From positions 1 to 64,000 of IMG/VR virus record IMGVR_UViG_3300042308_000865: DNA of 64,000 nt. One strand, 5' to 3'. Of the stretch, positions 1-64,000 are shown piece by piece. A model generated the notes under the pieces. That model ran no database searches. It was given only the letters and a program-made list of their open reading frames with translations, and was not told the origin of the DNA. Origin of the DNA: a virus. The first letter of the stretch is position 1. The number at the start of each line of letters is the position of its first letter. The translations under genes were made by a program, and so were the position numbers.

Positions 1-167
1 TCAGACTCTTGTTTTGGATCTAGAAGATCGCTGGGAGATAAAATTCTTTTAAGTTTTTCTTGTAATTTATTTTCTTCTTTTAATTTTGCCGCAAAAATTT
101 CTTCCTCTTCTTTTTGCCGAGCACGAAGTTCTATTAATTCTGATGGAGATAGTACTTTTTTTCCCAT
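1..167 (-). CDS. N-terminus of a gene downstream of gp16 (partial)
   Basis: The first 55 codons of a minus-strand gene are in the window; the rest lies beyond position 1. The peptide starts MGKKVLSPSELIELR and is highly charged, with a Lys/Glu-rich likely coiled coil. In T4 the large terminase gene 17 follows gene 16, so this could be the start of gp17 or a small gene between 16 and 17. The visible part holds no terminase motif, so I do not assign it. Confidence 0.6.
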   Translation of the reverse strand, partial: MGKKVLSPSELIELRARQKEEEEIFAAKLKEENKLQEKLKRILSPSDLLDPKQES

Positions 168-216
168 ATTTAAAAGTGATATTTCTCTCAATAACTTCGT
201 ACTTTGTATATAAGAG

Positions 217-224
217 TATTTATT
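217..224 (-). promoter_or_regulatory. Possible late promoter (AATAAATA)
   Basis: One mismatch to the T4 late -10 TATAAATA, about 50 nt before the start at 167. That is further out than the other late promoters here, so it is weakly supported. Confidence 0.3.
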
Positions 225-235
225 TTAAGAAAAAA

Positions 236-673
236 TCACTGATTTTTTAGATCTTGATTTTTTAATAATTTTGCAAGTTCGGATGTCGATCCAACAAACA
301 ATGCATTTGTTACATTTGTTGGAGATTTTGATGACCTATCCTCTTCAATATCTTTTAACTTCTTTTGAAGATCCATTAGTTTATCTGTTGCGTCAGCAAC
401 ATTTTTAATTAATTGACCAGCTACTTCATATGCTCTAGGCATCTCACTTTCTTGAGCCAGTTCCAATATTCCATTAATTGCCTCTTGACCCTTTTCAATT
501 AAAGAGTATAAATTTCCTCTAGTATATTCATAATCTTTTTTTATTTCATTGCCAATAGTATCTGCTTTTTGAATTTTTTCCTCAATAATTTCGGGACTAG
601 ATATAATTTCAACATTTTCGTCGGAAACATTGAAGGTATCGTTTAGGTCTTTAAATTTCTTTGTCATTTTCAT
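236..673 (-). CDS. gp16: Terminase small subunit, gp16-like
   Basis: 145 aa, mostly helical and acidic, close to the 164 aa of T4 gp16, and placed directly after gp15 as in T4. gp16 regulates the packaging motor and recognises concatemer DNA at the start of packaging. Its ATG overlaps the gp15 stop as ATGA (670-673); a second in-frame ATG two codons on could also be used. The assignment rests on synteny, size and the general look of cyanophage gp16 (central helical block around residues 45-110). No catalytic motif is expected in this family. Confidence 0.75.
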   Translation of the reverse strand: MKMTKKFKDLNDTFNVSDENVEIISSPEIIEEKIQKADTIGNEIKKDYEYTRGNLYSLIEKGQEAINGILELAQESEMPRAYEVAGQLIKNVADATDKLMDLQKKLKDIEEDRSSKSPTNVTNALFVGSTSELAKLLKNQDLKNQ

Positions 674-1671
674 GATAATGTACCACTAAATCCAAAATCA
701 TCGCCAACTTCTATGAGATCATTATCTTCGGTTGTAATTTTCTTAACAGATGATCCTAAAACATGAGGTGCTGCAATTGTTTCATCTGATCCTCTTTTAA
801 CAGTAAGAAGATTTCCTGCTTTAGAATCAACATACATTTCTTCTTCATCAACATATATGTATGTATTTTCTGGAATATTGGATGCATCTACAACTTCTAC
901 TAGAGTATCAGATAAAGATATATCTTTTGAAAGAGTTGTAGTGATAGTTCCAGTATAATTCTTTGTTGCTCTTGGTTCTACTGTATACACAACCTCTCTC
1001 GTTGGTGTTTTGGTTGAATCTCCTGCAACAAGACCAATAGAAACTTTTTTGATAACATCTGAAGAAGCAGTAGAAATAGGTCCAAACAGATAAGTTTTTG
1101 CAGTAAATCTCAATGTATAAATTAGTGCTCTCCTAGTTGAAAAATCACCTTCATAATCATCAGACATTGAAATGCTGTTTAGAATAACAGGTATATCTCT
1201 CTTCTCTCCAATCTCTTTTACTAAATCAATACTGATTGTATATGCTGGTTGGAAATATGGTATAATTTGCTCTATAATTTGGAGCATATCATCATTCAAT
1301 TTTGTCATTATACTCAACTCAAAATCAAGGTTATATGGAACAGGCAAATATGCCTTTTTTTCTTGAGTTTTGTTTGTTGAAGATGTAGTTAGGAATGATT
1401 GAGTTGTAGTGGCTTTTCTGGTAGGATCATATGATAAACCAACCAGTTCAAATGACATTCTAGGCAAAGTCATCTGAACTGGTTTATTTAAATTTGGAGA
1501 CTGTTCTAGTCTGGCCAAGAATTTTTGAGTAGGACCGTATGCAAAAGGTACTTTTATAACACTAACAACATTTCCACTGTTGTCTGTATGTTTAATTGAG
1601 ATATTATTGAATAAAGAACCAAAAGAAATTACTGTTCTTCTTAATATCTCGTGATAAAAATACTCAAACAT
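670..1671 (-). CDS. gp15: Tail sheath terminator / proximal sheath stabiliser, gp15-like
   Basis: 333 aa (T4 gp15 is 272 aa). gp15 caps the head-proximal end of tail tube and sheath and joins the tail to the neck proteins gp13 and gp14. The N-terminal part (MFEYFYHEILRRTVISFG, then VPFAYGPTQKFLARLEQ) is typical of cyanophage gp15. The C-terminal third (about 215-333) is beta-rich with short repeats and looks like an added domain. A CATAAATA element at 1694-1701 lies 23 nt before the start, consistent with late expression. It sits between gp14 and gp16 as in T4. Confidence 0.88.
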   Translation of the reverse strand: MFEYFYHEILRRTVISFGSLFNNISIKHTDNSGNVVSVIKVPFAYGPTQKFLARLEQSPNLNKPVQMTLPRMSFELVGLSYDPTRKATTTQSFLTTSSTNKTQEKKAYLPVPYNLDFELSIMTKLNDDMLQIIEQIIPYFQPAYTISIDLVKEIGEKRDIPVILNSISMSDDYEGDFSTRRALIYTLRFTAKTYLFGPISTASSDVIKKVSIGLVAGDSTKTPTREVVYTVEPRATKNYTGTITTTLSKDISLSDTLVEVVDASNIPENTYIYVDEEEMYVDSKAGNLLTVKRGSDETIAAPHVLGSSVKKITTEDNDLIEVGDDFGFSGTLS

Positions 1672-1693
1672 TATTAGAAAAAATTAGATATAC

Positions 1694-1701
1694 TATTTAT
1701 G
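1694..1701 (-). promoter_or_regulatory. Late promoter (CATAAATA)
   Basis: A one-mismatch T4 late -10, 23 nt before the gp15 start codon. Confidence 0.5.
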
Positions 1702-3073
1702 GAGTACCAAAAGGATTTTTTTCAGTAAAATCAATTATTGAATCTGCTTCGCTTTCTATAACATCATTTTCCGCGTAAGGATCTACTATATTATCTGTGT
1801 TAATAGTATTTAATTTATATGATGCACTACTTGCAGATCCAACTATTACATCTCCTGATTTAAAAGTTCCAGATATTACAAATATTTGAAGTTCATTAGT
1901 CACACTATTCCAGGAGTTGACTCTTGCAGTTGCTCCACTTACTGATCCGGTAATTATTTCATTAAATTGATAGGTTCCTGTTCCGCCTGTAAATGGAGAC
2001 TCTATGGTAATTGTTGGTGCTACAGTATATCCTATTCCAGCATCTATTATTCTTATTTGAGAAATAGTTCCTGCAGAACTTACTACAGCATATGCTTTAG
2101 CGGTTGTTCCAATTCCAGGACCAGTAAATGTAACTGTTGGAGAAGTAGTATATCCAGAACCACCGGATGTAATTGTCACTACTCCTACTAATCCCTCTCC
2201 AATTACCGAAGTTGCAGCAGCTCCAGATCCACCACCGCCAATAAAAACTACTCCCGGTGCTACCGTATATCCAGATCCCACATTAACTAATTCAACTCCT
2301 TGAACTTTTAATGAAGTAGTTCCGTTACAATCAATAATATTTCCAATCATTGTTGCAACACCAACTGCATTAATTCCTCCAGCAGGAGCAGAAGATATTG
2401 CAACTCTAGGTACTGAGGTATATCCATCACCTCTATTCGTGATGCGAATAAACCTTATTCCACTATTTACAATATTTGTATAAGCAGAAGCAGTTACACC
2501 TGATCCAACCAAAGTCAGTGTTTGAATATAACCTTGATCTTTAATATTATCATCAATTTCATCTACATTAGTATCAATAATCTCATCTTCGTATCTAAAG
2601 AGTTCGCATCTTAATTCATAAACATAGTTCTTTTGTAACTGGTAGAAAGGTTGTTCATGTTCAACATATTTTATTTCAAACAACCTATCACCCAAAGGAA
2701 AATAAACTAAATCTCCTTCTTTTGGTCTAGTAGATAATTCTATATTTGGTACATCTCTTATAAGTGGAGAAATGTAAGTTTCAAATCTTTCTCTTGAGAT
2801 AATCAAACTCAGATCATCTAGTTCTTGAATTCCAAATTTTGACAATATAGTACCTGCTCCACTATATCCATCGTAGCTGTTCACATATGCTTCTATTGGA
2901 TATGCATTGTCAAATTTAGATTGTATAACTTCTCTTATTACAGTCTTTTTAGTTAAATATTGCCTAGGAATATAATATATTTCAACGCCATACATTCTTA
3001 ATTGCTCATTTATTAGGTCTTGGATTAAACCTTGTTCACTTTTAGATCCTTGCTGAAAAAATGGATTAAGCAT
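1697..3073 (-). CDS. gp14: Neck protein gp14-like with inserted repeat domain
   Basis: 458 aa against 256 aa in T4. gp14 with gp13 forms the neck that closes the filled head and accepts the tail. The conserved part is residues 1-175 (MLNPFFQQGSKSEQGLIQDL, VEIYYIPRQYLT, YELRCELFRYEDE). The extra length is an insertion at about 190-390 made of 30-residue units around GSGYT, of the kind also seen in other virion proteins of this window. The acidic C-terminus resumes the gp14-like end. It starts 4 bp after gp13 ends. Confidence 0.88.
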   Translation of the reverse strand: MLNPFFQQGSKSEQGLIQDLINEQLRMYGVEIYYIPRQYLTKKTVIREVIQSKFDNAYPIEAYVNSYDGYSGAGTILSKFGIQELDDLSLIISRERFETYISPLIRDVPNIELSTRPKEGDLVYFPLGDRLFEIKYVEHEQPFYQLQKNYVYELRCELFRYEDEIIDTNVDEIDDNIKDQGYIQTLTLVGSGVTASAYTNIVNSGIRFIRITNRGDGYTSVPRVAISSAPAGGINAVGVATMIGNIIDCNGTTSLKVQGVELVNVGSGYTVAPGVVFIGGGGSGAAATSVIGEGLVGVVTITSGGSGYTTSPTVTFTGPGIGTTAKAYAVVSSAGTISQIRIIDAGIGYTVAPTITIESPFTGGTGTYQFNEIITGSVSGATARVNSWNSVTNELQIFVISGTFKSGDVIVGSASSASYKLNTINTDNIVDPYAENDVIESEADSIIDFTEKNPFGTP

Positions 3074-3077
3074 TTGA

Positions 3078-3926
3078 TCATCCTATCATATCTAGTGGGG
3101 GAAGTTCATATGTATTAGACATTTTTTCCATTAAAACATCAATTTCTCTTTGAGCATCGTCATACATTTGTCTTCCATTAAGTTCAACTCCACCTGGAAG
3201 TTTAACTCCGGTAAATTTCATCATATTTTGTCCCCACTGCCTTTTAATCAGAGAAGTTAGATATGGTTTTATAAATGAATCATTCCAAACTCTACTATAA
3301 TCATTTGGATCTAGTGTTGAATAACAATCAATAATAATATATTGCCCATCTCTAACTGATGCCCAATCAATATCCAAATATAATCTATCTTGTCTCTTGT
3401 TAAATCTAATCTGCTTTTGAGTATTCAATAGGAAATCAAGATCTTCAAGATAAGTTTTTACCATTGCATATGTTAAAAGTTCAGTTGATCCCCAATAATA
3501 AACATCATTTAAAAATAACTGATACTTCACACTAAACATGTTGTGAGTAATAGTATTTGCTCCATCAAAAAGAAATATTTTATTTACTCCGATCACAGAC
3601 GGTGGCATTTGTAAATAGTTTCCATTTTCCTCATAGTTAAAAGTAGTGGTAATCCCTGCAATAGTGGTAGTTACACTTGTTGTAGTAATTCCAACTGCAG
3701 GAGCATTGCCTCCTCTTGCTCTACCTCTATCAATATCATTCTGCGTTAATTTATATTTAAAAAAGGCAGGATAAACACCATCAAAGTGTCTTTCCTGGAA
3801 AAATTGAACAGCATCATCTACCAAATCTTCAATCTGTTCATCTGCAACATTAATTTCCAGAACAGGAGCACCAAGTTTCCTCTTACAATAATCAATAAGT
3901 TCTTGTCTAGTAGATGGTTGTGCCAT
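3078..3926 (-). CDS. gp13: Neck protein gp13-like
   Basis: 282 aa (T4 gp13 is 309 aa). The N-terminus (RQELIDYCKRKLGAPVLEI, then EQIEDLVDDAVQFFQERHF) and the block from YYWGSTELLTY to RLYLDIDW are characteristic of cyanophage gp13. The protein forms the head-tail neck with gp14. A perfect TATAAATA late promoter lies 24 nt upstream, inside the 3' end of the preceding gene. A Thr-rich stretch at about 80-95 looks like a small surface insertion. Confidence 0.92.
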   Translation of the reverse strand: MAQPSTRQELIDYCKRKLGAPVLEINVADEQIEDLVDDAVQFFQERHFDGVYPAFFKYKLTQNDIDRGRARGGNAPAVGITTTSVTTTIAGITTTFNYEENGNYLQMPPSVIGVNKIFLFDGANTITHNMFSVKYQLFLNDVYYWGSTELLTYAMVKTYLEDLDFLLNTQKQIRFNKRQDRLYLDIDWASVRDGQYIIIDCYSTLDPNDYSRVWNDSFIKPYLTSLIKRQWGQNMMKFTGVKLPGGVELNGRQMYDDAQREIDVLMEKMSNTYELPPLDMIG

Positions 3927-3949
3927 TTATTCTTTTATTCCTAAAAGAT

Positions 3950-3957
3950 ATTTATAG
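3950..3957 (-). promoter_or_regulatory. Late promoter (TATAAATA)
   Basis: Perfect T4-type late -10 on the minus strand, 24 nt before the gp13 start codon. Confidence 0.7.
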
Positions 3958-4338
3958 TGCGGAAGAAATTCCCGGTCTAACTAAAATATTTCCGTCTGCA
4001 ATTCTATATGTTGTTGAACCAGAACTGACTAAAATATCATAAACATATCTACCTTCTTTTAAATTTCTTGTAGCAGTAGATCCAAGTGATATGTTAAATC
4101 TTCCGCCAGCAGCACTTGTGAAACCAACGTTAAAAGTAGCAACAGCATATGAAGAAGATCCTATTGAAACACTCTTTGCCATTTGTGAAGATCCAGTCCA
4201 ACTTGTAAAGTTAAAAGGACTTCCTGATGTTGTTAGTACTGTAAAAGAGTCATTAAAGTTAGATCCGGTGTTAATTACTAAATTAACACCGTAAGAAACT
4301 CCAGTTTCTGGATCAAATGTGATTGTGTGCTTTGCCAT
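3952..4338 (-). CDS. Small beta-rich virion protein
   Basis: 128 aa, starting MAKHTITFDPETGVSYGVNL. The Ser/Thr/Gly-rich beta pattern, with a conserved GRYVYDILV end segment, resembles small Ig-like or BppU-like decoration and baseplate proteins of cyanophages. It lies inside the late virion operon and its start overlaps the upstream stop (TAATG at 4336-4340). A virion role is inferred from context and composition. Confidence 0.75.
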   Translation of the reverse strand: MAKHTITFDPETGVSYGVNLVINTGSNFNDSFTVLTTSGSPFNFTSWTGSSQMAKSVSIGSSSYAVATFNVGFTSAAGGRFNISLGSTATRNLKEGRYVYDILVSSGSTTYRIADGNILVRPGISSAL

Positions 4339-4502
4339 TAGAATTTAGAAATAACTTCTTGCTGTTTTAAATAAAGTTTAAAATAACATTTTGCAAGAGT
4401 TTTTGCTTCTTCAATATCAGTTATATTATCTATCTCTGCAGAAATTTTGAAATATTCAAAATTTTTACTAAGATCTTCAAGAGATATGTCATTTGGATTC
4501 AT
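4338..4502 (-). CDS. Small conserved protein in virion operon (54 aa)
   Basis: Starts MNPNDISLEDLSKNFEYFKI; predicted all-helical. It fits exactly between neighbours: the start overlaps the 80-aa gene by 14 bp and the stop overlaps the next ATG as TAATG. Short proteins of this look are common beside gp13 in T4-like cyanophages; function unknown. Confidence 0.7.
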   Translation of the reverse strand: MNPNDISLEDLSKNFEYFKISAEIDNITDIEEAKTLAKCYFKLYLKQQEVISKF

Positions 4503-4731
4503 TTAATAAACTCCTTAATAAGACTTTAATTTCATCTAAATCATCTTTCATACTAGAAAGATCTTGCTCAAGATTTTGTATTTTCTGATTTTCTTTTTCT
4601 TTAATCCTTTTCTGAGACATATATGAATTATACTCAGTCATACTAGTATTAATAACTGCTTTGGTTTCTTCATCGCGGATTAAATTTGAGTATCCATCAA
4701 TTCTGGAGTGTTCCATATCATGCCAATGCAA
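4489..4731 (-). CDS. Small coiled-coil protein (80 aa)
   Basis: Starts MHWHDMEHSRIDGYSNLIRD and continues as a Lys/Glu heptad-like coiled coil (residues 37-78). The start overlaps the end of the 833-aa gene by 14 bp. Coiled-coil character in this place suggests a tail-associated or assembly factor; no family recognised. Confidence 0.7.
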   Translation of the reverse strand: MHWHDMEHSRIDGYSNLIRDEETKAVINTSMTEYNSYMSQKRIKEKENQKIQNLEQDLSSMKDDLDEIKVLLRSLLNESK

Positions 4732-7219
4732 TCACTCTTAGGTCTTTAATTCTTGGTGGATATGCTTGGTTTGTAGCAGTTCCTACAAGTTTAATTCCAA
4801 AATATCTAAAGTTTGGTAAATTATCAATAGTAAATTCATACTCTCTAAAATCTAAAACATCACTATCAAAACCAATTACATCTGTTTTTGAAATAGATTT
4901 ATCTGGTAATCCATTGCTATCAGATAAGTTAATAATATCACCATTTGTTGTTAGATTAGTATATCCTGGGAATGGATAGTATATTAGATCTGAATTTGGA
5001 TCGTCAGTAATGGAATAGAAACATCTAATGTCATTTTGAGTGTTTACATAGGCACTCATATAAACTTTGATTGATGATGCTGGAGTCTCCAATGCTATAG
5101 GTTTAGTAGCATAAACGAAAGAAGAAGGATCATCTTTCAATGTAGATACTCTGTCATCCGTTGCATAATTTTCAATTGCTTTATTAACTCTGTTAGTCGT
5201 AAATATCATACCAACTCTATCAAGGTCAATAACTGGAGATAGATATGAATTTGTTGTTGATAAGTTAAGATTTAATGTGAATGACTTATTTGCAGGCAGA
5301 TTGGTGAGTTTTGAAGTTTCATTAATCTTTGAAGAAATTACTCTTGGTGAGGTCAAATAGTTAGTTGCATTTAGATTAATTGGCTCAAATCCCTGATCTA
5401 AGAAAGATATTTCATTTCCACCAATACTAGTTCCACTCACGGTTCTCATTGAGGCATTAATATTTGTACCTCTAAGTGTCATAGTCTGAACAATAGGTTT
5501 GATTATTTCAAAAGGAATATTTTGCGTTGCATTCGCAGAAGATCCCCCAGTTGATTTTGTTTCATTTAAAAATAATTTTGGATATCCAACTGATAAAGAT
5601 CTATTGACCATAGTAGAACTTTGATCAGTCATGTCTAATTTAATATGATAGTAATCTAAATCTCTTGGATTTGAAATCGTTACATCTTCCAGATTATGAG
5701 TTTTATTAATTCTTCTTAGAGAAACTCCTGACAACTCATATTTGTACACTAGTGTTCCTGCAACATAACCAAACGATTTTGTTTGATCTACTCCTCTTGT
5801 AATTCCTGTGAGTTGTGGAGGAGATGATGTGGAATTTATGCCAGTATAAGAAATAATTTCACTTTCAATTAAAACATAACCTGGATTTGTTGCTCCAACA
5901 GAAACATTTTCAAATGTATCAAAATTTGCTATTTGTGTACTTTCAATTGAAATATTGCCAGTTGAAGCAGCAGTATAATCTAAGAAAAGTTTTGTTGGTT
6001 TTAAATCTGATGTAACATTACTAATAGTAACTAAGTTTTGAACTGAGTTCATTCCGTGATTTTTATGGTTTACTTTAATATGTAAACCATCGGAGATTTC
6101 TGTAATTCCACCTGTTGGGATGATTACGTTTGCTCCAGTTCTATTTAAGTCAGTAGATATTCCAAGGTTATTAATGTACCTAACAGTGTTTCCAACTCCA
6201 GTTACATATTCTCCTTGAACTTGATCAATTATTAGTTCGTTTACTCCAGAAATTTGAGATACTGATAATCTTAGATTTCTTCCTAAATTTTGTGATCCTA
6301 TAGTGGTAATTCCAAGAACATCACCAGCAGAATATCCGGTTCCTCCGTTAGAAATTGTAGCGGCTACTGCAACTCCATTAGAGATAGTTATATTTGCTCT
6401 TGCATCTCTACCACTTCCAGTTACACTATCTAAAGAAACATTAGAAAAAACAAACGTTCCAGAAGAGGGAGTGTATCCAATTCCTGCATTTATAATTCCT
6501 AAGGTGCTAAATGCAGATCCAGCATATCCAACAAAATTACCAGTTGCATTACTATTTTGTTGGATAATAGTGTTTCCTAAAGTAGGAAGATTTGCTGTTG
6601 CAATTGTGGTTCCAATTCCTACTTTGATTTTTTTAGAATTAACTTCTAAAGAATCTTTTACTAAAGTAGCAATTTGATCATTTCCTACGCTTAAGTTTGG
6701 ATTATAAAAATTTATATTTCCGCTACTAACAAAATCTGCTCTGTAAAGTTTAAATTTTAAATCTTCTAATTGGCTTGGATTCCAAGTAGATCCATTTTGT
6801 GACTTAAATAGAGAACCGCTTGAAGGTTGTTTAGTTACTAATGTTTGTTGAGACTCTGATAATGTAGTAGTACTTACATCAAATTCGGAAATTCTAGAAA
6901 TCCAAACAGAATAAGAACTAGAGTTTGAAAGTATTGCTATTGAATGAAATTGTTTTCCTGCAAGGTACACCGGAGAGTCAAAAGTAACTCTAGTTGGTAA
7001 AGACGCATCCTCAGAAATAATAACATCGGATGGTTCAATTACAACTTCGCCAAATGGATAAATCTGATCTGTTGGTTGTCCAAGTTGCACAGGTCTGAGT
7101 TGAACTGTTACTGGCAATTCTTGATCACGAGAATAAAAATATAAATCAAGTGAGGTTACAAAAATACCACTATCAGGTTCTACATAAAAAGTTTGTGCTA
7201 AAGGATCTATTAATTTCAT
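4718..7219 (-). CDS. Large baseplate/tail structural protein with DPLAQTF N-terminus
   Basis: 833 aa. It begins MKLIDPLAQTFYVEPDSGIF. In many cyanophages this DPLAQTF segment is part of a single very large DUF4815-type virion protein, but here it opens a separate gene directly after the DUF4815 gene, so gene fission is likely. Middle parts (about 225-310) carry GIGYT/GTGYS repeat units. The rest is Ser/Thr-rich beta structure typical of tail and baseplate proteins. An AATAAATA element at 7242-7249 lies 23 nt upstream and would allow late expression independent of the upstream gene. Confidence 0.8.
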   Translation of the reverse strand: MKLIDPLAQTFYVEPDSGIFVTSLDLYFYSRDQELPVTVQLRPVQLGQPTDQIYPFGEVVIEPSDVIISEDASLPTRVTFDSPVYLAGKQFHSIAILSNSSSYSVWISRISEFDVSTTTLSESQQTLVTKQPSSGSLFKSQNGSTWNPSQLEDLKFKLYRADFVSSGNINFYNPNLSVGNDQIATLVKDSLEVNSKKIKVGIGTTIATANLPTLGNTIIQQNSNATGNFVGYAGSAFSTLGIINAGIGYTPSSGTFVFSNVSLDSVTGSGRDARANITISNGVAVAATISNGGTGYSAGDVLGITTIGSQNLGRNLRLSVSQISGVNELIIDQVQGEYVTGVGNTVRYINNLGISTDLNRTGANVIIPTGGITEISDGLHIKVNHKNHGMNSVQNLVTISNVTSDLKPTKLFLDYTAASTGNISIESTQIANFDTFENVSVGATNPGYVLIESEIISYTGINSTSSPPQLTGITRGVDQTKSFGYVAGTLVYKYELSGVSLRRINKTHNLEDVTISNPRDLDYYHIKLDMTDQSSTMVNRSLSVGYPKLFLNETKSTGGSSANATQNIPFEIIKPIVQTMTLRGTNINASMRTVSGTSIGGNEISFLDQGFEPINLNATNYLTSPRVISSKINETSKLTNLPANKSFTLNLNLSTTNSYLSPVIDLDRVGMIFTTNRVNKAIENYATDDRVSTLKDDPSSFVYATKPIALETPASSIKVYMSAYVNTQNDIRCFYSITDDPNSDLIYYPFPGYTNLTTNGDIINLSDSNGLPDKSISKTDVIGFDSDVLDFREYEFTIDNLPNFRYFGIKLVGTATNQAYPPRIKDLRVIALA

Positions 7220-7241
7220 TTTAAATACTTTTTGATAAGAT

Positions 7242-7249
7242 TATTTATT
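7242..7249 (-). promoter_or_regulatory. Late promoter (AATAAATA)
   Basis: A one-mismatch late -10, 23 nt before the 833-aa gene. Confidence 0.45.
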
Positions 7250-7266
7250 TCTATTGCTGTTGTCTA

Positions 7267-10200
7267 TCATCTTCTTTTGTTCTTATTTTGTTGTTGTTTT
7301 TGTTGCTGTTGCTGTTGCTGTGTTGGCGGTGCCGGTGGTGGATTTGTTCTTGTTGAATTACTACCCTTGTTTTTAATAGCAGGAACCTTAACTACACCAA
7401 GAGCTGTCGCTTTAAATCCAGTAGAACCTTGTTTAATTTTTTGCTGTCCTGTTAGTTTATTCTTTCTCAATAGTTCTGCTTGTGCTCGTTCAGGTGTTCC
7501 TGGTAAAGTATTTTGTAGTGTAAAAACAGTACCTTTAGACACTTTAGTTTCTTTGTTGTTAAGAGAAAGTGCTGCATAAATTGGATTTTTGTCAAGTTCA
7601 GTTAGTTTAACATTATTTTTTCTAAACTCTGATGCAGCTGCTTTCTTACCTATCTTCTTGATCAATTCTGGACCAGTGTACCACTTACCTTTATATTTTA
7701 CTTGTGTAAATGGAGTTGATACTCCATCTACATTAGTATAAGAAGTTCTAACATTTTTATTCTTTTTAGGATCTTTTGGTGTGCCGTCCTCTGGTATAGA
7801 TGGTGGTGGTGGAACATCATTGACTGGAGGATCAGATTCTATAGGAGGATCAATCGGTGGTTCTGGTTCTGGGTAAGTAGATTGAGGTTCTTGTGATCCA
7901 AGACTCTCATCTAATGGAACAATTCCATCATCATTTGGTGTAGGTAGAACTGGAGGTGCAGGTGGTACATAAGGTGGTAATGTATTTCCGACAATAGTTG
8001 TAGCAACAACAGCAGTAGGTCCAGTTGAAGATTCTACTTTACTCTCAATTACTGTCTGAGTTTCAGTTCTTACTGTTCTCACAGAAAGAATATTTTCTTG
8101 AACTCTATTAATTTTTCCTTCCGAATAGAATTTTTCTTCAGCACTAGTGATAGTTGAATCTATCAACGAATTGGTTGAACTACTAGTCATTCTAAACAGT
8201 TTTGTTCCTGTTTGGAATGTGGGATTACCAAATACATTTGGATTGGGAATAAAGAACGATCCCATCACGACTCCATTGCGATCAGTTACTAGCCTGACCT
8301 GAGTTATTGTTGCCTCTGCTCCACTTGTTTGACCTCTTAATTTCATTCCAGATTGGACAAATCCACTAAATTCACCTTGAGGTTGTTGTGAAAGACTAAA
8401 AGTATCAATATTTAATACTGTTGAAGTAGAAGAATACTCAGAAGGTAGTGTTTCTGCTACATTATATGGATTAGCTTTGGATATATCAGTAGGTAAATTA
8501 TATGGACCATATCTATGATTAGCAGTTGCAACTCTAAAGGTTATTTTTGGATCAGATTGAATTACTCCTAGTCCGGATGTTGAAGATGATACTATCGTTC
8601 CTTCAACTGTTTCTCCTACTTGGAATGTTCCAGAAATCATACTGATTTCTAGTAATTTCGGAGTAATATACCTATTAACATCAACACCATTAAAGAATGA
8701 ATAAACTCTAGTAATTGGTTTTAGTCTCTTAGCAACAAATTCAATATTTCTGGATCTCATATAAGAACTTATTTCTGTGCTGAGAACAGTATCTCCGAGA
8801 GAAACATTCTTAAACTCGTCTTTAGTGATCTTTCTAACGCCAGTTCTGGTACTAGTTCCTGTTTTTGTGGTTGTCTCAAGATCTTCTTTGATAATATAAT
8901 ATCCAACATTAACAGTTCTTGTATCTACTGCTTTTGTGGATCCAGTCCATACAGTCTCCCAAGATCCCCAGGTTACAGGACCAAATCCAGATTGTTTATC
9001 CAGTTCTGCCGCAGTAATTTGAGACTCGGACTGAATATAGTTTGTTGATATTTCAGTTGTATTCGCTAGGAGTCTTACAGTATCAACCCAAACATCTGAT
9101 GAAGGAATAAGATTAATAGTTCCTCCATAATATCCTACTCTAAATGGAGATACGCTTTCAATTCTAGTTGCGTATGGTTGAACTATTTCCTCAACTTCAA
9201 CATAATTCAAAGTTACTAACTCTTTGCTTTTTGCAATATTAGTTCCATTAAGATCTGTTACGTATCTAAGATCTGCTTGTGGATTGGCAGTAACTCCTAA
9301 ACCGATTAATGAATTGGATCCAATAATTAAGTCAACTTCTGTGGTATAATGTGAAGGTCTTAATTCAGAATTCTCAATATCAATACTATTCTTTACTATA
9401 GTTACTTTTTTCTGTGCAGAAGTTGTTGAGAAGTCATCTACAAAAAATCCTGACTTAAATCTATTAAGACCATTTACATCTCTAATGAATAGATTTGAAG
9501 TATCAGTTTCTAATAGAGAAAGTGAAGTATAATATTCTAAGTTCTTGATTCTATTTTCAAGAGAATGAATATCCTTCATCCTATATCTCTTGTGTTCTGC
9601 AAGATTTAGACTTGCATCATTAACATTACAGAGATATGCTGGTAATGTAATGGTTGCAATATTTAATGCATCGTCAATATCCACTGGAGGTTGTGGATTA
9701 TCTGCAGGTTCTCCTTTGTTTAGTTGGAATACGCCATCTTTTGTTAAATAAATTTTATCAATTCTTGGTAAGTAATAAGAATAGTTTAACAGTATAGATT
9801 CATCGGATGCTAAAACATTAGAAGCAGAATTTCCACTTGATGTGAAACTTCTAGCATTAAATTCAAATGGAGATAATGCCGATGTAGTTACTGCAAAGTT
9901 TGAAACTCTTGGTCTAATATCAAGAATATCTGTGTTTCTAATTCCATTTACACTTGGAATGTCGCAATAATCAAATTGATTATATGAATCTGCAGTGGTA
10001 ATATTTCCAGTATCTGAAGTTGAAAAACTTGCAGATTCGTAAGCAATCTTTAGTTTTCTAACTGGTTCCTTTGAATTTGATTTTCTTGTAATTCTAGAGT
10101 AGTCATAAATTGTATTTCTTTGACCATTATCAAAAGTATAATTTGCAGTGATGTTATTATCACCAGCATCAAACGCAGTAACAGTAGCTGTTATGCCTGA

Positions 10201-12951
10201 TTCTTTAAATGTAATTATTTCACCCACTTGGAATCTATTAGAATTCAATACCACATATGATATTTTTGTTGCATTTAGTTTTTCTGCATAAACACCAACT
10301 GCACTACTGGTAGATCCTACAAATTCTTCGCCAACTAACAAATCATCAGTTTTTCCTGTTGGACTGATAATTGAAGAAAGTGTTAGATTTGGAAGTTCTG
10401 GTTCAGATGTATCATTTGATTCATATATTCCATATAGTATTGTTACATCTGGTTCAAGTAAACAAATATCTTCGTCCTGAACTCTTGTTCCATATGGATA
10501 AGTTCCATAAGTAAGTCCATCATTATTCGTAGTGGCACCTACACCGGAATAAGCATACTTAGACTTATCAACTACAATTGTCTTTACTCTATTTTTATTC
10601 TTAACTTTTGACTTAATATTCGTTTTTCTTAGTGTTGCAATTAATCTTCCTGTTCCAGAAGTAGTTTGTAATCCATTAATCGTTAATTCTCTGCCGCCAT
10701 TAGAAAATACAAGTTTATCTGAACTTAAACTCTCAGTAACACCAGAATTAGTGATAAGTACATATCTTTCTTCATCAAATGGTAAGAAAGTTTCAGTGGA
10801 TTCTGCAGAAACTGTATTCGTAGAATTGGTAGTAATAGTTACATTATATTGATTTCTTACGGTTAATGATGAGTCCGTCAAGTCCACTGAAGCAATATTT
10901 CTCTTTGGTAGTGTTGTATATAATGTATTATCAATTGATGACTGGAAATTAGAATATAAAACTCTAAAATCACTTGGGTTAATGTCAGATGTAGGTAGTC
11001 CACCATCACAGACACCAGAAACTGTAGTTACACCAGAAATTGTAATAGAACTCTGAGAAACTGTTTCTATTTTAGCAAAGGTATTTACCGATAGACCTGG
11101 ATTTGAAAATGCAACAGTTCCTCCAACAGTTGCAATTCCTGTGAAGATAAAGTCAGAGGAGGTTACAGTGCTAATTCCACCGCCAGTAGCAGTTATTTTT
11201 ACTTGTCCAACATTTGCTAGTACAGATTGCTTAATATCTGCAGTAAATGTTGATCCACTTCCCACTATTCCATACAAAGATCTTACTTCATTTGTAGAAT
11301 ATGCAGTGAGAGCAGTGGAAACTCTTGTATTTTCTATACCATCAAATATAAATCTTTCACCAACTAAAAATGATCCTTTCGTATTATATGCTGTTATAAT
11401 ACCTGAATTAGAAGCATTATATCTTAGGAAACCAGTTGCCCCACTAGATTTTCCTTTAATATAAGTTGGTGTAGTAAGTGTGATTGGTTCATTTAAAGAA
11501 ATTTCAGTATAAGTTTGAATATCATATAAAGCAATATCCCACTCATTAGCATTTGGAGTGGAAGTGTTATAAGATCCAGACTCCAGTGCAAAATCATATA
11601 CTCTTGCTAGTCCTATTTCTTTTCCTGCAGCACTAGTCTGGTTTGACCCTACTCTACGATCTCTTAAACTTAATGCATATGAAGTTGAAATTCCAAGTGA
11701 TGGTGATCCATATACTCTGTTGAGAGTATAAGTTGGTCCTGTAACATAATTTACGCTTTGATCTTCTAGTAATTTTGTAGTTCTTGGTTTTTCAAAATCA
11801 AGATATGTTGTTCCTACTACATCTATTTCATATCCGCTTACAAATGCCTTTAATGGAGATATAACATAAGTTCCTAACTCATCAGATGCTTTATTATTAT
11901 TGTATGTTAATTGTCCATCTCTAAACACACCATTATTTCCTTTTAGATCATCTAGAGTTTCATTAACAACAAGAGTTGGTGGTTTTACATAATAATTTCC
12001 AGATTCGTCATATGTTCTTCTTGCTAGCTCCTTCTCAAAAATATTATAATCGGGATTGGTAATCTGTTGTTGTAAAATTCCATTTCTAACTTCTAAAAGT
12101 TGTACAAAATTAGAAGTTAATTCTGAAGATGTATTATCTAATGGTATTTTTGTAAGTATTGCCTGAATCTGCAATCTGTCAGCACCTGGTGCCGCATAAT
12201 TTGAAAATCCCTGAGCATTGTCATTAATATCAATATCAAAATCGGAATTTACGATAGTTTCTGTAACTTCTAAACCAACTTTATAACTTGGTTTATTTCC
12301 ATATTGATCTAGAAGAATTGATTGTTCTTCAACATCTACAAAATGTCCTCTTAAATAATAAACACCATTAGATATGTGAGCAGAAGAGGCAATTGAATTT
12401 GGATTTCCACCTATAGTCAGTGCAAATCCATCTCCGGGTTGAATAATTACTGAATTATCTTCATTTATGGTACTTGTTTCAAATATTCCGTCTTCTACGA
12501 TTAAAATTTCATCCGCAGCAAAACCTTGTAAACTATTAGTAGCAGTATCTGATCCTAAAAAATTTACATATAGTGTATTATTTCCTCTTTCCGAATTAGT
12601 TAAATCTAAAATTCCAACTACCTGAGCTCTAACACCACTACTAGATCCTCTAATTCTTGCTCCAATCAAGTATGGCAAATAATCTAAAACTGCCGATCCA
12701 AGATAATTTTCTTGGAGTTCTACTGCATAATAATTATCAACATAGTTAATATTTCCAGGAATTACAACCGATCCTTCCTTAAAAAAGTGATCTCCAAGTT
12801 GTTCTATTTGACTTTGGAGAGTTGATTGTAATGTTGTTAGTTCTCTAGCCTGTACTGGATAACCTGGCTTAAAAAGAACTCTATAGTATTGATTTTCTCG
12901 ATCAAAGTCATCAAAATATGGAAATACGTTTAGGTTAGTTTGCTGTGGCAT
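7267..12951 (-). CDS. DUF4815-type virion structural protein, Pro/Gln-rich tail
   Basis: 1894 aa. The N-terminus (NVFPYFDDFDRENQYYRVLF, then VQARELTTLQSTLQSQIEQL and FKEGSVVIPG) is the DUF4815 signature found in large baseplate or tail proteins of T4-like cyanophages. The long middle is beta-rich. Around residues 1590-1640 is the segment (GKINRVQENILSVRT) that in related phages is followed by DPLAQTF. Here it is replaced by a Pro-rich stretch (about 1655-1740), a basic region and a terminal Gln-rich tract encoded by CAG/CAA repeats (7283-7320). It lies between gp8 and the 833-aa protein, the place of T4 gp9-gp12. Confidence 0.87.
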   Translation of the reverse strand: MPQQTNLNVFPYFDDFDRENQYYRVLFKPGYPVQARELTTLQSTLQSQIEQLGDHFFKEGSVVIPGNINYVDNYYAVELQENYLGSAVLDYLPYLIGARIRGSSSGVRAQVVGILDLTNSERGNNTLYVNFLGSDTATNSLQGFAADEILIVEDGIFETSTINEDNSVIIQPGDGFALTIGGNPNSIASSAHISNGVYYLRGHFVDVEEQSILLDQYGNKPSYKVGLEVTETIVNSDFDIDINDNAQGFSNYAAPGADRLQIQAILTKIPLDNTSSELTSNFVQLLEVRNGILQQQITNPDYNIFEKELARRTYDESGNYYVKPPTLVVNETLDDLKGNNGVFRDGQLTYNNNKASDELGTYVISPLKAFVSGYEIDVVGTTYLDFEKPRTTKLLEDQSVNYVTGPTYTLNRVYGSPSLGISTSYALSLRDRRVGSNQTSAAGKEIGLARVYDFALESGSYNTSTPNANEWDIALYDIQTYTEISLNEPITLTTPTYIKGKSSGATGFLRYNASNSGIITAYNTKGSFLVGERFIFDGIENTRVSTALTAYSTNEVRSLYGIVGSGSTFTADIKQSVLANVGQVKITATGGGISTVTSSDFIFTGIATVGGTVAFSNPGLSVNTFAKIETVSQSSITISGVTTVSGVCDGGLPTSDINPSDFRVLYSNFQSSIDNTLYTTLPKRNIASVDLTDSSLTVRNQYNVTITTNSTNTVSAESTETFLPFDEERYVLITNSGVTESLSSDKLVFSNGGRELTINGLQTTSGTGRLIATLRKTNIKSKVKNKNRVKTIVVDKSKYAYSGVGATTNNDGLTYGTYPYGTRVQDEDICLLEPDVTILYGIYESNDTSEPELPNLTLSSIISPTGKTDDLLVGEEFVGSTSSAVGVYAEKLNATKISYVVLNSNRFQVGEIITFKESGITATVTAFDAGDNNITANYTFDNGQRNTIYDYSRITRKSNSKEPVRKLKIAYESASFSTSDTGNITTADSYNQFDYCDIPSVNGIRNTDILDIRPRVSNFAVTTSALSPFEFNARSFTSSGNSASNVLASDESILLNYSYYLPRIDKIYLTKDGVFQLNKGEPADNPQPPVDIDDALNIATITLPAYLCNVNDASLNLAEHKRYRMKDIHSLENRIKNLEYYTSLSLLETDTSNLFIRDVNGLNRFKSGFFVDDFSTTSAQKKVTIVKNSIDIENSELRPSHYTTEVDLIIGSNSLIGLGVTANPQADLRYVTDLNGTNIAKSKELVTLNYVEVEEIVQPYATRIESVSPFRVGYYGGTINLIPSSDVWVDTVRLLANTTEISTNYIQSESQITAAELDKQSGFGPVTWGSWETVWTGSTKAVDTRTVNVGYYIIKEDLETTTKTGTSTRTGVRKITKDEFKNVSLGDTVLSTEISSYMRSRNIEFVAKRLKPITRVYSFFNGVDVNRYITPKLLEISMISGTFQVGETVEGTIVSSSTSGLGVIQSDPKITFRVATANHRYGPYNLPTDISKANPYNVAETLPSEYSSTSTVLNIDTFSLSQQPQGEFSGFVQSGMKLRGQTSGAEATITQVRLVTDRNGVVMGSFFIPNPNVFGNPTFQTGTKLFRMTSSSTNSLIDSTITSAEEKFYSEGKINRVQENILSVRTVRTETQTVIESKVESSTGPTAVVATTIVGNTLPPYVPPAPPVLPTPNDDGIVPLDESLGSQEPQSTYPEPEPPIDPPIESDPPVNDVPPPPSIPEDGTPKDPKKNKNVRTSYTNVDGVSTPFTQVKYKGKWYTGPELIKKIGKKAAASEFRKNNVKLTELDKNPIYAALSLNNKETKVSKGTVFTLQNTLPGTPERAQAELLRKNKLTGQQKIKQGSTGFKATALGVVKVPAIKNKGSNSTRTNPPPAPPTQQQQQQQKQQQNKNKRR

Positions 12952-12957
12952 AATTCT

Positions 12958-14514
12958 TTAGAATTGCAAAATGACTTTGATATCTTCTTTTTGATTAGAC
13001 GACCTAGTTATGGAAGGTCTATTATCAACATAAATTATATTACCGGAATACTTCTCAACCTCTGGATTTGAGGTTCCATTAAAAAATGTTTGCCCAAGGT
13101 AATACTTTCTATTATTTATTGTGGTAGAGACACCTGTAAATGATGTATCAATACCAAGACCACTAACTCCAGATGCTGTAATTGTCAATGATCCACCTGT
13201 TTCTGGAAATGCTGTAAATCTATGCAATTTAAATCCATACAACGTATCTGGATTTTTAGATCCATCACTATTAAATCCAACCAAAGTTCTATCTTGCCAA
13301 TACTTTAATACTCCAGTATTCTTATCATAAGAAACTACTCTACCAACTGCAGTAGATCCTACACCAATAGTTTGAGATATTAAACTGTCAGCAATAAAAT
13401 TTGCGGTGCTATATCCAGTTCCTACTAATTTTAAGGCAGATAGTGAACTAGCTTTACTCTCATTTAAAACCGAGTCTGAATTATAAGACAAAGGATTTTG
13501 TACTATTCCAACTCTTGCTATTTGATTTCCTGTTATAAAGTCTGGATTTTCATTATCATTTTCAATCCTTGAATAAACTAAAACTCTGTACGCACCCAAC
13601 TCTCTATAAATGTCATATCCATGTCCGTTTTGTGGTGGAATAATAACATCAAAAACTGGACTAGATGATCCAGTTGGAACAGTTCCAGAAACTAAATCAA
13701 TTGTTCCATAAGTATATCCAGAACCACCATTTGTGACTATTACAGATCCTACTTTTGAGTCGGCATTGACTGTAATAGTACACTCAGCTCCAGCGCCATC
13801 GCCGTAAATAGGAACTCTGGTATAAGTTCTACTTGCAGTTCCTAAACCTACGCCTCTATTAGTTACTGTTACAATTTTAATTTGACCACTTGTTAGCGCA
13901 TTATTTCTAACTGCAGAATAATCTGAATTTGTTTCCCAATCAGAAGGAACAGGAATAAAATTAGTAGAATCAAATTTTACCAGTTCACTTGGTTTAATGG
14001 TAAACAAATATTTCCATATATAACCGTCTTCGCTGTCTCCCGCTGATCTTGGTTCTAAATCAGTAAAAGTTGGCTCATCTAGAGATGGTTTTCCGCTAGG
14101 ATTTTCTGGATCAACACCATTATAAAGACAAATATAAACTCTATAATCACTATTAACTACATAGTAGTTTGCTGAATATAAATTTGTGGAATTTGATGGT
14201 ACTGATACTTTAGTTCTATTAATATCATGCCTATACATATCATAAATTGTTCCTGTTGTCCAAGTGACTTTTCTAACCACTTGACGAACATCACTACTCA
14301 AAATTTTCTTCAATGCAATCATTGTATCCCAGTAATCATTCTGTTCATCAAAAGAATCTTTTGGTGCTGGAGGAACAGAATCCCAATTTGCATCGTAATT
14401 TGATGCATTTGGAAGACCTACAAAGGTATAATAGCTACTTGTGGTTGAAGTAGCTGCTGCGACAAAATTCTTTGCGTTTAATACTCTAAGTTGATCAGTT
14501 ATAATTGCAGACAT
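12958..14514 (-). CDS. gp8: Baseplate wedge subunit gp8-like
   Basis: 518 aa (T4 gp8 is 334 aa). The N-terminal half has the gp8 layout: SAIITDQLRVLNAKNFV, then YDMYRHDINRTK, YYVVNSDYRVYICLYNG, and EDGYIWKYLFTI at about 185. gp8 is a baseplate wedge protein that binds gp7 and gp10 in T4. A GGSGYT unit near residue 260 and beta-rich additions account for the extra length. A perfect TATAAATA lies 17 nt upstream. It follows the gp7-position giant as gp8 follows gp7 in T4. Confidence 0.87.
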   Translation of the reverse strand: MSAIITDQLRVLNAKNFVAAATSTTSSYYTFVGLPNASNYDANWDSVPPAPKDSFDEQNDYWDTMIALKKILSSDVRQVVRKVTWTTGTIYDMYRHDINRTKVSVPSNSTNLYSANYYVVNSDYRVYICLYNGVDPENPSGKPSLDEPTFTDLEPRSAGDSEDGYIWKYLFTIKPSELVKFDSTNFIPVPSDWETNSDYSAVRNNALTSGQIKIVTVTNRGVGLGTASRTYTRVPIYGDGAGAECTITVNADSKVGSVIVTNGGSGYTYGTIDLVSGTVPTGSSSPVFDVIIPPQNGHGYDIYRELGAYRVLVYSRIENDNENPDFITGNQIARVGIVQNPLSYNSDSVLNESKASSLSALKLVGTGYSTANFIADSLISQTIGVGSTAVGRVVSYDKNTGVLKYWQDRTLVGFNSDGSKNPDTLYGFKLHRFTAFPETGGSLTITASGVSGLGIDTSFTGVSTTINNRKYYLGQTFFNGTSNPEVEKYSGNIIYVDNRPSITRSSNQKEDIKVILQF

Positions 14515-14530
14515 TTTACCGTTTTTTATC

Positions 14531-14538
14531 TATTTATA
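14531..14538 (-). promoter_or_regulatory. Late promoter (TATAAATA)
   Basis: Perfect late -10, 17 nt before the gp8 start codon, in the gap after the giant gene. Confidence 0.7.
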
Positions 14539-14539
14539 G

Positions 14540-17500
14540 TTATTGTTGTAATGTAGTTGAATATCCAACGTATCTCAATGGATTTAATCTTTGAACAATT
14601 GGTGATGTAGAAAGACCAGATATGCCATTTCGAGTATATGCTGTAAAGATTGTAGGATTCTTTCTTGTAGGAACACTTATTCTGCCCCAACTAAATTCAC
14701 CATAGAAATTACTAAATCCAGTTCCAGTCAATCCATTATAATTCAAGACACTAACCACAACTCTTGAAACGTTAGTTACGCCGACTCCAGGAACGCTTGT
14801 AGATGCTATAGAAACTGATGCAACCTTATAAACATTATCTAAACAAGTTGTACCAACGCCAACAATTGATGAGTTGGAATCTAGAGAAGTAATACCAAAT
14901 CCAATATTAGAATTGAAAACTGTAAAGTAATAATCTGTCTTAATACCACTAATACCAGTCGTTGCAATTCCAACATTAATGTTAGTATTTCTTAAGTAAG
15001 AATCTGTTGGAACAAATAAATCAAATACAATTCCAGTGGATGCAACACCAACAGTGGTAGTTTTTATGCCAACTATAATTCCAAAATCACCTTCATAAGT
15101 AACATCTTCAATTTTCTCATAATTAAGTGCTGGATACTCAATTAAAACTTGAGGTGGTTTGGATGAAGTATATCCGAATCCAGGATTTGTAATTGTAAAT
15201 GAAGTAACAATACCAGAAGTGATAGAAGAAATCGCTAAAGCAGTACTTCCTATTCCTACAGAAGTTCCAAATCCAATTGGATTTGAGATAGTAACTGAAG
15301 GTGTAGTTGTAAATCCAGATCCACTATTAGATAAAGAAATAGAGGAAACTGTTCCTGCGGCAGATACTATTGCAGTTGCTGAAGCACCTACAATAGTGTC
15401 CTGAGAAGTTACTAAAATCTTCGTCTTGAATGGTATTGTTGCGTTTTCTCTAGAATCATCAAAGAATATCTTTACGCTTTGTACAAATATCTCAGTTGAA
15501 CCAATACCAACGTTACTAATAATATTTGATAGTGGTTGGATGAGTGGCTCATATAACTCTCTATCCTTTCCAATTTCCTTTCCATTAATAATCTTATCCT
15601 CAGTTTGTCTACACCAAATAAGTGGTCTAGATAGATCTTCATCAAGAGTTAATCCTGGTCCCGGATATGAATTTGTTTGAATGGTATCAGAAGCAACTAT
15701 TTCGGTAACAAGTCTGTCATCTTCTTTAAGTAGAACGTTATCACTATTCAGTCTTACATCATCTCCAATTTTTATAGTTTCTAAAATATCAGCAAAAAGA
15801 ACATCTACAGACTCGGTTCCTTTATAGAATATAATCTTACAACTATCTCCTTCTTTTGGAGCTTCTGTAAATGTTATAATACTACCACCTTTGAAGATAT
15901 ATCCAGATCCTGGAACTTGTAGTACATCATTGATAAAGACCAATAAAGTCGCTTGAACATCAATATTTGATCCAACTCTTGCTCTAATTGAAGTTTGTGT
16001 TCCATTTATCTTTATTGGGAATGTTCTTCTTGTTCCATTAAATAAGTTTTCTATTTTATCAATTACTTGAAGGTCTCCTACTGACCAGGCAGAAAACGCA
16101 TCGGAAAATACTTGATCAATTGATAATTCAAAATTTCTAAATGGTTTAGAAGGATCAGTTGGTATTCCAGTCAATCCTCCAGTAGGTACAGTTAATACCT
16201 CCGAGACCTTATAAGCATATCCAAGATTTTTAATTTCAAAATCAGTAATACTAGATGCCTGACCAACAACAATGTTTACAGTTGCTGCAGTTCCTATACC
16301 CGAGTATCCAGGAGCATATATTAGAGGAATATTTGAATAACTTAATGGAGAATCAAATACTACTACAGGAGGATTGGATGAAGTATATCCTGAACCTGGA
16401 TTAGTGATAGTAACATTATTGGAAACATGTCCAGAAGAAATGGTTGCAAATCCAATAAATTCATAATTAACATTTCCAATGCTTGCAGTTTTTACTCCAA
16501 CATCCACAAACCCAATAGTTGGTGAATTCAGACTTATCAATACTGTGGAATCTGCAGTGATTCCCTGTGATGATGTATTTCCACTACCTATCAATACATG
16601 TGATATTCCTACACCAACTATGGGAACGTCTATGAATGTAGATCCTATATTAATAGTATTAGATGAAGATAAACTCAATTTTTGAATAACACCATTTGAA
16701 TTATTGATAGGAATAATGGTAGATCCAGCACTAATTGAAGTGGAGGTTTGAGTAATTATTTCATACTTTGATTGACCCCTATATCCAGATCCAATATTTC
16801 CAACACTAATTGAAGAAATTGTTCCTCCAACTGAAACTATTGATGTTCCTCCTGCAGATACTAGCGGTTGATATCCAAATCCTTGAGAAGAAGCAACGGA
16901 AACAATCACTCCACCTCTAGGTATACTTGCAGTATTAACATCATATGATGTAGATGAAATACTTCCGGTGAATGCTAATGTTGTTATTCCGGCGCCATCG
17001 GACATCTTATAATCACCTTGAATGCTAATAGTTCCAAGTCTTTGTGGTTCTTGGAATATATTATTAATAAGAAGAATTATAGATCCTGTAGAAATTCCAC
17101 TTACATCAGATTTATTTGAAGTTAATTTAAATTGTGTTTGAATTCCAGTAAATTGTTCAGATAATCCATCAAAAATATAATTTTTGTCATATGAATCAAG
17201 AGTTCCATTTTCAAGACCAGATCTTAAAAAAACTCTTCCACTAAATGTGGATCTTGTCGTAATTCCAGTATAGTCTCTAGAATCTGGTTTATTTGTGATT
17301 GTTCCTATTGGAGAGTTTCCATAAGGTGCTTCTACGAAATGTATAGTGTTATCAATGATATTATAGTTTCCAGTAATTTTTGTTATTAGAGATCCATTTA
17401 AATGGTTTGCTGGATCAGTTCCCATCCAACCTCTATCAACTAGAAGAACATTAGTACTTCCAAATCCAACTGTATTGACCTTTATAATTTCATTATCAAC

Positions 17501-20500
17501 CTTAAGCAAATCTCCTCCAAATATCGAAGTTATTCCAGAAAGAGTAATAGTATTCTCATTTAATGAAGATGACCTCGATAGAAATGTAGTAGTTGATGTT
17601 GATACAATTGGCGTTTGAATCAAATTATCAATAGAAATTAAAGACTTTGCATTCTGCTTTAATGAAGTTAATTTATGAGTAGTGCCAATACCAACAGAAG
17701 TCAAACTAAACACTTCTGGAACTGTTTTTAGTGCATTTTGAGCAGAAGATGCTAATTTAATATTAAGATCATTTACTTTAACAACAAAAACACTTGATGG
17801 TAGTTTATCAGTTGTTCCTATTCCAGTGATAGTTGTGGTTGCAATCCCAATTGGAGATCCATCACCTTCACTATATGCCAATTCTTCTCCAGTAACAAAA
17901 TAATGCTTAGGAATTCTTATTGTATCTTTTGTAATATCTACAATTGTAGAATCTGAAGCATTAAATACTCTTTGGAAAATAGGATTTTGTTGATGATATA
18001 GGTTGAATGATTTTTTAATCGAATTGTAAGTCCCTTGATAACCTGTAAACTTGGAATCAATTCTTGCATTTTCCAAACTATAGAATTCAAAAGAATTATC
18101 TACATCAACAACGCGCATAGCGTGCTGATAAACTCTAACATCAACATTTATATTTGGATTTGGTGTAAAATACAAACTGGTTCCTGTAGCACCAACACCA
18201 ACTCCCATTGTACCTAGTCCAGAGGAAGACTCAACTATACCAAACTCAGCAAGATATGCATCAGTATCATCATCAACAACTGTAATCTCTGATGCTTGAT
18301 ATGTATTATTTGTTTTGTCCTCAACTACTACAAAATAATATGCTCCAGAATGATCTAAACTATAAGTTGAAATTTTATTTTGTGTTGGTGTGGGAGACGA
18401 TGATATTGAAACATAACTGGACTGGACTTGACCGGTATTAAATGTCAATGATCCCGTATTAGTTCCTATAGTGCTTGCTACAGAAACTCTAACTGTATTG
18501 GCAATATATGTTGTTCCTAATCCAACATTTGGAGTAAAATCTAAGTTTATATTGGATCCAGAAATATAAGCGGTGTAAGAACCTATTCCATCTCCAACAT
18601 ATCTAACTCTACTTTCGTTTGAAAGTTGTCCATATTCAAGAATACTTACATTATTTCCATCGTGAATAAGAGTCAACTCGTTAAATTCATAATATTCTCC
18701 ATTTGTGGACGAAAGTTCTACTAATACTTTAGATGCTCTATATGTTGATCCGATACCAACAATAGTTGTTTGTGAAGAAGTTCCTGATGGTATAGTCGCA
18801 GTGGATGATTTTAATTCAACAATATTTCCAAGAGATGTACTTCCAATTCCAGAAATAATATCAGTAATTCCATAAGACATCACACTAATATCATAATCAT
18901 TAACTAAGAAGTTCAATGGATAAAATCTTAAAGTTCCTTCAGATCCAAAAATAGAAAAATCAAAAGATCCTAAATCTCTATTAGTTTCAACTCTTGCATA
19001 TTGACTCAAATAACCTTCTAGTCCATCATGTAATAATGAAACTAGATAGACCTGCCTCAGACCAGTAAATCTTTTGTCTCTTACATAAGTTACATATTTT
19101 TTGGATCTTATATCAGATAGTCTAAAGGTATCAGCATTTGCATAGTTATTTTCTGCAGGAACATTTGAAAACTGATCACTGAAATCATCAATCATTAAAA
19201 CTCTATTTCCAAGTGATTGGAATTCATCTTGGAGAGAGACTGTATTGAGAATAATTTCATTTGAAATATAATTATCAGAAATTTTTATAGTTTTTTCTCT
19301 AGCAAGATCAAAATCATTAACACAATTTAGATCTATTTCTTGAATTAAATCTGATATGCCAATAAAACTTCCTTCGTTTTGTGCAGTAGATATTCCCGTA
19401 AAAGATGCATCAATAGACTCAATTTCCAAGTCACCAAATTTTTTGAAACCAACTGTGTGGTTTAAATTACCAATAGATTCATTCCAAGTTTCATAATCAA
19501 CTTTCGATTTAATAGAATATGAAAAATACTGATAATAATTATTATCTGAAGTTACTTGTAGTGCATTATTTAAGAATCCAGTTTCTTTATTCCACCCCTT
19601 GTTCACTACTGCAGATGGGCCTATTAAATAGACAGCATTAAAATCTTGCACATCTCCAATAGTTCCTTTGGCGTTTGAAGTTTCTCCTCTAATAAATTTA
19701 CCTTGATCAAATGAATCTGAAGAAGAAACTTTAATCTGTTCTGTGTCAGAATTCCACTCTAATACAGTTCCAGAATAAGATTCGCTAGTAACCTTTTCAC
19801 CTACTATAAATGCACCTGGTTTCAATACAGGATTAAAAACTGGAAAGTATTTTTCAGGAACAACGATGCCTGCAGAATTTTCTGCATTAAATGTTCCGGG
19901 AATTTCTGATCCAGATAAGTAATTTGAAAGATTATATGTAATAGAAGCTCCAGATCCTCCATATTGCGGACTTACTGAAGTTAATGTAAATAATGCATAA
20001 TCATAATTCTTTGAGTTATATCCCTTTGCAGTTGTTGCTATGCCAACACTTACATTTTCAACCAGAACTCTATCGCCAACATTAAATGGAAAAGTCTGAC
20101 CAAAACTATAGTTTACACCAAGTTCTATAGTTACATCTTTTGTGGAATTGTTAAATGTTACATTGTCAATGGATACTCCATTTGAGTTATTAATAGGCAC
20201 AATACGTGGTGTTGCATTATTAATTCCATCAGTATTTTTTATAATATCAACTTCTTTTGTTTTTATATTAAATTTCAAATCAACATCAGTAACGACTTTA
20301 TTTGTAACTGAATCAATAACTACTAAATTTGGAGATAATGTGTAGTTAATTCCAACAGAAGAAACGCCGATGTTATCAAAAGTGGAAAGTGGTTTAACTT
20401 TTAATACTTGAGGTAGTTTGGAAGATGGACTCAGAGTAATATCTGATGGATAATCAAATCCAATATCATCAATGTCAATTCGATTAATGTTTCCAATTGA

Positions 20501-23500
20501 ACTAGTGTTTGGATTTAAAATTGCATCTCTTCCAATCTCTGAAAATACTGAAGTTATTCCGGGTAAAGACTGATAATTTTTACCGCCGGACAATAAATCA
20601 ATTTCACTAATTGCACCAATTGCTGTTTTAGAGTCTGTAAAATATTCAAAAAGTCCATCAGAACTTGTGTAGGATGTTTTTTCTGGATAATCAATTATAT
20701 TGAATGTGAAAGTCGTTTGTCCAACTCCAACTACATTATGAAAACCAGAGTATGAACTTCTTGTTAGTTTTAATGTGTTATTAGAATCTACATTCTCATC
20801 GTCTATTATAATTTCCTTTTTAACCGTTGAGTTGTTGAACAAATCAACAGGAACCAAACGATAGTACAAATCTGTCTCTACGCCAGAAGTAGTTAATTTG
20901 ACAGAAGAAGTAGAATCAATACCAATTTTTCCTGTTTTTATTACACTAAAATTAGAAGATCCTTCAATTTTATCAAAAACCTTAGTAAAATTAGAATTAG
21001 AATAGATTACAAAATCAAATGCTGAATATAAATTAGCATTCTTTGTAAAGGAAAGTGATCTATCTGATAGATCAAAATTTATTGTTTGATTGGGAATAAT
21101 AGGAATACTAGGATTGACTAATGAAATAGATCCTTCAGAAGTACTCGTAAAGTCTATAATTTCTGGAACTTCTTTAGTCGCATTGTAATAACTTGAAGAT
21201 AATCTAATGTAATCTTTATTATATCTCACAATATAATAAATTTTATCATTTTCCAAACCTCCAATTGAAGTTGTCGCATTATAAACTACTTTTTGTCCTG
21301 TAGTATACTCATGATTTTCAATGTATATCTTATTGTCTGATAAATTTACTGCAGATGCAGTGAAAGATCTTGGGTTAACAAGAAGTCTTTTGTTTTCATC
21401 ATTATATTTAATTACTACATTGGTGGTAATTCCTGGAAGAGAATCAATAAAAATACTATCTCCTCTTTCTAATCCATGAGTTGAAGCCGCGGCAACAGTA
21501 ACTGTGTTTCTTAAAACTTCTCCAGTTAGAACATTGGAGTAATTTGTCTTAAAACTGTGATTAACACCAGATCCTACATTTGTAAAATAAACTGTTGATG
21601 TTAAGATACTGCTGTTTATTCCTACAAATGATCCTGTTGATCCCAATCCAACTTTATTTGTAGAAATACCGATTAAATCATCAGATACTTTTGCAACATA
21701 AATTACTTGATTATCAAGTAATTGGAAACTTGAAGCGCCATCATCAGAAACAAAGAATGGAGATCCTCCATTACTAGAGTAAATTAACTCATCTCCAGTG
21801 TTTAATGAATGTGATTGTAGATATATTGTTTTAGTCGGAACAAAAATATTAGTGATTCCAGCACCTGGATTTGAAAAATATAAAGTTGATCCGATTCCCA
21901 CTCCAGAAGTCGTACCAAGACTGAGTGACTCTGTTGGATTAAAATATAGTTCTCTATTAAAATTAAAGTTAAAATTGCTGTTATTATTTCTAAATCCTAT
22001 GGTAAATTTTCTTGTTTGTTCATATAAAACCGTAGATGCTGTATGAGAAACTCCTACAGTTGAATCATATCCTCTTAAAACCTTAATTCTAGAGGAAAGT
22101 TCATCTACAGAAAGAACTTTAACCTTTTCATTTTCAACTTTATAAACGTCATTTTCTCTAATATATGAGAAGTCTAAAGATCCATTTATATCAAAATAAG
22201 TGACAATTCCGGTAGATGTAGAATTTCCTACTGCTTTTGATAGAACTAAAGTGTGAGTATTAACTCCAACTACAAAAAACGAATTAAAAATCTTAACAGA
22301 AGTGCTTAAACCAGATATTGAAACAATATCATTGCTTATAAAACTATGTGGTAATGAAGAAAATCCTACAAGTTTATTTCCATTATTATATGGATAAAAT
22401 TCAACTCCTTGAGTGTAGGTAGAAGCAAAACTAATTGATTTTATTTCTTTTCCTTTTACAAACGATACTTGACCGTAAGCATTGAACCCGCCAGAATTAG
22501 TATTATTAAAATTGATAGTATCTCCTACTTTATATCCAGAACCTCCAGTAACAACTCCAACATTAGATAGTTGTCCAACAGAAGTTGATCTTACAGTAAC
22601 TACTGGTTTTCTAACTTTTAATGGATCAAATACGAAATCATATCCAGAGTTATTGCTTTTTAGATTGTATGGTTTAGTGTTCCTCCAAATTCCAGATTCT
22701 GTATAATTAAAATTATTTTGGTTTATGTTTCTATCATAATTTACATCAATTGGAGTAGATTTAAAAGTATTACCAACTATGTAAGGGAAAACTGGTTTTT
22801 TGTAATTCCTGAAGACACCGGCAGTTTCTGTTAATCCATTATTAATTGTAGTAAAATATGCATAAGTTCCGTTTGGATACTCTGGTGTTACACAAAATCT
22901 TCCATTATGCTCATCTAAATCTCCACTTGCATTATATTGATAATCTTCAACAAAAAATCCTTCTGGATATATTCTTTGTCCTGTAGTAGAAATTGGATCT
23001 GGTCTATCACTAGAAGGCAATGAAATATATCCAGATGTAAGTTCTCTTACAGATCCTCCTGTTTTTTCGCTATAACCATATGGTCCGTAAATTGGATTTC
23101 CATCGTATGCCCATCCAATTATAGGTGAGTGTGTGGTAGAAACTACCTCTCTATTGTTTACTAATTTTAAATCTGGTACATAAACTTTGTTCCCATTTAC
23201 ATAATCAATACCAAATACACTTCTTCTTAACTTTCTTGGTGCATATAAATGACAATATTGTGAACCACTTACAGTATATGAAGAGACCTCAACTACACCA
23301 TCATCATCCACAATTTGTTCATCATTTAAATATCTTTCTACAGTGTTAATAGTCCAAGATTTTATTTTTACTTCGTGTGAGAATCCATTTCCAGAAGGAA
23401 CTATATTTAAGAAAGTTCCCGTAGTATTAAATCCGACTCCGCCATTAACAACCTTTACTTCAACAATTTTACCAGAATTTACAATAGGAGTTAAAACTGC

Positions 23501-26500
23501 ACCGGTTCCTATTCCCAAAACTTCAATTTTTGGTGCGGAAGTATAATTATTACCACTATTGAGAACTATAACTTCTGTTATTCTTCCTCCATTAAGTACG
23601 GGTGAAAGTTGAGCTCCTGATCCAATACCCAAAGTAATTTTTGGTTGTCTTTCGTAATTAATGATTTCAGAAGACCCATATCCAACACCAGAATCTTTAA
23701 TAAAGATGTTGCTAATTTCTCCTTTAAAACTTGGTTGTAGTTTAGCACTAAAATCTTGTCCAGTTAGTGTAGATACACCAATTTTTCCAGATACACTTAC
23801 AACTATGTTGGGGTAGTTAAATGTATGGTATGAAGATCCTACCGAAGTCAGATTTATAAACTGTTTGGTTTTAAAATAAAAATCTTTATTTGTAGTAGCA
23901 ATTCCAACTTGAGATAATTTGAATTCATCTTTATTTACTGCGGTAATATAATATGATTGATTATTTGATAATCCGCCAACTGCAGAACCTGTCGAATTAT
24001 ATACAACAATTTCTCCAGTTTTATAACCATGATCAATTATTTTAATAGTATTTGATGAAGTGTGAATTCCGGAGATGGCGCAAGAAATTTTTTTATTAGT
24101 ATATCCAGAACCTAAATTCAATACACTAACATTTGATATTTTTCTCTTTGATAGTGTGGATTCTATTAGATGAATTCCAACACCATAAGAAGTTAAATCT
24201 ACTGTGTTTATACCAGAAACAGCATCATCTAAAGTTTTATGCAACCTAACATTATATGCATCTTGAACAGAAACATGATACTGTGCATTTGTTGATAATC
24301 CGCCAACTCCAGTTTGTCCCTCAGTTAGATATGTAACTCTTTCATAATCTCTAAATTTATGATAAGATGAAAAACCAATTGTATTAGTAGTTAGATTAAC
24401 AAATCCAGAACTTTGAATTGAATTGAATGATACACTATGCCTAAATGAAGTCATATTAGGTTTAGCATATGCTCCATATCCATTTCCACCTGTTATGGTT
24501 ATAATTGGATCTTCAAGATAATCAAATCCACCATCTATTACATCTATTTTTTCTAATTTTCCAACAACGTGAGCAAAAGCAGATGCACCATAACCAACAC
24601 TATCTTCTACCAATACAGTAGGTGTGTTAATTACATCATAATTTTCTCCGCCACCAATGACGTTTATGGATTGAATTCCACCATAAAAAACTTTATCTGT
24701 AGATTTATAACTATAAGCTTCTACACCATTCACAAATATTCCAACTGGACCTGTTGGAGTCTCTGATACTACATCTGCAGAAACAGGTTTTGATATTTTT
24801 TTTATATAACCTTGCTGCGATAGTGGTGATATATTAAATTTTAATCTTTTAAAAATATTATTTTTTGCAGTTCCAGATACAGTTACAAATTTATTTTTAT
24901 ATAAATCCGTTTTACTGCTTGCAATTTTTATTGTAGTATTATCTACTCTTTTTACAAAATAAGTTTTTTCAGAAATATTCAAGTATTCATCTGGATTAAA
25001 AGCATTTCTACTGTAAACAATAGCATCACCAGTGATAAATCCATGTAAATTGGTTGGATTTCCAGAACTTAAATCTAAAGTTTCTCCATTAAAAATTCCA
25101 GAGAAAATAACATTAGTATTCTTTGTATTTACATCTTCGTCCAAATAATTTGGCAATGAATTGGATGTGACATATATTTCGTCTTCATTGTTTAAATAGA
25201 CATTTTGAATATTAGCAGAGTATGAATTGACATCTGTGTAATTGGTGAATTTTGGTTTTTTCAAAATCCTCTCAATTACATACTTCAGGGTAAGATTATT
25301 AATCTTTACTCCTTCTACTACAATCGAATATTCATTATTAACACTTACAACTTTATAATTATCTTTATCGCCATTTGGATTTATTAATCTTAAATTATCG
25401 CCAAGTGAAAATGAATGTGGATCGTAAGTACTTACTTCGTAAGTAAAAACATTTGTTATTAGATTAGAAGAATTAGGTCCACTAATAGTTTTGACGTTAT
25501 ACTTTGTAGCAAGATTAAAAATCCAATTATTTGCTAATATACCTTTTGGATTGTATCCTAAAGAAACCGCACTCAGTGAGTCGCCTTTTTTCATTAATGT
25601 GTTTCTTGAGTCATAATCGACTTCAGATAGAACACCAGTTATTCTAACCTTTACAGTTGAAACACCAACATTAGCATAAGCATACTGATTTAATTTTAGA
25701 TCAGTTCCTGTTGGAATAGAAATAGAAGGTGATGATGTAATGTAAAATTGAGTAGTATTTTTGTTGAAATATGAAATAGTATAATCAATTCCATTTACAT
25801 TAAAATCTAATTGTCCATTTGAGGGAAATCCAATAGTAGAATCAGCATCAATAACAGTGCTACTAGTAGATACTCCTGCAATTACTTTCGTAGACGGATG
25901 TATTGAAAAGTTTCCGTAAATAGATCCACTAACAGTAAGATCTTTATTATAATCATAGTCAAGACTTAAGACATAAAAGGTTCTTCCGGATCTTTGAATT
26001 TTCTCAACTTTAGTAACAGATCCATAAGCCTTATTATAGCCTCCAACTTGGTCTTGATATAAAGTCCTATTCTCAAGATCCATTGGATCTCCAGAAATAG
26101 ACTCAACAACCAAATCTCTAACAACTCTATATTGAGCATCAGATGGTTTGAGTAAATAATCTCTTGGCTTAATTACACTTACTTCCTGTCCAAATAATGC
26201 CTTGAAAAGTAATTTGTAGGAATCATCAGTTCCTTTTGATGAATAAAAACTCTTTGCATTTTTAATAAAATTTCTTTCATCCAGACCTTCTGCAAGCGTT
26301 CTATTTTCAAATCCAGGAACTAATTGTGATTTTATTTTTGTTAAAAATTCTTTTAAGAATAAAGAACTTAAGTTTGCAACAGTTGTTTTTGAGGTATGTT
26401 CTGCAATTTCAGATGTTGAAAATACGAGTTGATCTGGTTGATTACTTGCTCTATAAGAAGTTATACCGCTAAACCCTCTAGTACAATCTTTGAAGGAAGT

Positions 26501-27034
26501 AGAAGTTTTTGATGAATAAAGTATGATTTCCGAATCAATTTGGATAATTCCATTGGTATCGGGAAATCCATATGTAGATGCGACGTTAATTGTAGTGTCT
26601 ACAAATTCAACATCACTTGTCAAAATAGTTGAAGATGGAGATTCTACAACAAACTCTAAAACATCACCGGGAACAGCAGGAGTAACTAGTATTACTGAAG
26701 ATCCATCTGTAGCAAAATAGTCAGTATCTTTCAGTAATTTAGTGCCATTTTTTAAGACAATAAGATCATTTACCGAATAACCACCACTAATTTGAAAGAA
26801 AGTTTGTGGAGATTGTGGTTTTACAGTAATTGTTCTGGCAAATGTTGATTTATAAAGTTCATCAACTTTTAAATATTGATCAATATTTTGAAGAATATCA
26901 AGTGTTGATCCTTGACCTTCTACAGAGTTGTAATACTCCTTAAGGAATTCACTAACAAGAGGATATTCTTCTAGTACAAAATCGGGAAGTTGATTTTGTA
27001 CGATTGAACCAATTTTAATTCTTGTATCTGCCAT
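14540..27034 (-). CDS. Giant 4164-aa baseplate protein at the gp7 position, with YHYH domain
   Basis: A single 12.5-kb reading frame, one of the largest proteins expected in a phage of this kind. Near residues 250-290 is a block (FIKNAKSFYSSKGTDDSYKL, LFKALFGQEV) resembling the C-terminal region of T4 gp7, which contains FYSTKGIEASYKFLFKVLYN. With its place between gp6 and gp8 this suggests a greatly extended gp7 homologue. Residues about 1240-1420 hold a YHYH-type domain (IIGWAYDGNPIYGPYGY, then LDEHNGRFCVTPEYPNGTYA). The remainder is a long array of GSGYTSxP-type 25-35 residue units with IGIGTT linkers, probably beta-structure. It may be a wedge initiator carrying a peripheral adhesin-like body. 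No frame interruption is seen. Confidence 0.82.
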   Translation of the reverse strand: MADTRIKIGSIVQNQLPDFVLEEYPLVSEFLKEYYNSVEGQGSTLDILQNIDQYLKVDELYKSTFARTITVKPQSPQTFFQISGGYSVNDLIVLKNGTKLLKDTDYFATDGSSVILVTPAVPGDVLEFVVESPSSTILTSDVEFVDTTINVASTYGFPDTNGIIQIDSEIILYSSKTSTSFKDCTRGFSGITSYRASNQPDQLVFSTSEIAEHTSKTTVANLSSLFLKEFLTKIKSQLVPGFENRTLAEGLDERNFIKNAKSFYSSKGTDDSYKLLFKALFGQEVSVIKPRDYLLKPSDAQYRVVRDLVVESISGDPMDLENRTLYQDQVGGYNKAYGSVTKVEKIQRSGRTFYVLSLDYDYNKDLTVSGSIYGNFSIHPSTKVIAGVSTSSTVIDADSTIGFPSNGQLDFNVNGIDYTISYFNKNTTQFYITSSPSISIPTGTDLKLNQYAYANVGVSTVKVRITGVLSEVDYDSRNTLMKKGDSLSAVSLGYNPKGILANNWIFNLATKYNVKTISGPNSSNLITNVFTYEVSTYDPHSFSLGDNLRLINPNGDKDNYKVVSVNNEYSIVVEGVKINNLTLKYVIERILKKPKFTNYTDVNSYSANIQNVYLNNEDEIYVTSNSLPNYLDEDVNTKNTNVIFSGIFNGETLDLSSGNPTNLHGFITGDAIVYSRNAFNPDEYLNISEKTYFVKRVDNTTIKIASSKTDLYKNKFVTVSGTAKNNIFKRLKFNISPLSQQGYIKKISKPVSADVVSETPTGPVGIFVNGVEAYSYKSTDKVFYGGIQSINVIGGGENYDVINTPTVLVEDSVGYGASAFAHVVGKLEKIDVIDGGFDYLEDPIITITGGNGYGAYAKPNMTSFRHSVSFNSIQSSGFVNLTTNTIGFSSYHKFRDYERVTYLTEGQTGVGGLSTNAQYHVSVQDAYNVRLHKTLDDAVSGINTVDLTSYGVGIHLIESTLSKRKISNVSVLNLGSGYTNKKISCAISGIHTSSNTIKIIDHGYKTGEIVVYNSTGSAVGGLSNNQSYYITAVNKDEFKLSQVGIATTNKDFYFKTKQFINLTSVGSSYHTFNYPNIVVSVSGKIGVSTLTGQDFSAKLQPSFKGEISNIFIKDSGVGYGSSEIINYERQPKITLGIGSGAQLSPVLNGGRITEVIVLNSGNNYTSAPKIEVLGIGTGAVLTPIVNSGKIVEVKVVNGGVGFNTTGTFLNIVPSGNGFSHEVKIKSWTINTVERYLNDEQIVDDDGVVEVSSYTVSGSQYCHLYAPRKLRRSVFGIDYVNGNKVYVPDLKLVNNREVVSTTHSPIIGWAYDGNPIYGPYGYSEKTGGSVRELTSGYISLPSSDRPDPISTTGQRIYPEGFFVEDYQYNASGDLDEHNGRFCVTPEYPNGTYAYFTTINNGLTETAGVFRNYKKPVFPYIVGNTFKSTPIDVNYDRNINQNNFNYTESGIWRNTKPYNLKSNNSGYDFVFDPLKVRKPVVTVRSTSVGQLSNVGVVTGGSGYKVGDTINFNNTNSGGFNAYGQVSFVKGKEIKSISFASTYTQGVEFYPYNNGNKLVGFSSLPHSFISNDIVSISGLSTSVKIFNSFFVVGVNTHTLVLSKAVGNSTSTGIVTYFDINGSLDFSYIRENDVYKVENEKVKVLSVDELSSRIKVLRGYDSTVGVSHTASTVLYEQTRKFTIGFRNNNSNFNFNFNRELYFNPTESLSLGTTSGVGIGSTLYFSNPGAGITNIFVPTKTIYLQSHSLNTGDELIYSSNGGSPFFVSDDGASSFQLLDNQVIYVAKVSDDLIGISTNKVGLGSTGSFVGINSSILTSTVYFTNVGSGVNHSFKTNYSNVLTGEVLRNTVTVAAASTHGLERGDSIFIDSLPGITTNVVIKYNDENKRLLVNPRSFTASAVNLSDNKIYIENHEYTTGQKVVYNATTSIGGLENDKIYYIVRYNKDYIRLSSSYYNATKEVPEIIDFTSTSEGSISLVNPSIPIIPNQTINFDLSDRSLSFTKNANLYSAFDFVIYSNSNFTKVFDKIEGSSNFSVIKTGKIGIDSTSSVKLTTSGVETDLYYRLVPVDLFNNSTVKKEIIIDDENVDSNNTLKLTRSSYSGFHNVVGVGQTTFTFNIIDYPEKTSYTSSDGLFEYFTDSKTAIGAISEIDLLSGGKNYQSLPGITSVFSEIGRDAILNPNTSSIGNINRIDIDDIGFDYPSDITLSPSSKLPQVLKVKPLSTFDNIGVSSVGINYTLSPNLVVIDSVTNKVVTDVDLKFNIKTKEVDIIKNTDGINNATPRIVPINNSNGVSIDNVTFNNSTKDVTIELGVNYSFGQTFPFNVGDRVLVENVSVGIATTAKGYNSKNYDYALFTLTSVSPQYGGSGASITYNLSNYLSGSEIPGTFNAENSAGIVVPEKYFPVFNPVLKPGAFIVGEKVTSESYSGTVLEWNSDTEQIKVSSSDSFDQGKFIRGETSNAKGTIGDVQDFNAVYLIGPSAVVNKGWNKETGFLNNALQVTSDNNYYQYFSYSIKSKVDYETWNESIGNLNHTVGFKKFGDLEIESIDASFTGISTAQNEGSFIGISDLIQEIDLNCVNDFDLAREKTIKISDNYISNEIILNTVSLQDEFQSLGNRVLMIDDFSDQFSNVPAENNYANADTFRLSDIRSKKYVTYVRDKRFTGLRQVYLVSLLHDGLEGYLSQYARVETNRDLGSFDFSIFGSEGTLRFYPLNFLVNDYDISVMSYGITDIISGIGSTSLGNIVELKSSTATIPSGTSSQTTIVGIGSTYRASKVLVELSSTNGEYYEFNELTLIHDGNNVSILEYGQLSNESRVRYVGDGIGSYTAYISGSNINLDFTPNVGLGTTYIANTVRVSVASTIGTNTGSLTFNTGQVQSSYVSISSSPTPTQNKISTYSLDHSGAYYFVVVEDKTNNTYQASEITVVDDDTDAYLAEFGIVESSSGLGTMGVGVGATGTSLYFTPNPNINVDVRVYQHAMRVVDVDNSFEFYSLENARIDSKFTGYQGTYNSIKKSFNLYHQQNPIFQRVFNASDSTIVDITKDTIRIPKHYFVTGEELAYSEGDGSPIGIATTTITGIGTTDKLPSSVFVVKVNDLNIKLASSAQNALKTVPEVFSLTSVGIGTTHKLTSLKQNAKSLISIDNLIQTPIVSTSTTTFLSRSSSLNENTITLSGITSIFGGDLLKVDNEIIKVNTVGFGSTNVLLVDRGWMGTDPANHLNGSLITKITGNYNIIDNTIHFVEAPYGNSPIGTITNKPDSRDYTGITTRSTFSGRVFLRSGLENGTLDSYDKNYIFDGLSEQFTGIQTQFKLTSNKSDVSGISTGSIILLINNIFQEPQRLGTISIQGDYKMSDGAGITTLAFTGSISSTSYDVNTASIPRGGVIVSVASSQGFGYQPLVSAGGTSIVSVGGTISSISVGNIGSGYRGQSKYEIITQTSTSISAGSTIIPINNSNGVIQKLSLSSSNTINIGSTFIDVPIVGVGISHVLIGSGNTSSQGITADSTVLISLNSPTIGFVDVGVKTASIGNVNYEFIGFATISSGHVSNNVTITNPGSGYTSSNPPVVVFDSPLSYSNIPLIYAPGYSGIGTAATVNIVVGQASSITDFEIKNLGYAYKVSEVLTVPTGGLTGIPTDPSKPFRNFELSIDQVFSDAFSAWSVGDLQVIDKIENLFNGTRRTFPIKINGTQTSIRARVGSNIDVQATLLVFINDVLQVPGSGYIFKGGSIITFTEAPKEGDSCKIIFYKGTESVDVLFADILETIKIGDDVRLNSDNVLLKEDDRLVTEIVASDTIQTNSYPGPGLTLDEDLSRPLIWCRQTEDKIINGKEIGKDRELYEPLIQPLSNIISNVGIGSTEIFVQSVKIFFDDSRENATIPFKTKILVTSQDTIVGASATAIVSAAGTVSSISLSNSGSGFTTTPSVTISNPIGFGTSVGIGSTALAISSITSGIVTSFTITNPGFGYTSSKPPQVLIEYPALNYEKIEDVTYEGDFGIIVGIKTTTVGVASTGIVFDLFVPTDSYLRNTNINVGIATTGISGIKTDYYFTVFNSNIGFGITSLDSNSSIVGVGTTCLDNVYKVASVSIASTSVPGVGVTNVSRVVVSVLNYNGLTGTGFSNFYGEFSWGRISVPTRKNPTIFTAYTRNGISGLSTSPIVQRLNPLRYVGYSTTLQQ

Positions 27035-27035
27035 C

Positions 27036-28949
27036 TTATTCTCTTACGATTGTTCCGTTGCTATAGCTTGCTGTTTTTGTGTAGGTAGACCCTGAAGGAT
27101 CTTCTCCAGAAGATATTTTGTCTGATAAAGTATTTAACGTTACATTATCAATGCTTAAATTCAAATAAAGATCTTGTAGTCCGATTACATCATTTGATTC
27201 TGGTATTGCAGAGATTTCAATAATTGGTTCTCCGCCACTATCTTTACTCGTAGATTCAATTGTGATTGCACTTAAGTTTATTTCGCCCTTTACATAATCT
27301 ATTGTTCCTGCATTTGCTTTAATTGTTTTGGACCCCTGAATTGAATCTAATTTGAAAATAAAAATAGTGCCAGTAAGTTTACCTTCATTTGGAATATCAC
27401 TTAAGTAAACTGTATCTTGTACACCAGGAATCTTAAAACCAGAAGATTTAATATTAAATCCTCTGAGATCTTTTATGTGAAATTCATTTCCAAAACATAT
27501 TTCATATGTCGCTAATCTATTTAACTCTGGTTTTAAATCGCGTCTCATTTGAACAGTTGTAATATTGGACGTGATTGATTCATGACCATCATCAATAATC
27601 TTTAGGAATTTACTATACTTAAACCTTGCTCCATACTTATTCAACTCCGATGAATTTGCATACTTTTTGATATTATTAGAAACTGTACTTGTAATATATT
27701 CTGATGAAGGTGCTAGATTATTATTATAGTAAATTGTAGAGTTTATCTCTAGTATAAGGTACTTAAGATCCATTATTTCTGGAATAATTCCAGCAACCGA
27801 ATATTGCTTTAATTTTTCTTTGATAGAATCCTTTATACTATTAGGAACAAAAAATCCATTTTCTGGTTTAATTGTAATAAAAACCTTTCCGTATTGTGGA
27901 GGACTCAAATCTTCCCCACCAAAAGCAGAAACCGATTCCGTCTCTGGATATATCTGAGGTATAATCGCCTCAAAATCACTTGCAGTTACGGCACGATTTT
28001 GTGCTGCATAGATTTTAGTTGCATATTTTTTGATTGAATCAACGGATTCAATTTCTCTACCTCCACCAGAAACAATATTTGTAGTAATTAAAGAAATCCC
28101 GCTAATTATATTAAATGAAGAATTATCAACAATTGTTCCATTGAAAGTAAATGAAGATACTCCATTTGCAGTTTCTCCACCTGTTATAATGTAAGAAATA
28201 TCTACTATTTCACCACTAACAAGTTTTCTTCCGAGTATTCCATCGCCAAATAATAACTCATATCTTTGATCTTCAATCTCTTGAATAAAGAATATTTTTG
28301 AATCAGAATTTACTGATAAAATATTATTAGATTGAATGTATTTCTTTCTTGGTCCAAGTTGACCATCTCTTACATCTACTCTAATTAAAGAACTATCAAC
28401 ATTTTCATTATTTAAAATGTATCTTTGATTAGGCGTTAATGAATCTACAGTATATGTCTCAGTAATATATGTTCCTTCATAAATGTCTATATTATTAAAT
28501 TCGGCAATACCATTGTTGACTGGAACGGTAATATCATCTGGAATTGAATAAACGTAACTTATTCCACTAAATGTTCCGGTTGAAGTCGCAACAATTCCTT
28601 TTTTAAGAGTAAGTGTAAGAGGTTTTTGTGGGGAAGTAGTGGTAGATGTATCTACAAAGAAAGAAACATTGGCTTTTGATGCAGTTCTGGATCTCGGAAC
28701 ATATCCAATGCTTCTTGCAAGAGATACTACATTTTCTCTTAGAGTCGCGCTATCAATAAACACCTCATTGCTAATCATATTAGCGTTATATGAGGAAATA
28801 TATGTATTATATGCAAGAACATCTAGTATGACTGAAAGATTGGATCCTTCGAAATCATAGTCTGTAAAATTTGAATTCGATCTTAGATAATCTCTAAGAG
28901 AAGTCTTAATTTGATCGAAATCTAGATTGGTGAAGTTGACTAGTGCCAT
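27036..28949 (-). CDS. gp6: Baseplate wedge subunit gp6-like
   Basis: 637 aa, very close to T4 gp6 (660 aa). gp6 dimers form the inner ring of the baseplate and bind gp7, gp25 and gp53. The N-terminus (FDQIKTSLRDYLRSNSNFTD, YDFEGSNLSVILDVLAYNTY, EVFIDSATLRENVVSLAR) is the gp6/gpJ-type baseplate signature, and AVTASDFEAIIPQIYPE near 320 is also diagnostic. It abuts gp25 (1 bp between them), as in other T4-like cyanophages. Confidence 0.95.
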   Translation of the reverse strand: MALVNFTNLDFDQIKTSLRDYLRSNSNFTDYDFEGSNLSVILDVLAYNTYISSYNANMISNEVFIDSATLRENVVSLARSIGYVPRSRTASKANVSFFVDTSTTTSPQKPLTLTLKKGIVATSTGTFSGISYVYSIPDDITVPVNNGIAEFNNIDIYEGTYITETYTVDSLTPNQRYILNNENVDSSLIRVDVRDGQLGPRKKYIQSNNILSVNSDSKIFFIQEIEDQRYELLFGDGILGRKLVSGEIVDISYIITGGETANGVSSFTFNGTIVDNSSFNIISGISLITTNIVSGGGREIESVDSIKKYATKIYAAQNRAVTASDFEAIIPQIYPETESVSAFGGEDLSPPQYGKVFITIKPENGFFVPNSIKDSIKEKLKQYSVAGIIPEIMDLKYLILEINSTIYYNNNLAPSSEYITSTVSNNIKKYANSSELNKYGARFKYSKFLKIIDDGHESITSNITTVQMRRDLKPELNRLATYEICFGNEFHIKDLRGFNIKSSGFKIPGVQDTVYLSDIPNEGKLTGTIFIFKLDSIQGSKTIKANAGTIDYVKGEINLSAITIESTSKDSGGEPIIEISAIPESNDVIGLQDLYLNLSIDNVTLNTLSDKISSGEDPSGSTYTKTASYSNGTIVRE

Positions 28950-29351
28950 TTATCGTGTTGGTTGTAATGCAAATGATAATTGTTGAGGTAATACATCAGC
29001 ACCAACGATGTAATATTTAATAGTTACATTGAATTCATAATTTTCATCATTTGGAGTTACTTCAACGTCAATTAAACTCACTCTTGGTTCATAATTTTCA
29101 ATTGTATTTTTGATTTCGTCTCTTATAACAGAGGCACTTATTTCATCAAGCATTTCAAAAAGAGACTGATTAATCCTAGAACCAAGATTTTGGTTAAAAA
29201 ATCTTTCACCCGGTTGAGTTAAAACAAGATTGCGAAGTGATCTGGCAATAGCCGTCTCATTTTTAATCGCAATCAGATCATAATTCAGAGGATTAACCTG
29301 AAAGGATAAACTAATATCTTTAAATGACTTGCTTATCCTTTCAGCGGGCAT
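28950..29351 (-). CDS. gp25: Baseplate wedge subunit gp25-like
   Basis: 133 aa, same length as T4 gp25 (132 aa). It contains the gp25/GPW motifs (NETAIARSLRNLVLTQPGER, then FNQNLGSRINQSLFEML). gp25 links wedge and sheath and starts sheath polymerisation. An AATAAATA late element lies 22 nt upstream. First gene of the visible baseplate operon. Confidence 0.95.
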   Translation of the reverse strand: MPAERISKSFKDISLSFQVNPLNYDLIAIKNETAIARSLRNLVLTQPGERFFNQNLGSRINQSLFEMLDEISASVIRDEIKNTIENYEPRVSLIDVEVTPNDENYEFNVTIKYYIVGADVLPQQLSFALQPTR

Positions 29352-29372
29352 GAAAAATAAGTAATTCTGTCT

Positions 29373-29380
29373 TATTTATT
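29373..29380 (-). promoter_or_regulatory. Late promoter (AATAAATA)
   Basis: A one-mismatch late -10, 22 nt before the gp25 start codon. Confidence 0.5.
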
Positions 29381-29633
29381 AGAGATTTTTTGATTCATAA
29401 AGTGGTTCAGTGCCATATTCCCAGTCATCATAGTCATTATCATTGCGAATTTGTGAATGAATTTCATTTTGATAGAAGAAATCGTGCTTTTTGGGAGTTA
29501 AATCATCACTTGCAATCTCTCGAAGCATTTTTTGCTTCTCAACTTTCTCTTCCCAACCATATTCTGAAGATAAGTACTGAGTTCCCCACTCATTTTTCAT
29601 AAAATTCTGGTCTTTATCCACTTGTTTGGTCAT
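29379..29633 (-). CDS. Conserved hypothetical protein (84 aa)
   Basis: Starts MTKQVDKDQNFMKNEWGTQY; polar, Trp/Tyr-rich and acidic at the end. It overlaps the upstream 231-aa gene by 20 bp, suggesting translational coupling. No domain recognised. Confidence 0.65.
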   Translation of the reverse strand: MTKQVDKDQNFMKNEWGTQYLSSEYGWEEKVEKQKMLREIASDDLTPKKHDFFYQNEIHSQIRNDNDYDDWEYGTEPLYESKNL

Positions 29634-30309
29634 TTTTTTTCTCCTGATTTGTTAAATCAGAACTTTTTACGGGGTTGCTATCCCGAATATTTGTGATTTC
29701 GTACATAAAATCGTCGGAGGTCTCAATTTTGCGACGATTTTCAACAGAATATTCGGTCAAATCAATTTCATAACCTGGATTTTTGGTAATTCTGTTCTTA
29801 GTCCATGCATCATCATACCATAATATCTTATTATTTGGATATGCATAGAAATTTCCATTGTCCATTTTGAAAAGATGGGCACATTTGTGCTCTGGAGTCT
29901 CACTAAAGTTAGTATTCAGAGTAGATTTTGACTCCCATGACCAATCGAGCGTAAAAAGATATGTCCCTTCATTTTTTTCTCCTCGATAATTGATAAGTTC
30001 AGCACGTAAGTTAGCCAACCTTGAACGAACTTGAACATCAATATAAGGAGAAAAGCAATCCCACCACATGCATTCTTCTAATTGAGGAACTGGTGCATCA
30101 GATTTCCAACAAAATGCATGAATAGGTCTACGAGTCCAGTTAACACCATTCTCTAAAAATGCTTCAAAGAGAGGTACATGCTTCTCTAAGGACGCTACAG
30201 AGTGTACATCGCATAAAGTTACCTCTCCGTGACCTTTTTTATGATTGTAGAGAAATTCATTGCGAATATAACAAGTAATTGTTGGAAGATTGTGATTTAA
30301 ATATGCCAT
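29614..30309 (-). CDS. Conserved hypothetical protein (231 aa)
   Basis: The ATG at 30309 gives MAYLNHNLPTITCYIRNEFL; an upstream TTG is possible but unlikely. The soluble protein contains HKKGHGEVTLCDVHSVASLE, an aromatic stretch (RPIHAFCWKSDAP, MWWDCFSPYIDVQVRSRL) and CAHLFKMDNGNFYAYPNNKI. This kind of protein is commonly found upstream of gp25 in T4-like cyanophages; function unknown. The terminator at 30319-30346 separates it from the upstream genes. Confidence 0.75.
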   Translation of the reverse strand: MAYLNHNLPTITCYIRNEFLYNHKKGHGEVTLCDVHSVASLEKHVPLFEAFLENGVNWTRRPIHAFCWKSDAPVPQLEECMWWDCFSPYIDVQVRSRLANLRAELINYRGEKNEGTYLFTLDWSWESKSTLNTNFSETPEHKCAHLFKMDNGNFYAYPNNKILWYDDAWTKNRITKNPGYEIDLTEYSVENRRKIETSDDFMYEITNIRDSNPVKSSDLTNQEKKNDQTSG

Positions 30310-30318
30310 AACACCTAA

Positions 30319-30346
30319 CAAAAAAAGCAGGAATTACTTCCTGCTT
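30319..30346 (-). terminator. Rho-independent terminator
   Basis: On the minus strand an 8-bp perfect stem (AGCAGGAA / TTCCTGCT, 4-nt loop) is followed by a run of seven T. It ends the operon of the 47-aa basic gene. Confidence 0.85.
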
Positions 30347-30356
30347 ATCTATAATA

Positions 30357-30500
30357 TTAACCTTTACCTTGTCCGCGATATTTCTTTTTACGTCCATTAC
30401 GAGAGGTTGCACTCAACAATGTACGTGGAGAACGTCCTTGACGTGTCTTCTTCGGTGCTCCTGGTTGAAACAGTACTTTATTACTTCCACCTTTAGCCAT
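30357..30500 (-). CDS. Small basic conserved protein (47 aa)
   Basis: Starts MAKGGSNKVLFQPGAPKKTR and ends with a Lys/Arg/Gly-rich tail; calculated to be strongly basic. The start overlaps the upstream gene by 8 bp and the stop lies 11 bp from the terminator. The composition suggests nucleic-acid or ribosome binding; function unknown. Confidence 0.75.
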   Translation of the reverse strand: MAKGGSNKVLFQPGAPKKTRQGRSPRTLLSATSRNGRKKKYRGQGKG

Positions 30501-30657
30501 TTGTAATTTCCTCCATTTCAATTAAAGTTGGATCAATGTCTTCTCCCGAGTAGAAACGCTCTGAGAAGTCTTCAAGAATCTCACTACAGTCATCTATAGT
30601 GAGATTTGTATAAATTTTACGACCTTTATATAAAAGATTGTAGAGTTTTTTTGTCAT
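30493..30657 (-). CDS. Small acidic protein (54 aa)
   Basis: Starts MTKKLYNLLYKGRKIYTNLT, then an acidic DDCSEILEDFSERF helix. Joined to the glycosyltransferase gene by an ATGA overlap at 30655-30659 and overlapping the next gene, so it is part of the same transcript. Confidence 0.7.
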   Translation of the reverse strand: MTKKLYNLLYKGRKIYTNLTIDDCSEILEDFSERFYSGEDIDPTLIEMEEITNG

Positions 30658-31424
30658 CAGATAATACGAGTTTTCTCATGCCCCACTCTGATACGAGGAT
30701 CGCACCAGATTTCAAATCCTGCCTCTTTTGCATCAAGACAGAATGAAACATCTTCACCGCACATATCTTGAACTTGACCAGACTCAAAGACTTGCATTTT
30801 AGGTGCAAACCAAGGATATTCGAGGTTTTCAAAAACACCATTCTTGATGAGTACCCAACCAAAACCAGTGTAATCAACAGTGAAAGGTTTCCGACGTTTT
30901 TGAATAGACTCAACGGTTTCATGATTCATCACTCCACCATTCTTGCGGAAATCATCTTCCTCCAACCAGTGTGCGACAGAAGTTGTGTGCCCATCCTCTG
31001 TAGCATACCAACCAGCAGTGATTTCCCGCTCAGTACCATCTTCACTCAGAGAAAGATCACAAAGTTGCCAGAATTTGTTTGTGTCAAAGACAATATCCGA
31101 GTCAATCCAAAGTTGATAATCATATTGCAGTTTTCCATCCCAAGGAATTTGCTTTGGTCCACGAAGTACATTTGCACCCAAACATTTGCAACGTGCAAAA
31201 TTAACCATTGATGAATAATCTTGAGAGATTTGAATACTCATTCCATTCTGTACCATATCAAAGCACAGTTGCACAAAGTTCTTCAGAAAAATAAAGGAAC
31301 ACCCACGACCAGGAAGACAAAATACAATTGACTTTCCTCGCATCCTTTCTTTAATCGCATCAATATCCCAGTCTTCTTTTTTGGATGTTGGTGCTGTTGC
31401 TTTTACAGTAAATCCTTTTGCCAT
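30657..31424 (-). CDS. GT-A-like glycosyltransferase
   Basis: 255 aa. After a short N-terminal tail it reads GKSIVFCLPGRGCSFIFLKN, a nucleotide-binding-like start. The DxD-type motif LWIDSDIVF lies at about 106-113 (metal and nucleotide-sugar binding). Near 222-230 is CGEDVSFC, the usual place of the catalytic acidic pair, followed by EIWCDPRIRVGHEK. It may glycosylate a virion protein or phage DNA, but the substrate cannot be inferred. It heads an operon with two small genes that ends at the terminator at 30319. Confidence 0.8.
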   Translation of the reverse strand: MAKGFTVKATAPTSKKEDWDIDAIKERMRGKSIVFCLPGRGCSFIFLKNFVQLCFDMVQNGMSIQISQDYSSMVNFARCKCLGANVLRGPKQIPWDGKLQYDYQLWIDSDIVFDTNKFWQLCDLSLSEDGTEREITAGWYATEDGHTTSVAHWLEEDDFRKNGGVMNHETVESIQKRRKPFTVDYTGFGWVLIKNGVFENLEYPWFAPKMQVFESGQVQDMCGEDVSFCLDAKEAGFEIWCDPRIRVGHEKTRII

Positions 31425-31473
31425 AAAAAAATAAAACCTTCAGATCAATTTTAACAGTCTATATATGCAGTTG

Positions 31474-31671
31474 TCAATGCGAAGAGTTTAAACTCATTTC
31501 TTTCTGAAAAATCAATTCCTCATAGGATAAGTCTTCTATAATATAGTCAGTTTTCATAATTCCTACCATATTGTTAATGGTATTCCAAGTTGTTTCGAAT
31601 TCATCCTCTTTAATAGAATGAAATAAACACTTATCTTTTGCGTAGATGTGATATATTTTTTCCGTTTGCAT
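31474..31671 (-). CDS. Small conserved phage protein (65 aa)
   Basis: Starts MQTEKIYHIYAKDKCLFHSI. The pattern KIYHIYAKDKCLFHSIKEDEF followed by DYIIEDLSYEEL is typical of a short protein common in T4-like cyanophages; function unknown. 49 bp separate it from the glycosyltransferase gene. Confidence 0.7.
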   Translation of the reverse strand: MQTEKIYHIYAKDKCLFHSIKEDEFETTWNTINNMVGIMKTDYIIEDLSYEELIFQKEMSLNSSH

Positions 31672-31705
31672 AAAAAATTTTTACGAAATTTTTTTTATGA
31701 TAAAG

Positions 31706-31849
31706 TTATTTTACCATTGCATTATATATCAGACTAATCAAAATGCCCAGAGATGTTAATGAAATTCTACTCATTTGCTTTGGGTATCTGATCATCCATC
31801 CTGCAAGTATCACTCTCCAAAAATTCCAATATGGTGCTGATTTTTTCAT
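31706..31849 (-). CDS. Small membrane protein (47 aa)
   Basis: Start chosen at 31849 because its ATG overlaps the stop of the upstream basic gene (ATGA). Begins MKKSAPYWNFWRVILAGWMI and has one hydrophobic segment (about 28-44). Probably inserted in the host membrane. A longer frame reaching 31912 exists, but its first 21 codons overlap the upstream gene. Confidence 0.6.
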   Translation of the reverse strand: MKKSAPYWNFWRVILAGWMIRYPKQMSRISLTSLGILISLIYNAMVK

Positions 31850-31983
31850 CTCTTCTTTCTTTTTGAGGATGCTCTTTTTTGAGCAGGAGTTCTGAAGATA
31901 CCTGTTGCGCAACTTTTCTTTTTCTTGTGCTTACCTCCGAAGATTCCCCATCCGTGGCAATTTACTTTTCTTTTTGGAGACAT
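31846..31983 (-). CDS. Small basic Cys/His-containing protein (45 aa)
   Basis: Starts MSPKRKVNCHGWGIFGGKHK; Lys/Arg-rich throughout with two Cys and two His. It ends in an ATGA overlap with the membrane-protein gene, which supports both. It is the last minus-strand gene before the 2-kb non-coding region. Function unknown; the charge suggests nucleic-acid binding. Confidence 0.6.
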   Translation of the reverse strand: MSPKRKVNCHGWGIFGGKHKKKKSCATGIFRTPAQKRASSKRKKR

Positions 31984-32058
31984 TTTTTTTTATGGAATTT
32001 TTTTTTTATGAGAGTGATAGATAGGTCGAAAAAGACATACAGTGTAGGTTAGGGTAGT

Positions 32059-32090
32059 GGGGCGTTTTTATATACGGGGGCAACGCCCGA
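32059..32090. other. GC-rich hairpin
   Basis: GGGCGTT pairs with AACGCCC across a 15-nt loop. No clear T-run follows on either strand, so a terminator role is only possible. Confidence 0.45.
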
Positions 32091-32131
32091 TATAAACAAT
32101 AACAAATAAAATAAAATAACTGCTATAACGA

Positions 32132-32177
32132 ATAAACAACTGACAACGAATAAGTATTAGTTATTCGTGTTGTTTAT
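32132..32177. repeat. Inverted repeat 1, 17 bp with bulge
   Basis: ATAAACAAC (32132) pairs with GTTGTTTAT (32169), and ACGAATAA (32146) with TTATTCGT (32161). This gives a 17-bp hairpin with a 5-nt bulge and a 7-nt loop. Confidence 0.8.
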
Positions 32178-32298
32178 ACTAACTGCCACCAAATCACTGT
32201 GTTATTAGAATAAAACAACGAAGTTCTTATTACTTAAGCACGAAAAAACTCTACTTATTTAATAAGAACTGACTATTCTTTATACTAACTGCCGCCAA
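32173..32298 (+). repeat. Direct repeat pair of 20 bp
   Basis: Copies at 32173-32192 and 32279-32298 (106 bp apart) read TTTATACTAACTGCC, then A or G, then CCAA. They differ at one base. Each follows or forms part of a hairpin arm. Confidence 0.75.
32222..32270. repeat. Inverted repeat 2, 11 bp
   Basis: AGTTCTTATTA at 32222-32232 and TAATAAGAACT at 32260-32270, a perfect pair with a 27-nt spacer. Confidence 0.8.
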
Positions 32299-32329
32299 TT
32301 AACGACGAATAATAATAAGTATAAAGAAT
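32275..32329. repeat. Inverted repeat 3, 12 bp
   Basis: ATTCTTTATACT at 32275-32286 and AGTATAAAGAAT at 32318-32329, a perfect pair with a 31-nt spacer that contains the second 20-bp direct repeat. Confidence 0.8.
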
Positions 32330-32775
32330 TAAGTTGCCATTAAAGATAAAAACAATCAGACAAAGTAATAATAATAAACGAAACATCTATCAGGCGATGT
32401 TTCTTACTCCACGAAAGTATAATACAACAGAGGAATGTTGGATTGTATTCTTAATTACCAGGGCACGGAGAGATCTTCTACATAACTCTTCACTGATTCT
32501 TTACTGTCTAACCCGAATAGTTTCTTCCAGTTAATCTGATGAGGATTAAAATCTTCATTCACGTTTAATTCCAGAGTGATACGATACTTATTCCTTTGTG
32601 CTTTAAGGTAAGAAGTTGCCATAAGTTAAAGAACCGAAAGAACGAATAAACTCTACTGGTTAATTCTACCAGACCTTTCAGTGCCCGTCAAGTATTTGCC
32701 CCACAACGAACTTGAGATATAAACGAATATTTTCTTCTTATGATTTCTTTGAGATTCTGATAAGATCGAATCTCT

Positions 32776-33018
32776 ATACGAATCTTATCTAATCACGAAT
32801 GACTTTGTGATTATAATCTCACAGTTGTGTTGTATTATCAATTTTCTATACGAATCTTATCTAATCACGAATGAACTTATGAGTTCTTTATTGCCAGTCT
32901 TAAGTATTATGATTTTTCTATACGAATCTTATCTAATCACGAATGACTTTGTGATTCATTCTTATCATTAGTGCTTGTGTCTTTTATAATGATACGAATC
33001 TTATCTAATCACGAATGA
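32776..33018 (+). repeat. Four-unit array with exact 72-bp period
   Basis: A 27-bp core starting ATACGAATCTTATCTAATCA occurs at 32776, 32848, 32920 and 32992, identical in all four copies and exactly 72 bp apart. The 45 bp between cores differ in sequence but not in length. The first three copies are preceded by TCT (usually TTTCT). In copies 1 and 3 the core runs into CTTTGTGATT, forming an AATCAC/GTGATT hairpin. Equal spacing with variable filler suggests helically phased protein-binding sites (iterons) rather than a simple tandem duplication. Confidence 0.85.
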
Positions 33019-33554
33019 CTTTTGTTTGTTCTGATTGTTATATTCTATCAGGTCTTATTATAATTGTCAACCAGTGCCTTATAGAAACACTCCCTTCGGT
33101 CGTGTTGTCCTTCGGACGGGTCTTTAAGTTCTTGATGTTATTATTTCTCTTTAACAGCAACAAACATACTCTAGCGACATTATGAGTACTTGTCAACTAG
33201 AAGATTATGTGATAGAATAAAAGAGTTCTGATAAAACCTTGATAATTAAATAATTTTTGATAGTATAAAACCTTCCTGACATCTTTAGAAATTCGCATAA
33301 GAATCTAAAGCAGGAATTATGTGCTTTTATTGGGTTTCGGTGAGTATTCAGTTTTGATAATCTCTTTCAGTATTTGTTTTCTCCATCAATGGTTTTATTT
33401 CATTGACTTTGGAGAGAGGGTTTTTATAAAGACCCTATGAGAACTTTGATTCTATAAATTATCAAATGTTTTATTAACTTTTCGCTTCTGTAGAATTTGA
33501 CTTTTGACCCCGTAGGAAAGTTCAAATTCGCACTATGAATTGAATTGTTATGTT

Positions 33555-33562
33555 TATTTATA
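33555..33562 (-). promoter_or_regulatory. Orphan late promoter (TATAAATA)
   Basis: Perfect late -10 on the minus strand, but the nearest downstream gene is 1.57 kb away. It may be fortuitous in AT-rich DNA or may drive a non-coding leader. Confidence 0.3.
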
Positions 33563-33571
33563 CAAGTTCTT

Positions 33572-33620
33572 GCTGGTTTTTGTAGTTCTATCCTATGCTG
33601 ATTTAATCACAAAAACCAGC
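33572..33620. repeat. Inverted repeat 4, 12 bp
   Basis: GCTGGTTTTTGT at 33572-33583 and ACAAAAACCAGC at 33609-33620, perfect, with a 25-nt loop. Confidence 0.8.
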
Positions 33621-33708
33621 ACTTCGGTACTCTGACCCCTAAATGAGTTTATAAGTGCCTTGCAGGGGCATATAGACGTGTCTGGGAGTGTTTATAATTT
33701 TATAGTGG

Positions 33709-33767
33709 TGTGCCGATTTTTGGAGTGTCCTGGGGGTATTGACAAAACAGCGCTGATGTGTTATAAT
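33709..33767 (+). promoter_or_regulatory. Early promoter module P (plus strand)
   Basis: A perfect sigma70 promoter: TTGACA at 33739-33744, 17 bp, TATAAT at 33762-33767. A degenerate copy of the 24-bp block (33709-33732, TGTGCC near one end and GTGTCC near the other) lies 29 bp before the -10. This is the same spacing as in the fifteen minus-strand modules, here in reversed orientation. The first gene downstream is the HNH endonuclease. Confidence 0.85.
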
Positions 33768-33793
33768 GCAGGCCAAGACCGCGACAAGAACTC

Positions 33794-33917
33794 ACATTCT
33801 TTAAGGTTTCTTAAGGTATTAACTACATTCTTTAAGGTTTCTTAAGGTATTAACTACATTCTTTAAGGTATTAATCATAAGAACTCACATTCTTTAAGGT
33901 ATTAACAATATAACACT
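33794..33917 (+). repeat. Four-unit 31-bp tandem array in HNH leader
   Basis: Units start at 33794, 33825, 33856 and 33887, each with ACATTCTTTAAGGT. Units 1 and 2 are identical; units 3 and 4 diverge in their second half but keep the 31-bp period. The array lies in the transcribed leader of promoter P. Confidence 0.85.
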
Positions 33918-33984
33918 ACCATTATATCAATTTATCAATCTCTAATCATAGTAATTCTCAATATTAACCTTTTCTTAAATAGCA

Positions 33985-34013
33985 TTTACCACTATATACC
34001 TTTTAGTGGTAAA
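33985..34013 (+). promoter_or_regulatory. Leader hairpin before the HNH start codon
   Basis: TTTACCACTA pairs perfectly with TAGTGGTAAA (10 bp, 9-nt loop), ending 9 nt before the ATG at 34023. No good Shine-Dalgarno sequence is visible, so the hairpin may limit translation, as leader structures do for some T4 homing endonucleases. Confidence 0.6.
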
Positions 34014-34022
34014 CTCAATCAA

Positions 34023-34553
34023 ATGGAAACCAGATTACTGAAACTTGAAGATACAAAATACTTAAAAGATTACCCTGAATATGGTGTAGACACAGAAGGA
34101 AATATATGGTCTTTTAAGTATAAGAAACCAAAGATACTTTCTCCTGGTTGGAAGAAAAGAAATTGTGGATATAGAGCAGTATTACTATCTGACAAATACG
34201 GTAAAAAAAGAAACTTTCTAGTTCATAGATTAGTTGCTCTTGCTTTCATTCCAACAGAAGATATTACAATGGAAGTAAATCATCGAAATAAAAACAGTGC
34301 AGATAATAGATTAGAAAATCTAGAATGGGTAACTAAAAAAGCAAATGTAGAATATAAAGCAGTTGTAAATGGTTTTGAAATAGATAAGTTTATATTAGAA
34401 AAAGTAAAAGAAGTTCATTCTGCAAGCATAAGAAAAGGATTACCAGTTCCTAACTCTTATGAATTTATGAATAATATGATTGAAAGCGCACTGGAACAAT
34501 ATATCAATCAATATGGACTTCGTAAAGTAATGAATACTTCACCTAAATCTTAA
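34023..34553 (+). CDS. HNH homing endonuclease (NUMOD4 + HNH)
   Basis: 176 aa, the only convincing plus-strand gene of the window. Residues about 15-62 form a NUMOD4-like DNA-binding segment (YGVDTEGNIWSFKYKKPKIL). The HNH core spans about 68-115: FLVHRLVALAFIP, then MEVNHRNKNSADNRLENLEW with the His, Asn and Asn expected for metal and DNA binding. The remaining C-terminus is helical. It is free-standing, with no intron seen, and has its own promoter (33739-33767). It probably makes a break in related phage genomes lacking it. Its 3' end overlaps the convergent 53-aa gene by 11 bp. Confidence 0.9.
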   Translation: METRLLKLEDTKYLKDYPEYGVDTEGNIWSFKYKKPKILSPGWKKRNCGYRAVLLSDKYGKKRNFLVHRLVALAFIPTEDITMEVNHRNKNSADNRLENLEWVTKKANVEYKAVVNGFEIDKFILEKVKEVHSASIRKGLPVPNSYEFMNNMIESALEQYINQYGLRKVMNTSPKS

Positions 34554-34704
34554 TCAACTTCCTACATAACTCAAATCTTTTCCATTCTTCATCAGTAAAG
34601 TTATCAGAAGCATAAGGGATTCCTACAATATAAGAACAACTACGATTAACTTTTTCTTGATATGGAATAGATGTAATTGTAGTTGCTAGAATCAGTTCAA
34701 TCAT
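34543..34704 (-). CDS. Small protein (53 aa), end of operon A
   Basis: Starts MIELILATTITSIPYQEKVN; ends with WKRFELCRKLIKI. The start overlaps the upstream gene by 8 bp and the end converges into the HNH gene. No family recognised. Confidence 0.6.
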   Translation of the reverse strand: MIELILATTITSIPYQEKVNRSCSYIVGIPYASDNFTDEEWKRFELCRKLIKI

Positions 34705-34885
34705 AAGTGTAAAAAGGAATAGTAGAGATTACTTGATCGTTTGTATCATACTTTTCATATAACCATTGATTGTTTCTGATGTGAGCATAGGTGTGTAGAT
34801 TTTGTTGATGATCTTCCTGAAAATAGGATCCTGCTTGAGCATCGTAGATGAAATCAAGATCGTGAAGAAGTGAGTCAAATGTCAT
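34697..34885 (-). CDS. Small hypothetical protein (62 aa)
   Basis: Starts MTFDSLLHDLDFIYDAQAGS; rich in His, Tyr and Asp. Part of the operon driven from module A at 36814-36871. Function unknown. Confidence 0.65.
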   Translation of the reverse strand: MTFDSLLHDLDFIYDAQAGSYFQEDHQQNLHTYAHIRNNQWLYEKYDTNDQVISTIPFYTYD

Positions 34886-34942
34886 AATTAAGATTCAAAG
34901 CATCCTTTATATCAAGCAATCAAAAGAGAAATCTATTTGGTA

Positions 34943-35086
34943 TTACACAAATTCCATTAGGAAATAATCAACAGTAATCTCCAACTCTGCTGCTTTTCTT
35001 TCAAATTCCATTGCATATTCATCAGCATAAGTTTCATCTTCGTGCTGGCAGAAAAGATCCAGTGTAGATTCATTCATAAAAGTCAT
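34943..35086 (-). CDS. Small acidic protein (47 aa)
   Basis: Starts MTFMNESTLDLFCQHEDETY; acidic and helical. ATGA overlap with the upstream 70-aa gene at 35083-35086. Confidence 0.65.
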   Translation of the reverse strand: MTFMNESTLDLFCQHEDETYADEYAMEFERKAAELEITVDYFLMEFV

Positions 35087-35295
35087 TTGTTCAGTTTGAT
35101 GAGTTCTTTTTGAATAGTCAGTATATCGTAAATATCATCTACATCAGCAAGATCAACAGGTGCAAATTCAGAAAGATTTACAGTGTTATCTTTGTAGATA
35201 GGAGCATAATACAATTCATTCTCATCAGGATCAAGAGTATAAACACAACCGTGATCTTGTTTTTGAAGAATAATCATTTGAGAGAGTTTCATCAT
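35083..35295 (-). CDS. Small hypothetical protein (70 aa)
   Basis: Starts MMKLSQMIILQKQDHGCVYT; ends with an acidic helix (DLADVDDIYDILTIQKELIK). Overlaps both neighbours by 4 bp, which indicates coupled translation. Confidence 0.65.
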   Translation of the reverse strand: MMKLSQMIILQKQDHGCVYTLDPDENELYYAPIYKDNTVNLSEFAPVDLADVDDIYDILTIQKELIKLNK

Positions 35296-35495
35296 TCTAA
35301 TGTCAGAGAATCAAAAGTAATAAAAGTAAGTTCAGTTAAAACATCATCATCAACTGGACCAAGTTTATCATGAATTGCATCTGAAATCAATTCATACATT
35401 GTCGAAACATAGCGATCATTGTATCGAATATAATCAAGCACTTCTGATTTAAGTGCATCAGACAAGTTGTGAAGTGTTTGAGATGAAAGTGTCAT
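35292..35495 (-). CDS. Small hypothetical protein (67 aa)
   Basis: Starts MTLSSQTLHNLSDALKSEVL; a mostly helical acidic protein. Overlaps the next gene by 4 bp. No domain recognised. Confidence 0.65.
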   Translation of the reverse strand: MTLSSQTLHNLSDALKSEVLDYIRYNDRYVSTMYELISDAIHDKLGPVDDDVLTELTFITFDSLTLE

Positions 35496-35500
35496 TTTGT

Positions 35501-35644
35501 TTAATTAGACATCACTTTGTTGAACAATGAATCATATGATTCTTGGTCTACACCATCAGGAATACCAACATCATTAAAGAATCCAATCAGAGATTGCAGA
35601 ACTTCAAGTTCTTCAGGTGTGAATCGGAAAATCATTTCAGTCAT
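35501..35644 (-). CDS. Small acidic protein (47 aa)
   Basis: Starts MTEMIFRFTPEELEVLQSLI. Coupled to the upstream gene by an ATGA overlap at 35641-35644. Function unknown. Confidence 0.6.
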   Translation of the reverse strand: MTEMIFRFTPEELEVLQSLIGFFNDVGIPDGVDQESYDSLFNKVMSN

Positions 35645-35835
35645 TGGTAAAAATTAGGCACCCAGAGAAGTTCTACTGATTCATTATGTTGTTGAAATAC
35701 TTCTTGCCATTCCATAAAAATAGCACTTGCATTTGACCTATTCTTTTTCTTCTTGCTCTTCGTCAGTTTAATCATTCGCTTTTCCATCTGCAGAAGAGTG
35801 TTTTCTGCTTGAAGATTCAGTTGTTCTTTGTTCAA
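35641..35835 (-). CDS. Small basic coiled-coil protein (64 aa)
   Basis: Starts MNKEQLNLQAENTLLQMEKR, then a KLTKSKKKKNRSN basic patch at 23-35 and a Trp/Glu-rich end. The basic patch may bind nucleic acid; function unknown. Confidence 0.6.
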   Translation of the reverse strand: MNKEQLNLQAENTLLQMEKRMIKLTKSKKKKNRSNASAIFMEWQEVFQQHNESVELLWVPNFYQ

Positions 35836-35878
35836 TGATTGTAAGGCGTTTGGTATATTAAAGAAGCGAAGTCATAAT

Positions 35879-36040
35879 TTAGCGATTGATAAGAGTTTTC
35901 ACTTCATCGAAAGACTTACATTGTCCTGCTTTGATTGCATTGATAATGCTAGTCGTAATCATACCACACTGATGATTTGCATTACAAATCGCATAGACAG
36001 GAGTGCGATCTTGAATGTCGAAAGTGGTTTTGATCAGCAT
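35879..36040 (-). CDS. Small hypothetical protein (53 aa)
   Basis: Starts MLIKTTFDIQDRTPVYAICN; contains three Cys (C19, C25, C41). Predicted alpha/beta; no family recognised. Confidence 0.6.
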   Translation of the reverse strand: MLIKTTFDIQDRTPVYAICNANHQCGMITTSIINAIKAGQCKSFDEVKTLINR

Positions 36041-36080
36041 TGTTTGTTTTTATGTGGGACAGATGAAAGAGAAGAAAGAC

Positions 36081-36320
36081 TTATTGATAGAAGCGATTAT
36101 GAATTTCATCGCGCAGACTTTTCAGTTTGCGAACATCAGAAATATATGCTACATCAGGATGATAATGATCTTCAAAACTTGCATAACCAAGAACATCAAC
36201 AATGTCTTGAACAGTCAAATCATCGTACTCTTGCAACTCACATTCATCAAACTGATTAAAGTAGCGAGTCAGAAAGAACAGAGCATCAGAGTAGATAGTT
36301 TCAGTGAGAGTTTGAGTCAT
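36081..36320 (-). CDS. Small acidic protein (79 aa)
   Basis: Starts MTQTLTETIYSDALFFLTRY. It contains DLTVQDIVDVLGYASFEDHY, which resembles a short helix-turn-helix but is acidic. Function unknown. Confidence 0.65.
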   Translation of the reverse strand: MTQTLTETIYSDALFFLTRYFNQFDECELQEYDDLTVQDIVDVLGYASFEDHYHPDVAYISDVRKLKSLRDEIHNRFYQ

Positions 36321-36355
36321 TGTTGTTAAGAAAGAAAAAGGAAGGAAGAAAAGAA

Positions 36356-36541
36356 CTAATCAACCAGTGCAACTCTTACATCTTCTGTAATTCCATTCTT
36401 ATCATTCGTCACCTTGATATAAACAATACCAGCATCAATCAGTGGTTGAAGTGCTCGCATACGTTGCGACCAATTATTAACAACATCACCATTCTCAAGA
36501 GTGAGAAGAATTTCTTTTTGTGCTTTGGTGAGTTTCATCAT
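36356..36541 (-). CDS. Small winged-helix-like protein (61 aa)
   Basis: Starts MMKLTKAQKEILLTLENGDV. The pattern helix (TKAQKEILLTLENG), helix (RMRALQPLIDAGIVY) and beta-wing (IKVTNDKNGITEDVRVALV) suggests a one-domain winged helix that could be a DNA-binding regulator. This is inferred from the pattern alone. Confidence 0.6.
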   Translation of the reverse strand: MMKLTKAQKEILLTLENGDVVNNWSQRMRALQPLIDAGIVYIKVTNDKNGITEDVRVALVD

Positions 36542-36577
36542 TGATTGAAGAAAGAGAAGAAGGAAAGAAAGAAAGAA

Positions 36578-36751
36578 CTACACAAGAGAAAGTGCATCTT
36601 TCTTTTGCTTGGGATTGGAAACTTGCTTTACCCAAGCAGACTTGCGATTCTTAACAACTTGAGAGGGAAGTTTAGTCTTACCCTGAACCTCATTGATAAG
36701 AGAAATGAAACTGATGAAGAATTGCTTTTCCATTCGTTGAGCAGCAGTCAT
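36578..36751 (-). CDS. Small basic protein (57 aa), first gene of operon A
   Basis: Starts MTAAQRMEKQFFISFISLIN; the second half is Lys-rich (KLPSQVVKNRKSAWVKQVSN). Its start lies 62 nt after the -10 of module A. Function unknown. Confidence 0.65.
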   Translation of the reverse strand: MTAAQRMEKQFFISFISLINEVQGKTKLPSQVVKNRKSAWVKQVSNPKQKKDALSLV

Positions 36752-36813
36752 CTTAATTCAAATAAACAATGGGTCTTGGGTGGGACAGGCACCCCTGCTC
36801 CCTCCACCCTCTT

Positions 36814-36871
36814 AATATAGCACCTTTTGAGCACCGTGCTCTTTTAGTGTGCCAGCGCTACAGGTGGCACA
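36814..36871 (-). promoter_or_regulatory. Early promoter module A
   Basis: Block at 36848-36871 (TGTGCCA and TGGCACA arms), 28 bp, then -10 TATATT at 36814-36819 read on the minus strand. No clear -35. Heads the operon 36751 to 34543. The leader begins AAGAGGGTGGAGGG. Confidence 0.7.
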
Positions 36872-36895
36872 TGGTATCAGAGACTCACCTTGAGA

Positions 36896-37126
36896 CTATG
36901 ATACTTTATCCCAATGATGCTTCCAATCATAATCCTCATAATATCCACTCTTTACAATGTCATCATAAACAGTGGGAAGATTATGAATCTTTGCCTTATC
37001 CCTATTCCGAAGTTCTACCTCATTATCGTGGAGTAAAGTTTCAAGTTGCTTGATTTCATTAAATGTCTTTGGTCGGCGGTATGGGTAATAATCAGAAGAA
37101 TTACCTTTGCGTTGTGTTTTAGACAT
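36896..37126 (-). CDS. Small hypothetical protein (76 aa)
   Basis: Starts MSKTQRKGNSSDYYPYRRPK. A basic Tyr/Arg N-terminus is followed by a charged helix and an aromatic acidic tail (YYEDYDWKHHWDKVS). Last gene of operon B. Confidence 0.65.
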   Translation of the reverse strand: MSKTQRKGNSSDYYPYRRPKTFNEIKQLETLLHDNEVELRNRDKAKIHNLPTVYDDIVKSGYYEDYDWKHHWDKVS

Positions 37127-37151
37127 TGGTTTTTCCTTTTGTTAATTTAGG

Positions 37152-37334
37152 TCAGAGTTGAGAAAGAATGATTTTGAGATTCTCTAGATGTTCTTTCTTC
37201 TCATCATATTCTTCACTCAAATCATCAACAGAATTATCTTCATAATTTGTCTCCTCTCGAATCTGCCAAGACAGGTCTTCTAAATCACCTTCAATTTGTT
37301 TGATGAAAAATTTGATTGTTTCAGTTTTAGTCAT
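37152..37334 (-). CDS. Small acidic helical protein (60 aa)
   Basis: Start chosen at 37334 (MTKTETIKFFIKQIEGDLED), leaving 32 bp to the upstream stop; a longer frame would overlap that gene. Strongly charged, probably coiled coil. Confidence 0.6.
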   Translation of the reverse strand: MTKTETIKFFIKQIEGDLEDLSWQIREETNYEDNSVDDLSEEYDEKKEHLENLKIILSQL

Positions 37335-37366
37335 TTTTGAAAGTGTATTGTGAATTGGTCGAAAGA

Positions 37367-37615
37367 CTAGAGTTGAACCAGTACTTTCATCATTGCAGAA
37401 ACTTCTGCTTTTGTATTCCAAGCAATTACATCTTCAGTCATATTTCCATTGGGTCGAAAGATTGCAACTTCATATGTATTATCCGTCACATTACCATATA
37501 ATCCACTTCCAGGAAGTCCAGAAACAACAGAAATACTCCATTCATTGCTGAACTTATACCTTGCTTGAATTGCACCAGGAATAGGGTGTGCTTCGAATTG
37601 GAGTTGATCGAACAT
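37367..37615 (-). CDS. Small hypothetical protein (82 aa)
   Basis: Starts MFDQLQFEAHPIPGAIQARY. The beta-rich pattern (NEWSISVVSGLPGSGLYG, NTYEVAIFRPNGNM) with a C-terminal helix resembles small conserved cyanophage proteins. Function unknown. Confidence 0.7.
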   Translation of the reverse strand: MFDQLQFEAHPIPGAIQARYKFSNEWSISVVSGLPGSGLYGNVTDNTYEVAIFRPNGNMTEDVIAWNTKAEVSAMMKVLVQL

Positions 37616-37651
37616 TGGAGTTGTTGTTATGTGGGACAGATGAATTAGAAA

Positions 37652-38230
37652 CTAGGCAAGGCGCTTTTCACAAACAGGACCAATTCCCATCTGTACAGAG
37701 AGAGGGTCATTCAGAGTGCGACCGCAAATAGAGCAAGAACCAGTCTCGTGCCCATAAATCTTTGCCAGTTGCAGGAGATTGTCATTAGCGTCCTCTAGCA
37801 GATTTTTAACATCTTCGGAGACATTACCTTTCAACTCACCGTTTTGAGTAATCTTACCAACATATTGGTTGTTCTCAAAAACATAAACACAACCGATATT
37901 TGCACCCTTATTCACAGTGGAGAGAGTAATACCAGGCAGTCGCACTTGAAACTTGGTGCGACGGTTTGCACCTGCATCATACATTTTCTCCACCAGATTG
38001 ATATACTCACCATTCTCAACAGGAGTTTGAGAATCAATCACACTTTGAGTTGCAAGATAGTGCATCCAAGCAATTTGCTTTTCAGACACTTTCTTCTTCT
38101 CAACCAGATTCATTGCGAAATTATTATAGTTCAGTTTATCTTTGATATATGCTTTTGCATCATTCAGAGACTCAAACTTGCTATCAAAAGCAATCTCTTC
38201 GCCTTGCTTTTCAACAATGAAAGAAGTCAT
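37652..38230 (-). CDS. DUF6011-type zinc-ribbon protein
   Basis: 192 aa, first gene of operon B. The C-terminus (about 166-190) reads GSCSICGRTLNDPLSVQMGI followed by GPVCEKRL. This Cys-x2-Cys...Cys pattern is typical of DUF6011, a presumed zinc-binding domain common in phages. Residues 50-62 (EKQIAWMHYLATQ) match a helical motif often found upstream of such domains. It may bind nucleic acid or protein; no enzymatic motif is seen. Confidence 0.75.
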   Translation of the reverse strand: MTSFIVEKQGEEIAFDSKFESLNDAKAYIKDKLNYNNFAMNLVEKKKVSEKQIAWMHYLATQSVIDSQTPVENGEYINLVEKMYDAGANRRTKFQVRLPGITLSTVNKGANIGCVYVFENNQYVGKITQNGELKGNVSEDVKNLLEDANDNLLQLAKIYGHETGSCSICGRTLNDPLSVQMGIGPVCEKRLA

Positions 38231-38293
38231 CTTAATTCAAATAAAGAATGGGACTTGGGTGGGACGGTGAGACCCGCTCCCTCCACCCTCTTA

Positions 38294-38351
38294 ATCTACC
38301 AGAAAAAAGTTCCAGTGCCCGTTTAGTGTGCCACTGCTACAACTGGCACAT
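38294..38351 (-). promoter_or_regulatory. Early promoter module B
   Basis: Block at 38328-38351 (TGTGCCA/TGGCACA), 28 bp, -10 TAGATT at 38294-38299. Sequence between block and leader is almost identical to module C. Heads the operon from 38230 to 36896. Confidence 0.7.
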
Positions 38352-38364
38352 CGCATCATTGGAC

Positions 38365-38694
38365 TCACACAGTCTGATGCGACAGTGCAAACTTCACAAT
38401 CTCTGTGCGATTGTTCTTATATTGCAAAATCAAATCTACAATCGCATCAACATCTTCAGGTTCAGGTTCAGGAACACACTCATCTTTTGAAAGTGCATTA
38501 AAAATACTCACAATCTCAAAGTCTGATTCAAACAGCAGATTTCGGTGATTATCAATCTCCATATAATCTTCCACTGCATCAACAGACAGTTGCAATGGAA
38601 TATCAGGTCCAATCATACCCAAAGTTGCAAGACGTTCGAGGGCACCAACAACCCACATCACTTTGCATTCATCAATCGAAAGTTGTGCGTTCAT
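38365..38694 (-). CDS. Hypothetical acidic protein (109 aa)
   Basis: Start chosen at 38694 (MNAQLSIDECKVMWVVGALE), because a longer frame would run into the preceding gene. Residues 75-90 hold an acidic EPEPEDVDA segment. Mostly helical; function unknown. Second gene of operon C. Confidence 0.65.
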   Translation of the reverse strand: MNAQLSIDECKVMWVVGALERLATLGMIGPDIPLQLSVDAVEDYMEIDNHRNLLFESDFEIVSIFNALSKDECVPEPEPEDVDAIVDLILQYKNNRTEIVKFALSHQTV

Positions 38695-38731
38695 TGTATC
38701 AAGAATAAAGGAAAAGAAAGGGGTGATTAAC

Positions 38732-39406
38732 TCACACCCCACAGAGTTGTTTGGTCACAGAACCAGATGCTTGACGGTTCAAAGAAACACCAGCACCTAC
38801 GTTTGCGCCAGAATAAGCACCAGCACCGTTTGCACCATTCATCTTCTTGGCACGTCCAAATCGCATTGTGGAGAGTTTATTACTCACTGCTTCGGCATCA
38901 TCATGAACTCGGTTCTCTGCCAGTTTCATTTCCTTCAGACGTTCTGCAACTTTATCTGCAAATGCCTTGCGGAAATTAAGTTTGAAAGAACGGGAAACAG
39001 AATCACCACGCAGAGAGCAAAGGATTTTCTCTGCTTTATGTGCAACTTCTGCCTCTTTCTCCATCACCTGAACAAGGTAATCATAATAGAGTCGCACTTG
39101 GATTTGTTGTGCTTCACTACCAATGATTTGAAGAGACTTTGTATCTCCATTCTTCAGATATGCTTTTGCATCATAGAACGTTGCAATCGCATTGGCAAGA
39201 GTAGAAAGAGCAACATTGATTCTTTTGAAAGAAACAAACTCTTCATCAAGAACTTGAGTTTCAGTTGCTTCGCTTACAGTGATTCCATACTGTTTGCACA
39301 GTTTATCAATCATTCGGGCAGCAGCAGATGCTTCACCCTCAAAGTCAGTACCATTCTGCAGTTTCAGAATGGATTGAATCTTTGCGATAACTTGCGAACG
39401 ATCCAT
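38732..39406 (-). CDS. DUF2786-like protein
   Basis: 224 aa. The N-terminus (DRSQVIAKIQSILKLQNGTD, then ASAAARMIDKLCKQYGITV) matches the DUF2786 pattern of a short repeated helical segment. The middle (about 60-160) is helical and charged. The C-terminus is Gly/Ala/Asn-rich (GANGAGAYSGANVGAGVSLN) and probably disordered. Function of the family is unknown. First gene of operon C, 52 nt after the -10. Confidence 0.75.
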   Translation of the reverse strand: MDRSQVIAKIQSILKLQNGTDFEGEASAAARMIDKLCKQYGITVSEATETQVLDEEFVSFKRINVALSTLANAIATFYDAKAYLKNGDTKSLQIIGSEAQQIQVRLYYDYLVQVMEKEAEVAHKAEKILCSLRGDSVSRSFKLNFRKAFADKVAERLKEMKLAENRVHDDAEAVSNKLSTMRFGRAKKMNGANGAGAYSGANVGAGVSLNRQASGSVTKQLCGV

Positions 39407-39458
39407 AACAAGAAGTAAAGAATTGGACTCGGGTGGGACTGACCCCTTCCACCCTCTT

Positions 39459-39516
39459 AATCTACCAGAAAAAAGTTCCAGTGCCCGTTTAGTGTGCCAC
39501 CCCTACAAGTGGCACA
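39459..39516 (-). promoter_or_regulatory. Early promoter module C
   Basis: Block at 39493-39516 (TGTGCCAC/GTGGCACA, perfect 8-bp arms), 28 bp, -10 TAGATT at 39459-39464. The block ends 3 bp before the stop codon of the upstream gene (39520). Confidence 0.75.
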
Positions 39517-39519
39517 TCA

Positions 39520-39840
39520 TCAATAAGAATAAGCAGAACTTACATAATCATCATATGCTGCCTCTGCGTATCCTTCATTGATTCCATCAAGAATTTCATC
39601 GTTAGAAGGAAGTTCTTTATCGACTTGATTCCAATAATAAAGAATAGTCTCCAATGCAAGTTTGCTATCAAGTTCCCACTCATAATCATAATTAGGATAA
39701 AGTGGATCTACCGGATTATTTGAATGCTCTGCTTTGATACTCTTTACCTCATCCAAAACATCAAGATAATCAAGAAAATCTTGAGGAAGATTATTCCATT
39801 CTTCTTGAGTTTCAGGATAGTTGATGATTTGACGATTCAT
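39520..39840 (-). CDS. Hypothetical acidic protein (106 aa)
   Basis: Starts MNRQIINYPETQEEWNNLPQ; rich in Asp, Glu, Tyr and Asn with several Trp. The DNA-mimic-like acidity and aromatic content are noted, but no family is recognised. Last gene of operon D. Confidence 0.65.
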   Translation of the reverse strand: MNRQIINYPETQEEWNNLPQDFLDYLDVLDEVKSIKAEHSNNPVDPLYPNYDYEWELDSKLALETILYYWNQVDKELPSNDEILDGINEGYAEAAYDDYVSSAYSY

Positions 39841-39865
39841 AATTTGTAGTGCCTCGCTTGCTCTT

Positions 39866-40075
39866 TCAGTTTTCAGGTGAAGTTGTGTAATCTATTTTAT
39901 AGATGCACCAACCAATTTCATCACTAATCATATCTACAATTTCCTCTTCATCATCAACAATCCACTCACTATCAAGAACAGATTGAATCAGTCCTTTTTG
40001 ATAATTCATATCAGGGGGACAATCACAAACATCATCAGTGAAATCAATTTCGATTGAATTAACTTTGACTTTCAT
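39866..40075 (-). CDS. Small acidic protein (69 aa)
   Basis: Starts MKVKVNSIEIDFTDDVCDCP; a DEEEIVDMISDEIGW helix follows. Function unknown; part of operon D after the tRNA. Confidence 0.6.
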   Translation of the reverse strand: MKVKVNSIEIDFTDDVCDCPPDMNYQKGLIQSVLDSEWIVDDEEEIVDMISDEIGWCIYKIDYTTSPEN

Positions 40076-40102
40076 TTAAGTTTAGTGAGTGAGTGAGTGA
40101 AA

Positions 40103-40297
40103 TTAGGCAGAAATTGAAGAAAGTGGTTTGAAATCATAACCATAATTTCCTTCGATTGCTTCATAAACAATCACATTTTCTCCTGAGAGTTCCACACTCC
40201 AATCAAGTGCAGATTCCGTTGCTTCAAAAACATCATCAAACCATTCTGCATCTTCAAGAATGAATGTAACAGGACAAGCAATGAACATTGAAGTCAA
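40103..40297 (-). CDS. Small hypothetical protein (64 aa)
   Basis: Starts MTSMFIACPVTFILEDAEWF; acidic. It starts 17 bp after the tRNA-Met on the same strand. Function unknown. Confidence 0.55.
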   Translation of the reverse strand: MTSMFIACPVTFILEDAEWFDDVFEATESALDWSVELSGENVIVYEAIEGNYGYDFKPLSSISA

Positions 40298-40313
40298 GAA
40301 TAAAGGAATAGAG

Positions 40314-40385
40314 TAGCAATGGGTGGAATCGAACCACCGACGTAGAGGGTATGAATCTCTTGTTCTACCACTGAACTACATTGCC
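40314..40385 (-). tRNA. tRNA-Met (CAU)
   Basis: 72 nt, full cloverleaf: acceptor GGCAATG/CATTGCT, D stem GTTC/GAAC, anticodon loop TTCATAC (anticodon CAT), T stem GGTGG/CCACC with loop TTCGATT, discriminator A, no encoded CCA. The innermost anticodon-stem pair is a mismatch. It could be elongator Met or, if lysidine-modified, Ile. Confidence 0.9.
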
Positions 40386-40423
40386 CCACAGAGGGGAGAA
40401 TAATCTCCCCCCAAAATTAAAAC

Positions 40424-40621
40424 TCAGACTGCAGCAAGGTATGCTTCAATCTCATCATCATTCTCGGGACAGTCAGCAATCGCAAGATCTTCACAAACTT
40501 GCTCACGGGTGAGTTCAGTTTGATCAGGAACAATCACATCAAGAATGTCCAGAATCTGATTACCAGTAGCACCCTTGCGGAGCATACCGAGCATCACATC
40601 TTTAGAGAAATCAACAGACAT
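40424..40621 (-). CDS. Small acidic protein (65 aa), first gene of operon D
   Basis: Start at 40621 (MSVDFSKDVMLGMLRKGATG); a longer frame to 40855 would be read through the promoter and is rejected. Helical, with an acidic C-terminus (CPENDDEIEAYLAAV). Short proteins with this RKGATGNQILDILD pattern are common in cyanophages; function unknown. Confidence 0.7.
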   Translation of the reverse strand: MSVDFSKDVMLGMLRKGATGNQILDILDVIVPDQTELTREQVCEDLAIADCPENDDEIEAYLAAV

Positions 40622-40684
40622 TTTAGTTTGATTTAGTTTGACGTTTGTGGGGTGAGTTGGTTGCCCTTCCCTCACCACCCATAT

Positions 40685-40742
40685 ACAATACCACGGAACC
40701 GACCCAGCAGGGGGTTTAGTGGTCAGTCCCCCAACTGGCACA
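40685..40742 (-). promoter_or_regulatory. Early promoter module D
   Basis: Block at 40719-40742 with one good arm (TGGCACA) and one decayed arm, 28 bp, -10 TATTGT at 40685-40690. The following leader (GGGTGGTGAGGGA) matches that of module F. Confidence 0.6.
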
Positions 40743-40924
40743 GTGCTAGGGTTTGGGCAGAAGGCACCAGGGGCACCTAGACTCATTTGAGTCCCAAACG
40801 AGAACCCTTGCGGCGCAAGGGGTTTGGGAAGCATCAAAAACCCAAAAACCTGCAATTTGGCGTCACAGGTGCCCTAGGTCATCCGCCGCAGTCTCATCGA
40901 CGGTCCATCTGAAACTGTTGAGAA
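40743..40924 (-). other. GC-rich structured region upstream of module D
   Basis: 182 bp without a gene, clearly richer in G+C than its surroundings. CCCAAAC...GTTTGGG encloses CCCTTGC-ggc-GCAAGGG (40795-40828), making a 14-bp hairpin with a 5-nt bulge. It is flanked by the palindrome GACTCATTTGAGTC at 40781-40794. It follows the stop at 40925 and could be a 3' structure of operon E or a small structured RNA. Confidence 0.55.
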
Positions 40925-41110
40925 TCAGGCAGATTCCAGAAGTTCAGGATAATAATCTGTAACTTCAGCAATCAATTCTTCATCAGTGTAAGCAGAAAGA
41001 TTCTCTTCCAGTTGGTCTCCAACAATTCGCATCAAATCCTTGGTGCTCATATTATCAAGAACACGGTCAATGTATTCTTGAACAAGTTGGTCGCGGTTAA
41101 TTTCAGACAT
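40925..41110 (-). CDS. Small acidic protein (61 aa)
   Basis: ATG at 41110 chosen (MSEINRDQLVQEYIDRVLDN), directly after the upstream stop; a TTG two codons earlier is less likely. Acidic and helical. Last gene of operon E. Confidence 0.6.
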   Translation of the reverse strand: MSEINRDQLVQEYIDRVLDNMSTKDLMRIVGDQLEENLSAYTDEELIAEVTDYYPELLESA

Positions 41111-41112
41111 AA

Positions 41113-41526
41113 TCAAACAAAAAGAGGAGCAGAAGGAATTTCAACAATTTTGGGTAGTTTAGAATCATCAAACTGATTCATACTATAACATACCCATTCA
41201 CCATTTCGGAAGAGATAGGAGTACTCTTCACTATCCTCTGGAAGTAGATACTCACAGAGATCAGCATCAAGACGTGGAGGACAATTATCTCCACGTTGAG
41301 AATAGTATTGTGGTCCATAAGAACCATCAGCACTATCATCCCAACGTGAATCAGTCCAGCAAGAACTCATATCACCACCATCAATCAGTTCTGCAACTTT
41401 CTCTCTAGTGTTGTAGTGAGTCTTTAGAATCCGACCTAACCATTCAGGATAACCATCCCAATGATGATAGACAGAAAGAATACTTTTATTCTTCAGTTCA
41501 AGACCAATTCTAGAGCGAGTACTCAT
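41113..41526 (-). CDS. Conserved phage protein with SRIG...HWDGYP motif
   Basis: 137 aa. Starts MSTRSRIGLELKNKSILSVY followed by HHWDGYPEWLG and later CPPRLDADLCEYLL. This arrangement (SRIG, then HWDGYP within 30 residues) marks a family widespread in phages and bacteria with no known function. Overlaps the upstream gene by 4 bp. Confidence 0.8.
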   Translation of the reverse strand: MSTRSRIGLELKNKSILSVYHHWDGYPEWLGRILKTHYNTREKVAELIDGGDMSSCWTDSRWDDSADGSYGPQYYSQRGDNCPPRLDADLCEYLLPEDSEEYSYLFRNGEWVCYSMNQFDDSKLPKIVEIPSAPLFV

Positions 41527-41768
41527 TCAAAAGGATTAGCAAGTTGTGGAATAGTATTGAACTTAACAACATCATAGGGAATAGGAATGTTGTTAAGATA
41601 TTCTTCAATCTCAAGATTCATCTCAATTCGATTGAGAAACTTCTTGGATTGAGATTTGCCCATAAAAGTGAGAATCTTTAGATACCACTCTTTAGATACA
41701 TCACCCATTGGAGTTTTGATGGGGTAGAAATCTACCACCATATTTCCATCTTTAGATTGAAGTCGCAT
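41523..41768 (-). CDS. Hypothetical protein (81 aa)
   Basis: Starts MRLQSKDGNMVVDFYPIKTP; mixed alpha/beta with EMNLEIEEYLNNIPIPYDVV. Its start touches the end of the ArdA-like gene (1 bp overlap). No family recognised. Confidence 0.65.
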   Translation of the reverse strand: MRLQSKDGNMVVDFYPIKTPMGDVSKEWYLKILTFMGKSQSKKFLNRIEMNLEIEEYLNNIPIPYDVVKFNTIPQLANPFE

Positions 41769-42163
41769 CAGAATTGGTTATCAAAAACAAAACCATCAAC
41801 ATAGGTGCAATCAAGATTATCGAAAGTTGCCTCCCAATCAATCTCAATAAAACCAGGATTGTCAATAGAATAACAATCAGTCACAAAGTTTTCTGCATAG
41901 TGTTCTTTGGACTCCCACACACCGCGATAAGAATCTTCAAAGGATTGGAGATTATCAATACCAAACTCTTCAATGAAAACATCTACTGCTTCATAAGCGT
42001 AAGATTCACCAAATTGAACATAGTTTTCATAATGCTCAACAAAGTTGCTCTCACCATATTCCGCAATGAACTCATAAATGTCATCTACAGCATAGGAATC
42101 TTCAACAAGTTCAGAAATCAGTTCTTGAGTTTCAGTTTTCAGTTCCACTTGAGTAGCAGTCAT
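41768..42163 (-). CDS. ArdA-like antirestriction protein
   Basis: 131 aa, start at 42163 (MTATQVELKTETQELISELV); an upstream TTG is rejected. Very acidic. The C-terminal two thirds follow the ArdA pattern: FIEEFGIDNLQSFEDSYRGV, then a helix EHYAENFV, then FIEIDWEATFDNLDCTYVDG ending GFVF. ArdA proteins imitate bent B-DNA and block type I restriction enzymes. The N-terminal domain is shorter than in plasmid ArdA (about 165 aa). First gene of operon E, next to the candidate restriction-modification pair. Confidence 0.75.
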   Translation of the reverse strand: MTATQVELKTETQELISELVEDSYAVDDIYEFIAEYGESNFVEHYENYVQFGESYAYEAVDVFIEEFGIDNLQSFEDSYRGVWESKEHYAENFVTDCYSIDNPGFIEIDWEATFDNLDCTYVDGFVFDNQF

Positions 42164-42181
42164 TGGGTCTCTCAACCTTGA

Positions 42182-42979
42182 TTACTTCGTAATCATAGCA
42201 TCCAGCAGGGGCGTTTGGGGGGTGTAGTGTGCCACTTGCTGGACTGGCACACCCACAATCGTATTGTTAATTCTTTCCGCAGCAATGTTATAGTAATTTT
42301 GCTCTTTTTCGATTCCTATAAACTTTCTATTTTCAATTTTACAAGCAACTCCTGTAGTTCCACTTCCCATACAAGGATCGAGAACAACATCATTTTCATT
42401 TGAAAATGTTTTAATCAACCACTGATAAAGAGAAATAGGTTTTTGTGTTGGGTGATACTTACCTTCACTTTCTGCTGTTTTGAAATAAATTACACTTCTT
42501 GGGTATCTCAATCCAGAATCATTTTTAACGTGAACTTCTTTCGTCTGAACACCATAAGATTCTGTATCTCTGACTGCAGTTCCTTTATCATAAGGAGTTC
42601 CCTGTGTCATTTGAGGATTGTAAGTTGGTTGTTTCTTGTAAAACACCACAATATCTTCGTGGGCACGTAAGGGTTGTTTTTTTGCGTTTAGATAACCAGT
42701 TGCTTTTGATTTTTCCCAAACCATACAGTACTTAAAGTCTTTATAGTTGGAAGAAATTAAAACAGTCGTAAATGGTTGTGCAGCAGTTGAAATTATTGGA
42801 CAAGATGGTTTACAGATTCTATTTGCAATATCCCAAAACTTTGGATAATCAATTATATTATCCCATTGATTTCTTTTATTCAAAGTTCCATAAGGAAAAT
42901 CTGTAAGTAATAGGTCTATACTGTTATCTGAAAGATTTTCCATTACAGAAAACATATCATCATTGTATAATTGATTCAT
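42182..42979 (-). CDS. DNA methyltransferase (beta-type, N6-adenine or N4-cytosine)
   Basis: 265 aa. Catalytic motif IV is DFPYG at 27-31 (a DPPY variant) and the AdoMet-binding motif I is DPCMGSGTTG near 200. The order IV before I is that of the beta group. HPTQKP near 177 is the usual motif upstream of motif I. Its start overlaps the upstream candidate endonuclease by ATGA, so it is probably the protecting partner. The last 23 codons (QQVAHYTPQTPLLDAMITK end) are encoded by the block of promoter module E, so this C-terminal tail was probably gained by read-through. Confidence 0.9.
   Translation of the reverse strand: MNQLYNDDMFSVMENLSDNSIDLLLTDFPYGTLNKRNQWDNIIDYPKFWDIANRICKPSCPIISTAAQPFTTVLISSNYKDFKYCMVWEKSKATGYLNAKKQPLRAHEDIVVFYKKQPTYNPQMTQGTPYDKGTAVRDTESYGVQTKEVHVKNDSGLRYPRSVIYFKTAESEGKYHPTQKPISLYQWLIKTFSNENDVVLDPCMGSGTTGVACKIENRKFIGIEKEQNYYNIAAERINNTIVGVPVQQVAHYTPQTPLLDAMITK
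42192..42251 (-). promoter_or_regulatory. Early promoter module E
   Basis: Block at 42228-42251 (TGTGCCA/TGGCACA), 30 bp, -10 TATGAT at 42192-42197. The whole module lies inside the 3' end of the methyltransferase gene. Drives the ArdA-like operon. Confidence 0.7.
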
Positions 42980-43554
42980 TTATTTAACCACTCAACAAAT
43001 TTATTTACTTCATCAATATCAAGTTGAAAGTCATCAATATATTGTTCCATATATATCGCTTTGCTTGCGTTGCGTTTTTTAACTTTATTGACAACAAAAA
43101 TATTCAAATCTTTATTTGTTTTACTCTTAAAATAAGCAGTATAGTAGTTTAGAGTATCCTTTGATACACATTCTTGTCCACATAGAATCGCACAGTCAAC
43201 TTCATTTGGAACATCAGGAGATTCACAAAGTTCAATAAAGTCTAGCACAGCACGCTTCAAATAACAAGAATCTAGATATGCCTTCAATTCTAAAAGTTTT
43301 TTGAGTTCTTTGTTTTTATAAATGTGTTTATCTACTTGAAGATTATTTACAGCAAATCCAAGTACTTCTTTACTTTTTTTATAATCATTCTTTTTTGCTA
43401 CAAGACCATTATCTGAACAAATCCTGTGGGTAAAATTCTCAAAAAGAACTCCAGATGCGTTCCTTGCTTTCCCGCCACCTTCTTCTTTGTGAATTTGTGG
43501 GATAGTTTCAACTTCAGAATTATATGCCTCAATGATCAGATCTAGATTGTTCAT
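42976..43554 (-). CDS. Candidate type II restriction endonuclease
   Basis: 192 aa, directly upstream of and overlapping the methyltransferase gene. A PD-(D/E)xK-like arrangement is visible: D75, then E89-L-K91 (LLELKAYLD). An N-terminal KARNASGVLFENFTHRIC helix contains a conserved-type Glu. The NEVDCAILCGQE strand at 117-128 fits a nuclease core. Small size, coupling to a methyltransferase and these residues support a restriction enzyme, but no specific family is recognised. It could also be another nuclease or a methylation-specificity partner. Confidence 0.55.
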   Translation of the reverse strand: MNNLDLIIEAYNSEVETIPQIHKEEGGGKARNASGVLFENFTHRICSDNGLVAKKNDYKKSKEVLGFAVNNLQVDKHIYKNKELKKLLELKAYLDSCYLKRAVLDFIELCESPDVPNEVDCAILCGQECVSKDTLNYYTAYFKSKTNKDLNIFVVNKVKKRNASKAIYMEQYIDDFQLDIDEVNKFVEWLNK

Positions 43555-43601
43555 TTTGTTGTGGTGTGAGGTAAAAAAACGTTCTCAAATGGAACGCTTA
43601 A

Positions 43602-43931
43602 TCAAGCAAAAATGTACTGAAAGAACAGAGAATCAACCAGGCGATTGGTGTTCAGTTTCACCCAACGATAAATCTTGGGAATAGCAATCACAATCGCAGC
43701 AACAAAGTCAATTACATTTACAACAAACCGAATGAAATTGACTTGGGTTGCTTCACCATTATCATCCCACCAAAGTTGAAATGCGGTCCAACCATAGGAA
43801 ACTGCAGCAACAACAATAGCAGAGAAAGTTGCAGCAAACTTGATTACATCAGCACCAAACTGAATATAATTAAACTGCTTGAGTTTGTTGATAGCAGACT
43901 CAACAGAGGGGAAAGAATTAGTCAGTTCCAA
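43602..43931 (-). CDS. Small two-pass membrane protein, TTG start
   Basis: About 109 aa if read from the TTG at 43929-43931; the frame has no Met after the promoter, so a non-ATG start is required. Two hydrophobic segments are clear: IKFAATFSAIVVAAVSYGWT and RFVVNVIDFVAAIVIAIPKI, with an acidic loop (WWDDNGEATQ) between. Likely placed in the host membrane. A 15-codon upstream frame (MPHHMLFIFCNIGTD) overlaps the start out of frame and may modulate it. Confidence 0.6.
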   Translation of the reverse strand: MELTNSFPSVESAINKLKQFNYIQFGADVIKFAATFSAIVVAAVSYGWTAFQLWWDDNGEATQVNFIRFVVNVIDFVAAIVIAIPKIYRWVKLNTNRLVDSLFFQYIFA

Positions 43932-43981
43932 TGTTGCAAAAAATAAAGAGCATGTGGTGCGGCATCCCTCACCACTCCTAT

Positions 43982-44039
43982 ACAATACCACATTTAGGGA
44001 TCTGTGCTCTTTTAGTGTGCCACTAGAACAAGTGGCACA
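43982..44039 (-). promoter_or_regulatory. Early promoter module F
   Basis: Block at 44016-44039 (TGTGCCAC/GTGGCACA, perfect), 28 bp, -10 TATTGT at 43982-43987. Drives the membrane-protein, endonuclease and methyltransferase operon. Confidence 0.75.
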
Positions 44040-44056
44040 TCGCATCATTGGACTCA

Positions 44057-44458
44057 TCAGAATTGAGATTCAATCAAGTTAGAAAGTTCATCGAAAGTAT
44101 AACCCGAATCGTTCAGATTGGCAATCTCATCAGTATAGAACCAATCATCTTCATCATCATTGTCGGTTACATCCACTCGGACACTAGGATTACCAACAGG
44201 AAGTCCTGCCCATTCTTTTACAGATTCAGGCAGAAACTCACCCTCTCCGTCAAAATACCAATAATCAGTTGGTTGAGTATTTTCTTCCTTAAATGCACCT
44301 CGAAACTCCCAACCTACCAGTTTTGTTTCTTGTGTATACAAATCACAGAGAACACCAAGGCAACAATAACCAGTTACACTGCGGAGTTTCTCACTGCCTT
44401 GATCATACCAACCAGAACGCAGAGCATCAATCCACTTTTTCTTAACTTCGGGATTCAT
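44057..44458 (-). CDS. Conserved phage protein (133 aa)
   Basis: Start at 44458 (MNPEVKKKWIDALRSGWYDQ), one base after the upstream stop. It continues GSEKLRSVTGYCCLGVLCDL, a motif seen in many phage and some bacterial hypothetical proteins. Near residue 60 it has QPTDYWYFDGEGEFLPESV. Acidic C-terminus. The family has no known function. Last gene of operon G. Confidence 0.75.
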   Translation of the reverse strand: MNPEVKKKWIDALRSGWYDQGSEKLRSVTGYCCLGVLCDLYTQETKLVGWEFRGAFKEENTQPTDYWYFDGEGEFLPESVKEWAGLPVGNPSVRVDVTDNDDEDDWFYTDEIANLNDSGYTFDELSNLIESQF

Positions 44459-44459
44459 T

Positions 44460-44642
44460 TTAGTTTTCAGTGCAGTTGACATCATCAAACCAAGTGTCGA
44501 GTGAATTAAAGATTTCAGTTACAATAGTATCAGTTATCGAATCAATGTGAGGTTCTGGATTATGCTTAAATGCACGGTTGTATCCATACCTCACACCTTC
44601 CTCGATTGCCATTTCTAATACGGCACGGAATTTAGGTTTCAT
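44460..44642 (-). CDS. Small conserved protein (60 aa)
   Basis: Starts MKPKFRAVLEMAIEEGVRYG, then YNRAFKHNPEPHID and an acidic helix. The RYGYNRAFKH segment resembles small conserved phage proteins; function unknown. Confidence 0.7.
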   Translation of the reverse strand: MKPKFRAVLEMAIEEGVRYGYNRAFKHNPEPHIDSITDTIVTEIFNSLDTWFDDVNCTEN

Positions 44643-44851
44643 TAGTTTGCAGCAAGAACAAGATTAGCAACTCTATCCTCTCCAGGCAATTCTTGCAACT
44701 TTTGATAAATGCGTTGAAATTGATTTTGCATACTCAAGTAATAAGAAGCAAGTTGTGCATCTTCCTGATTGAAATAAGCATCATCTTCATAATACTCAAG
44801 TGCTTTGATAATATCAAGCAACTCACCAGAAGTGAAAGAAATAGAAGTCAT
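44642..44851 (-). CDS. Small helical protein (69 aa)
   Basis: Starts MTSISFTSGELLDIIKALEY; two amphipathic helices. Overlaps the neighbours by 1 and 4 bp. Confidence 0.65.
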   Translation of the reverse strand: MTSISFTSGELLDIIKALEYYEDDAYFNQEDAQLASYYLSMQNQFQRIYQKLQELPGEDRVANLVLAAN

Positions 44852-45078
44852 AATGTAGCACAGGGAACACAGTTGTCATCATCAAAGACCGTTGTTTCAA
44901 TGATAACATCAAAATCATCAGTCATTTTTACATAATTCCACTCCTTATCAGTCTCATCCTCCACATTTTCCTGATAACAGTGAATGAAACCTTCCGAGTC
45001 CTGTTTTACATAACAACCATCATAGTCCTCATCATCAAAGACATAACCAGATGCAATGAGTGCTTCAATGAAAGTCAT
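44848..45078 (-). CDS. Small acidic protein (76 aa)
   Basis: Starts MTFIEALIASGYVFDDEDYD; short acidic beta-rich segments with four Cys. Overlaps both neighbours by 4 bp. Function unknown. Confidence 0.65.
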   Translation of the reverse strand: MTFIEALIASGYVFDDEDYDGCYVKQDSEGFIHCYQENVEDETDKEWNYVKMTDDFDVIIETTVFDDDNCVPCATL

Positions 45079-45275
45079 TTGATATCGAAAATGTCGAACA
45101 GTTCTCGTTGAGTTTTAGTGAAAAGAGTATCCTCTTGAGGATAATTGTAGAGTTCCAGTTGAAACTCTTTGTAGAAGTAAATAATGTCCCGCAGAGAAAG
45201 CAGTTGCTTTTCAGTCAGGATTTCTTCCATCGTCAGAACAGTGTCAATCATAGTTTCAGTAGTCAGTTCCATCAT
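45075..45275 (-). CDS. Small hypothetical protein (66 aa)
   Basis: Start chosen at 45275 (MMELTTETMIDTVLTMEEIL); the next codon is also ATG. Helical, charged. Its 5' end overlaps the 54-aa gene by 20 bp. Confidence 0.6.
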   Translation of the reverse strand: MMELTTETMIDTVLTMEEILTEKQLLSLRDIIYFYKEFQLELYNYPQEDTLFTKTQRELFDIFDIK

Positions 45276-45420
45276 TTTCACAAAGTTGAATCCAATAAGC
45301 AAAACAGGGAAAGTTCAATGGATGATCTTTCTGCCTGTTATACCAATTAAATGCAAGATTCAATCGGTTTTCGGGAACCTTCAGATAAGGAAGGTTCGAT
45401 TGAATTGGAGTGTAAGTCAT
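45256..45420 (-). CDS. Small protein (54 aa)
   Basis: Starts MTYTPIQSNLPYLKVPENRL; rich in aromatic residues (FNWYNRQKDHPLNFPCFAYW). Function unknown. Confidence 0.6.
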   Translation of the reverse strand: MTYTPIQSNLPYLKVPENRLNLAFNWYNRQKDHPLNFPCFAYWIQLCENDGTDY

Positions 45421-45428
45421 TGTTGTCA

Positions 45429-45629
45429 TCAAGCAACGTAAAGTGCCTTGGAGTAGGCATCATTCAACTTATCGGCAAGCAGTTCAGATTTCTCTGCACG
45501 CTCCAACCAATAATCACGATTCTGCTCACTATCTTGTGCAAGGTAGCGATACCAAGCAGCAGAGTTATAAGCACAAGTAATCAACTCACTACACTCACCC
45601 ATTGTGAAACCAGAAATCAGATTAAACAT
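45429..45629 (-). CDS. Small protein (66 aa), first gene of operon G
   Basis: Starts MFNLISGFTMGECSELITCA, 24 nt after the start of the -10, with a GAGGAG ribosome site 2-3 nt before ATG. Ala/Glu-rich helices. Function unknown. Confidence 0.65.
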   Translation of the reverse strand: MFNLISGFTMGECSELITCAYNSAAWYRYLAQDSEQNRDYWLERAEKSELLADKLNDAYSKALYVA

Positions 45630-45653
45630 TGCTCCTCAACCGATTACTTTGTA

Positions 45654-45712
45654 ATGATAGCACCCCAGAGGGGTCTGTGCTCTTTTAGTGTGCCACCCCT
45701 ACAAGTGGCACA
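45654..45712 (-). promoter_or_regulatory. Early promoter module G
   Basis: Block at 45689-45712 (TGTGCCAC/GTGGCACA, perfect), 29 bp, -10 TATCAT at 45654-45659. Same right-hand sequence (AAAAGAGCACAGA) as module F. Confidence 0.75.
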
Positions 45713-45726
45713 CAGACACATTGGAC

Positions 45727-45891
45727 TCAACTGAGATTGTTAATGTACTTTCTGAGAAGATGTGTTCCCCTTTCTGGTTCAAATTTATTCTCAAAGAGTT
45801 CCATTAGTTCTAATACAAGGTTAGCATAAATTACTGGAACTCGAATGTGTTTAGTTTCACCTGATTTAGGAAACTTTTTAGTGAAGGGCAT
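45727..45891 (-). CDS. Small basic protein (54 aa), possible DNA-binding
   Basis: Starts MPFTKKFPKSGETKHIRVPV. The TKHIRVPVIYANLVLELMEL pattern resembles a ribbon-helix-helix start (basic beta strand then helix), as in small phage repressors, but this is a pattern guess. Last gene of operon H. Confidence 0.6.
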   Translation of the reverse strand: MPFTKKFPKSGETKHIRVPVIYANLVLELMELFENKFEPERGTHLLRKYINNLS

Positions 45892-45918
45892 TGTATTCTA
45901 TGTGGGACACATAGAGAT

Positions 45919-47151
45919 TTATACAACCACTTCACCTTTCACAAAAACAGTGTCAATCACACTTTGAAGTTGTCGAGCAATCCTATCCCCATAGTTATTA
46001 TTAACGGGAATGGTAATAGTACCAAAGGGTTTGCGATAAAATGCAAACTCTCCTGCCTTCATCTTACCTTCTGCGATTGCTTTACGGTCTTCTCTGTGCA
46101 TACGGATGACCCGACCAATCGTTTGACACATTTCAATCATAGGAAGATTGCGAAGCATAATGCAATGAGTCAAACCTTGGACATTGATTCCCTCACTCAA
46201 GATAGAGTAATGAAATACAATGAACTTCTTGTCTGGATCTGCACCAAACTCATTCATCCTCTCAAAGAAAACTTCACGGGATACTTTATTCTTATCAATA
46301 TAAGCACCGTGCTTGGAAGTGATGTGCATAATGGTATAACCCATGTCATTGAGTTGTTGCAGCAAATCACTCTCAGTGAACATTGCCCAAATTACTTTGG
46401 TGCTAGGAGCAGCAACAAGAACTTTAGGAGCATCACAATCAGAAATCTCTGACAGAATACCTACAATGTTTTCTGCATCTACAAAAGGTGCATTTTCTTT
46501 GGTGCGAATGGTTTGTGCTTCATAAGGCACAACTTTAGGGGGAATGATACTACCTGCATCAATCAATTCTTGTGCAGGAATACTGATGATGTTGTTGCCA
46601 TAAACATCAGTATTGTTCATCGACTCTTTGCTGTTATTGAACTTCGGAGTTGCAGTGAAGAAATAAGCATTATCTGCAACTGATGAAGTGTGAGCAATAC
46701 CCACAAAGTTAGAAGGTTTCACACAGTGGTGTGCTTCATCAAAATACACCACATCAATGTTAATGTCTGCTTCGTTCACCCGACCAATCGAATTGTAAGT
46801 AGTGAAAATGAACTGATGCTTGCCACTTCCGATTGCAGTGTCATTGTATTCGGCAATGACTGCTGAACGTGTAGTGGATTGATGATGAGTTTCTCCACTA
46901 TGAACGTGAATATAAGCAACATTCTGGTCTTTGAGATACTCTTCAAACTCTGAGCAGAGTTGATTTGCAAGCAGAATACGAGGTGCAACAACAACAAACG
47001 TCATCGGTTCTTTTGCGTTAAGAACACGTTGACGAGCATCTTCCATCATCACAACAGTCTTACCGCCACCAGTAGGAATATAGACAGAACCCCTGATTGC
47101 TTTTTGCACAGCATCAAGAGCACGTTGTTGATAAGGAAGAAGAGTCAGCAT
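45919..47151 (-). CDS. SF2 DEAH-box helicase
   Basis: 410 aa from the ATG at 47151. Motifs in order: Q-like YQQRALDAV at 7-15, Walker A PTGGGKT at 26-32, motif Ia VVVAPRILLANQ near 53-64, DEAH at 138-141, motif III FFTATP near 168, and motif VI QTIGRVIRMHR at about 343-353. It resembles the ResIII/UvsW-type helicase family and could act on branched DNA or RNA structures. It stands alone with one small gene under module H. Length and motif set are complete. Confidence 0.9.
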   Translation of the reverse strand: MLTLLPYQQRALDAVQKAIRGSVYIPTGGGKTVVMMEDARQRVLNAKEPMTFVVVAPRILLANQLCSEFEEYLKDQNVAYIHVHSGETHHQSTTRSAVIAEYNDTAIGSGKHQFIFTTYNSIGRVNEADINIDVVYFDEAHHCVKPSNFVGIAHTSSVADNAYFFTATPKFNNSKESMNNTDVYGNNIISIPAQELIDAGSIIPPKVVPYEAQTIRTKENAPFVDAENIVGILSEISDCDAPKVLVAAPSTKVIWAMFTESDLLQQLNDMGYTIMHITSKHGAYIDKNKVSREVFFERMNEFGADPDKKFIVFHYSILSEGINVQGLTHCIMLRNLPMIEMCQTIGRVIRMHREDRKAIAEGKMKAGEFAFYRKPFGTITIPVNNNYGDRIARQLQSVIDTVFVKGEVVV

Positions 47152-47177
47152 CAATCAATTAACGTTTGTATTCATAC

Positions 47178-47236
47178 AGTATAGCATCTCTCCCGTGGGT
47201 TTGGGAGAGATGCTGGACGGTTCCACAAGTGGCACT
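47178..47236 (-). promoter_or_regulatory. Early promoter module H (half-site variant)
   Basis: -10 TATACT at 47178-47183. The block position (47213-47236) keeps only one arm (GTGGCACT). The 29-bp gap is filled by a perfect 12-bp hairpin, AGCATCTCTCCC / GGGAGAGATGCT (47183-47214). No T-run follows. Heads the helicase operon. Confidence 0.55.
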
Positions 47237-47538
47237 CAGAATAAGATAGGGTCCAGAGTTGGTTCCTTAAGAGTCTTAAACTTATCTACACTATTCTTAT
47301 CATCCTGGACAAAGGTATCATACTCACTATCTGAAGTCTTGTCAAGTACATTAAAGATGATGAGATTGATACAAGCATCCTTTGCATCTTTGAGAGTCTT
47401 TGTGACCTCTTGTGGAGTATCTACAACATCAGCAACCATCCACTTACCAGCATTGACTTTACGAATGAATCCAACTGTGTTAGAATCCTTCTGTACTTCG
47501 TAGATACCAGCAGACAGACGAGGGAAGGTGAAAGTCAT
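47236..47538 (-). CDS. Hypothetical protein (100 aa)
   Basis: Starts MTFTFPRLSAGIYEVQKDSN. A beta-hairpin N-terminus (GIYEVQKDSNTVGFIRKVNA, GKWMVAD) and a helix TPQEVTKTLKDAKDACINLI are visible. Last gene of operon I; its stop touches module H. Function unknown. Confidence 0.65.
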   Translation of the reverse strand: MTFTFPRLSAGIYEVQKDSNTVGFIRKVNAGKWMVADVVDTPQEVTKTLKDAKDACINLIIFNVLDKTSDSEYDTFVQDDKNSVDKFKTLKEPTLDPILF

Positions 47539-47720
47539 TTGAAAAAAAATGAATGAACGTCAGTTTCTTGGTTATACTGAATAACAAAATTTCCAATCTC
47601 TACATTATCATTTTCTTCCACAAGTTGTGCGAAATCAGTAACATTGGAGAAAGGAAGTTGGGGAATAATACAATTCCCAAATTCATCAAATGAATTGATA
47701 CAATTACCAACAAATCTCAT
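47535..47720 (-). CDS. Small hypothetical protein (61 aa)
   Basis: Starts MRFVGNCINSFDEFGNCIIP. Overlaps the following gene by 4 bp. No family recognised. Confidence 0.6.
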   Translation of the reverse strand: MRFVGNCINSFDEFGNCIIPQLPFSNVTDFAQLVEENDNVEIGNFVIQYNQETDVHSFFFK

Positions 47721-47722
47721 AA

Positions 47723-47965
47723 TCAGCAGTATTGAGGAAGAATGCAGAAAGAACCACAGAACTTACGAACCCAGTTCAAGGTATCAGCATAGCAACGTGG
47801 TTCAGACATTACCATAGTTGCATCCTTGCGAGGATTGTAAGCAACAGCAACATAACTGTAGTAATCTTCCGATTGCTCAATCTCTTGAATCCACATTTGA
47901 TTTACATTACCTTCGTGCCAATCCCAACGAGAAGTAGTGTAGTGGAAAACATCAAGAACCGTCAT
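47723..47965 (-). CDS. Hypothetical protein (80 aa), first gene of operon I
   Basis: Start at 47965 (MTVLDVFHYTTSRWDWHEGN) with a good AAGGAG site; the longer frame to 48001 starts inside the promoter. Trp/Tyr-rich, three Cys at the end. Function unknown. Confidence 0.65.
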   Translation of the reverse strand: MTVLDVFHYTTSRWDWHEGNVNQMWIQEIEQSEDYYSYVAVAYNPRKDATMVMSEPRCYADTLNWVRKFCGSFCILPQYC

Positions 47966-47989
47966 GGTCTCCTTTGCTTGTGTCCCTGT

Positions 47990-48048
47990 ATTATAGGGCA
48001 TCAGGGGGGTCTGCGGGGGTTAAATGTGCCAGTGCTACAGGTGGCACA
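47990..48048 (-). promoter_or_regulatory. Early promoter module I
   Basis: Block at 48025-48048 (TGTGCCA/TGGCACA), 29 bp, -10 TATAAT at 47990-47995, with sequence GACCCCCCTGATGCCC before the -10, nearly as in module J. Confidence 0.75.
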
Positions 48049-48053
48049 CCACT

Positions 48054-48224
48054 CTACTTAACTACACCAAGAAACTTAGAGATACGTTGTGCTTGCTTTT
48101 TAAGTTCAATTACTTGCTCGTCAGTATAAAAAGAAGCATCTTGTTTCTCATTGATTGCAAGATTCACAAACTCAACAATATCAGCGCGAAGTTGGCGCAT
48201 TTCGTCAGTCAGTGCTTTTGCCAT
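48054..48224 (-). CDS. Small basic helical protein (56 aa)
   Basis: Starts MAKALTDEMRQLRADIVEFV; two charged helices. Last gene of operon J. Function unknown. Confidence 0.6.
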   Translation of the reverse strand: MAKALTDEMRQLRADIVEFVNLAINEKQDASFYTDEQVIELKKQAQRISKFLGVVK

Positions 48225-48263
48225 TAAAATAAATTGATTGTGTTGAAGGTTTGCTTTCGTCAG

Positions 48264-48425
48264 TCAGTCAATCCAACGGAAAAGCACTGGTTCATCGTCA
48301 GAATACTCAAGAATTGATTCTCCTGCATCGTGATTCAGTTGTTCGTAGATACTTTCATAAATCCAATCGCAAGAAGGTTGGTCATCCTCAAGGAGAAGTT
48401 TAACAGTGATGGTGACTTCTTTCAT
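48264..48425 (-). CDS. Small acidic protein (53 aa)
   Basis: Starts MKEVTITVKLLLEDDQPSCD; ends with acidic SDDEPVLFRWID. The N-terminal beta strand and following acidic helix resemble small cyanophage proteins beginning MKEVTITVKV. Function unknown. Confidence 0.65.
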   Translation of the reverse strand: MKEVTITVKLLLEDDQPSCDWIYESIYEQLNHDAGESILEYSDDEPVLFRWID

Positions 48426-48688
48426 TTTTTGATACTTTGCTTGAGTTTCAGACGGGCAACTTCATCATCAATACATTCACCAATTACTTGATAAATGTAA
48501 TCAGTATTTCCTACTTCATAAAGAACTTCACAAGCATCTTCATCAGGAAGATATTGCTCTACAAAGTTCTCATCCATAGTGAATACATCAGCAGGACTGA
48601 AAACAAATGCAGCAACATAGGCATCTTCACCATACGTTGCAATCAGGTCATCAACCCGTTGCTTGAGATTAGCAAGATTGCGATACAT
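48422..48688 (-). CDS. Small acidic protein (88 aa)
   Basis: Starts MYRNLANLKQRVDDLIATYG; acidic with FSPADVFTMDENFVEQYLPD. Overlaps the following gene by 4 bp. Function unknown. Confidence 0.65.
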   Translation of the reverse strand: MYRNLANLKQRVDDLIATYGEDAYVAAFVFSPADVFTMDENFVEQYLPDEDACEVLYEVGNTDYIYQVIGECIDDEVARLKLKQSIKK

Positions 48689-48690
48689 AA

Positions 48691-48864
48691 TCAGAAAGAA
48701 ACGTAAGGGTGGTCAGTGTCAAGAACTTGAGTTGTATGGTCCGAGAAATGAAAACTATTCATCGGATAAAACTCATCATTGGCAATATCATAAATTGACA
48801 CATCAGACTTCAACTGCTCCAGAGTCAGAGTCTGAAGAATCTCCAAAAGATTTTGATAGGTCAT
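48691..48864 (-). CDS. Small hypothetical protein (57 aa)
   Basis: Start at 48864 (MTYQNLLEILQTLTLEQLKS), overlapping the stop of the basic 41-aa gene by one base; a longer frame is rejected for that reason. The C-terminus DTDHPYVSF is typical of short cyanophage proteins. Confidence 0.65.
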   Translation of the reverse strand: MTYQNLLEILQTLTLEQLKSDVSIYDIANDEFYPMNSFHFSDHTTQVLDTDHPYVSF

Positions 48865-48989
48865 CAGATTACTTTGAGTTTGCGTTTGATGTGTTGAAGT
48901 GCTTGCTTTCTTGCTTTGAGTTTCCCCTTGCAAGAACCTTTTGTATTCTTATCTTTTCCTGAATTGTGTTGCCAATTTGGAGTGGTCAT
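48864..48989 (-). CDS. Small basic protein (41 aa), first gene of operon J
   Basis: Starts MTTPNWQHNSGKDKNTKGSC; Lys/Arg-rich second half. It begins 22 nt after the -10 of module J and its stop overlaps the next ATG (TGATG). Probably nucleic-acid binding by composition only. Confidence 0.6.
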   Translation of the reverse strand: MTTPNWQHNSGKDKNTKGSCKGKLKARKQALQHIKRKLKVI

Positions 48990-49009
48990 TCCCTTGATTT
49001 CTCATAGGA

Positions 49010-49165
49010 CTATGATAGGGCATCAGAGGGGTCTGTGGGGGTTTCAGGGGACGGTTCCCCAAGTGTCCCCCCACTATCCTCTTCTTGGCGTTTTAGTAGT
49101 GCTTCATTTGCCGCTTCTCGTTGAGCAGCAATTTCCAACATTTCATCTAATGTTAGGTCTTTCAT
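49010..49165 (-). CDS. Small protein (51 aa) ending inside module J
   Basis: Starts MKDLTLDEMLEIAAQREAAN. The first 31 residues form a normal helical protein. The last 20 (Gly/Pro/Thr/Ser-rich) are encoded by module J, and the stop TAG overlaps the -10 hexamer. Last gene of operon K. Confidence 0.65.
   Translation of the reverse strand: MKDLTLDEMLEIAAQREAANEALLKRQEEDSGGTLGEPSPETPTDPSDALS
49012..49070 (-). promoter_or_regulatory. Early promoter module J (GGGGAC variant)
   Basis: Block at 49047-49070 with arms GGGGAC/GTCCCC in place of TGTGCC/GGCACA, 29 bp, -10 TATCAT at 49012-49017. Spacing and flanks match the other modules. Confidence 0.6.
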
Positions 49166-49173
49166 TTTTTTAG

Positions 49174-49422
49174 TTAGTAATCACTACTATCTATTAAAAT
49201 CCAGTCCAAATTGAGATTTTCAAGAAACTGAATAAGTTTATCTTCATCGTCTGGAAGAATCTCATCTTCATCTAACTCAAATGATGCCTCACAAATAGCA
49301 GGTCCATATTCAGCAGGGTCATAAAGAGTTTGAGAATACATCAAAATAGAATCCTCAATTACTGCTGAAACTTTTACAACTCCAGATTCAGAAAAAATGC
49401 TTTCGATTTGTTTGATTGTCAT
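49174..49422 (-). CDS. Hypothetical acidic protein (82 aa)
   Basis: ATG at 49422 chosen (MTIKQIESIFSESGVVKVSA); a GTG two codons earlier is possible. Ends with acidic EDEILPDDEDKLIQFLENLN. Function unknown. Confidence 0.6.
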   Translation of the reverse strand: MTIKQIESIFSESGVVKVSAVIEDSILMYSQTLYDPAEYGPAICEASFELDEDEILPDDEDKLIQFLENLNLDWILIDSSDY

Positions 49423-49424
49423 AA

Positions 49425-50195
49425 TCACAGTTGAATTTCAAAGTTTGGATTAAAACCAGTATCTTGACCTGGATAACCACCAGGATTACAAATCACTCTA
49501 CACTGTTCTATACCATAATCAAAGTGATTGTGGGTGTGTCCATGAACCCAATACTTGATTTGTTGGTGATTCACAATAACATCATCAAGATTACTACAAT
49601 AAGCACCATTTGCATTATTCTTGTATTGCTGCGGAACCGATTGACAACTCGGTGAGTGATGACTGATGACAAATACGTTCTCATTCAGTGTTTGTAGTTG
49701 CTTGAGGAGATACTTCTTGCTTTCCTTATGAAATGCAAGAGTATCATCTGCTCTCAATTTACGATACATACTACCAATACGAATGACTTTGTAATCATTC
49801 ATATTGCACTCTGCCTCCATCATTTCCAGAGCATTTTCATTACGAAAATCAGTCCAGAGTGTAAAACCAATAAAGTTCCAGTTGTTGATAGTTATTGTAT
49901 CATTATCAAGGAGATGGAAATTATGAGGAAGATTCTCTTTTAGTTTCTTTTTTGTTCCCTCATAATTGTATCCATACGGCTCATGATTTCCCATCACATA
50001 CAGAACTTTATCATAGTTCTTACTGCAATCACTCAGGAACCTATCATAGACTGCGTGAATATATCCATCAGTCTTAAAGTGCTTGGCACAAAGAATGTCC
50101 CCAGCAAGAACTAGAACATCACCTTCACCAACATCAAATACTTGACAAGCAACAAAGTGCTCCAGGTGCAAATCACTAAGAACTTTGAGTTTCAT
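49425..50195 (-). CDS. Calcineurin-like metallophosphoesterase
   Basis: 256 aa. The five metal-binding motifs are present: DLH at 8-10, GDI at 32-34, GNHE at 69-72, HH near 183 and GHTH near 218. Such enzymes hydrolyse phosphodiesters or phosphomonoesters using two metals. The substrate cannot be told from sequence; small stand-alone enzymes of this type are frequent in cyanophages. It follows the tRNA-Arg in operon K. Confidence 0.9.
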   Translation of the reverse strand: MKLKVLSDLHLEHFVACQVFDVGEGDVLVLAGDILCAKHFKTDGYIHAVYDRFLSDCSKNYDKVLYVMGNHEPYGYNYEGTKKKLKENLPHNFHLLDNDTITINNWNFIGFTLWTDFRNENALEMMEAECNMNDYKVIRIGSMYRKLRADDTLAFHKESKKYLLKQLQTLNENVFVISHHSPSCQSVPQQYKNNANGAYCSNLDDVIVNHQQIKYWVHGHTHNHFDYGIEQCRVICNPGGYPGQDTGFNPNFEIQL

Positions 50196-50212
50196 TGTAA
50201 TAAAAAATAAAG

Positions 50213-50285
50213 CAGGGCAGGAGGGATTTGAACCCCCATCTTACATCTTAGAAGGATGGTGCATGATCCGTCATGCTGCTGCCCC
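50213..50285 (-). tRNA. tRNA-Arg (UCU)
   Basis: 73 nt. Acceptor GGGGCAG/CTGCCCT, D stem GCAT/ATGC, anticodon loop CTTCTAA (anticodon TCT), T stem GGGGG/CCCTC with loop TTCAAAT, discriminator G, no encoded CCA. Reads AGA codons, which are common in this AT-rich genome. Confidence 0.9.
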
Positions 50286-50372
50286 ATAAGAGACCCTCCT
50301 GTTTGTGCATTATTAAGAGGCATAGAGGGTGTGGGACTTACTTAAAGTTTGGACCTTTAATGCCCGTAGAAA

Positions 50373-50624
50373 TTAACCGTTAAGGACTTGAGATTCAGAA
50401 TCCTCTGGGTCAAGTTTATTTAGTACATATTGAATGGGTTTCAGTTCTTCCTTGAGGTCATTCTCAAGTTCTTTGAATGTTTCAACCAGTGCCTCAAAGA
50501 GTTCAGAACCAGTCAGGTTTTCATAATCACAATCATCAAAGACATTTTCACGGAAATACTCAGTGAGTTGGTCTTTCAGAGATTCAACCACTTGACGAGA
50601 AGCAGATTTGCTACGACGTGCCAT
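50373..50624 (-). CDS. Hypothetical protein (83 aa)
   Basis: Starts MARRSKSASRQVVESLKDQL; basic N-terminus followed by acidic helices (FKELENDLKEELKP). Between two tRNA genes in operon K. Function unknown. Confidence 0.65.
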   Translation of the reverse strand: MARRSKSASRQVVESLKDQLTEYFRENVFDDCDYENLTGSELFEALVETFKELENDLKEELKPIQYVLNKLDPEDSESQVLNG

Positions 50625-50660
50625 AATAAAGTTAAAGTAAAGGAATCAGAAAAAGAATAA

Positions 50661-50885
50661 TCAGAGAGTATTTACAGCACCTTTAGCATCAGTAAGAGAC
50701 ACATAACCGTCATCTTCAGAATCCACGGGTTCAGTATGATTCTCAAGAACAGTGGAGTCATAATTATCCAGTGCTTCAATCAGTTTAGCACCAGTTTCTG
50801 CATTAGTCAGATTCACAATCAGTTGAGCACCAGCAGGGTTGGTATCAACGATTTCAGCAGCAAGAGCAATCAGTTTGTCAGACAT
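50661..50885 (-). CDS. Hypothetical protein (74 aa)
   Basis: Start at 50885 (MSDKLIALAAEIVDTNPAGA); the longer frame runs into the tRNA-Ala and is rejected. Helical, acidic C-terminus. Function unknown. Confidence 0.65.
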   Translation of the reverse strand: MSDKLIALAAEIVDTNPAGAQLIVNLTNAETGAKLIEALDNYDSTVLENHTEPVDSEDDGYVSLTDAKGAVNTL

Positions 50886-50926
50886 ATACAAATAGTAATG
50901 GACTATTTGGGAATTACTATTCCCAA

Positions 50927-50997
50927 TGGAGAATAGCAGAATCGAACTGCTAATAAGTGCTTGCAAAGCACCCGTTATACCGTTTAACTAATTCCCC
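50927..50997 (-). tRNA. tRNA-Ala (UGC)
   Basis: 71 nt. Acceptor GGGGAAT/ATTCTCC, D stem GTTA/TAAC, anticodon stem GGTGC/GCACT with loop TTTGCAA (anticodon TGC), T stem AGCAG/CTGCT with loop TTCGATT, discriminator A, no encoded CCA. Confidence 0.92.
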
Positions 50998-51039
50998 GAA
51001 CAGTTTATATTTAGAGACCGAACTGCAGCGGTCTATAAG

Positions 51040-51183
51040 TCAAGCAGACAGGGAGTATTCTAGTTCCTCATCTTGAACTTCATAGTCCCCAATAAATTCG
51101 ACATAATCTTCAAGGTCAATACCAAGATATTTAAGAGCAAAGTCTTCGTAATCATCTATTGGGTTTTGATTTTTGAACACCAT
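51040..51183 (-). CDS. Small acidic protein (47 aa), first gene of operon K
   Basis: Starts MVFKNQNPIDDYEDFALKYL, with a strong AAGGAGG ribosome site. Strongly acidic. Starts 26 nt after the -10 of module K. Function unknown. Confidence 0.7.
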   Translation of the reverse strand: MVFKNQNPIDDYEDFALKYLGIDLEDYVEFIGDYEVQDEELEYSLSA

Positions 51184-51209
51184 TGAAACCTCCTTGACTT
51201 GATGAATAC

Positions 51210-51268
51210 ATCATAGCACGATGACCGTGCCTTGTAAAGTGTTATGTGCCACTAGAAGAAGTGGCACA
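51210..51268 (-). promoter_or_regulatory. Early promoter module K with sigma70 -35
   Basis: Block at 51245-51268 (TGTGCCAC/GTGGCACA, perfect), 29 bp, -10 TATGAT at 51210-51215. A -35 TTTACA (51233-51238) sits exactly 17 bp from the -10, between block and -10. Drives a long operon with two tRNAs and the phosphoesterase. Confidence 0.82.
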
Positions 51269-51286
51269 GTGATATTAGTTATACAC

Positions 51287-51571
51287 TCACCATTGCCCTC
51301 TTTGAACAAGAATTTTGCGAATTTCGGTGTAAATAAACTGTTTCAGTTTAGAATCATCAGTCGCATCAAATGCTTTGTAAAGACGAGTGAGATACTCATC
51401 TTGAGTAGCACATTTAACTACTTTAACATTGGTATTGCCAAGTTCTTTAAGAGAAGAACCTGATTTTACCTTTGCTTTTCCAAAATTGCCAGATACAACT
51501 CCTTGAGTTCTTAATTTAGGTTGAATCTTGGAAAGATTTGATTTAGAAAAATCAACAGTCATTGAACTCAT
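51287..51571 (-). CDS. Hypothetical basic protein (94 aa)
   Basis: Starts MSSMTVDFSKSNLSKIQPKL; the ATG overlaps the upstream stop. Basic, Ser/Lys/Gly-rich first half and a helical end (LKQFIYTEIRKILVQRGQW). Function unknown. Confidence 0.65.
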   Translation of the reverse strand: MSSMTVDFSKSNLSKIQPKLRTQGVVSGNFGKAKVKSGSSLKELGNTNVKVVKCATQDEYLTRLYKAFDATDDSKLKQFIYTEIRKILVQRGQW

Positions 51572-51711
51572 TTGAAAGAAACATTAACACCAACTACTTT
51601 TGCAGTCGGATTTCTTGCTTGAGCAGTTTCCCGCGCATCTTTTGGGGAATTAGCATAAACTTCTTCCTTAAAGACCTTACCACCAACGTAAAGATCAACC
51701 AAATACTTCAT
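51568..51711 (-). CDS. Small protein (47 aa)
   Basis: Start at 51711 (MKYLVDLYVGGKVFKEEVYA). Beta-hairpin then a helix NSPKDARETAQARNPTAKVV. The layout resembles small phage proteins of the pattern VxLxVxGxxxxExVxAxSxxDA. Function unknown. Confidence 0.65.
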   Translation of the reverse strand: MKYLVDLYVGGKVFKEEVYANSPKDARETAQARNPTAKVVGVNVSFK

Positions 51712-51736
51712 AAAGATGGGTTTGTTTTGTGTGAGG

Positions 51737-51922
51737 TTATTGAAAACGGGAAGCAAACTTAATTGCGTCTTGTTCTTTCTTGTATTCTTTGAATACTATA
51801 TTTTGCCAATAAGAATCACCTCTCAAGGTGTTTTCTTTGAATTCATCAACCTGAACAATAAAAGTTCCGTCTGAACTGTTTCTAATTCGAACTTTAATGT
51901 CACCAATTTTTGGGAGTTCCAT
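51737..51922 (-). CDS. Small protein (61 aa), first gene of operon L
   Basis: Starts MELPKIGDIKVRIRNSSDGT; beta-rich with a C-terminal helix (KKEQDAIKFASRFQ). It follows module L by 22 nt. Function unknown. Confidence 0.65.
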   Translation of the reverse strand: MELPKIGDIKVRIRNSSDGTFIVQVDEFKENTLRGDSYWQNIVFKEYKKEQDAIKFASRFQ

Positions 51923-51944
51923 CGGTTTGGTTGCTTATGAGAGT

Positions 51945-52004
51945 ATCATACCAGGAAACCTGGGGTAGGTCAAGTGCCCGTGTGCCAGTCCGTCAAGTGT
52001 CCGC
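51945..52004 (-). promoter_or_regulatory. Early promoter module L with sigma70 -35
   Basis: -10 TATGAT at 51945-51950, 17 bp, -35 TTGACC at 51968-51973. The block at 51981-52004 has one clear arm (TGTGCCA in forward reading) and a decayed partner (GTGTCC), 30 bp from the -10. It overlaps the stop of the upstream 62-aa gene. Confidence 0.8.
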
Positions 52005-52181
52005 TTTAGCGCGACCCTTTGAGACCAATCCATTCGCATAAAAGTATTTTACCCTCTCTCGTCTTGCTTGAAGGAGCATTTCATACTCTTCTTTCTGCGA
52101 TTGGGTCATACTAAAATTTTGTCGCCTCCAAGTTTGTTGAAGTTCTTGGAGATGCGGGAGAACATTAACAGTATCAGTCAT
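51993..52181 (-). CDS. Small basic helical protein (62 aa)
   Basis: Starts MTDTVNVLPHLQELQQTWRR; two charged helices. Its last four codons lie in the block of module L. Function unknown. Confidence 0.6.
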   Translation of the reverse strand: MTDTVNVLPHLQELQQTWRRQNFSMTQSQKEEYEMLLQARRERVKYFYANGLVSKGRAKADT

Positions 52182-52347
52182 TGATTTCAGGAGTTTCAGT
52201 GTTTGCTTGAGTCTTTACACGAACATTGTAAGGGCTATTGAAGAACCTGCGGAAAGCAGTGCTAACAATAATAAACGCCGAAATAACACCAACAGCACCA
52301 AGGAAGGTTGTAGCATCACCAGTAAAATTGTACGTGTCGGGAGTCAT
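52174..52347 (-). CDS. Small membrane protein (57 aa)
   Basis: Starts MTPDTYNFTGDATTFLGAVG. One hydrophobic helix (about 14-31, FLGAVGVISAFIIVST) followed by a basic segment FRRFF, so the N-terminus is probably outside. Overlaps the next gene by 8 bp. Confidence 0.7.
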   Translation of the reverse strand: MTPDTYNFTGDATTFLGAVGVISAFIIVSTAFRRFFNSPYNVRVKTQANTETPEIND

Positions 52348-52381
52348 AAATTAAAAATGAAAATTAGAATAAAACTAAAAA

Positions 52382-52519
52382 TCAGTACTCGTAATTACTT
52401 TTTAAAAAGGAGTTGAAAATCCTATCTTCATCATCATCTTCAAAGAAATTATCGAAGGATGCTTCTGCAAAATCAAATCCAGAGATTTCTTCAATCTGAA
52501 AATCATCGAAGTCGTCCAT
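52382..52519 (-). CDS. Small very acidic protein (45 aa), first gene of operon M
   Basis: Starts MDDFDDFQIEEISGFDFAEA; Asp/Glu/Phe-rich, such as could mimic DNA or bind a basic partner. Starts 26 nt after the -10 of module M. Function unknown. Confidence 0.65.
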   Translation of the reverse strand: MDDFDDFQIEEISGFDFAEASFDNFFEDDDEDRIFNSFLKSNYEY

Positions 52520-52545
52520 TTGACCTTTTCCAACCGAACTTAAGT

Positions 52546-52604
52546 ATCATACCCCAGATTGGGCGGCGCGGCAAGGGGAGTGTGCCAGTTCTCAAGGTGT
52601 CCCA
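52546..52604 (-). promoter_or_regulatory. Early promoter module M with sigma70-like -35
   Basis: -10 TATGAT at 52546-52551, 17 bp, -35 TTGCCG at 52569-52574. Block at 52581-52604 (forward TGTGCCAG...GTGTCCCA), 29 bp from the -10. Overlaps the end of the upstream coiled-coil gene. Confidence 0.75.
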
Positions 52605-53089
52605 GTGAGTTTTTTAAGTCTTGCTTGATGTGCTGCCTCTTGCGATCTTGCTTCTGCACCTATTTCTTGATGGACGTGTTTAATATGTGCTGATTTTTGT
52701 GCTGCCTGGCGCCTTGCAACTAACTGACTATAAAGATTAGGTTTCATTATTGGAGTTTGCTCCAAATACAACTCTTCTTTCTGTTGATTTTGTCTTTCTA
52801 ATCTTGCTTGTCTTTCCGCTTCTTTTTTTTCTTTTTCTGCCTGCCTCTTTGCTCTTAATTGTTCCTGTCTTTCTTCATAATCTTGTCTCATTTGTGCATA
52901 TTTTTCTTTTTGTGCTTGTATATTTGCTTTCTGTCTTTCTACAAAGTCACTTGCAGAAGTTTTTGATCTTTCAGCAGCAATTCTTCTTCTCTGTGCAAGT
53001 CTTTCTGCTGGAGCATCCTGTTTTGATATGGCATCAAGATTTCTCCTTAATGATTGCATATCTTCATTAAATTGAGTAAAGTTTTTCAT
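52592..53089 (-). CDS. Coiled-coil protein with MKxFxxF N-terminus (candidate internal protein)
   Basis: 165 aa. It begins MKNFTQFNEDMQSLRRNLDA, similar to the capsid-targeting start of the four genes at 57-60 kb, but without a clear [I/L]-x-E at 8-10. The middle (about 45-110) is an Arg/Lys/Glu/Gln-rich coiled coil. An AATAAATA late element lies 19 nt upstream. It may be a scaffold-like, internal head or tail-associated protein. Confidence 0.7.
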   Translation of the reverse strand: MKNFTQFNEDMQSLRRNLDAISKQDAPAERLAQRRRIAAERSKTSASDFVERQKANIQAQKEKYAQMRQDYEERQEQLRAKRQAEKEKKEAERQARLERQNQQKEELYLEQTPIMKPNLYSQLVARRQAAQKSAHIKHVHQEIGAEARSQEAAHQARLKKLTGTP

Positions 53090-53107
53090 TTTTAAACACT
53101 TTTTGAT

Positions 53108-53115
53108 TATTTATT
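53108..53115 (-). promoter_or_regulatory. Late promoter (AATAAATA)
   Basis: A one-mismatch late -10, 19 nt before the 165-aa coiled-coil gene and 19 bp beyond the terminator of the upstream gene. Confidence 0.5.
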
Positions 53116-53133
53116 TTGTAAAAGTGTTTTTCA

Positions 53134-53159
53134 TAAAAAAAGGTGCCTCGGGAGCACCT
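53134..53159 (-). terminator. Rho-independent terminator
   Basis: Minus strand AGGTGC / GCACCT stem with a 7-nt loop followed by seven T. Ends the transcript of the 267-aa gene. Confidence 0.85.
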
Positions 53160-53186
53160 TGAGACGGTTTGGGAAGTGGTCTCAAC

Positions 53187-53987
53187 TCATAAATCATCAC
53201 TTGTATCTTTGACTTCCAATCCTCTCCTTCTTCTTGATTTATTACCAGAACCGTGTGTATCATCACCACCATACCAATCTGATTTTGATTTTCCTTTAAA
53301 CCCAATACCCCCTCTTTTAGTTGGTCCTTTTGTAGTTGTTCTCATAGTTACATCACCACTACGATTTCTTCTTTCTACTGGTTGTCCTTCCTTTCCACTA
53401 GCAACCCTGTTTGCTAAATATCCTCCTTTTTCTAATGCTCTTGTTCTTCTTTCTCCAGTAAGTTCTTCAACAATACTCTCCACCCATTCTTCACTCATAT
53501 TTGATGCAATGACTTCTGCACCTTTAAGATTATTTGTATATCCCTCATTTACAAGATGATAGAGGATGAAATCAAATTCTTCTTTATTGAGTGCTGCTGC
53601 TCTTTTTCTTGCTTTATTACCTCTACCTTGTTCGGGAGCACTCCCTGCAGTATGTGTAGCACCATACTTACTATAACCAGCTTTCAAATAACGATTATGT
53701 GCTTCTCTTGATTTATCTGCAACTTTTTTGGTATATATGGAACCACCATATTTCTCTTCATCTCTTTCTGCTCTTGCACGACTACGATTGAGAATTTGTC
53801 TCTTTGCAGAAGTATCAGATTTTTCTGGTCCAACATTATATCTCTGACGTAGAACTTCACCTCTACTCATTGGTTTTGGTGCTTCTGCTTCTTTCTTTTT
53901 TCTACCAAGAAATCTCTTCAATGAAGAACGGATACCTTCATCAATAGTATGAACTTCTTGGTACGATTGAATGTCTCTAGAATCCAT
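53187..53987 (-). CDS. Basic protein with MSEEW motif (candidate internal/virion protein)
   Basis: 266 aa, start at 53987 (MDSRDIQSYQEVHTIDEGIR), 24 nt after a perfect TATAAATA. Very basic, Arg/Lys/Gly-rich. Residues 15-17 (I-D-E) would suit cleavage by a gp21-type prohead protease. Near 140-178 lies EEFDFILYHLVNEGYTNNLK followed by an AxxIASNMSEEWVESIV helix, shared with the 52-aa protein at 56463. The rest (KGPTKRGGIGFKGKSKSDW) looks disordered and could bind DNA. Inferred to be packaged with DNA; not proven by sequence. Confidence 0.7.
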   Translation of the reverse strand: MDSRDIQSYQEVHTIDEGIRSSLKRFLGRKKKEAEAPKPMSRGEVLRQRYNVGPEKSDTSAKRQILNRSRARAERDEEKYGGSIYTKKVADKSREAHNRYLKAGYSKYGATHTAGSAPEQGRGNKARKRAAALNKEEFDFILYHLVNEGYTNNLKGAEVIASNMSEEWVESIVEELTGERRTRALEKGGYLANRVASGKEGQPVERRNRSGDVTMRTTTKGPTKRGGIGFKGKSKSDWYGGDDTHGSGNKSRRRRGLEVKDTSDDL

Positions 53988-54010
53988 TTGTTTTTTAAGC
54001 ACTATGAGAA

Positions 54011-54018
54011 TATTTATA
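54011..54018 (-). promoter_or_regulatory. Late promoter (TATAAATA)
   Basis: Perfect late -10, 24 nt before the start at 53987. Confidence 0.7.
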
Positions 54019-54019
54019 T

Positions 54020-54262
54020 TTACTCATATTCAAATGGTTTATTCATATGCCTTGGATATTCAATACTACACTTAATATCTTTAGTTTCTGCTGGGATTAT
54101 ATGAGTTCTTACTGCATTAAAGACAATAAAGCAGTTAGTGATGAAAATAGAAAGAAACATAAGAGTGCGGATAATTGCTACTTTATCCGCCTCTTTGTTG
54201 CATTCACTTGCCTTTTCCCCTAAAGAAAGTGCCCAGAGTTTCCAGAGATTACTCCTCTTCAT
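54020..54262 (-). CDS. Small membrane protein (80 aa)
   Basis: Starts MKRSNLWKLWALSLGEKASE. One hydrophobic helix (about 30-49, IRTLMFLSIFITNCFIVFNA). The LWALSLGEKASECNKEADKV segment resembles small cyanophage membrane proteins. Last gene of operon N. Confidence 0.7.
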   Translation of the reverse strand: MKRSNLWKLWALSLGEKASECNKEADKVAIIRTLMFLSIFITNCFIVFNAVRTHIIPAETKDIKCSIEYPRHMNKPFEYE

Positions 54263-54488
54263 AGATTGATTTGCGAGACTTAACGTAGTTTAATTCGCCC
54301 CATTGATTTTTATAACAAATCACAAGTAATCTGTTATTTGCGTGAAATGGAGCGTCTAAAAGATTTATACTATCTTTAGGTTTAACTCTAGTCTCAATAG
54401 TCAGATATTCGGAATCTTTATAATAAACCCACCCTTTGATGTGGGGTTTCCAAATCACAAAATCATTAACTTGAGGGTCATACTTCAT
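54249..54488 (-). CDS. Hypothetical protein (79 aa)
   Basis: Start at 54488 (MKYDPQVNDFVIWKPHIKGW); overlaps both neighbours. Beta-rich, resembling a small SH3-like fold (NDFVIWKP...GWVYYKD...YLTIETRVKPK). Function unknown. Confidence 0.65.
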   Translation of the reverse strand: MKYDPQVNDFVIWKPHIKGWVYYKDSEYLTIETRVKPKDSINLLDAPFHANNRLLVICYKNQWGELNYVKSRKSIYEEE

Positions 54489-54645
54489 ATTCCTTTTCAA
54501 CACACAAAAGAGAAATTAGTGTTTTGAGTTTAGCAATTTCTTCTTCTTGGTCTTTGATTTTATCTTGAAGACGACTGATTTGTGCCTGATATTGAGTTTT
54601 CAAATCAAAGATCATTTTGTTTGTGTGTGCAACGTGATGTGTCAT
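54478..54645 (-). CDS. Small coiled-coil protein (55 aa)
   Basis: Starts MTHHVAHTNKMIFDLKTQYQ, then a leucine-zipper-like helix ISRLQDKIKDQEEEIAKLKT. Function unknown. Confidence 0.65.
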   Translation of the reverse strand: MTHHVAHTNKMIFDLKTQYQAQISRLQDKIKDQEEEIAKLKTLISLLCVEKEYEV

Positions 54646-54647
54646 AA

Positions 54648-54887
54648 TCAGGTGGTAAAGGATTCAACAACAGTGGATTCTACATCTTCGGCAAGAGCAT
54701 AAGTTCTTGCATTAACTACTTTTTCCCGAAGATTTACATAAAACTCTTCATTGAATCCCTCATCATAATCTTTAATCAAATCAAAACATTCATCGTCATC
54801 TTCTGCAATCACGTTCCAAACTCCTCCATATTCTGAACGTGGAAAAGTTACGAAGTGATCTACGATATAAAGAAATTTTTGTGCCAT
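54648..54887 (-). CDS. Small acidic protein (79 aa)
   Basis: Starts MAQKFLYIVDHFVTFPRSEY; alpha/beta with acidic AEDDDECFDLIKDYDEGF. Function unknown. Confidence 0.65.
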   Translation of the reverse strand: MAQKFLYIVDHFVTFPRSEYGGVWNVIAEDDDECFDLIKDYDEGFNEEFYVNLREKVVNARTYALAEDVESTVVESFTT

Positions 54888-54936
54888 TAACCTCGTTTGC
54901 TTAACAAAAATAGTATAAAGTTTCTCTGATAAAAAG

Positions 54937-55101
54937 TCAATTGATTTTATCAGAGGGTATTTTCTTTAGATTCTCTACTGATGTAGAATGATAATAAGCA
55001 TCATACATTCGCTCATCGCGTTGGATTAAAAAGACATTCCAACCAAGAATAAATGCAAAGACAGTCAATCCAGCGATGACATACTTACGATTTCGGTTCA
55101 T
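54937..55101 (-). CDS. Small membrane protein (54 aa)
   Basis: Starts MNRNRKYVIAGLTVFAFILG; one N-terminal hydrophobic helix after a basic start, so a signal anchor. The start overlaps the band-7-like gene (ATGA). Confidence 0.7.
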   Translation of the reverse strand: MNRNRKYVIAGLTVFAFILGWNVFLIQRDERMYDAYYHSTSVENLKKIPSDKIN

Positions 55102-55505
55102 TTGTTCATTTGGAGTGTAGGAACGGGAAGACCACCTTCGGTAGGTACATAAATGGTCACATTACCATTCTTGCTACCATCTTCAATGCCCGTGATATAC
55201 AGATACTGAAGATACTCACGATTATCTTTCAATGAATTACCAATGATTTGGTTTGCCTTGGCAACACCTTGAGCACGGATGATTTCAGCATCAGCAAGTT
55301 GCTGTGCAGAATCTTTCTTTGCTTGTGCTTCCAGAACTGCAACCTGACGAGTATATTCTGCCTTCTGCAGTTCTGCTTTACCAGCAAGAGATTGTTGCCA
55401 TACGTTGTATTGGGGACCACCAATAAAGATGAGACCACCAACGACAACAGCACCAACTGCAATCAGAGCAACAGCAGGATCAATAAATCCATTTTGATTT
55501 TTCAT
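55098..55505 (-). CDS. Membrane-anchored band-7/SPFH-like protein (135 aa)
   Basis: An N-terminal hydrophobic helix (about 10-30, PAVALIAVGAVVVGGLIFIG) is followed by an Ala/Gln/Lys-rich helix (QVAVLEAQAKKDSAQQLADA, then IIRAQGVAKANQII). This is the pattern of the C-terminal coiled coil of prohibitin/SPFH proteins. The SPFH domain itself is missing, so it is a short relative. Such proteins are common in cyanophages and probably sit in the host inner membrane; role unknown. Confidence 0.75.
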   Translation of the reverse strand: MKNQNGFIDPAVALIAVGAVVVGGLIFIGGPQYNVWQQSLAGKAELQKAEYTRQVAVLEAQAKKDSAQQLADAEIIRAQGVAKANQIIGNSLKDNREYLQYLYITGIEDGSKNGNVTIYVPTEGGLPVPTLQMNK

Positions 55506-55693
55506 TTAGAAGATACTCCAGTATTTTTGAAAATAAGATTAGCAAGAAAGATCATAGCAAAAGTTTGCCAGATCGTAAGATTAACACCAAACCAAGATAG
55601 AATCAAACCAAGCAACCACGCTTCAAAAAGAAGTCCCGCAACAACAAGGACAATTACACCAAAAGTAATACCAATAGCAGTAGTAGTTTTCAT
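55502..55693 (-). CDS. Small two-pass membrane protein (63 aa)
   Basis: Starts MKTTTAIGITFGVIVLVVAG; hydrophobic helices at about 6-32 and 42-56. Overlaps the band-7-like gene by 4 bp and may act with it. Confidence 0.75.
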   Translation of the reverse strand: MKTTTAIGITFGVIVLVVAGLLFEAWLLGLILSWFGVNLTIWQTFAMIFLANLIFKNTGVSSK

Positions 55694-55695
55694 AA

Positions 55696-55833
55696 TTAAT
55701 TTTCAAAGTTGTGATAGAGTTTTTCTTCAAGTTTTTTCAACCGCTTTTCATATTCTTTATTCGGTTGATGTAAAGCATAGTTAAACAAGAGAGCAGTTAC
55801 CAACCCTCCGAGATACCATAAAATAAACGTCAT
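55696..55833 (-). CDS. Small membrane/coiled-coil protein (45 aa)
   Basis: Starts MTFILWYLGGLVTALLFNYA (hydrophobic), then a Lys/Glu helix KEYEKRLKKLEEKLY. Linked by ATGA to the upstream gene. Fourth membrane protein in a row. Confidence 0.65.
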   Translation of the reverse strand: MTFILWYLGGLVTALLFNYALHQPNKEYEKRLKKLEEKLYHNFEN

Positions 55834-56006
55834 ACGGGAAGTTCTGCAAGAGACTTTCCCCTTTTATGATCGTTTATATATTTTTTTGCAGATGCTTCAG
55901 TTCTGCATAGTTTTTCAAGTTGTTGTCCGTTATGAATAATAATATATCCCTTTGCACCAAAAGGGATGGCAGCATAAGAACCATCCCCCACAATAAATCC
56001 TTCCAT
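55830..56006 (-). CDS. Small protein (58 aa)
   Basis: Starts MEGFIVGDGSYAAIPFGAKG; beta-rich start then a helix EKLCRTEASAKKYINDHKRG. Resembles other short phage proteins with the pattern GYxIIHxGxxL. Function unknown. Confidence 0.65.
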   Translation of the reverse strand: MEGFIVGDGSYAAIPFGAKGYIIIHNGQQLEKLCRTEASAKKYINDHKRGKSLAELPV

Positions 56007-56224
56007 TAAATACTCTGCAATGTTCCTTCCTTTTTCATTTGAGCAATAAACTTACCCACACTCTCAACAGTTTTGATATGAAGACGAACATAATCTAGGT
56101 CTTCGCAACCAAAAATATAAAAGTGATCTGGTTTATAAGTATATGCTACACCAACTTGACTTTGCTCATCATCAAACTGAATCTTTGCAATAGCAGAAGA
56201 ATCGGTGAACTCAAGGACTTCCAT
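56006..56224 (-). CDS. KTSC-like small protein (72 aa), first gene of operon N
   Basis: Starts MEVLEFTDSSAIAKIQFDDE and ends SVGKFIAQMKKEGTLQSI. The order Ser-Ser-Ile, strand, YTYK, SxGKFIxxxxK resembles the KTSC family of unknown function, though it lacks the usual VP. Starts 23 nt after the -10 of module N. Confidence 0.65.
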   Translation of the reverse strand: MEVLEFTDSSAIAKIQFDDEQSQVGVAYTYKPDHFYIFGCEDLDYVRLHIKTVESVGKFIAQMKKEGTLQSI

Positions 56225-56247
56225 TGATCTCTTTCGATTACCTAGTA

Positions 56248-56306
56248 ATCATAGCACGGGATCGGTGCCCTGGGTGAGGTCAGTGGTCAGTTCGCCAACT
56301 GGTTCT
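56248..56306 (-). promoter_or_regulatory. Early promoter module N (degenerate block)
   Basis: -10 TATGAT at 56248-56253, 29 bp, block at 56283-56306 (CAGTT/AACTG inner arms only; outer arm like module D). Overlaps the stop of the upstream 59-aa gene. Heads a nine-gene operon rich in membrane proteins. Confidence 0.6.
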
Positions 56307-56466
56307 TCAGTGTATTTAAGTGATCTTCACTGCATATTTTTGCAGTAAATCCTGGATAAAACTTATTTACAAGAGTGCTAATACCCATGGCAGTATTAGC
56401 ACTCTCGCATCTTAACCAAATTTCTTTTTCTTGTACTTTTACTATGTGGTCAAAAGGAAATTTCAT
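56287..56466 (-). CDS. Small hypothetical protein (59 aa)
   Basis: Starts MKFPFDHIVKVQEKEIWLRC; its last residues (KNQLAN) are encoded by the block of module N. Two Cys. Coupled to the upstream gene by ATGA at 56463-56466. Confidence 0.6.
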   Translation of the reverse strand: MKFPFDHIVKVQEKEIWLRCESANTAMGISTLVNKFYPGFTAKICSEDHLNTLKNQLAN

Positions 56467-56621
56467 TCTTTAACTATAAATTTGTACCAGGTTTCACTCA
56501 TACCTTCAATAATCTTATCTGCAGATTCTTTATCCTCTGCATAACCTTCTGAAATTAAATGCTCTACAACACTCTCGTAGGTCTTATAAGTTTCCTGCAA
56601 TTCTCTTGGTGTTGGTTTCAT
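56463..56621 (-). CDS. Stand-alone MSEEW-motif protein (52 aa)
   Basis: Starts MKPTPRELQETYKTYESVVE. Residues 19-50 (VVEHLISEGYAEDKESADKI, then IEGMSETWYKFIV) match the motif in the 266-aa basic protein at 53187. A late-like AATAAATA lies 18 nt upstream although it is also inside operon O. Perhaps a small partner or docking unit for virion or internal proteins. Confidence 0.65.
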   Translation of the reverse strand: MKPTPRELQETYKTYESVVEHLISEGYAEDKESADKIIEGMSETWYKFIVKE

Positions 56622-56637
56622 TTGACTACTTTTTCTT

Positions 56638-57045
56638 TTATTTATTCAAAAAACCTCTCATACCAGTAGTAGCAACGAAACTCTCAAGACCTTTGTTAAT
56701 TGGACGCACTTTAATGTAAATCTCATCAGGAACTTCACCAAAGTATCCCTGCAACCAAGGGCACAACCAAACAGGAAGACACATCGTCGTATCAGTATAA
56801 GTCGTGCCTTCTTCATCGGATACTTCTTTCACCAGAAGAGTATCATAATCAGAAGGTTCTTCAAGGAAGAGAGAAATCTCAACTTCATCACCTTCAATCG
56901 GATACTTTCCAGTCTTGAAGTAGCAATGATCATCAATTGCTTCTTCAGTTCCATTCAAAAGAAGTTCTTCAACTGTATCATTATGAGAATGGTCAAAGTG
57001 ATACAAACCATCTTCACGTTTGATTGCTACAACTGTAAGTTCCAT
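56638..57045 (-). CDS. Hypothetical protein (135 aa), first gene of operon O
   Basis: Start at 57045 (MELTVVAIKREDGLYHFDHS), 20 nt after the -10 of module O; a longer frame begins before the promoter. Middle part ISLFLEEPSDYDTLLVKEVS and CLPVWLCPWLQGYFGEVPDE. The opening YHFDHSHNDTVEELLLNGTE is typical of a cyanophage conserved protein of unknown function. Confidence 0.7.
   Translation of the reverse strand: MELTVVAIKREDGLYHFDHSHNDTVEELLLNGTEEAIDDHCYFKTGKYPIEGDEVEISLFLEEPSDYDTLLVKEVSDEEGTTYTDTTMCLPVWLCPWLQGYFGEVPDEIYIKVRPINKGLESFVATTGMRGFLNK
56639..56646 (-). promoter_or_regulatory. Possible late promoter (AATAAATA)
   Basis: A one-mismatch late -10, 18 nt before the 52-aa MSEEW gene; lies in the 3' end of the preceding gene. 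Confidence 0.4.
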
Positions 57046-57065
57046 AAGATTCGTGTGTTTCAAGT

Positions 57066-57124
57066 AGTATAGCACAAAAAAAGACCCCTTGCGGGGTCTC
57101 GGGGACAGTTCAAGGAGTGTCTTT
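57066..57124 (-). promoter_or_regulatory. Early promoter module O (GGGGAC variant)
   Basis: -10 TATACT at 57066-57071, 29 bp, block at 57101-57124 beginning GGGGACAGTT and ending GTGTCTTT. The gap contains an intrinsic terminator (57075-57098), and the block overlaps the stop codon of the upstream late gene. Confidence 0.5.
57075..57098 (-). terminator. Rho-independent terminator
   Basis: Minus strand GACCCC-GCAA-GGGGTC stem-loop followed by seven T. It ends the late transcript of the internal-protein genes before the start point of operon O. Confidence 0.9.
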
Positions 57125-57909
57125 TAGTCTGATTTACCAACCATCAATCCAGTTTTTGTGGACTTTTCAGTGCTCTTTTTGCCGAATGCTTTCTTATAAA
57201 GTTTTGCTCTTTTTGCTTCACCAGTTTTCTTGTCTTCACCAGGCATAACAGCAGTTGGTTTTCCGACAACAGCATCACCTTTTTTTGCTCCTGCTGCTTT
57301 CAAATGCTTTGGAGTATCCTTCACTGCTTGAATAAAGTTTCTACCCCTTTCCATTTGCTGGTGCCTATCACCCTTACCAAGGTTACTATCACGGTGCATA
57401 ATATCTACAGTGTGAACTTCACCTCTTTTATTTGCACCTGCTTTAGTCATATTCTTTTTTAAGTCTTTCACTTTTCTTACACTTTCACTTGAAGGTGTAG
57501 TTTTATGTGCAGTCGTTCTACCCGTTATTCCAGGTCTTCCAATTATAGGTCTTGTTACTGACTTCATCTTTGAAATCAATCTCTCACTTTTTGCTGCTTT
57601 TCTTGGAGAAGAATGAGTGCGGATGAAATGGTCTTGCTCTGTGCTTCCAATATCATCTAACTCATCTTCACTATCATAAGTTGTATAATCCTTATGCTTT
57701 GTTCTCAAGTCTTTAGTGGAATACTTACCAGTTCCTTTAAGACCTGCTTTCTTTGCGATAGAAGCAGTAGTTCTTTCTTGACGAGTCATATCAGCACCAC
57801 GACCACGAGCAAGTGTTACCTTACCTCTGGTTCTTCTACCACTTCTTTCACCACCTGAACTTTCTTCTAGTTCATAACATTCGTAAATAAACTCTTGAAA
57901 GGTTTTCAT
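57124..57909 (-). CDS. Candidate internal head protein with capsid-targeting N-terminus
   Basis: 261 aa, very basic. It begins MKTFQEFIYECYELEESSGG. The first ten residues match the T4 capsid-targeting sequence of internal proteins (MKTYQEFIAE), with I-Y-E at 8-10 where the T4 prohead protease gp21 cleaves after [I/L]-x-E. The mature part is Lys/Arg/Gly/Thr-rich and probably disordered until bound to DNA. It overlaps the GNAT-containing gene by 4 bp. Such proteins enter the prohead, are trimmed and can be injected with DNA. Alternative: a non-injected core protein. Confidence 0.7.
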   Translation of the reverse strand: MKTFQEFIYECYELEESSGGERSGRRTRGKVTLARGRGADMTRQERTTASIAKKAGLKGTGKYSTKDLRTKHKDYTTYDSEDELDDIGSTEQDHFIRTHSSPRKAAKSERLISKMKSVTRPIIGRPGITGRTTAHKTTPSSESVRKVKDLKKNMTKAGANKRGEVHTVDIMHRDSNLGKGDRHQQMERGRNFIQAVKDTPKHLKAAGAKKGDAVVGKPTAVMPGEDKKTGEAKRAKLYKKAFGKKSTEKSTKTGLMVGKSD

Positions 57910-58871
57910 TTTTTCTCCTTGGGGGTACGAATCATTGTATCTGCACCAGCAATTCTATCCGAAGGTGTGCGGTCTCGATAACCTAGATTTCTATACATCT
58001 TATCTAATTTTTCTTTATACCCTGGTTTTGCAACTGGGGTCAAAGAAACATTTTTACCAATATTATCTGCATAGTTATGAAGTCCTTTAAATGTTCTTTT
58101 TGCAATTCCTTTGCCTCTTTGATTCTCTGGAACTTCAATGTTATCTACACGAATATCACCAGAACTTGTAGTATGAACAACATACTTCATTCCTGGTGTT
58201 CTTCCTTTTGTTTTTCTTTGAATCGTTTCTAGAGCATCAGATTTTGGTGCCTTTGCTTCTTCTAGGTCTTCATCGTTATGTACTGGATGAAATTTCTTTC
58301 CAATTTTTGTCGAATACTGCTTACCCCAACTATCTACTTTTCCAAACCCAGACTTCTTATAAATTGATGCTCTTGTATTTTTATCAGGGTTTCTTCTATT
58401 ATCACTTGAGTTCTCTTCTGGTTCATTAGATACCAGATGCCCACTAGGAATTCTATGTTGGACGTGCTTATCCCAAACCCTCTTTGCGTTCCTTGCAGTT
58501 CTTAACTTTTCACCTGGACTCATCTTATCTTGGTCATTAGACTTACTATGTTCCCACCTAACATTATGTTCGGGTTTGTGTCCGTGTGCGGTTCTTGCTT
58601 TTCCACCTAATTTAGCATCATACATATGTTCGTATTCATCATCGGAACTATGCCTTTTAGAATGACCAATAGTATAAGTAACCCCGGAAGGTTTATGGTG
58701 AATAGTTGTAGAACCGCTTCTGTTAGTATTTTGGTCTTTTCCTCTTGGTCGGTCATACTTAACTTCTAGGTCAGGATGCTTTGACCTATCAAATCCGTGC
58801 GAGTCATCATACTGTCTTTTCTTTTCTAGTATGAAATATGCTTCTTCTAGAAACTGTTGAAAAGATTTCAT
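57906..58871 (-). CDS. Candidate internal protein with C-terminal GNAT acetyltransferase domain
   Basis: 321 aa. Begins MKSFQQFLEEAYFILEKKRQ, a capsid-targeting-like start with L-E-E at 8-10. Residues 40-200 are polar and His/Lys/Arg-rich. A second L-E-E (203-205) precedes the C-terminal GNAT domain (about 210-310). Its acetyl-CoA motif A is VPENQRGKGIAKRTF (248-261) and a late MYRNLGY (292-298) matches the family. GNAT enzymes move an acetyl group from acetyl-CoA to an amine. Packaging would deliver the enzyme at infection. The target is unknown. Confidence 0.75.
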   Translation of the reverse strand: MKSFQQFLEEAYFILEKKRQYDDSHGFDRSKHPDLEVKYDRPRGKDQNTNRSGSTTIHHKPSGVTYTIGHSKRHSSDDEYEHMYDAKLGGKARTAHGHKPEHNVRWEHSKSNDQDKMSPGEKLRTARNAKRVWDKHVQHRIPSGHLVSNEPEENSSDNRRNPDKNTRASIYKKSGFGKVDSWGKQYSTKIGKKFHPVHNDEDLEEAKAPKSDALETIQRKTKGRTPGMKYVVHTTSSGDIRVDNIEVPENQRGKGIAKRTFKGLHNYADNIGKNVSLTPVAKPGYKEKLDKMYRNLGYRDRTPSDRIAGADTMIRTPKEKK

Positions 58872-59326
58872 CTTTGTCCGCCACCAGTTGAACGTGCTAT
58901 TTTTGCTCTTCTCAATGCAACCTTTTGTGCTGGTGATGGACCAGCACTAAATGGTCTTACTCTTTCTCCTTCTGGAGTTTTCTCCATTTTTTGCTTTTCT
59001 AGTTTTCCAACACCTCTCAATCTACCAGGTGCTGCTGCTCCAGAACCTCCACCACCTTGTGCGTGTCTAGCAGCACCAGGCATACGAGTAGCATATGGTT
59101 GTGTTTCTCTATCAATCATCCCCTGCTTCATTCTACCAGTTGCTGCTCTAGGTGTTAATGATTTTCTTGTTGATTTCTTAACTTCTAGTCCGCCTCCAGG
59201 TTTTTTCACAACTCTACCTGAAGTTGTGGTTACGTGGAGAGGAGTTTTCGTTTCTCCTTTAAGTTTATCCTCTTTACGCATCTCAACGAGGTATGCTTCT
59301 TCTAGGAACTCTCTAAAAGTTTTCAT
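58868..59326 (-). CDS. Candidate internal protein, basic, disordered
   Basis: 152 aa. Begins MKTFREFLEEAYLVEMRKED, with L-E-E at 8-10 and L-V-E at 13-15, both fitting the prohead protease. The rest is Lys/Arg/Gly/Pro-rich (RHAQGGGGSGAAAPGRLRGV) without a recognisable fold. A GATAAATA late element lies 20 nt upstream. It overlaps the GNAT gene by 4 bp. Confidence 0.7.
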   Translation of the reverse strand: MKTFREFLEEAYLVEMRKEDKLKGETKTPLHVTTTSGRVVKKPGGGLEVKKSTRKSLTPRAATGRMKQGMIDRETQPYATRMPGAARHAQGGGGSGAAAPGRLRGVGKLEKQKMEKTPEGERVRPFSAGPSPAQKVALRRAKIARSTGGGQR

Positions 59327-59345
59327 CTTTTTATAACTTTTCTTT

Positions 59346-59353
59346 TATTTATC
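59346..59353 (-). promoter_or_regulatory. Late promoter (GATAAATA)
   Basis: A one-mismatch late -10, 20 nt before the 152-aa gene. Confidence 0.5.
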
Positions 59354-60182
59354 AATCTTCTCCTCTTCTAGTTTTTCTTCTTGCTTTATTCACAAGAGTA
59401 GTGAAAGCTCTCATAGGAGTGATGGCATTACCAATATCACCTAGTTTTTCACGATTACCTCTTTCAAATGCATGGAACTTACCATGATGAAATCCTGGTT
59501 GTTGTGGTTTGAATTTTGAAACTGGACCTTTATTTGCAACAACTAGGTTTTTGGGGTCATTACCGTGATACTTCTTCTCTTGTGCTTGCTTTTTCTTATG
59601 TCTCAACACATCACCAGGAGACATATCCTTCATTTCTTTGCCAGAAGTTTCTATTTCAGTTGCGTGATGAAGTTCTGCTCCACGTTCTCTTGCTAATCTA
59701 CGTTTACGTTCAACTTTTGCCTTTTCTCTTGGTGTTAGTTGTCCTGTTGCTTGTTTAATTCTTTTTTCTCTTCTTTCCTTCTCATTTTCTCTAGATTGAA
59801 CTGAAGCAATACCATACTTGGGTGCTTCTTTAGTTCCTCTATTTTTAATGAAGGTTCCATCTGGTAGTTTTCCTCCGTGATACTTCATTAACTCATCTTT
59901 AGATGAGAAATGTCTTCCTTCTCTTATTATTGCTGATTCTTCTACAAACTCTTTAAAAGTCTTTTTCTTACGATTACGTGCTGGTTCAGATACTCTAGCA
60001 CTATCCAAATTTCTATTTGCTTCCTTTCTCTTTCTCATCAGTTCTCCCATTAAAGGGAGACTTGGAGCAGCATCGTGTCCAGATCTTACTAATGATTGAG
60101 GAGATTGTGCTGCATTTGCAGCAAATGAAAGTGCTAAAACTGCATTTGCTGCTGTGTCTCTTTTTCTACCCTCAGAAAGCAT
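59352..60182 (-). CDS. HNH-like basic protein with internal capsid-targeting-like motif
   Basis: 276 aa. The N-terminal 70 residues are hydrophobic to basic (TAANAVLALSFAANAAQ). At 74-82 is TFKEFVEES, like the targeting motif of the neighbouring genes but not N-terminal, followed by I-R-E at 86-88. The C-terminal half has an HNH-like order: LHH at 171-173, GNDPKNLVV at 207-215 and FHHGKFH at 231-237. It could be a packaged nuclease. The metal-binding set is inferred by pattern only. GATAAATA lies 24 nt upstream. Confidence 0.65.
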   Translation of the reverse strand: MLSEGRKRDTAANAVLALSFAANAAQSPQSLVRSGHDAAPSLPLMGELMRKRKEANRNLDSARVSEPARNRKKKTFKEFVEESAIIREGRHFSSKDELMKYHGGKLPDGTFIKNRGTKEAPKYGIASVQSRENEKERREKRIKQATGQLTPREKAKVERKRRLARERGAELHHATEIETSGKEMKDMSPGDVLRHKKKQAQEKKYHGNDPKNLVVANKGPVSKFKPQQPGFHHGKFHAFERGNREKLGDIGNAITPMRAFTTLVNKARRKTRRGED

Positions 60183-60205
60183 TTATCTACAAAAATACCT
60201 TCTGT

Positions 60206-60213
60206 TATTTATC
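60206..60213 (-). promoter_or_regulatory. Late promoter (GATAAATA)
   Basis: A one-mismatch late -10, 24 nt before the 276-aa gene. Confidence 0.5.
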
Positions 60214-60376
60214 AACCTCCACGTTCTCTCAAACTTCTTACCAGATATGCAGTAAATTCTTCTTGCTTTTTGTGGTGTACTGCCGCAGGATTATAATTAA
60301 TTGCATTTTTAAGTGCCATCATTTCATCAAACTCTGCATCGGTAAGAGTGTTTGTTTTTCTTGATGGTAAAGTCAT
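60212..60376 (-). CDS. Small protein (54 aa)
   Basis: Starts MTLPSRKTNTLTDAEFDEMM; ends LVRSLRERGG. A perfect TATAAATA lies 67 nt upstream (60443-60450). Function unknown. Confidence 0.65.
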   Translation of the reverse strand: MTLPSRKTNTLTDAEFDEMMALKNAINYNPAAVHHKKQEEFTAYLVRSLRERGG

Positions 60377-60442
60377 AGGTCTTTTGCAATTATGTTCTTA
60401 TCCTAACAGTATTTAAGTCAAATGTGATGTTTCTTAAGATTG

Positions 60443-60450
60443 TATTTATA
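60443..60450 (-). promoter_or_regulatory. Late promoter (TATAAATA)
   Basis: Perfect late -10 in the intergenic gap, 67 nt before the 54-aa gene, further than for the other late genes. Confidence 0.55.
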
Positions 60451-60465
60451 CTGTCGTTACAAAAC

Positions 60466-60693
60466 TTAACCTTCATCAAAGAAAGAACCAAAATTACCAC
60501 GACTGCCTGGTTTACGATTTTCAAGCATATCCATAATCTCCTCAAACTTCTTACATTGTTCCATATCAAGAAGAAGTTGTGAAAGTTGTTTTACAACCAG
60601 TGGTTTTTCATTCGTAGCAGCAGATTTAATTGCTGCTCTCAGATGACTTTCTGCTTCCAAAATATGATCAAGAGTTTGCTTCGATAATGCCAT
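60466..60693 (-). CDS. Small helical protein (75 aa)
   Basis: Start at 60693 (MALSKQTLDHILEAESHLRA), just after the upstream stop. Helical; KPLVVKQLSQLLLDMEQCKK; Gly/Phe/Ser-rich end. Resembles small cyanophage proteins beside the AbrB-like gene. Function unknown. Confidence 0.65.
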   Translation of the reverse strand: MALSKQTLDHILEAESHLRAAIKSAATNEKPLVVKQLSQLLLDMEQCKKFEEIMDMLENRKPGSRGNFGSFFDEG

Positions 60694-60695
60694 AA

Positions 60696-61346
60696 TCAAC
60701 ACTCATCCATTGCTAGGGGTTTAGTTACTTTTCTCAATTCAAAACTACCGTCTCCACGGTCAATCCATTCCACAGTTTCTCCTTCTTTTAGATTTGCTGC
60801 TTCTAGCAAATCATCAGGGAACTCTACAAAACAATCACCAGAAAGTCCATCTACTTGAACGGGAAGTCGCCATTTCACCACTTTATCTTTTACTGAATAA
60901 ATGTCTCCATCTTCAGTTACATGAAGTTTATGTTCTTCTGGATAATAGTGTTCTTGCCAAAAATCATTCCAAGCACCTTTACATTCAGGTGAAGGGTCAT
61001 CTTTATCGCATACAGTATTTTCATTTGGAAAATTACTATTGCGATCTTGAGTTAAGAATGAATTAGCAAGTCCATACTCAAGGTCACTATGTCCCCAAGG
61101 TGGCATAGAAGGTTCATAGTATTCTTTTTCCTTTACTACATCTTCATATGACTGCCCATTACCATTTAGAAGAGCAAGAAGTTCATATGCTTGAGATGTT
61201 TTTTGCTTGTATATGTAATAATTTTCCTTAACCACACTAACAATCACATCATAAATCTCCTGTGGTGTTGCTTCACCAGAAGACATCGCATCGTGCATCC
61301 AGTTCTCAAGATTTTCAAGTGAATACTTTTTATAATCAAAAGTCAT
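60696..61346 (-). CDS. Conserved phage protein with AbrB-like C-terminus (216 aa)
   Basis: The N-terminal part (YSLENLENWMHDAMSSGEAT, TSQAYELLALLNGN) is a motif common in T4-like cyanophage proteins. The C-terminus (about 168-208) reads VEFPDDLLEAANLKEGETVE followed by WIDRGDGSFELRKV, the pattern of a SpoVT/AbrB swapped-hairpin DNA-binding domain. Perhaps a transcriptional regulator or a DNA-associated protein. Confidence 0.75.
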   Translation of the reverse strand: MTFDYKKYSLENLENWMHDAMSSGEATPQEIYDVIVSVVKENYYIYKQKTSQAYELLALLNGNGQSYEDVVKEKEYYEPSMPPWGHSDLEYGLANSFLTQDRNSNFPNENTVCDKDDPSPECKGAWNDFWQEHYYPEEHKLHVTEDGDIYSVKDKVVKWRLPVQVDGLSGDCFVEFPDDLLEAANLKEGETVEWIDRGDGSFELRKVTKPLAMDEC

Positions 61347-61348
61347 AA

Positions 61349-61477
61349 TTAATCTCTGGGTTTAGGTTTAGAGCAGTCGTGACAGTAATAGGAGAAACCA
61401 TCACGGAAATATTTTACAACCTGATAATGGTCTCTGTCAAGTGGTTTAGTCTCACCACATTTATCACAAATCCGCAT
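61349..61477 (-). CDS. Small zinc-finger protein (42 aa)
   Basis: Start at 61477 (MRICDKCGETKPLDRDHYQV); two Cys-x2-Cys pairs (CDKC, CHDC) 27 residues apart suggest a zinc ribbon with an HNH-like ordering but no His-Asn-His core. A longer frame overlaps the upstream gene and is rejected. Confidence 0.7.
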   Translation of the reverse strand: MRICDKCGETKPLDRDHYQVVKYFRDGFSYYCHDCSKPKPRD

Positions 61478-61646
61478 CTTTTTTGAGTTGTTTGCGGATT
61501 CGCTTGAGTTCTTTGAGTTCCGATTTAATATTTTTGTAAGCAGAGTCAGCATCAAGTTTTCCTCCCATTTCTAGTGCGATAATAATATCTACTCTTGTTC
61601 CAAAGTGTGCAAGTGCTTTTTCAAAATCATCTAATTCTTCGTACAT
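61464..61646 (-). CDS. Small helical protein (60 aa)
   Basis: Starts MYEELDDFEKALAHFGTRVD; then a Lys/Glu coiled coil (YKNIKSELKELKRIRKQLKK). The pattern ALAHFGTRVDIIIALEMGGK occurs in cyanophage proteins of unknown function. Confidence 0.7.
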   Translation of the reverse strand: MYEELDDFEKALAHFGTRVDIIIALEMGGKLDADSAYKNIKSELKELKRIRKQLKKDADL

Positions 61647-62227
61647 TTTTTTCTATTAAAGTAAGGACCTAAGGGCAATCTTCCAGGACTCCAATTATAA
61701 CCTGGACATTCTACAGATCTTTTAGAAATTTGTCCATCATTCCACCATTTCGTATTCCTATGTGAAGGAGGAACAAATCCTGTTTTTTTATGTGCGTCGC
61801 TTATAGATTTTCTGTGCTCTAAAGAAAGTGGTTTATTTTTATGTATCTCACTTAAAAGTTTTCTTTGCTCAACAGAGCGTTTTTTCCCAGTGTTTGATTT
61901 AGCAATTTTTCCCTTAGTCTCTTCAGTGTGTTTCCATCCAGATTTACCATCACCACCCAATGTACTGTTATATCCACACTTAAAAGTGCCATATTTTTTA
62001 ATATAGTACATTTCTCTTTGAAGTAATGTATTACTATCACATTCTTCAATTATACCATATATGAAATTTTCCCATCCATATTTTTTAATTGCGTTATAAA
62101 ACTTTCTTTTAGAACCATTTTTCACCATATAATTATGGTGTTCTTTTCTCCTTCTTTCATATTTTGTTTGTCCAATGTATTTCTTCCCCGTAGGAATACA
62201 ATGGTAGCAATAAATTACTCCTTTCAT
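61631..62227 (-). CDS. GIY-YIG homing endonuclease
   Basis: 198 aa. GIY-YIG core at 3-85: VIYCYHCIPTGKKYIGQTKY gives the tyrosines and the KYIG motif; Arg (residue 26) and Glu (about 72, LLQREMYYI) complete the catalytic set. Residues about 100-160 are NUMOD3-type repeats (HTEETKGKIAKSNTGKKRS, LSLEHRKSISDAHKKTG) that bind DNA. A TATAAATA late promoter lies 28 nt before the start. It overlaps the next gene by 16 bp. Free-standing, like the T4 Seg enzymes. Confidence 0.9.
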   Translation of the reverse strand: MKGVIYCYHCIPTGKKYIGQTKYERRRKEHHNYMVKNGSKRKFYNAIKKYGWENFIYGIIEECDSNTLLQREMYYIKKYGTFKCGYNSTLGGDGKSGWKHTEETKGKIAKSNTGKKRSVEQRKLLSEIHKNKPLSLEHRKSISDAHKKTGFVPPSHRNTKWWNDGQISKRSVECPGYNWSPGRLPLGPYFNRKKCTKN

Positions 62228-62254
62228 AACTGCTCTTAAGTTGGTGGTTATTAA

Positions 62255-62262
62255 TATTTATA
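62255..62262 (-). promoter_or_regulatory. Late promoter (TATAAATA)
   Basis: Perfect late -10, 28 nt before the GIY-YIG gene. Confidence 0.65.
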
Positions 62263-62265
62263 CAG

Positions 62266-62293
62266 GAAAAGCACCCTTAACTTAAGGTGCTTT
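62266..62293 (-). terminator. Terminator-like hairpin
   Basis: Minus strand AAAGCACC-TTAA... pairs with TTAA-GGTGCTTT (12 bp with one bulged base), then TTCC. It follows the 71-aa gene and precedes the GIY-YIG promoter. Confidence 0.65.
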
Positions 62294-62329
62294 ATCCCAA
62301 CCTGAAAAGAACCACCAACTCAGGCATCA

Positions 62330-62545
62330 TTATTTATCTTTCCACTTTTCTAAAGTCAGAATATCTATACGTGCATCAACTGCTTCAATAGAATTCATGA
62401 GTTCATAAAGAGTATTTGTGGTTTCAATATTCTCTGCTTCCAGAGTTTCAATTCTTTCTTGTAAATCAAGAATAATTGAATAAATGCTAGATTCTTCACA
62501 CATTTCTTTATCTGTAGGAGAAAACAACCAGCGTAAAAAATTCAT
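62330..62545 (-). CDS. Small coiled-coil protein (71 aa)
   Basis: Starts MNFLRWLFSPTDKEMCEESS; hydrophobic start then acidic coiled coil (LDLQERIETLEAENIETTNT). Linked to the upstream gene by ATGA at 62542-62545. Function unknown. Confidence 0.65.
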   Translation of the reverse strand: MNFLRWLFSPTDKEMCEESSIYSIILDLQERIETLEAENIETTNTLYELMNSIEAVDARIDILTLEKWKDK

Positions 62546-62706
62546 TCCTTTATAACAGACTTATAGTATCTATTATAAGCGAGAAATCTATTCATGCTAG
62601 GTTTTATCTTCAAACTCTGACAACACTCAAGATATGACATCCATTCGTACCAAGGAGTCGTATGATCAAGAACGTGATAAGGTTGTTCTACAGGAGTTCC
62701 TTCCAA
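62542..62706 (-). CDS. Small protein, probable TTG start (54 aa)
   Basis: The frame reads MEGTPVEQPYHVLDHTTPWY (TTG at 62704-62706), then WMSYLECCQSLKIKPSMNRF. The frame is open further upstream and overlaps the 57-aa gene. It could also be the 3' part of a frameshifted longer gene. ATGA linkage with the next gene supports translation to its stop. Confidence 0.5.
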   Translation of the reverse strand: MEGTPVEQPYHVLDHTTPWYEWMSYLECCQSLKIKPSMNRFLAYNRYYKSVIKE

Positions 62707-62861
62707 AACTGTTCTCCTTTTTGAAGTGCTAATACAACTGTGGTATGTTCTCTTGCGTGCCTATCAAGGTCTTTTTCTTTCAAATAAATGTTAGACCTTT
62801 CAACAGAACATTTAAAGATATTTGCCCACATTTGTTGATTAGTGTTTAGTCTTGTTTTCAT
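62688..62861 (-). CDS. Small basic protein (57 aa)
   Basis: Starts MKTRLNTNQQMWANIFKCSV; mixed charge, one long helix. Overlaps both neighbours. Function unknown. Confidence 0.6.
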   Translation of the reverse strand: MKTRLNTNQQMWANIFKCSVERSNIYLKEKDLDRHAREHTTVVLALQKGEQFWKELL

Positions 62862-63000
62862 TGCTCAAGTCAGGATGTGGTGCGTAGAGAGGTCCTTCGT
62901 AATCTCCTGCATGAAAGTTTTTAAGAACTTCCAGAACTTCGGGCGTTTCATTCCACTCCCAAGTATTGCCATTCTTGTCAGTAAAAGTGCGTAGTGCCAT
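62839..63000 (-). CDS. Small protein (53 aa)
   Basis: Starts MALRTFTDKNGNTWEWNETP; the pattern RTFxDxNGxxWEWxETPE is typical of small phage proteins. Function unknown. Abuts the upstream gene (shared base at 63000). Confidence 0.65.
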   Translation of the reverse strand: MALRTFTDKNGNTWEWNETPEVLEVLKNFHAGDYEGPLYAPHPDLSNENKTKH

Positions 63001-63215
63001 TAAAGTTTTCCTCCAACTTCTCCAGAATAAGTTTTTTCAGCAAGTTTGTCAAACTCGCCTTCTTGTTTTGATTTTAAATACCAGCGTGTTGATCTCACAC
63101 ACTGTTCTTCAGTAAGTGATGTGATAATACCTTTACCATCAGGATAGTGAGATTGCCATAGTCCATACTTTTTTTCTTCCACATAAAATGCGTCGTCAAT
63201 TAGTTGTTTTTCCAT
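63000..63215 (-). CDS. Small hypothetical protein (71 aa)
   Basis: Starts MEKQLIDDAFYVEEKKYGLW; acidic to basic with TEEQCVRSTRWYLKSKQEGE. Function unknown. Confidence 0.65.
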   Translation of the reverse strand: MEKQLIDDAFYVEEKKYGLWQSHYPDGKGIITSLTEEQCVRSTRWYLKSKQEGEFDKLAEKTYSGEVGGKL

Positions 63216-63357
63216 AATGATTCAGTTGCCTCTGCAGTTCAATTCTTACGGAAATTAATTTACTGTATAAAAAATCTTGATATTCATTTCCTTCTAGAAG
63301 ACTTGTGAGATTATCAATTTGCATTAGAGCAAAAATAAGTTTAGTTTGCTCGTTCAT
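63196..63357 (-). CDS. Small helical protein (53 aa)
   Basis: Starts MNEQTKLIFALMQIDNLTSL. Overlaps the upstream gene by 4 bp and the downstream gene by 20 bp. Function unknown. Confidence 0.65.
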   Translation of the reverse strand: MNEQTKLIFALMQIDNLTSLLEGNEYQDFLYSKLISVRIELQRQLNHYGKTTN

Positions 63358-63671
63358 TTTTTACGCTTTGTAGTGCGAGAAGTGTTTCCAGAGGAATCCA
63401 CGCTGGGTTTTCGTCCTTTACTTGTACCAGAACTTCCTTTACTTTTTGGTTTAGGTTTTTGTTCCACACTTCCCTTACGTTTTTTACTGGTGTCAATGGG
63501 TTTTCCATCGCGATAATCAATTTTAAGAGTTCTCTTATCTAGTTTATACCTTTCTAGGTATTTGTCAAGGTGCTGTTCACAAGAAAAGAAACAGATCGTA
63601 GGATTTTTCTTTTCTCCAAACTCTAAACGATATGGATGATTCTCATATGGAAACAACTCTGTACTAATCAT
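63354..63671 (-). CDS. Hypothetical protein with basic Ser/Lys-rich tail (105 aa)
   Basis: Starts MISTELFPYENHPYRLEFGE; folded N-terminal 60 residues (CFFSCEQHLDKYLERYKLDK), then a disordered basic tail (KPKPKSKGSSGTSKGRKPS). Function unknown. Confidence 0.65.
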   Translation of the reverse strand: MISTELFPYENHPYRLEFGEKKNPTICFFSCEQHLDKYLERYKLDKRTLKIDYRDGKPIDTSKKRKGSVEQKPKPKSKGSSGTSKGRKPSVDSSGNTSRTTKRKK

Positions 63672-63988
63672 CGCCCTGTAATGTCCTCAAAGTCTTGTAC
63701 TTTTCCGTGTTTGAAATGTATCATACATCGTGGCCAATCTTCCCACTTCCCTTCCCATAATGAAGGATAAACTTCAACATAATCAGTCACATAACACGGT
63801 TCTACTTTACCATGCTTTCCTGTAGGAATCCACTCAAAATTCAAAAATAATCTTTTAGAGTCATAACGTTCATCATCTTCTCTAATTTCCGCAAAGTCGT
63901 GAGTTTCTCTATAAGTCAATTCATACAAACATCCATCAGGAGAAATCCAATAGCGACACATCGCACAAGCAAGACCTTTGGTTTGCAT
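63668..63988 (-). CDS. Hypothetical protein (106 aa)
   Basis: Starts MQTKGLACAMCRYWISPDGC; Cys at 8, 11 and 20 suggest a metal site, with a fourth near 65. Trp/Tyr-rich. Overlaps the downstream gene by 4 bp. Function unknown; the gene ends 12 bp from the window edge. Confidence 0.65.
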   Translation of the reverse strand: MQTKGLACAMCRYWISPDGCLYELTYRETHDFAEIREDDERYDSKRLFLNFEWIPTGKHGKVEPCYVTDYVEVYPSLWEGKWEDWPRCMIHFKHGKVQDFEDITGR

Positions 63989-64000
63989 TTCTACATTGGT

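Follow-up and report, generated by a model that had tools for sequence, protein, structure and literature searches.

An iteron-like array of conserved sites in a putatively replicative locus of T4-like cyanophages

Plasmid iterons are usually ~20 bp long, lie about two helical turns apart and adjoin a Rep gene. Among phages, the T4 origin oriE makes use of an early promoter and contains repeats at even intervals, whose role is unproven (PMC3016281). The primer RNA of oriE is complementary to the gene 5 transcript, and the origin lies upstream of gene 6 with segC nearby. The consensus DnaA box of cyanobacteria has been given as TTTTCCACA (PMC4674748), and viruses are known to carry mini-CRISPR arrays (PMC6858448). 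The literature searched, coverage of which was partial, contained no report of a replication origin mapped in a T4-like cyanophage.

The array described here lies in a window of 64,000 nucleotides, part of a 69,361-bp IMG/VR virus record in which the genes, gp25 and gp6 among them, find their matches in T4-like cyanophages (Kyanoviridae: Bellamy, S-SM2). T4 oriE lies in a comparable place, with repeats near baseplate gene 6, an antisense primer RNA made from an early-type promoter and a homing endonuclease gene close by; the present locus is similar in position and in having a putative antisense promoter and a probable homing gene. The 24-bp repeats of T4 lie inside gene 5, unlike the present sites, which are noncoding, ~30 bp long and recur every ~70 bp; no sequence relation between the two sets of repeats was found, and their contexts are unrelated. 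The repeats visible at T4 oriE (L091, T4 79000-83500, 403-570) coincide with the 24-bp coding repeats of gene 5, an overlap that may confound their reading as iterons. Like plasmid iteron origins, the locus contains several direct repeats of one conserved, protein-binding-like motif and, close by, an AT-rich melting region, though its spacing is ~70 bp and it has no recognised initiator. Some relatives resemble cyanobacterial oriC in carrying TTTTCCACA boxes by an AT-rich segment; unlike oriC, the window and most loci have no such boxes, no dnaN is found nearby, and the core is not a DnaA box.

Conserved cores and diverged fillers

The initial annotation had described four identical 27-bp cores 72 bp apart with unlike fillers of equal length, and both coordinates and sequence bear this out. 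The core, ATACGAATCTTATCTAATCACGAATGA, occurs four times with a period of exactly 72 bp (Table 1), and the fillers are 45 bp each and unlike in sequence, apart from the first 10 bases common to fillers 1 and 3. Pairs of identical 27-mers would arise by chance in the window ~1e-6 times, and no further copy of the inner 23 bp of the core was found in the window at ≤3 mismatches (0 in 100 shuffles). The hexamer ACGAAT is present twice per core and, as had been noted, recurs in the surrounding region, with 14 of its 32 copies in the window falling within 32128-33016; a total of 32 does not amount to over-representation across the window, for which 25.5 (sd 4.5) would be expected.

Comparison of 47 units with fillers <70% identical yields a shared motif of ~30 bp, TACGAAwCTTATCTAATCACGAATGAAyTTT. 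By the evidence of relatives, the conserved unit thus somewhat exceeds the 27-bp core and carries GAAyTTT at its end. Two ACGAA half-sites in each core are essentially invariant and exactly 17 bp apart in these units. Filler positions, on the other hand, hold 0-0.35 bits, the exception being an A-rich position 7 bp ahead of the next core, and no second motif was detected in the fillers from their information content. Between the window and a relative (L003), the cores show no differences in 81 positions, while the fillers show 32 in 135. When fillers 1 and 2 are aligned between the window and a second relative (L004), insertions are offset by deletions that keep the 72 bp, and these few cases of balanced change hint at a constraint on length. 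Because the cores are conserved while the fillers diverge and hold no other motif, the pattern of conservation makes it probable that the cores are protein-binding sites. A promoter in each unit was considered on account of TTGACA-17-TATGAT in some fillers (L044, L030, L057) and set aside, since filler positions are almost free of information.

Units arise by tandem duplication, as in one locus (L064) where the fillers of two adjacent units are identical. Sharing of core variants among the units of an array reaches 0.738 as against 0.595 in shuffled arrays, a value inflated by the kinship of the arrays. Both observations would be expected of a neutral satellite whose cores are alike merely as recent copies. 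Such an origin of the likeness is nevertheless very improbable, as the cores of an array are identical in spite of its unlike fillers, and are kept between distant relatives whose fillers have become unrecognisable.

Short identical repeats of ~27-30 bp separated by unlike fillers of fixed length also fit the bare description of a virus-borne mini-CRISPR array. The nth filler of one array, however, is homologous to the nth filler in relatives; fillers are inherited in line, and not acquired from foreign DNA and different between close relatives as CRISPR spacers are. In L064 the filler was copied along with its unit. No filler match beyond chance was found in phage records, the window or two related records, and a scan of nine neighbouring proteins revealed no Cas gene, so that a CRISPR identity is scarcely credible.

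Distribution and spacing among related phages

The exact core was found in 20 viral-contig stretches. A looser pattern of two units matched 62, but 11 of these pattern-scan loci were unrelated repeats and were excluded. A different two-copy 74-bp repeat (ATTCTAATAACGAACCATACCGGGAGTGGGCAT), unrelated to the array, was caught by the pattern in L043, L046, L054 and L067. About 40 distinct arrays, mostly of 3-5 recognised units, are thus recorded from uncultured T4-like cyanophages (Kyanoviridae), although the contigs and loci that bear them are relatives and the counts are not independent events. A pattern near the core consensus gave no matches in ~85,000 bacterial and archaeal genomes. The pattern for the TATTAATC core variant, as written, gave no match, yet L117 and L120 carry this variant by inspection. 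A search of other phages for the core had been proposed in the initial annotation; blastn against phage records returned no relative of the array.

Spacing depends on lineage, with counts of 19 at 69 bp, 13 at 70, 12 at 71, 51 at 72 and 8 at 73, and a mean difference of 0.8 bp between spacings of the same array. The suggestion that a 72-bp period would place bound proteins on the same helical face is weakened by this variation, as spacings of 69-73 bp leave 0.57-0.95 of a turn (at 10.5 bp per turn), and helical phasing of the cores was dropped for the same reason. The period is nonetheless stable in close relatives, where instability would have spoken against the proposal; all of them retain 72 bp, two fillers apparently through compensating indels.

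Orientation and place are constant in all arrays with enough flanking sequence, ~150-370 bp upstream of a gene encoding 55 amino acids, and the array is found at a single place in each of nine large records. Cultured relatives keep parts of the layout at the same locus, where the array itself is absent. At the equivalent locus of Synechococcus phage S-SRM01 (L073, ~2240-2410), a palindrome, CTCGACGAG, occurs five times in place of the ACGAA array. In a tree of the neighbouring 255-aa protein, array-bearing and array-less loci are intermixed, partly since some loci end before the array, and no array clade was recovered from this tree. From the sequences compared, the array is a lineage-specific, noncoding and iteron-like element.

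Neighbouring genes, promoters and origin-like features

The 55-aa gene stands at the head of a leftward baseplate operon (gp25-gp6-gp7), with the array just upstream of it (Table 1). Leftward from the array, on the minus strand, follow the 55-aa gene, small genes, a 255-aa glycosyltransferase-like gene and the baseplate genes; rightward, a noncoding stretch precedes an HNH endonuclease ORF that is probably an inserted homing gene. A family search of the neighbours recognised no initiator or DNA-binding gene beside the array, and a structure model of the 55-aa product gave no recognisable fold.

Table 1. Features of the array locus, with coordinates in the window.
Feature	Coordinates	Strand	Remark
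55-aa gene, phrog_12516, first of leftward baseplate operon	32455..32622	-	fixed neighbour of every array
Sigma-70-like promoter of 55-aa gene, TTGACG-17-TAGAAT	32663..32691	-	same position in nearly all relatives
Core 1	32776..32802	+	identical 27-mer
Core 2	32848..32874	+	identical 27-mer
Core 3	32920..32946	+	identical 27-mer
Core 4	32992..33018	+	identical 27-mer
Promoter-like TTGACA-17-TAGAAT, reads leftward into array	33042..33070	-	sequence pattern; some relatives only (e.g. L059)
T4-type late promoter motif TATAAATA, right of array	33555..33562	-	in most array-bearing loci
Rightward antisense promoter TTGACA-17-TATAAT	33739..33767	+	conserved
Four 31-bp repeats just downstream of antisense promoter	33786..33902	+	in tandem
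AT-rich segment	33899..33998	.	duplex stability in lowest 0.03% of window
HNH endonuclease ORF, 176 aa	34023..34553	+	neighbour outside array

The array is flanked by a conserved early-type promoter on one side and a T4-type late promoter on the other, and a long operon follows downstream. This placement is what would be expected of an operator or enhancer, whose cores would bind a regulator of three promoters, the early one of the 55-aa gene, the leftward one at 33042-33070 and the late one, with no replication role. Multi-site operators would also give the same pattern of conservation. On the other side, the early promoter is found at the same place in array-less phages and so does not need the array, and the DnaA boxes and AT-rich segment are left unexplained, though they are possibly unrelated to the array. 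An operator for the adjacent operon is a real possibility and the main rival of a role at an origin.

The late promoter motif on the right would also transcribe the array, which might then act at the RNA level as a set of repeated sites in the leader of a leftward late RNA. Folding of whole units is slightly better than that of shuffled ones (mean z ~-0.6), but equally so on both strands, and the whole-array z values are -0.6 and -1.0. A hairpin after each core, which seemed to covary by eye, failed the shuffle test (z -0.22 and -0.16, SE 0.14), and no Rfam match was found in the array, leaving an RNA element improbable.

To the right of the array, a sigma-70-like promoter in antisense direction (TTGACA-17-TAnnnT) is found in array-bearing and array-less relatives alike, cultured phages among the latter, and in most cases a start motif resembling GGCCAAGATCACAAG comes after it. 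It lies ~130 bp from the start of the 55-aa gene in loci without the array and ~600-1300 bp from it in those with the array. Promoter and start motif together were found by a strict pattern in 23 of 50 loci, and several more have the promoter without the start motif. Many relatives have other tandem repeats at the place of the window's 31-bp repeats, with periods of 10-35 bp and often CATTTATAAG. The antisense promoter and the varied tandem repeats (33739-33902 in the window) suggest a fast-evolving noncoding RNA.

The AT-rich melting segment of the window lies ~0.9 kb from the array. The intergenic stability minimum is at 0.04-0.05% in G001 and is less marked, at 0.08-0.27%, in G002, and each genome examined has several other segments as unstable as this minimum. 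Upstream of the gene, 76 kb of sequence contain 29 copies of TTTTCCACA, versus 3 in the remaining 190 kb of these loci; its reversed form, used as a control, gives 5 and 3, respectively. Of the 28 boxes present in whole records, 12 are located at this region, where 0.43 would be expected. They are often paired 21 bp apart and close to the AT-rich segment, and were detected in 13 of the 55 related loci surveyed; the window's record has none. The cluster of TTTTCCACA boxes that would mark a DnaA-dependent origin is thus absent from the window.

Two further elements were noticed elsewhere in the window. A dispersed, stem-like repeat (GTGTGCCAC..GTGGCACA) occurs five times (36828-36893, 38307-38372, 39473-39518, 43996-44061 and 45669-45734), and an abiF RNA was matched in Rfam at 50293-50329, immediately next to a tRNA-Arg gene, with a score of 42 bits that exceeds the gathering threshold.

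A candidate origin in T4-like cyanophages

The reading we prefer, to which we assign a probability of roughly 0.45, is that the array consists of protein-binding sites acting at the DNA level in an origin-like region, where they would help to open or regulate that origin. Each ~30-bp core, with its two ACGAA half-sites, would be occupied by a DNA-binding protein of the phage or its host; with three to five such sites filled at intervals of ~70 bp, a nucleoprotein complex could form. A transcript from the antisense early-type promoter could prime synthesis, as at T4 oriE, and the AT-rich segment, beside which host-type DnaA boxes are paired in some relatives, would be easily melted. The array might thereby help to open or regulate the origin, possibly along with the adjacent operon. 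The sequences themselves show the conservation, the position, the motif, fillers free of other motifs and, in a subset of relatives, clustered DnaA boxes; from these we infer origin activity and protein binding by a phage or host protein. Counting against an origin are the lack of a GC-skew change at the array (two large records), the absence of TTTTCCACA from the window and from most loci, the array-less cultured relatives and the lack of a recognised initiator. The earlier proposal of an iteron-like array and candidate origin holds up in part, on the strength of core conservation, empty fillers and the origin-like context in relatives; its helical-face argument finds no support.

A broader scheme, which we regard as tentative and somewhat unlikely, is that T4-like cyanophages share a conserved origin in the intergenic region ahead of the 55-aa gene, with host DnaA recruited there in some lineages. 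In one phage group this origin would have gained an iteron-like array specific to the phage, to which an initiator of its own would bind. More generally, the locus appears to be a conserved, regulatory and putatively replicative one in T4-like cyanophages. With a conserved candidate so precisely located, the question of the origin can be put to the test in S-SM2 and other cultured relatives. The repeats here, unlike those of oriE, lie outside coding sequence, and the role of repeats at T4-type origins is thus approachable at this locus.
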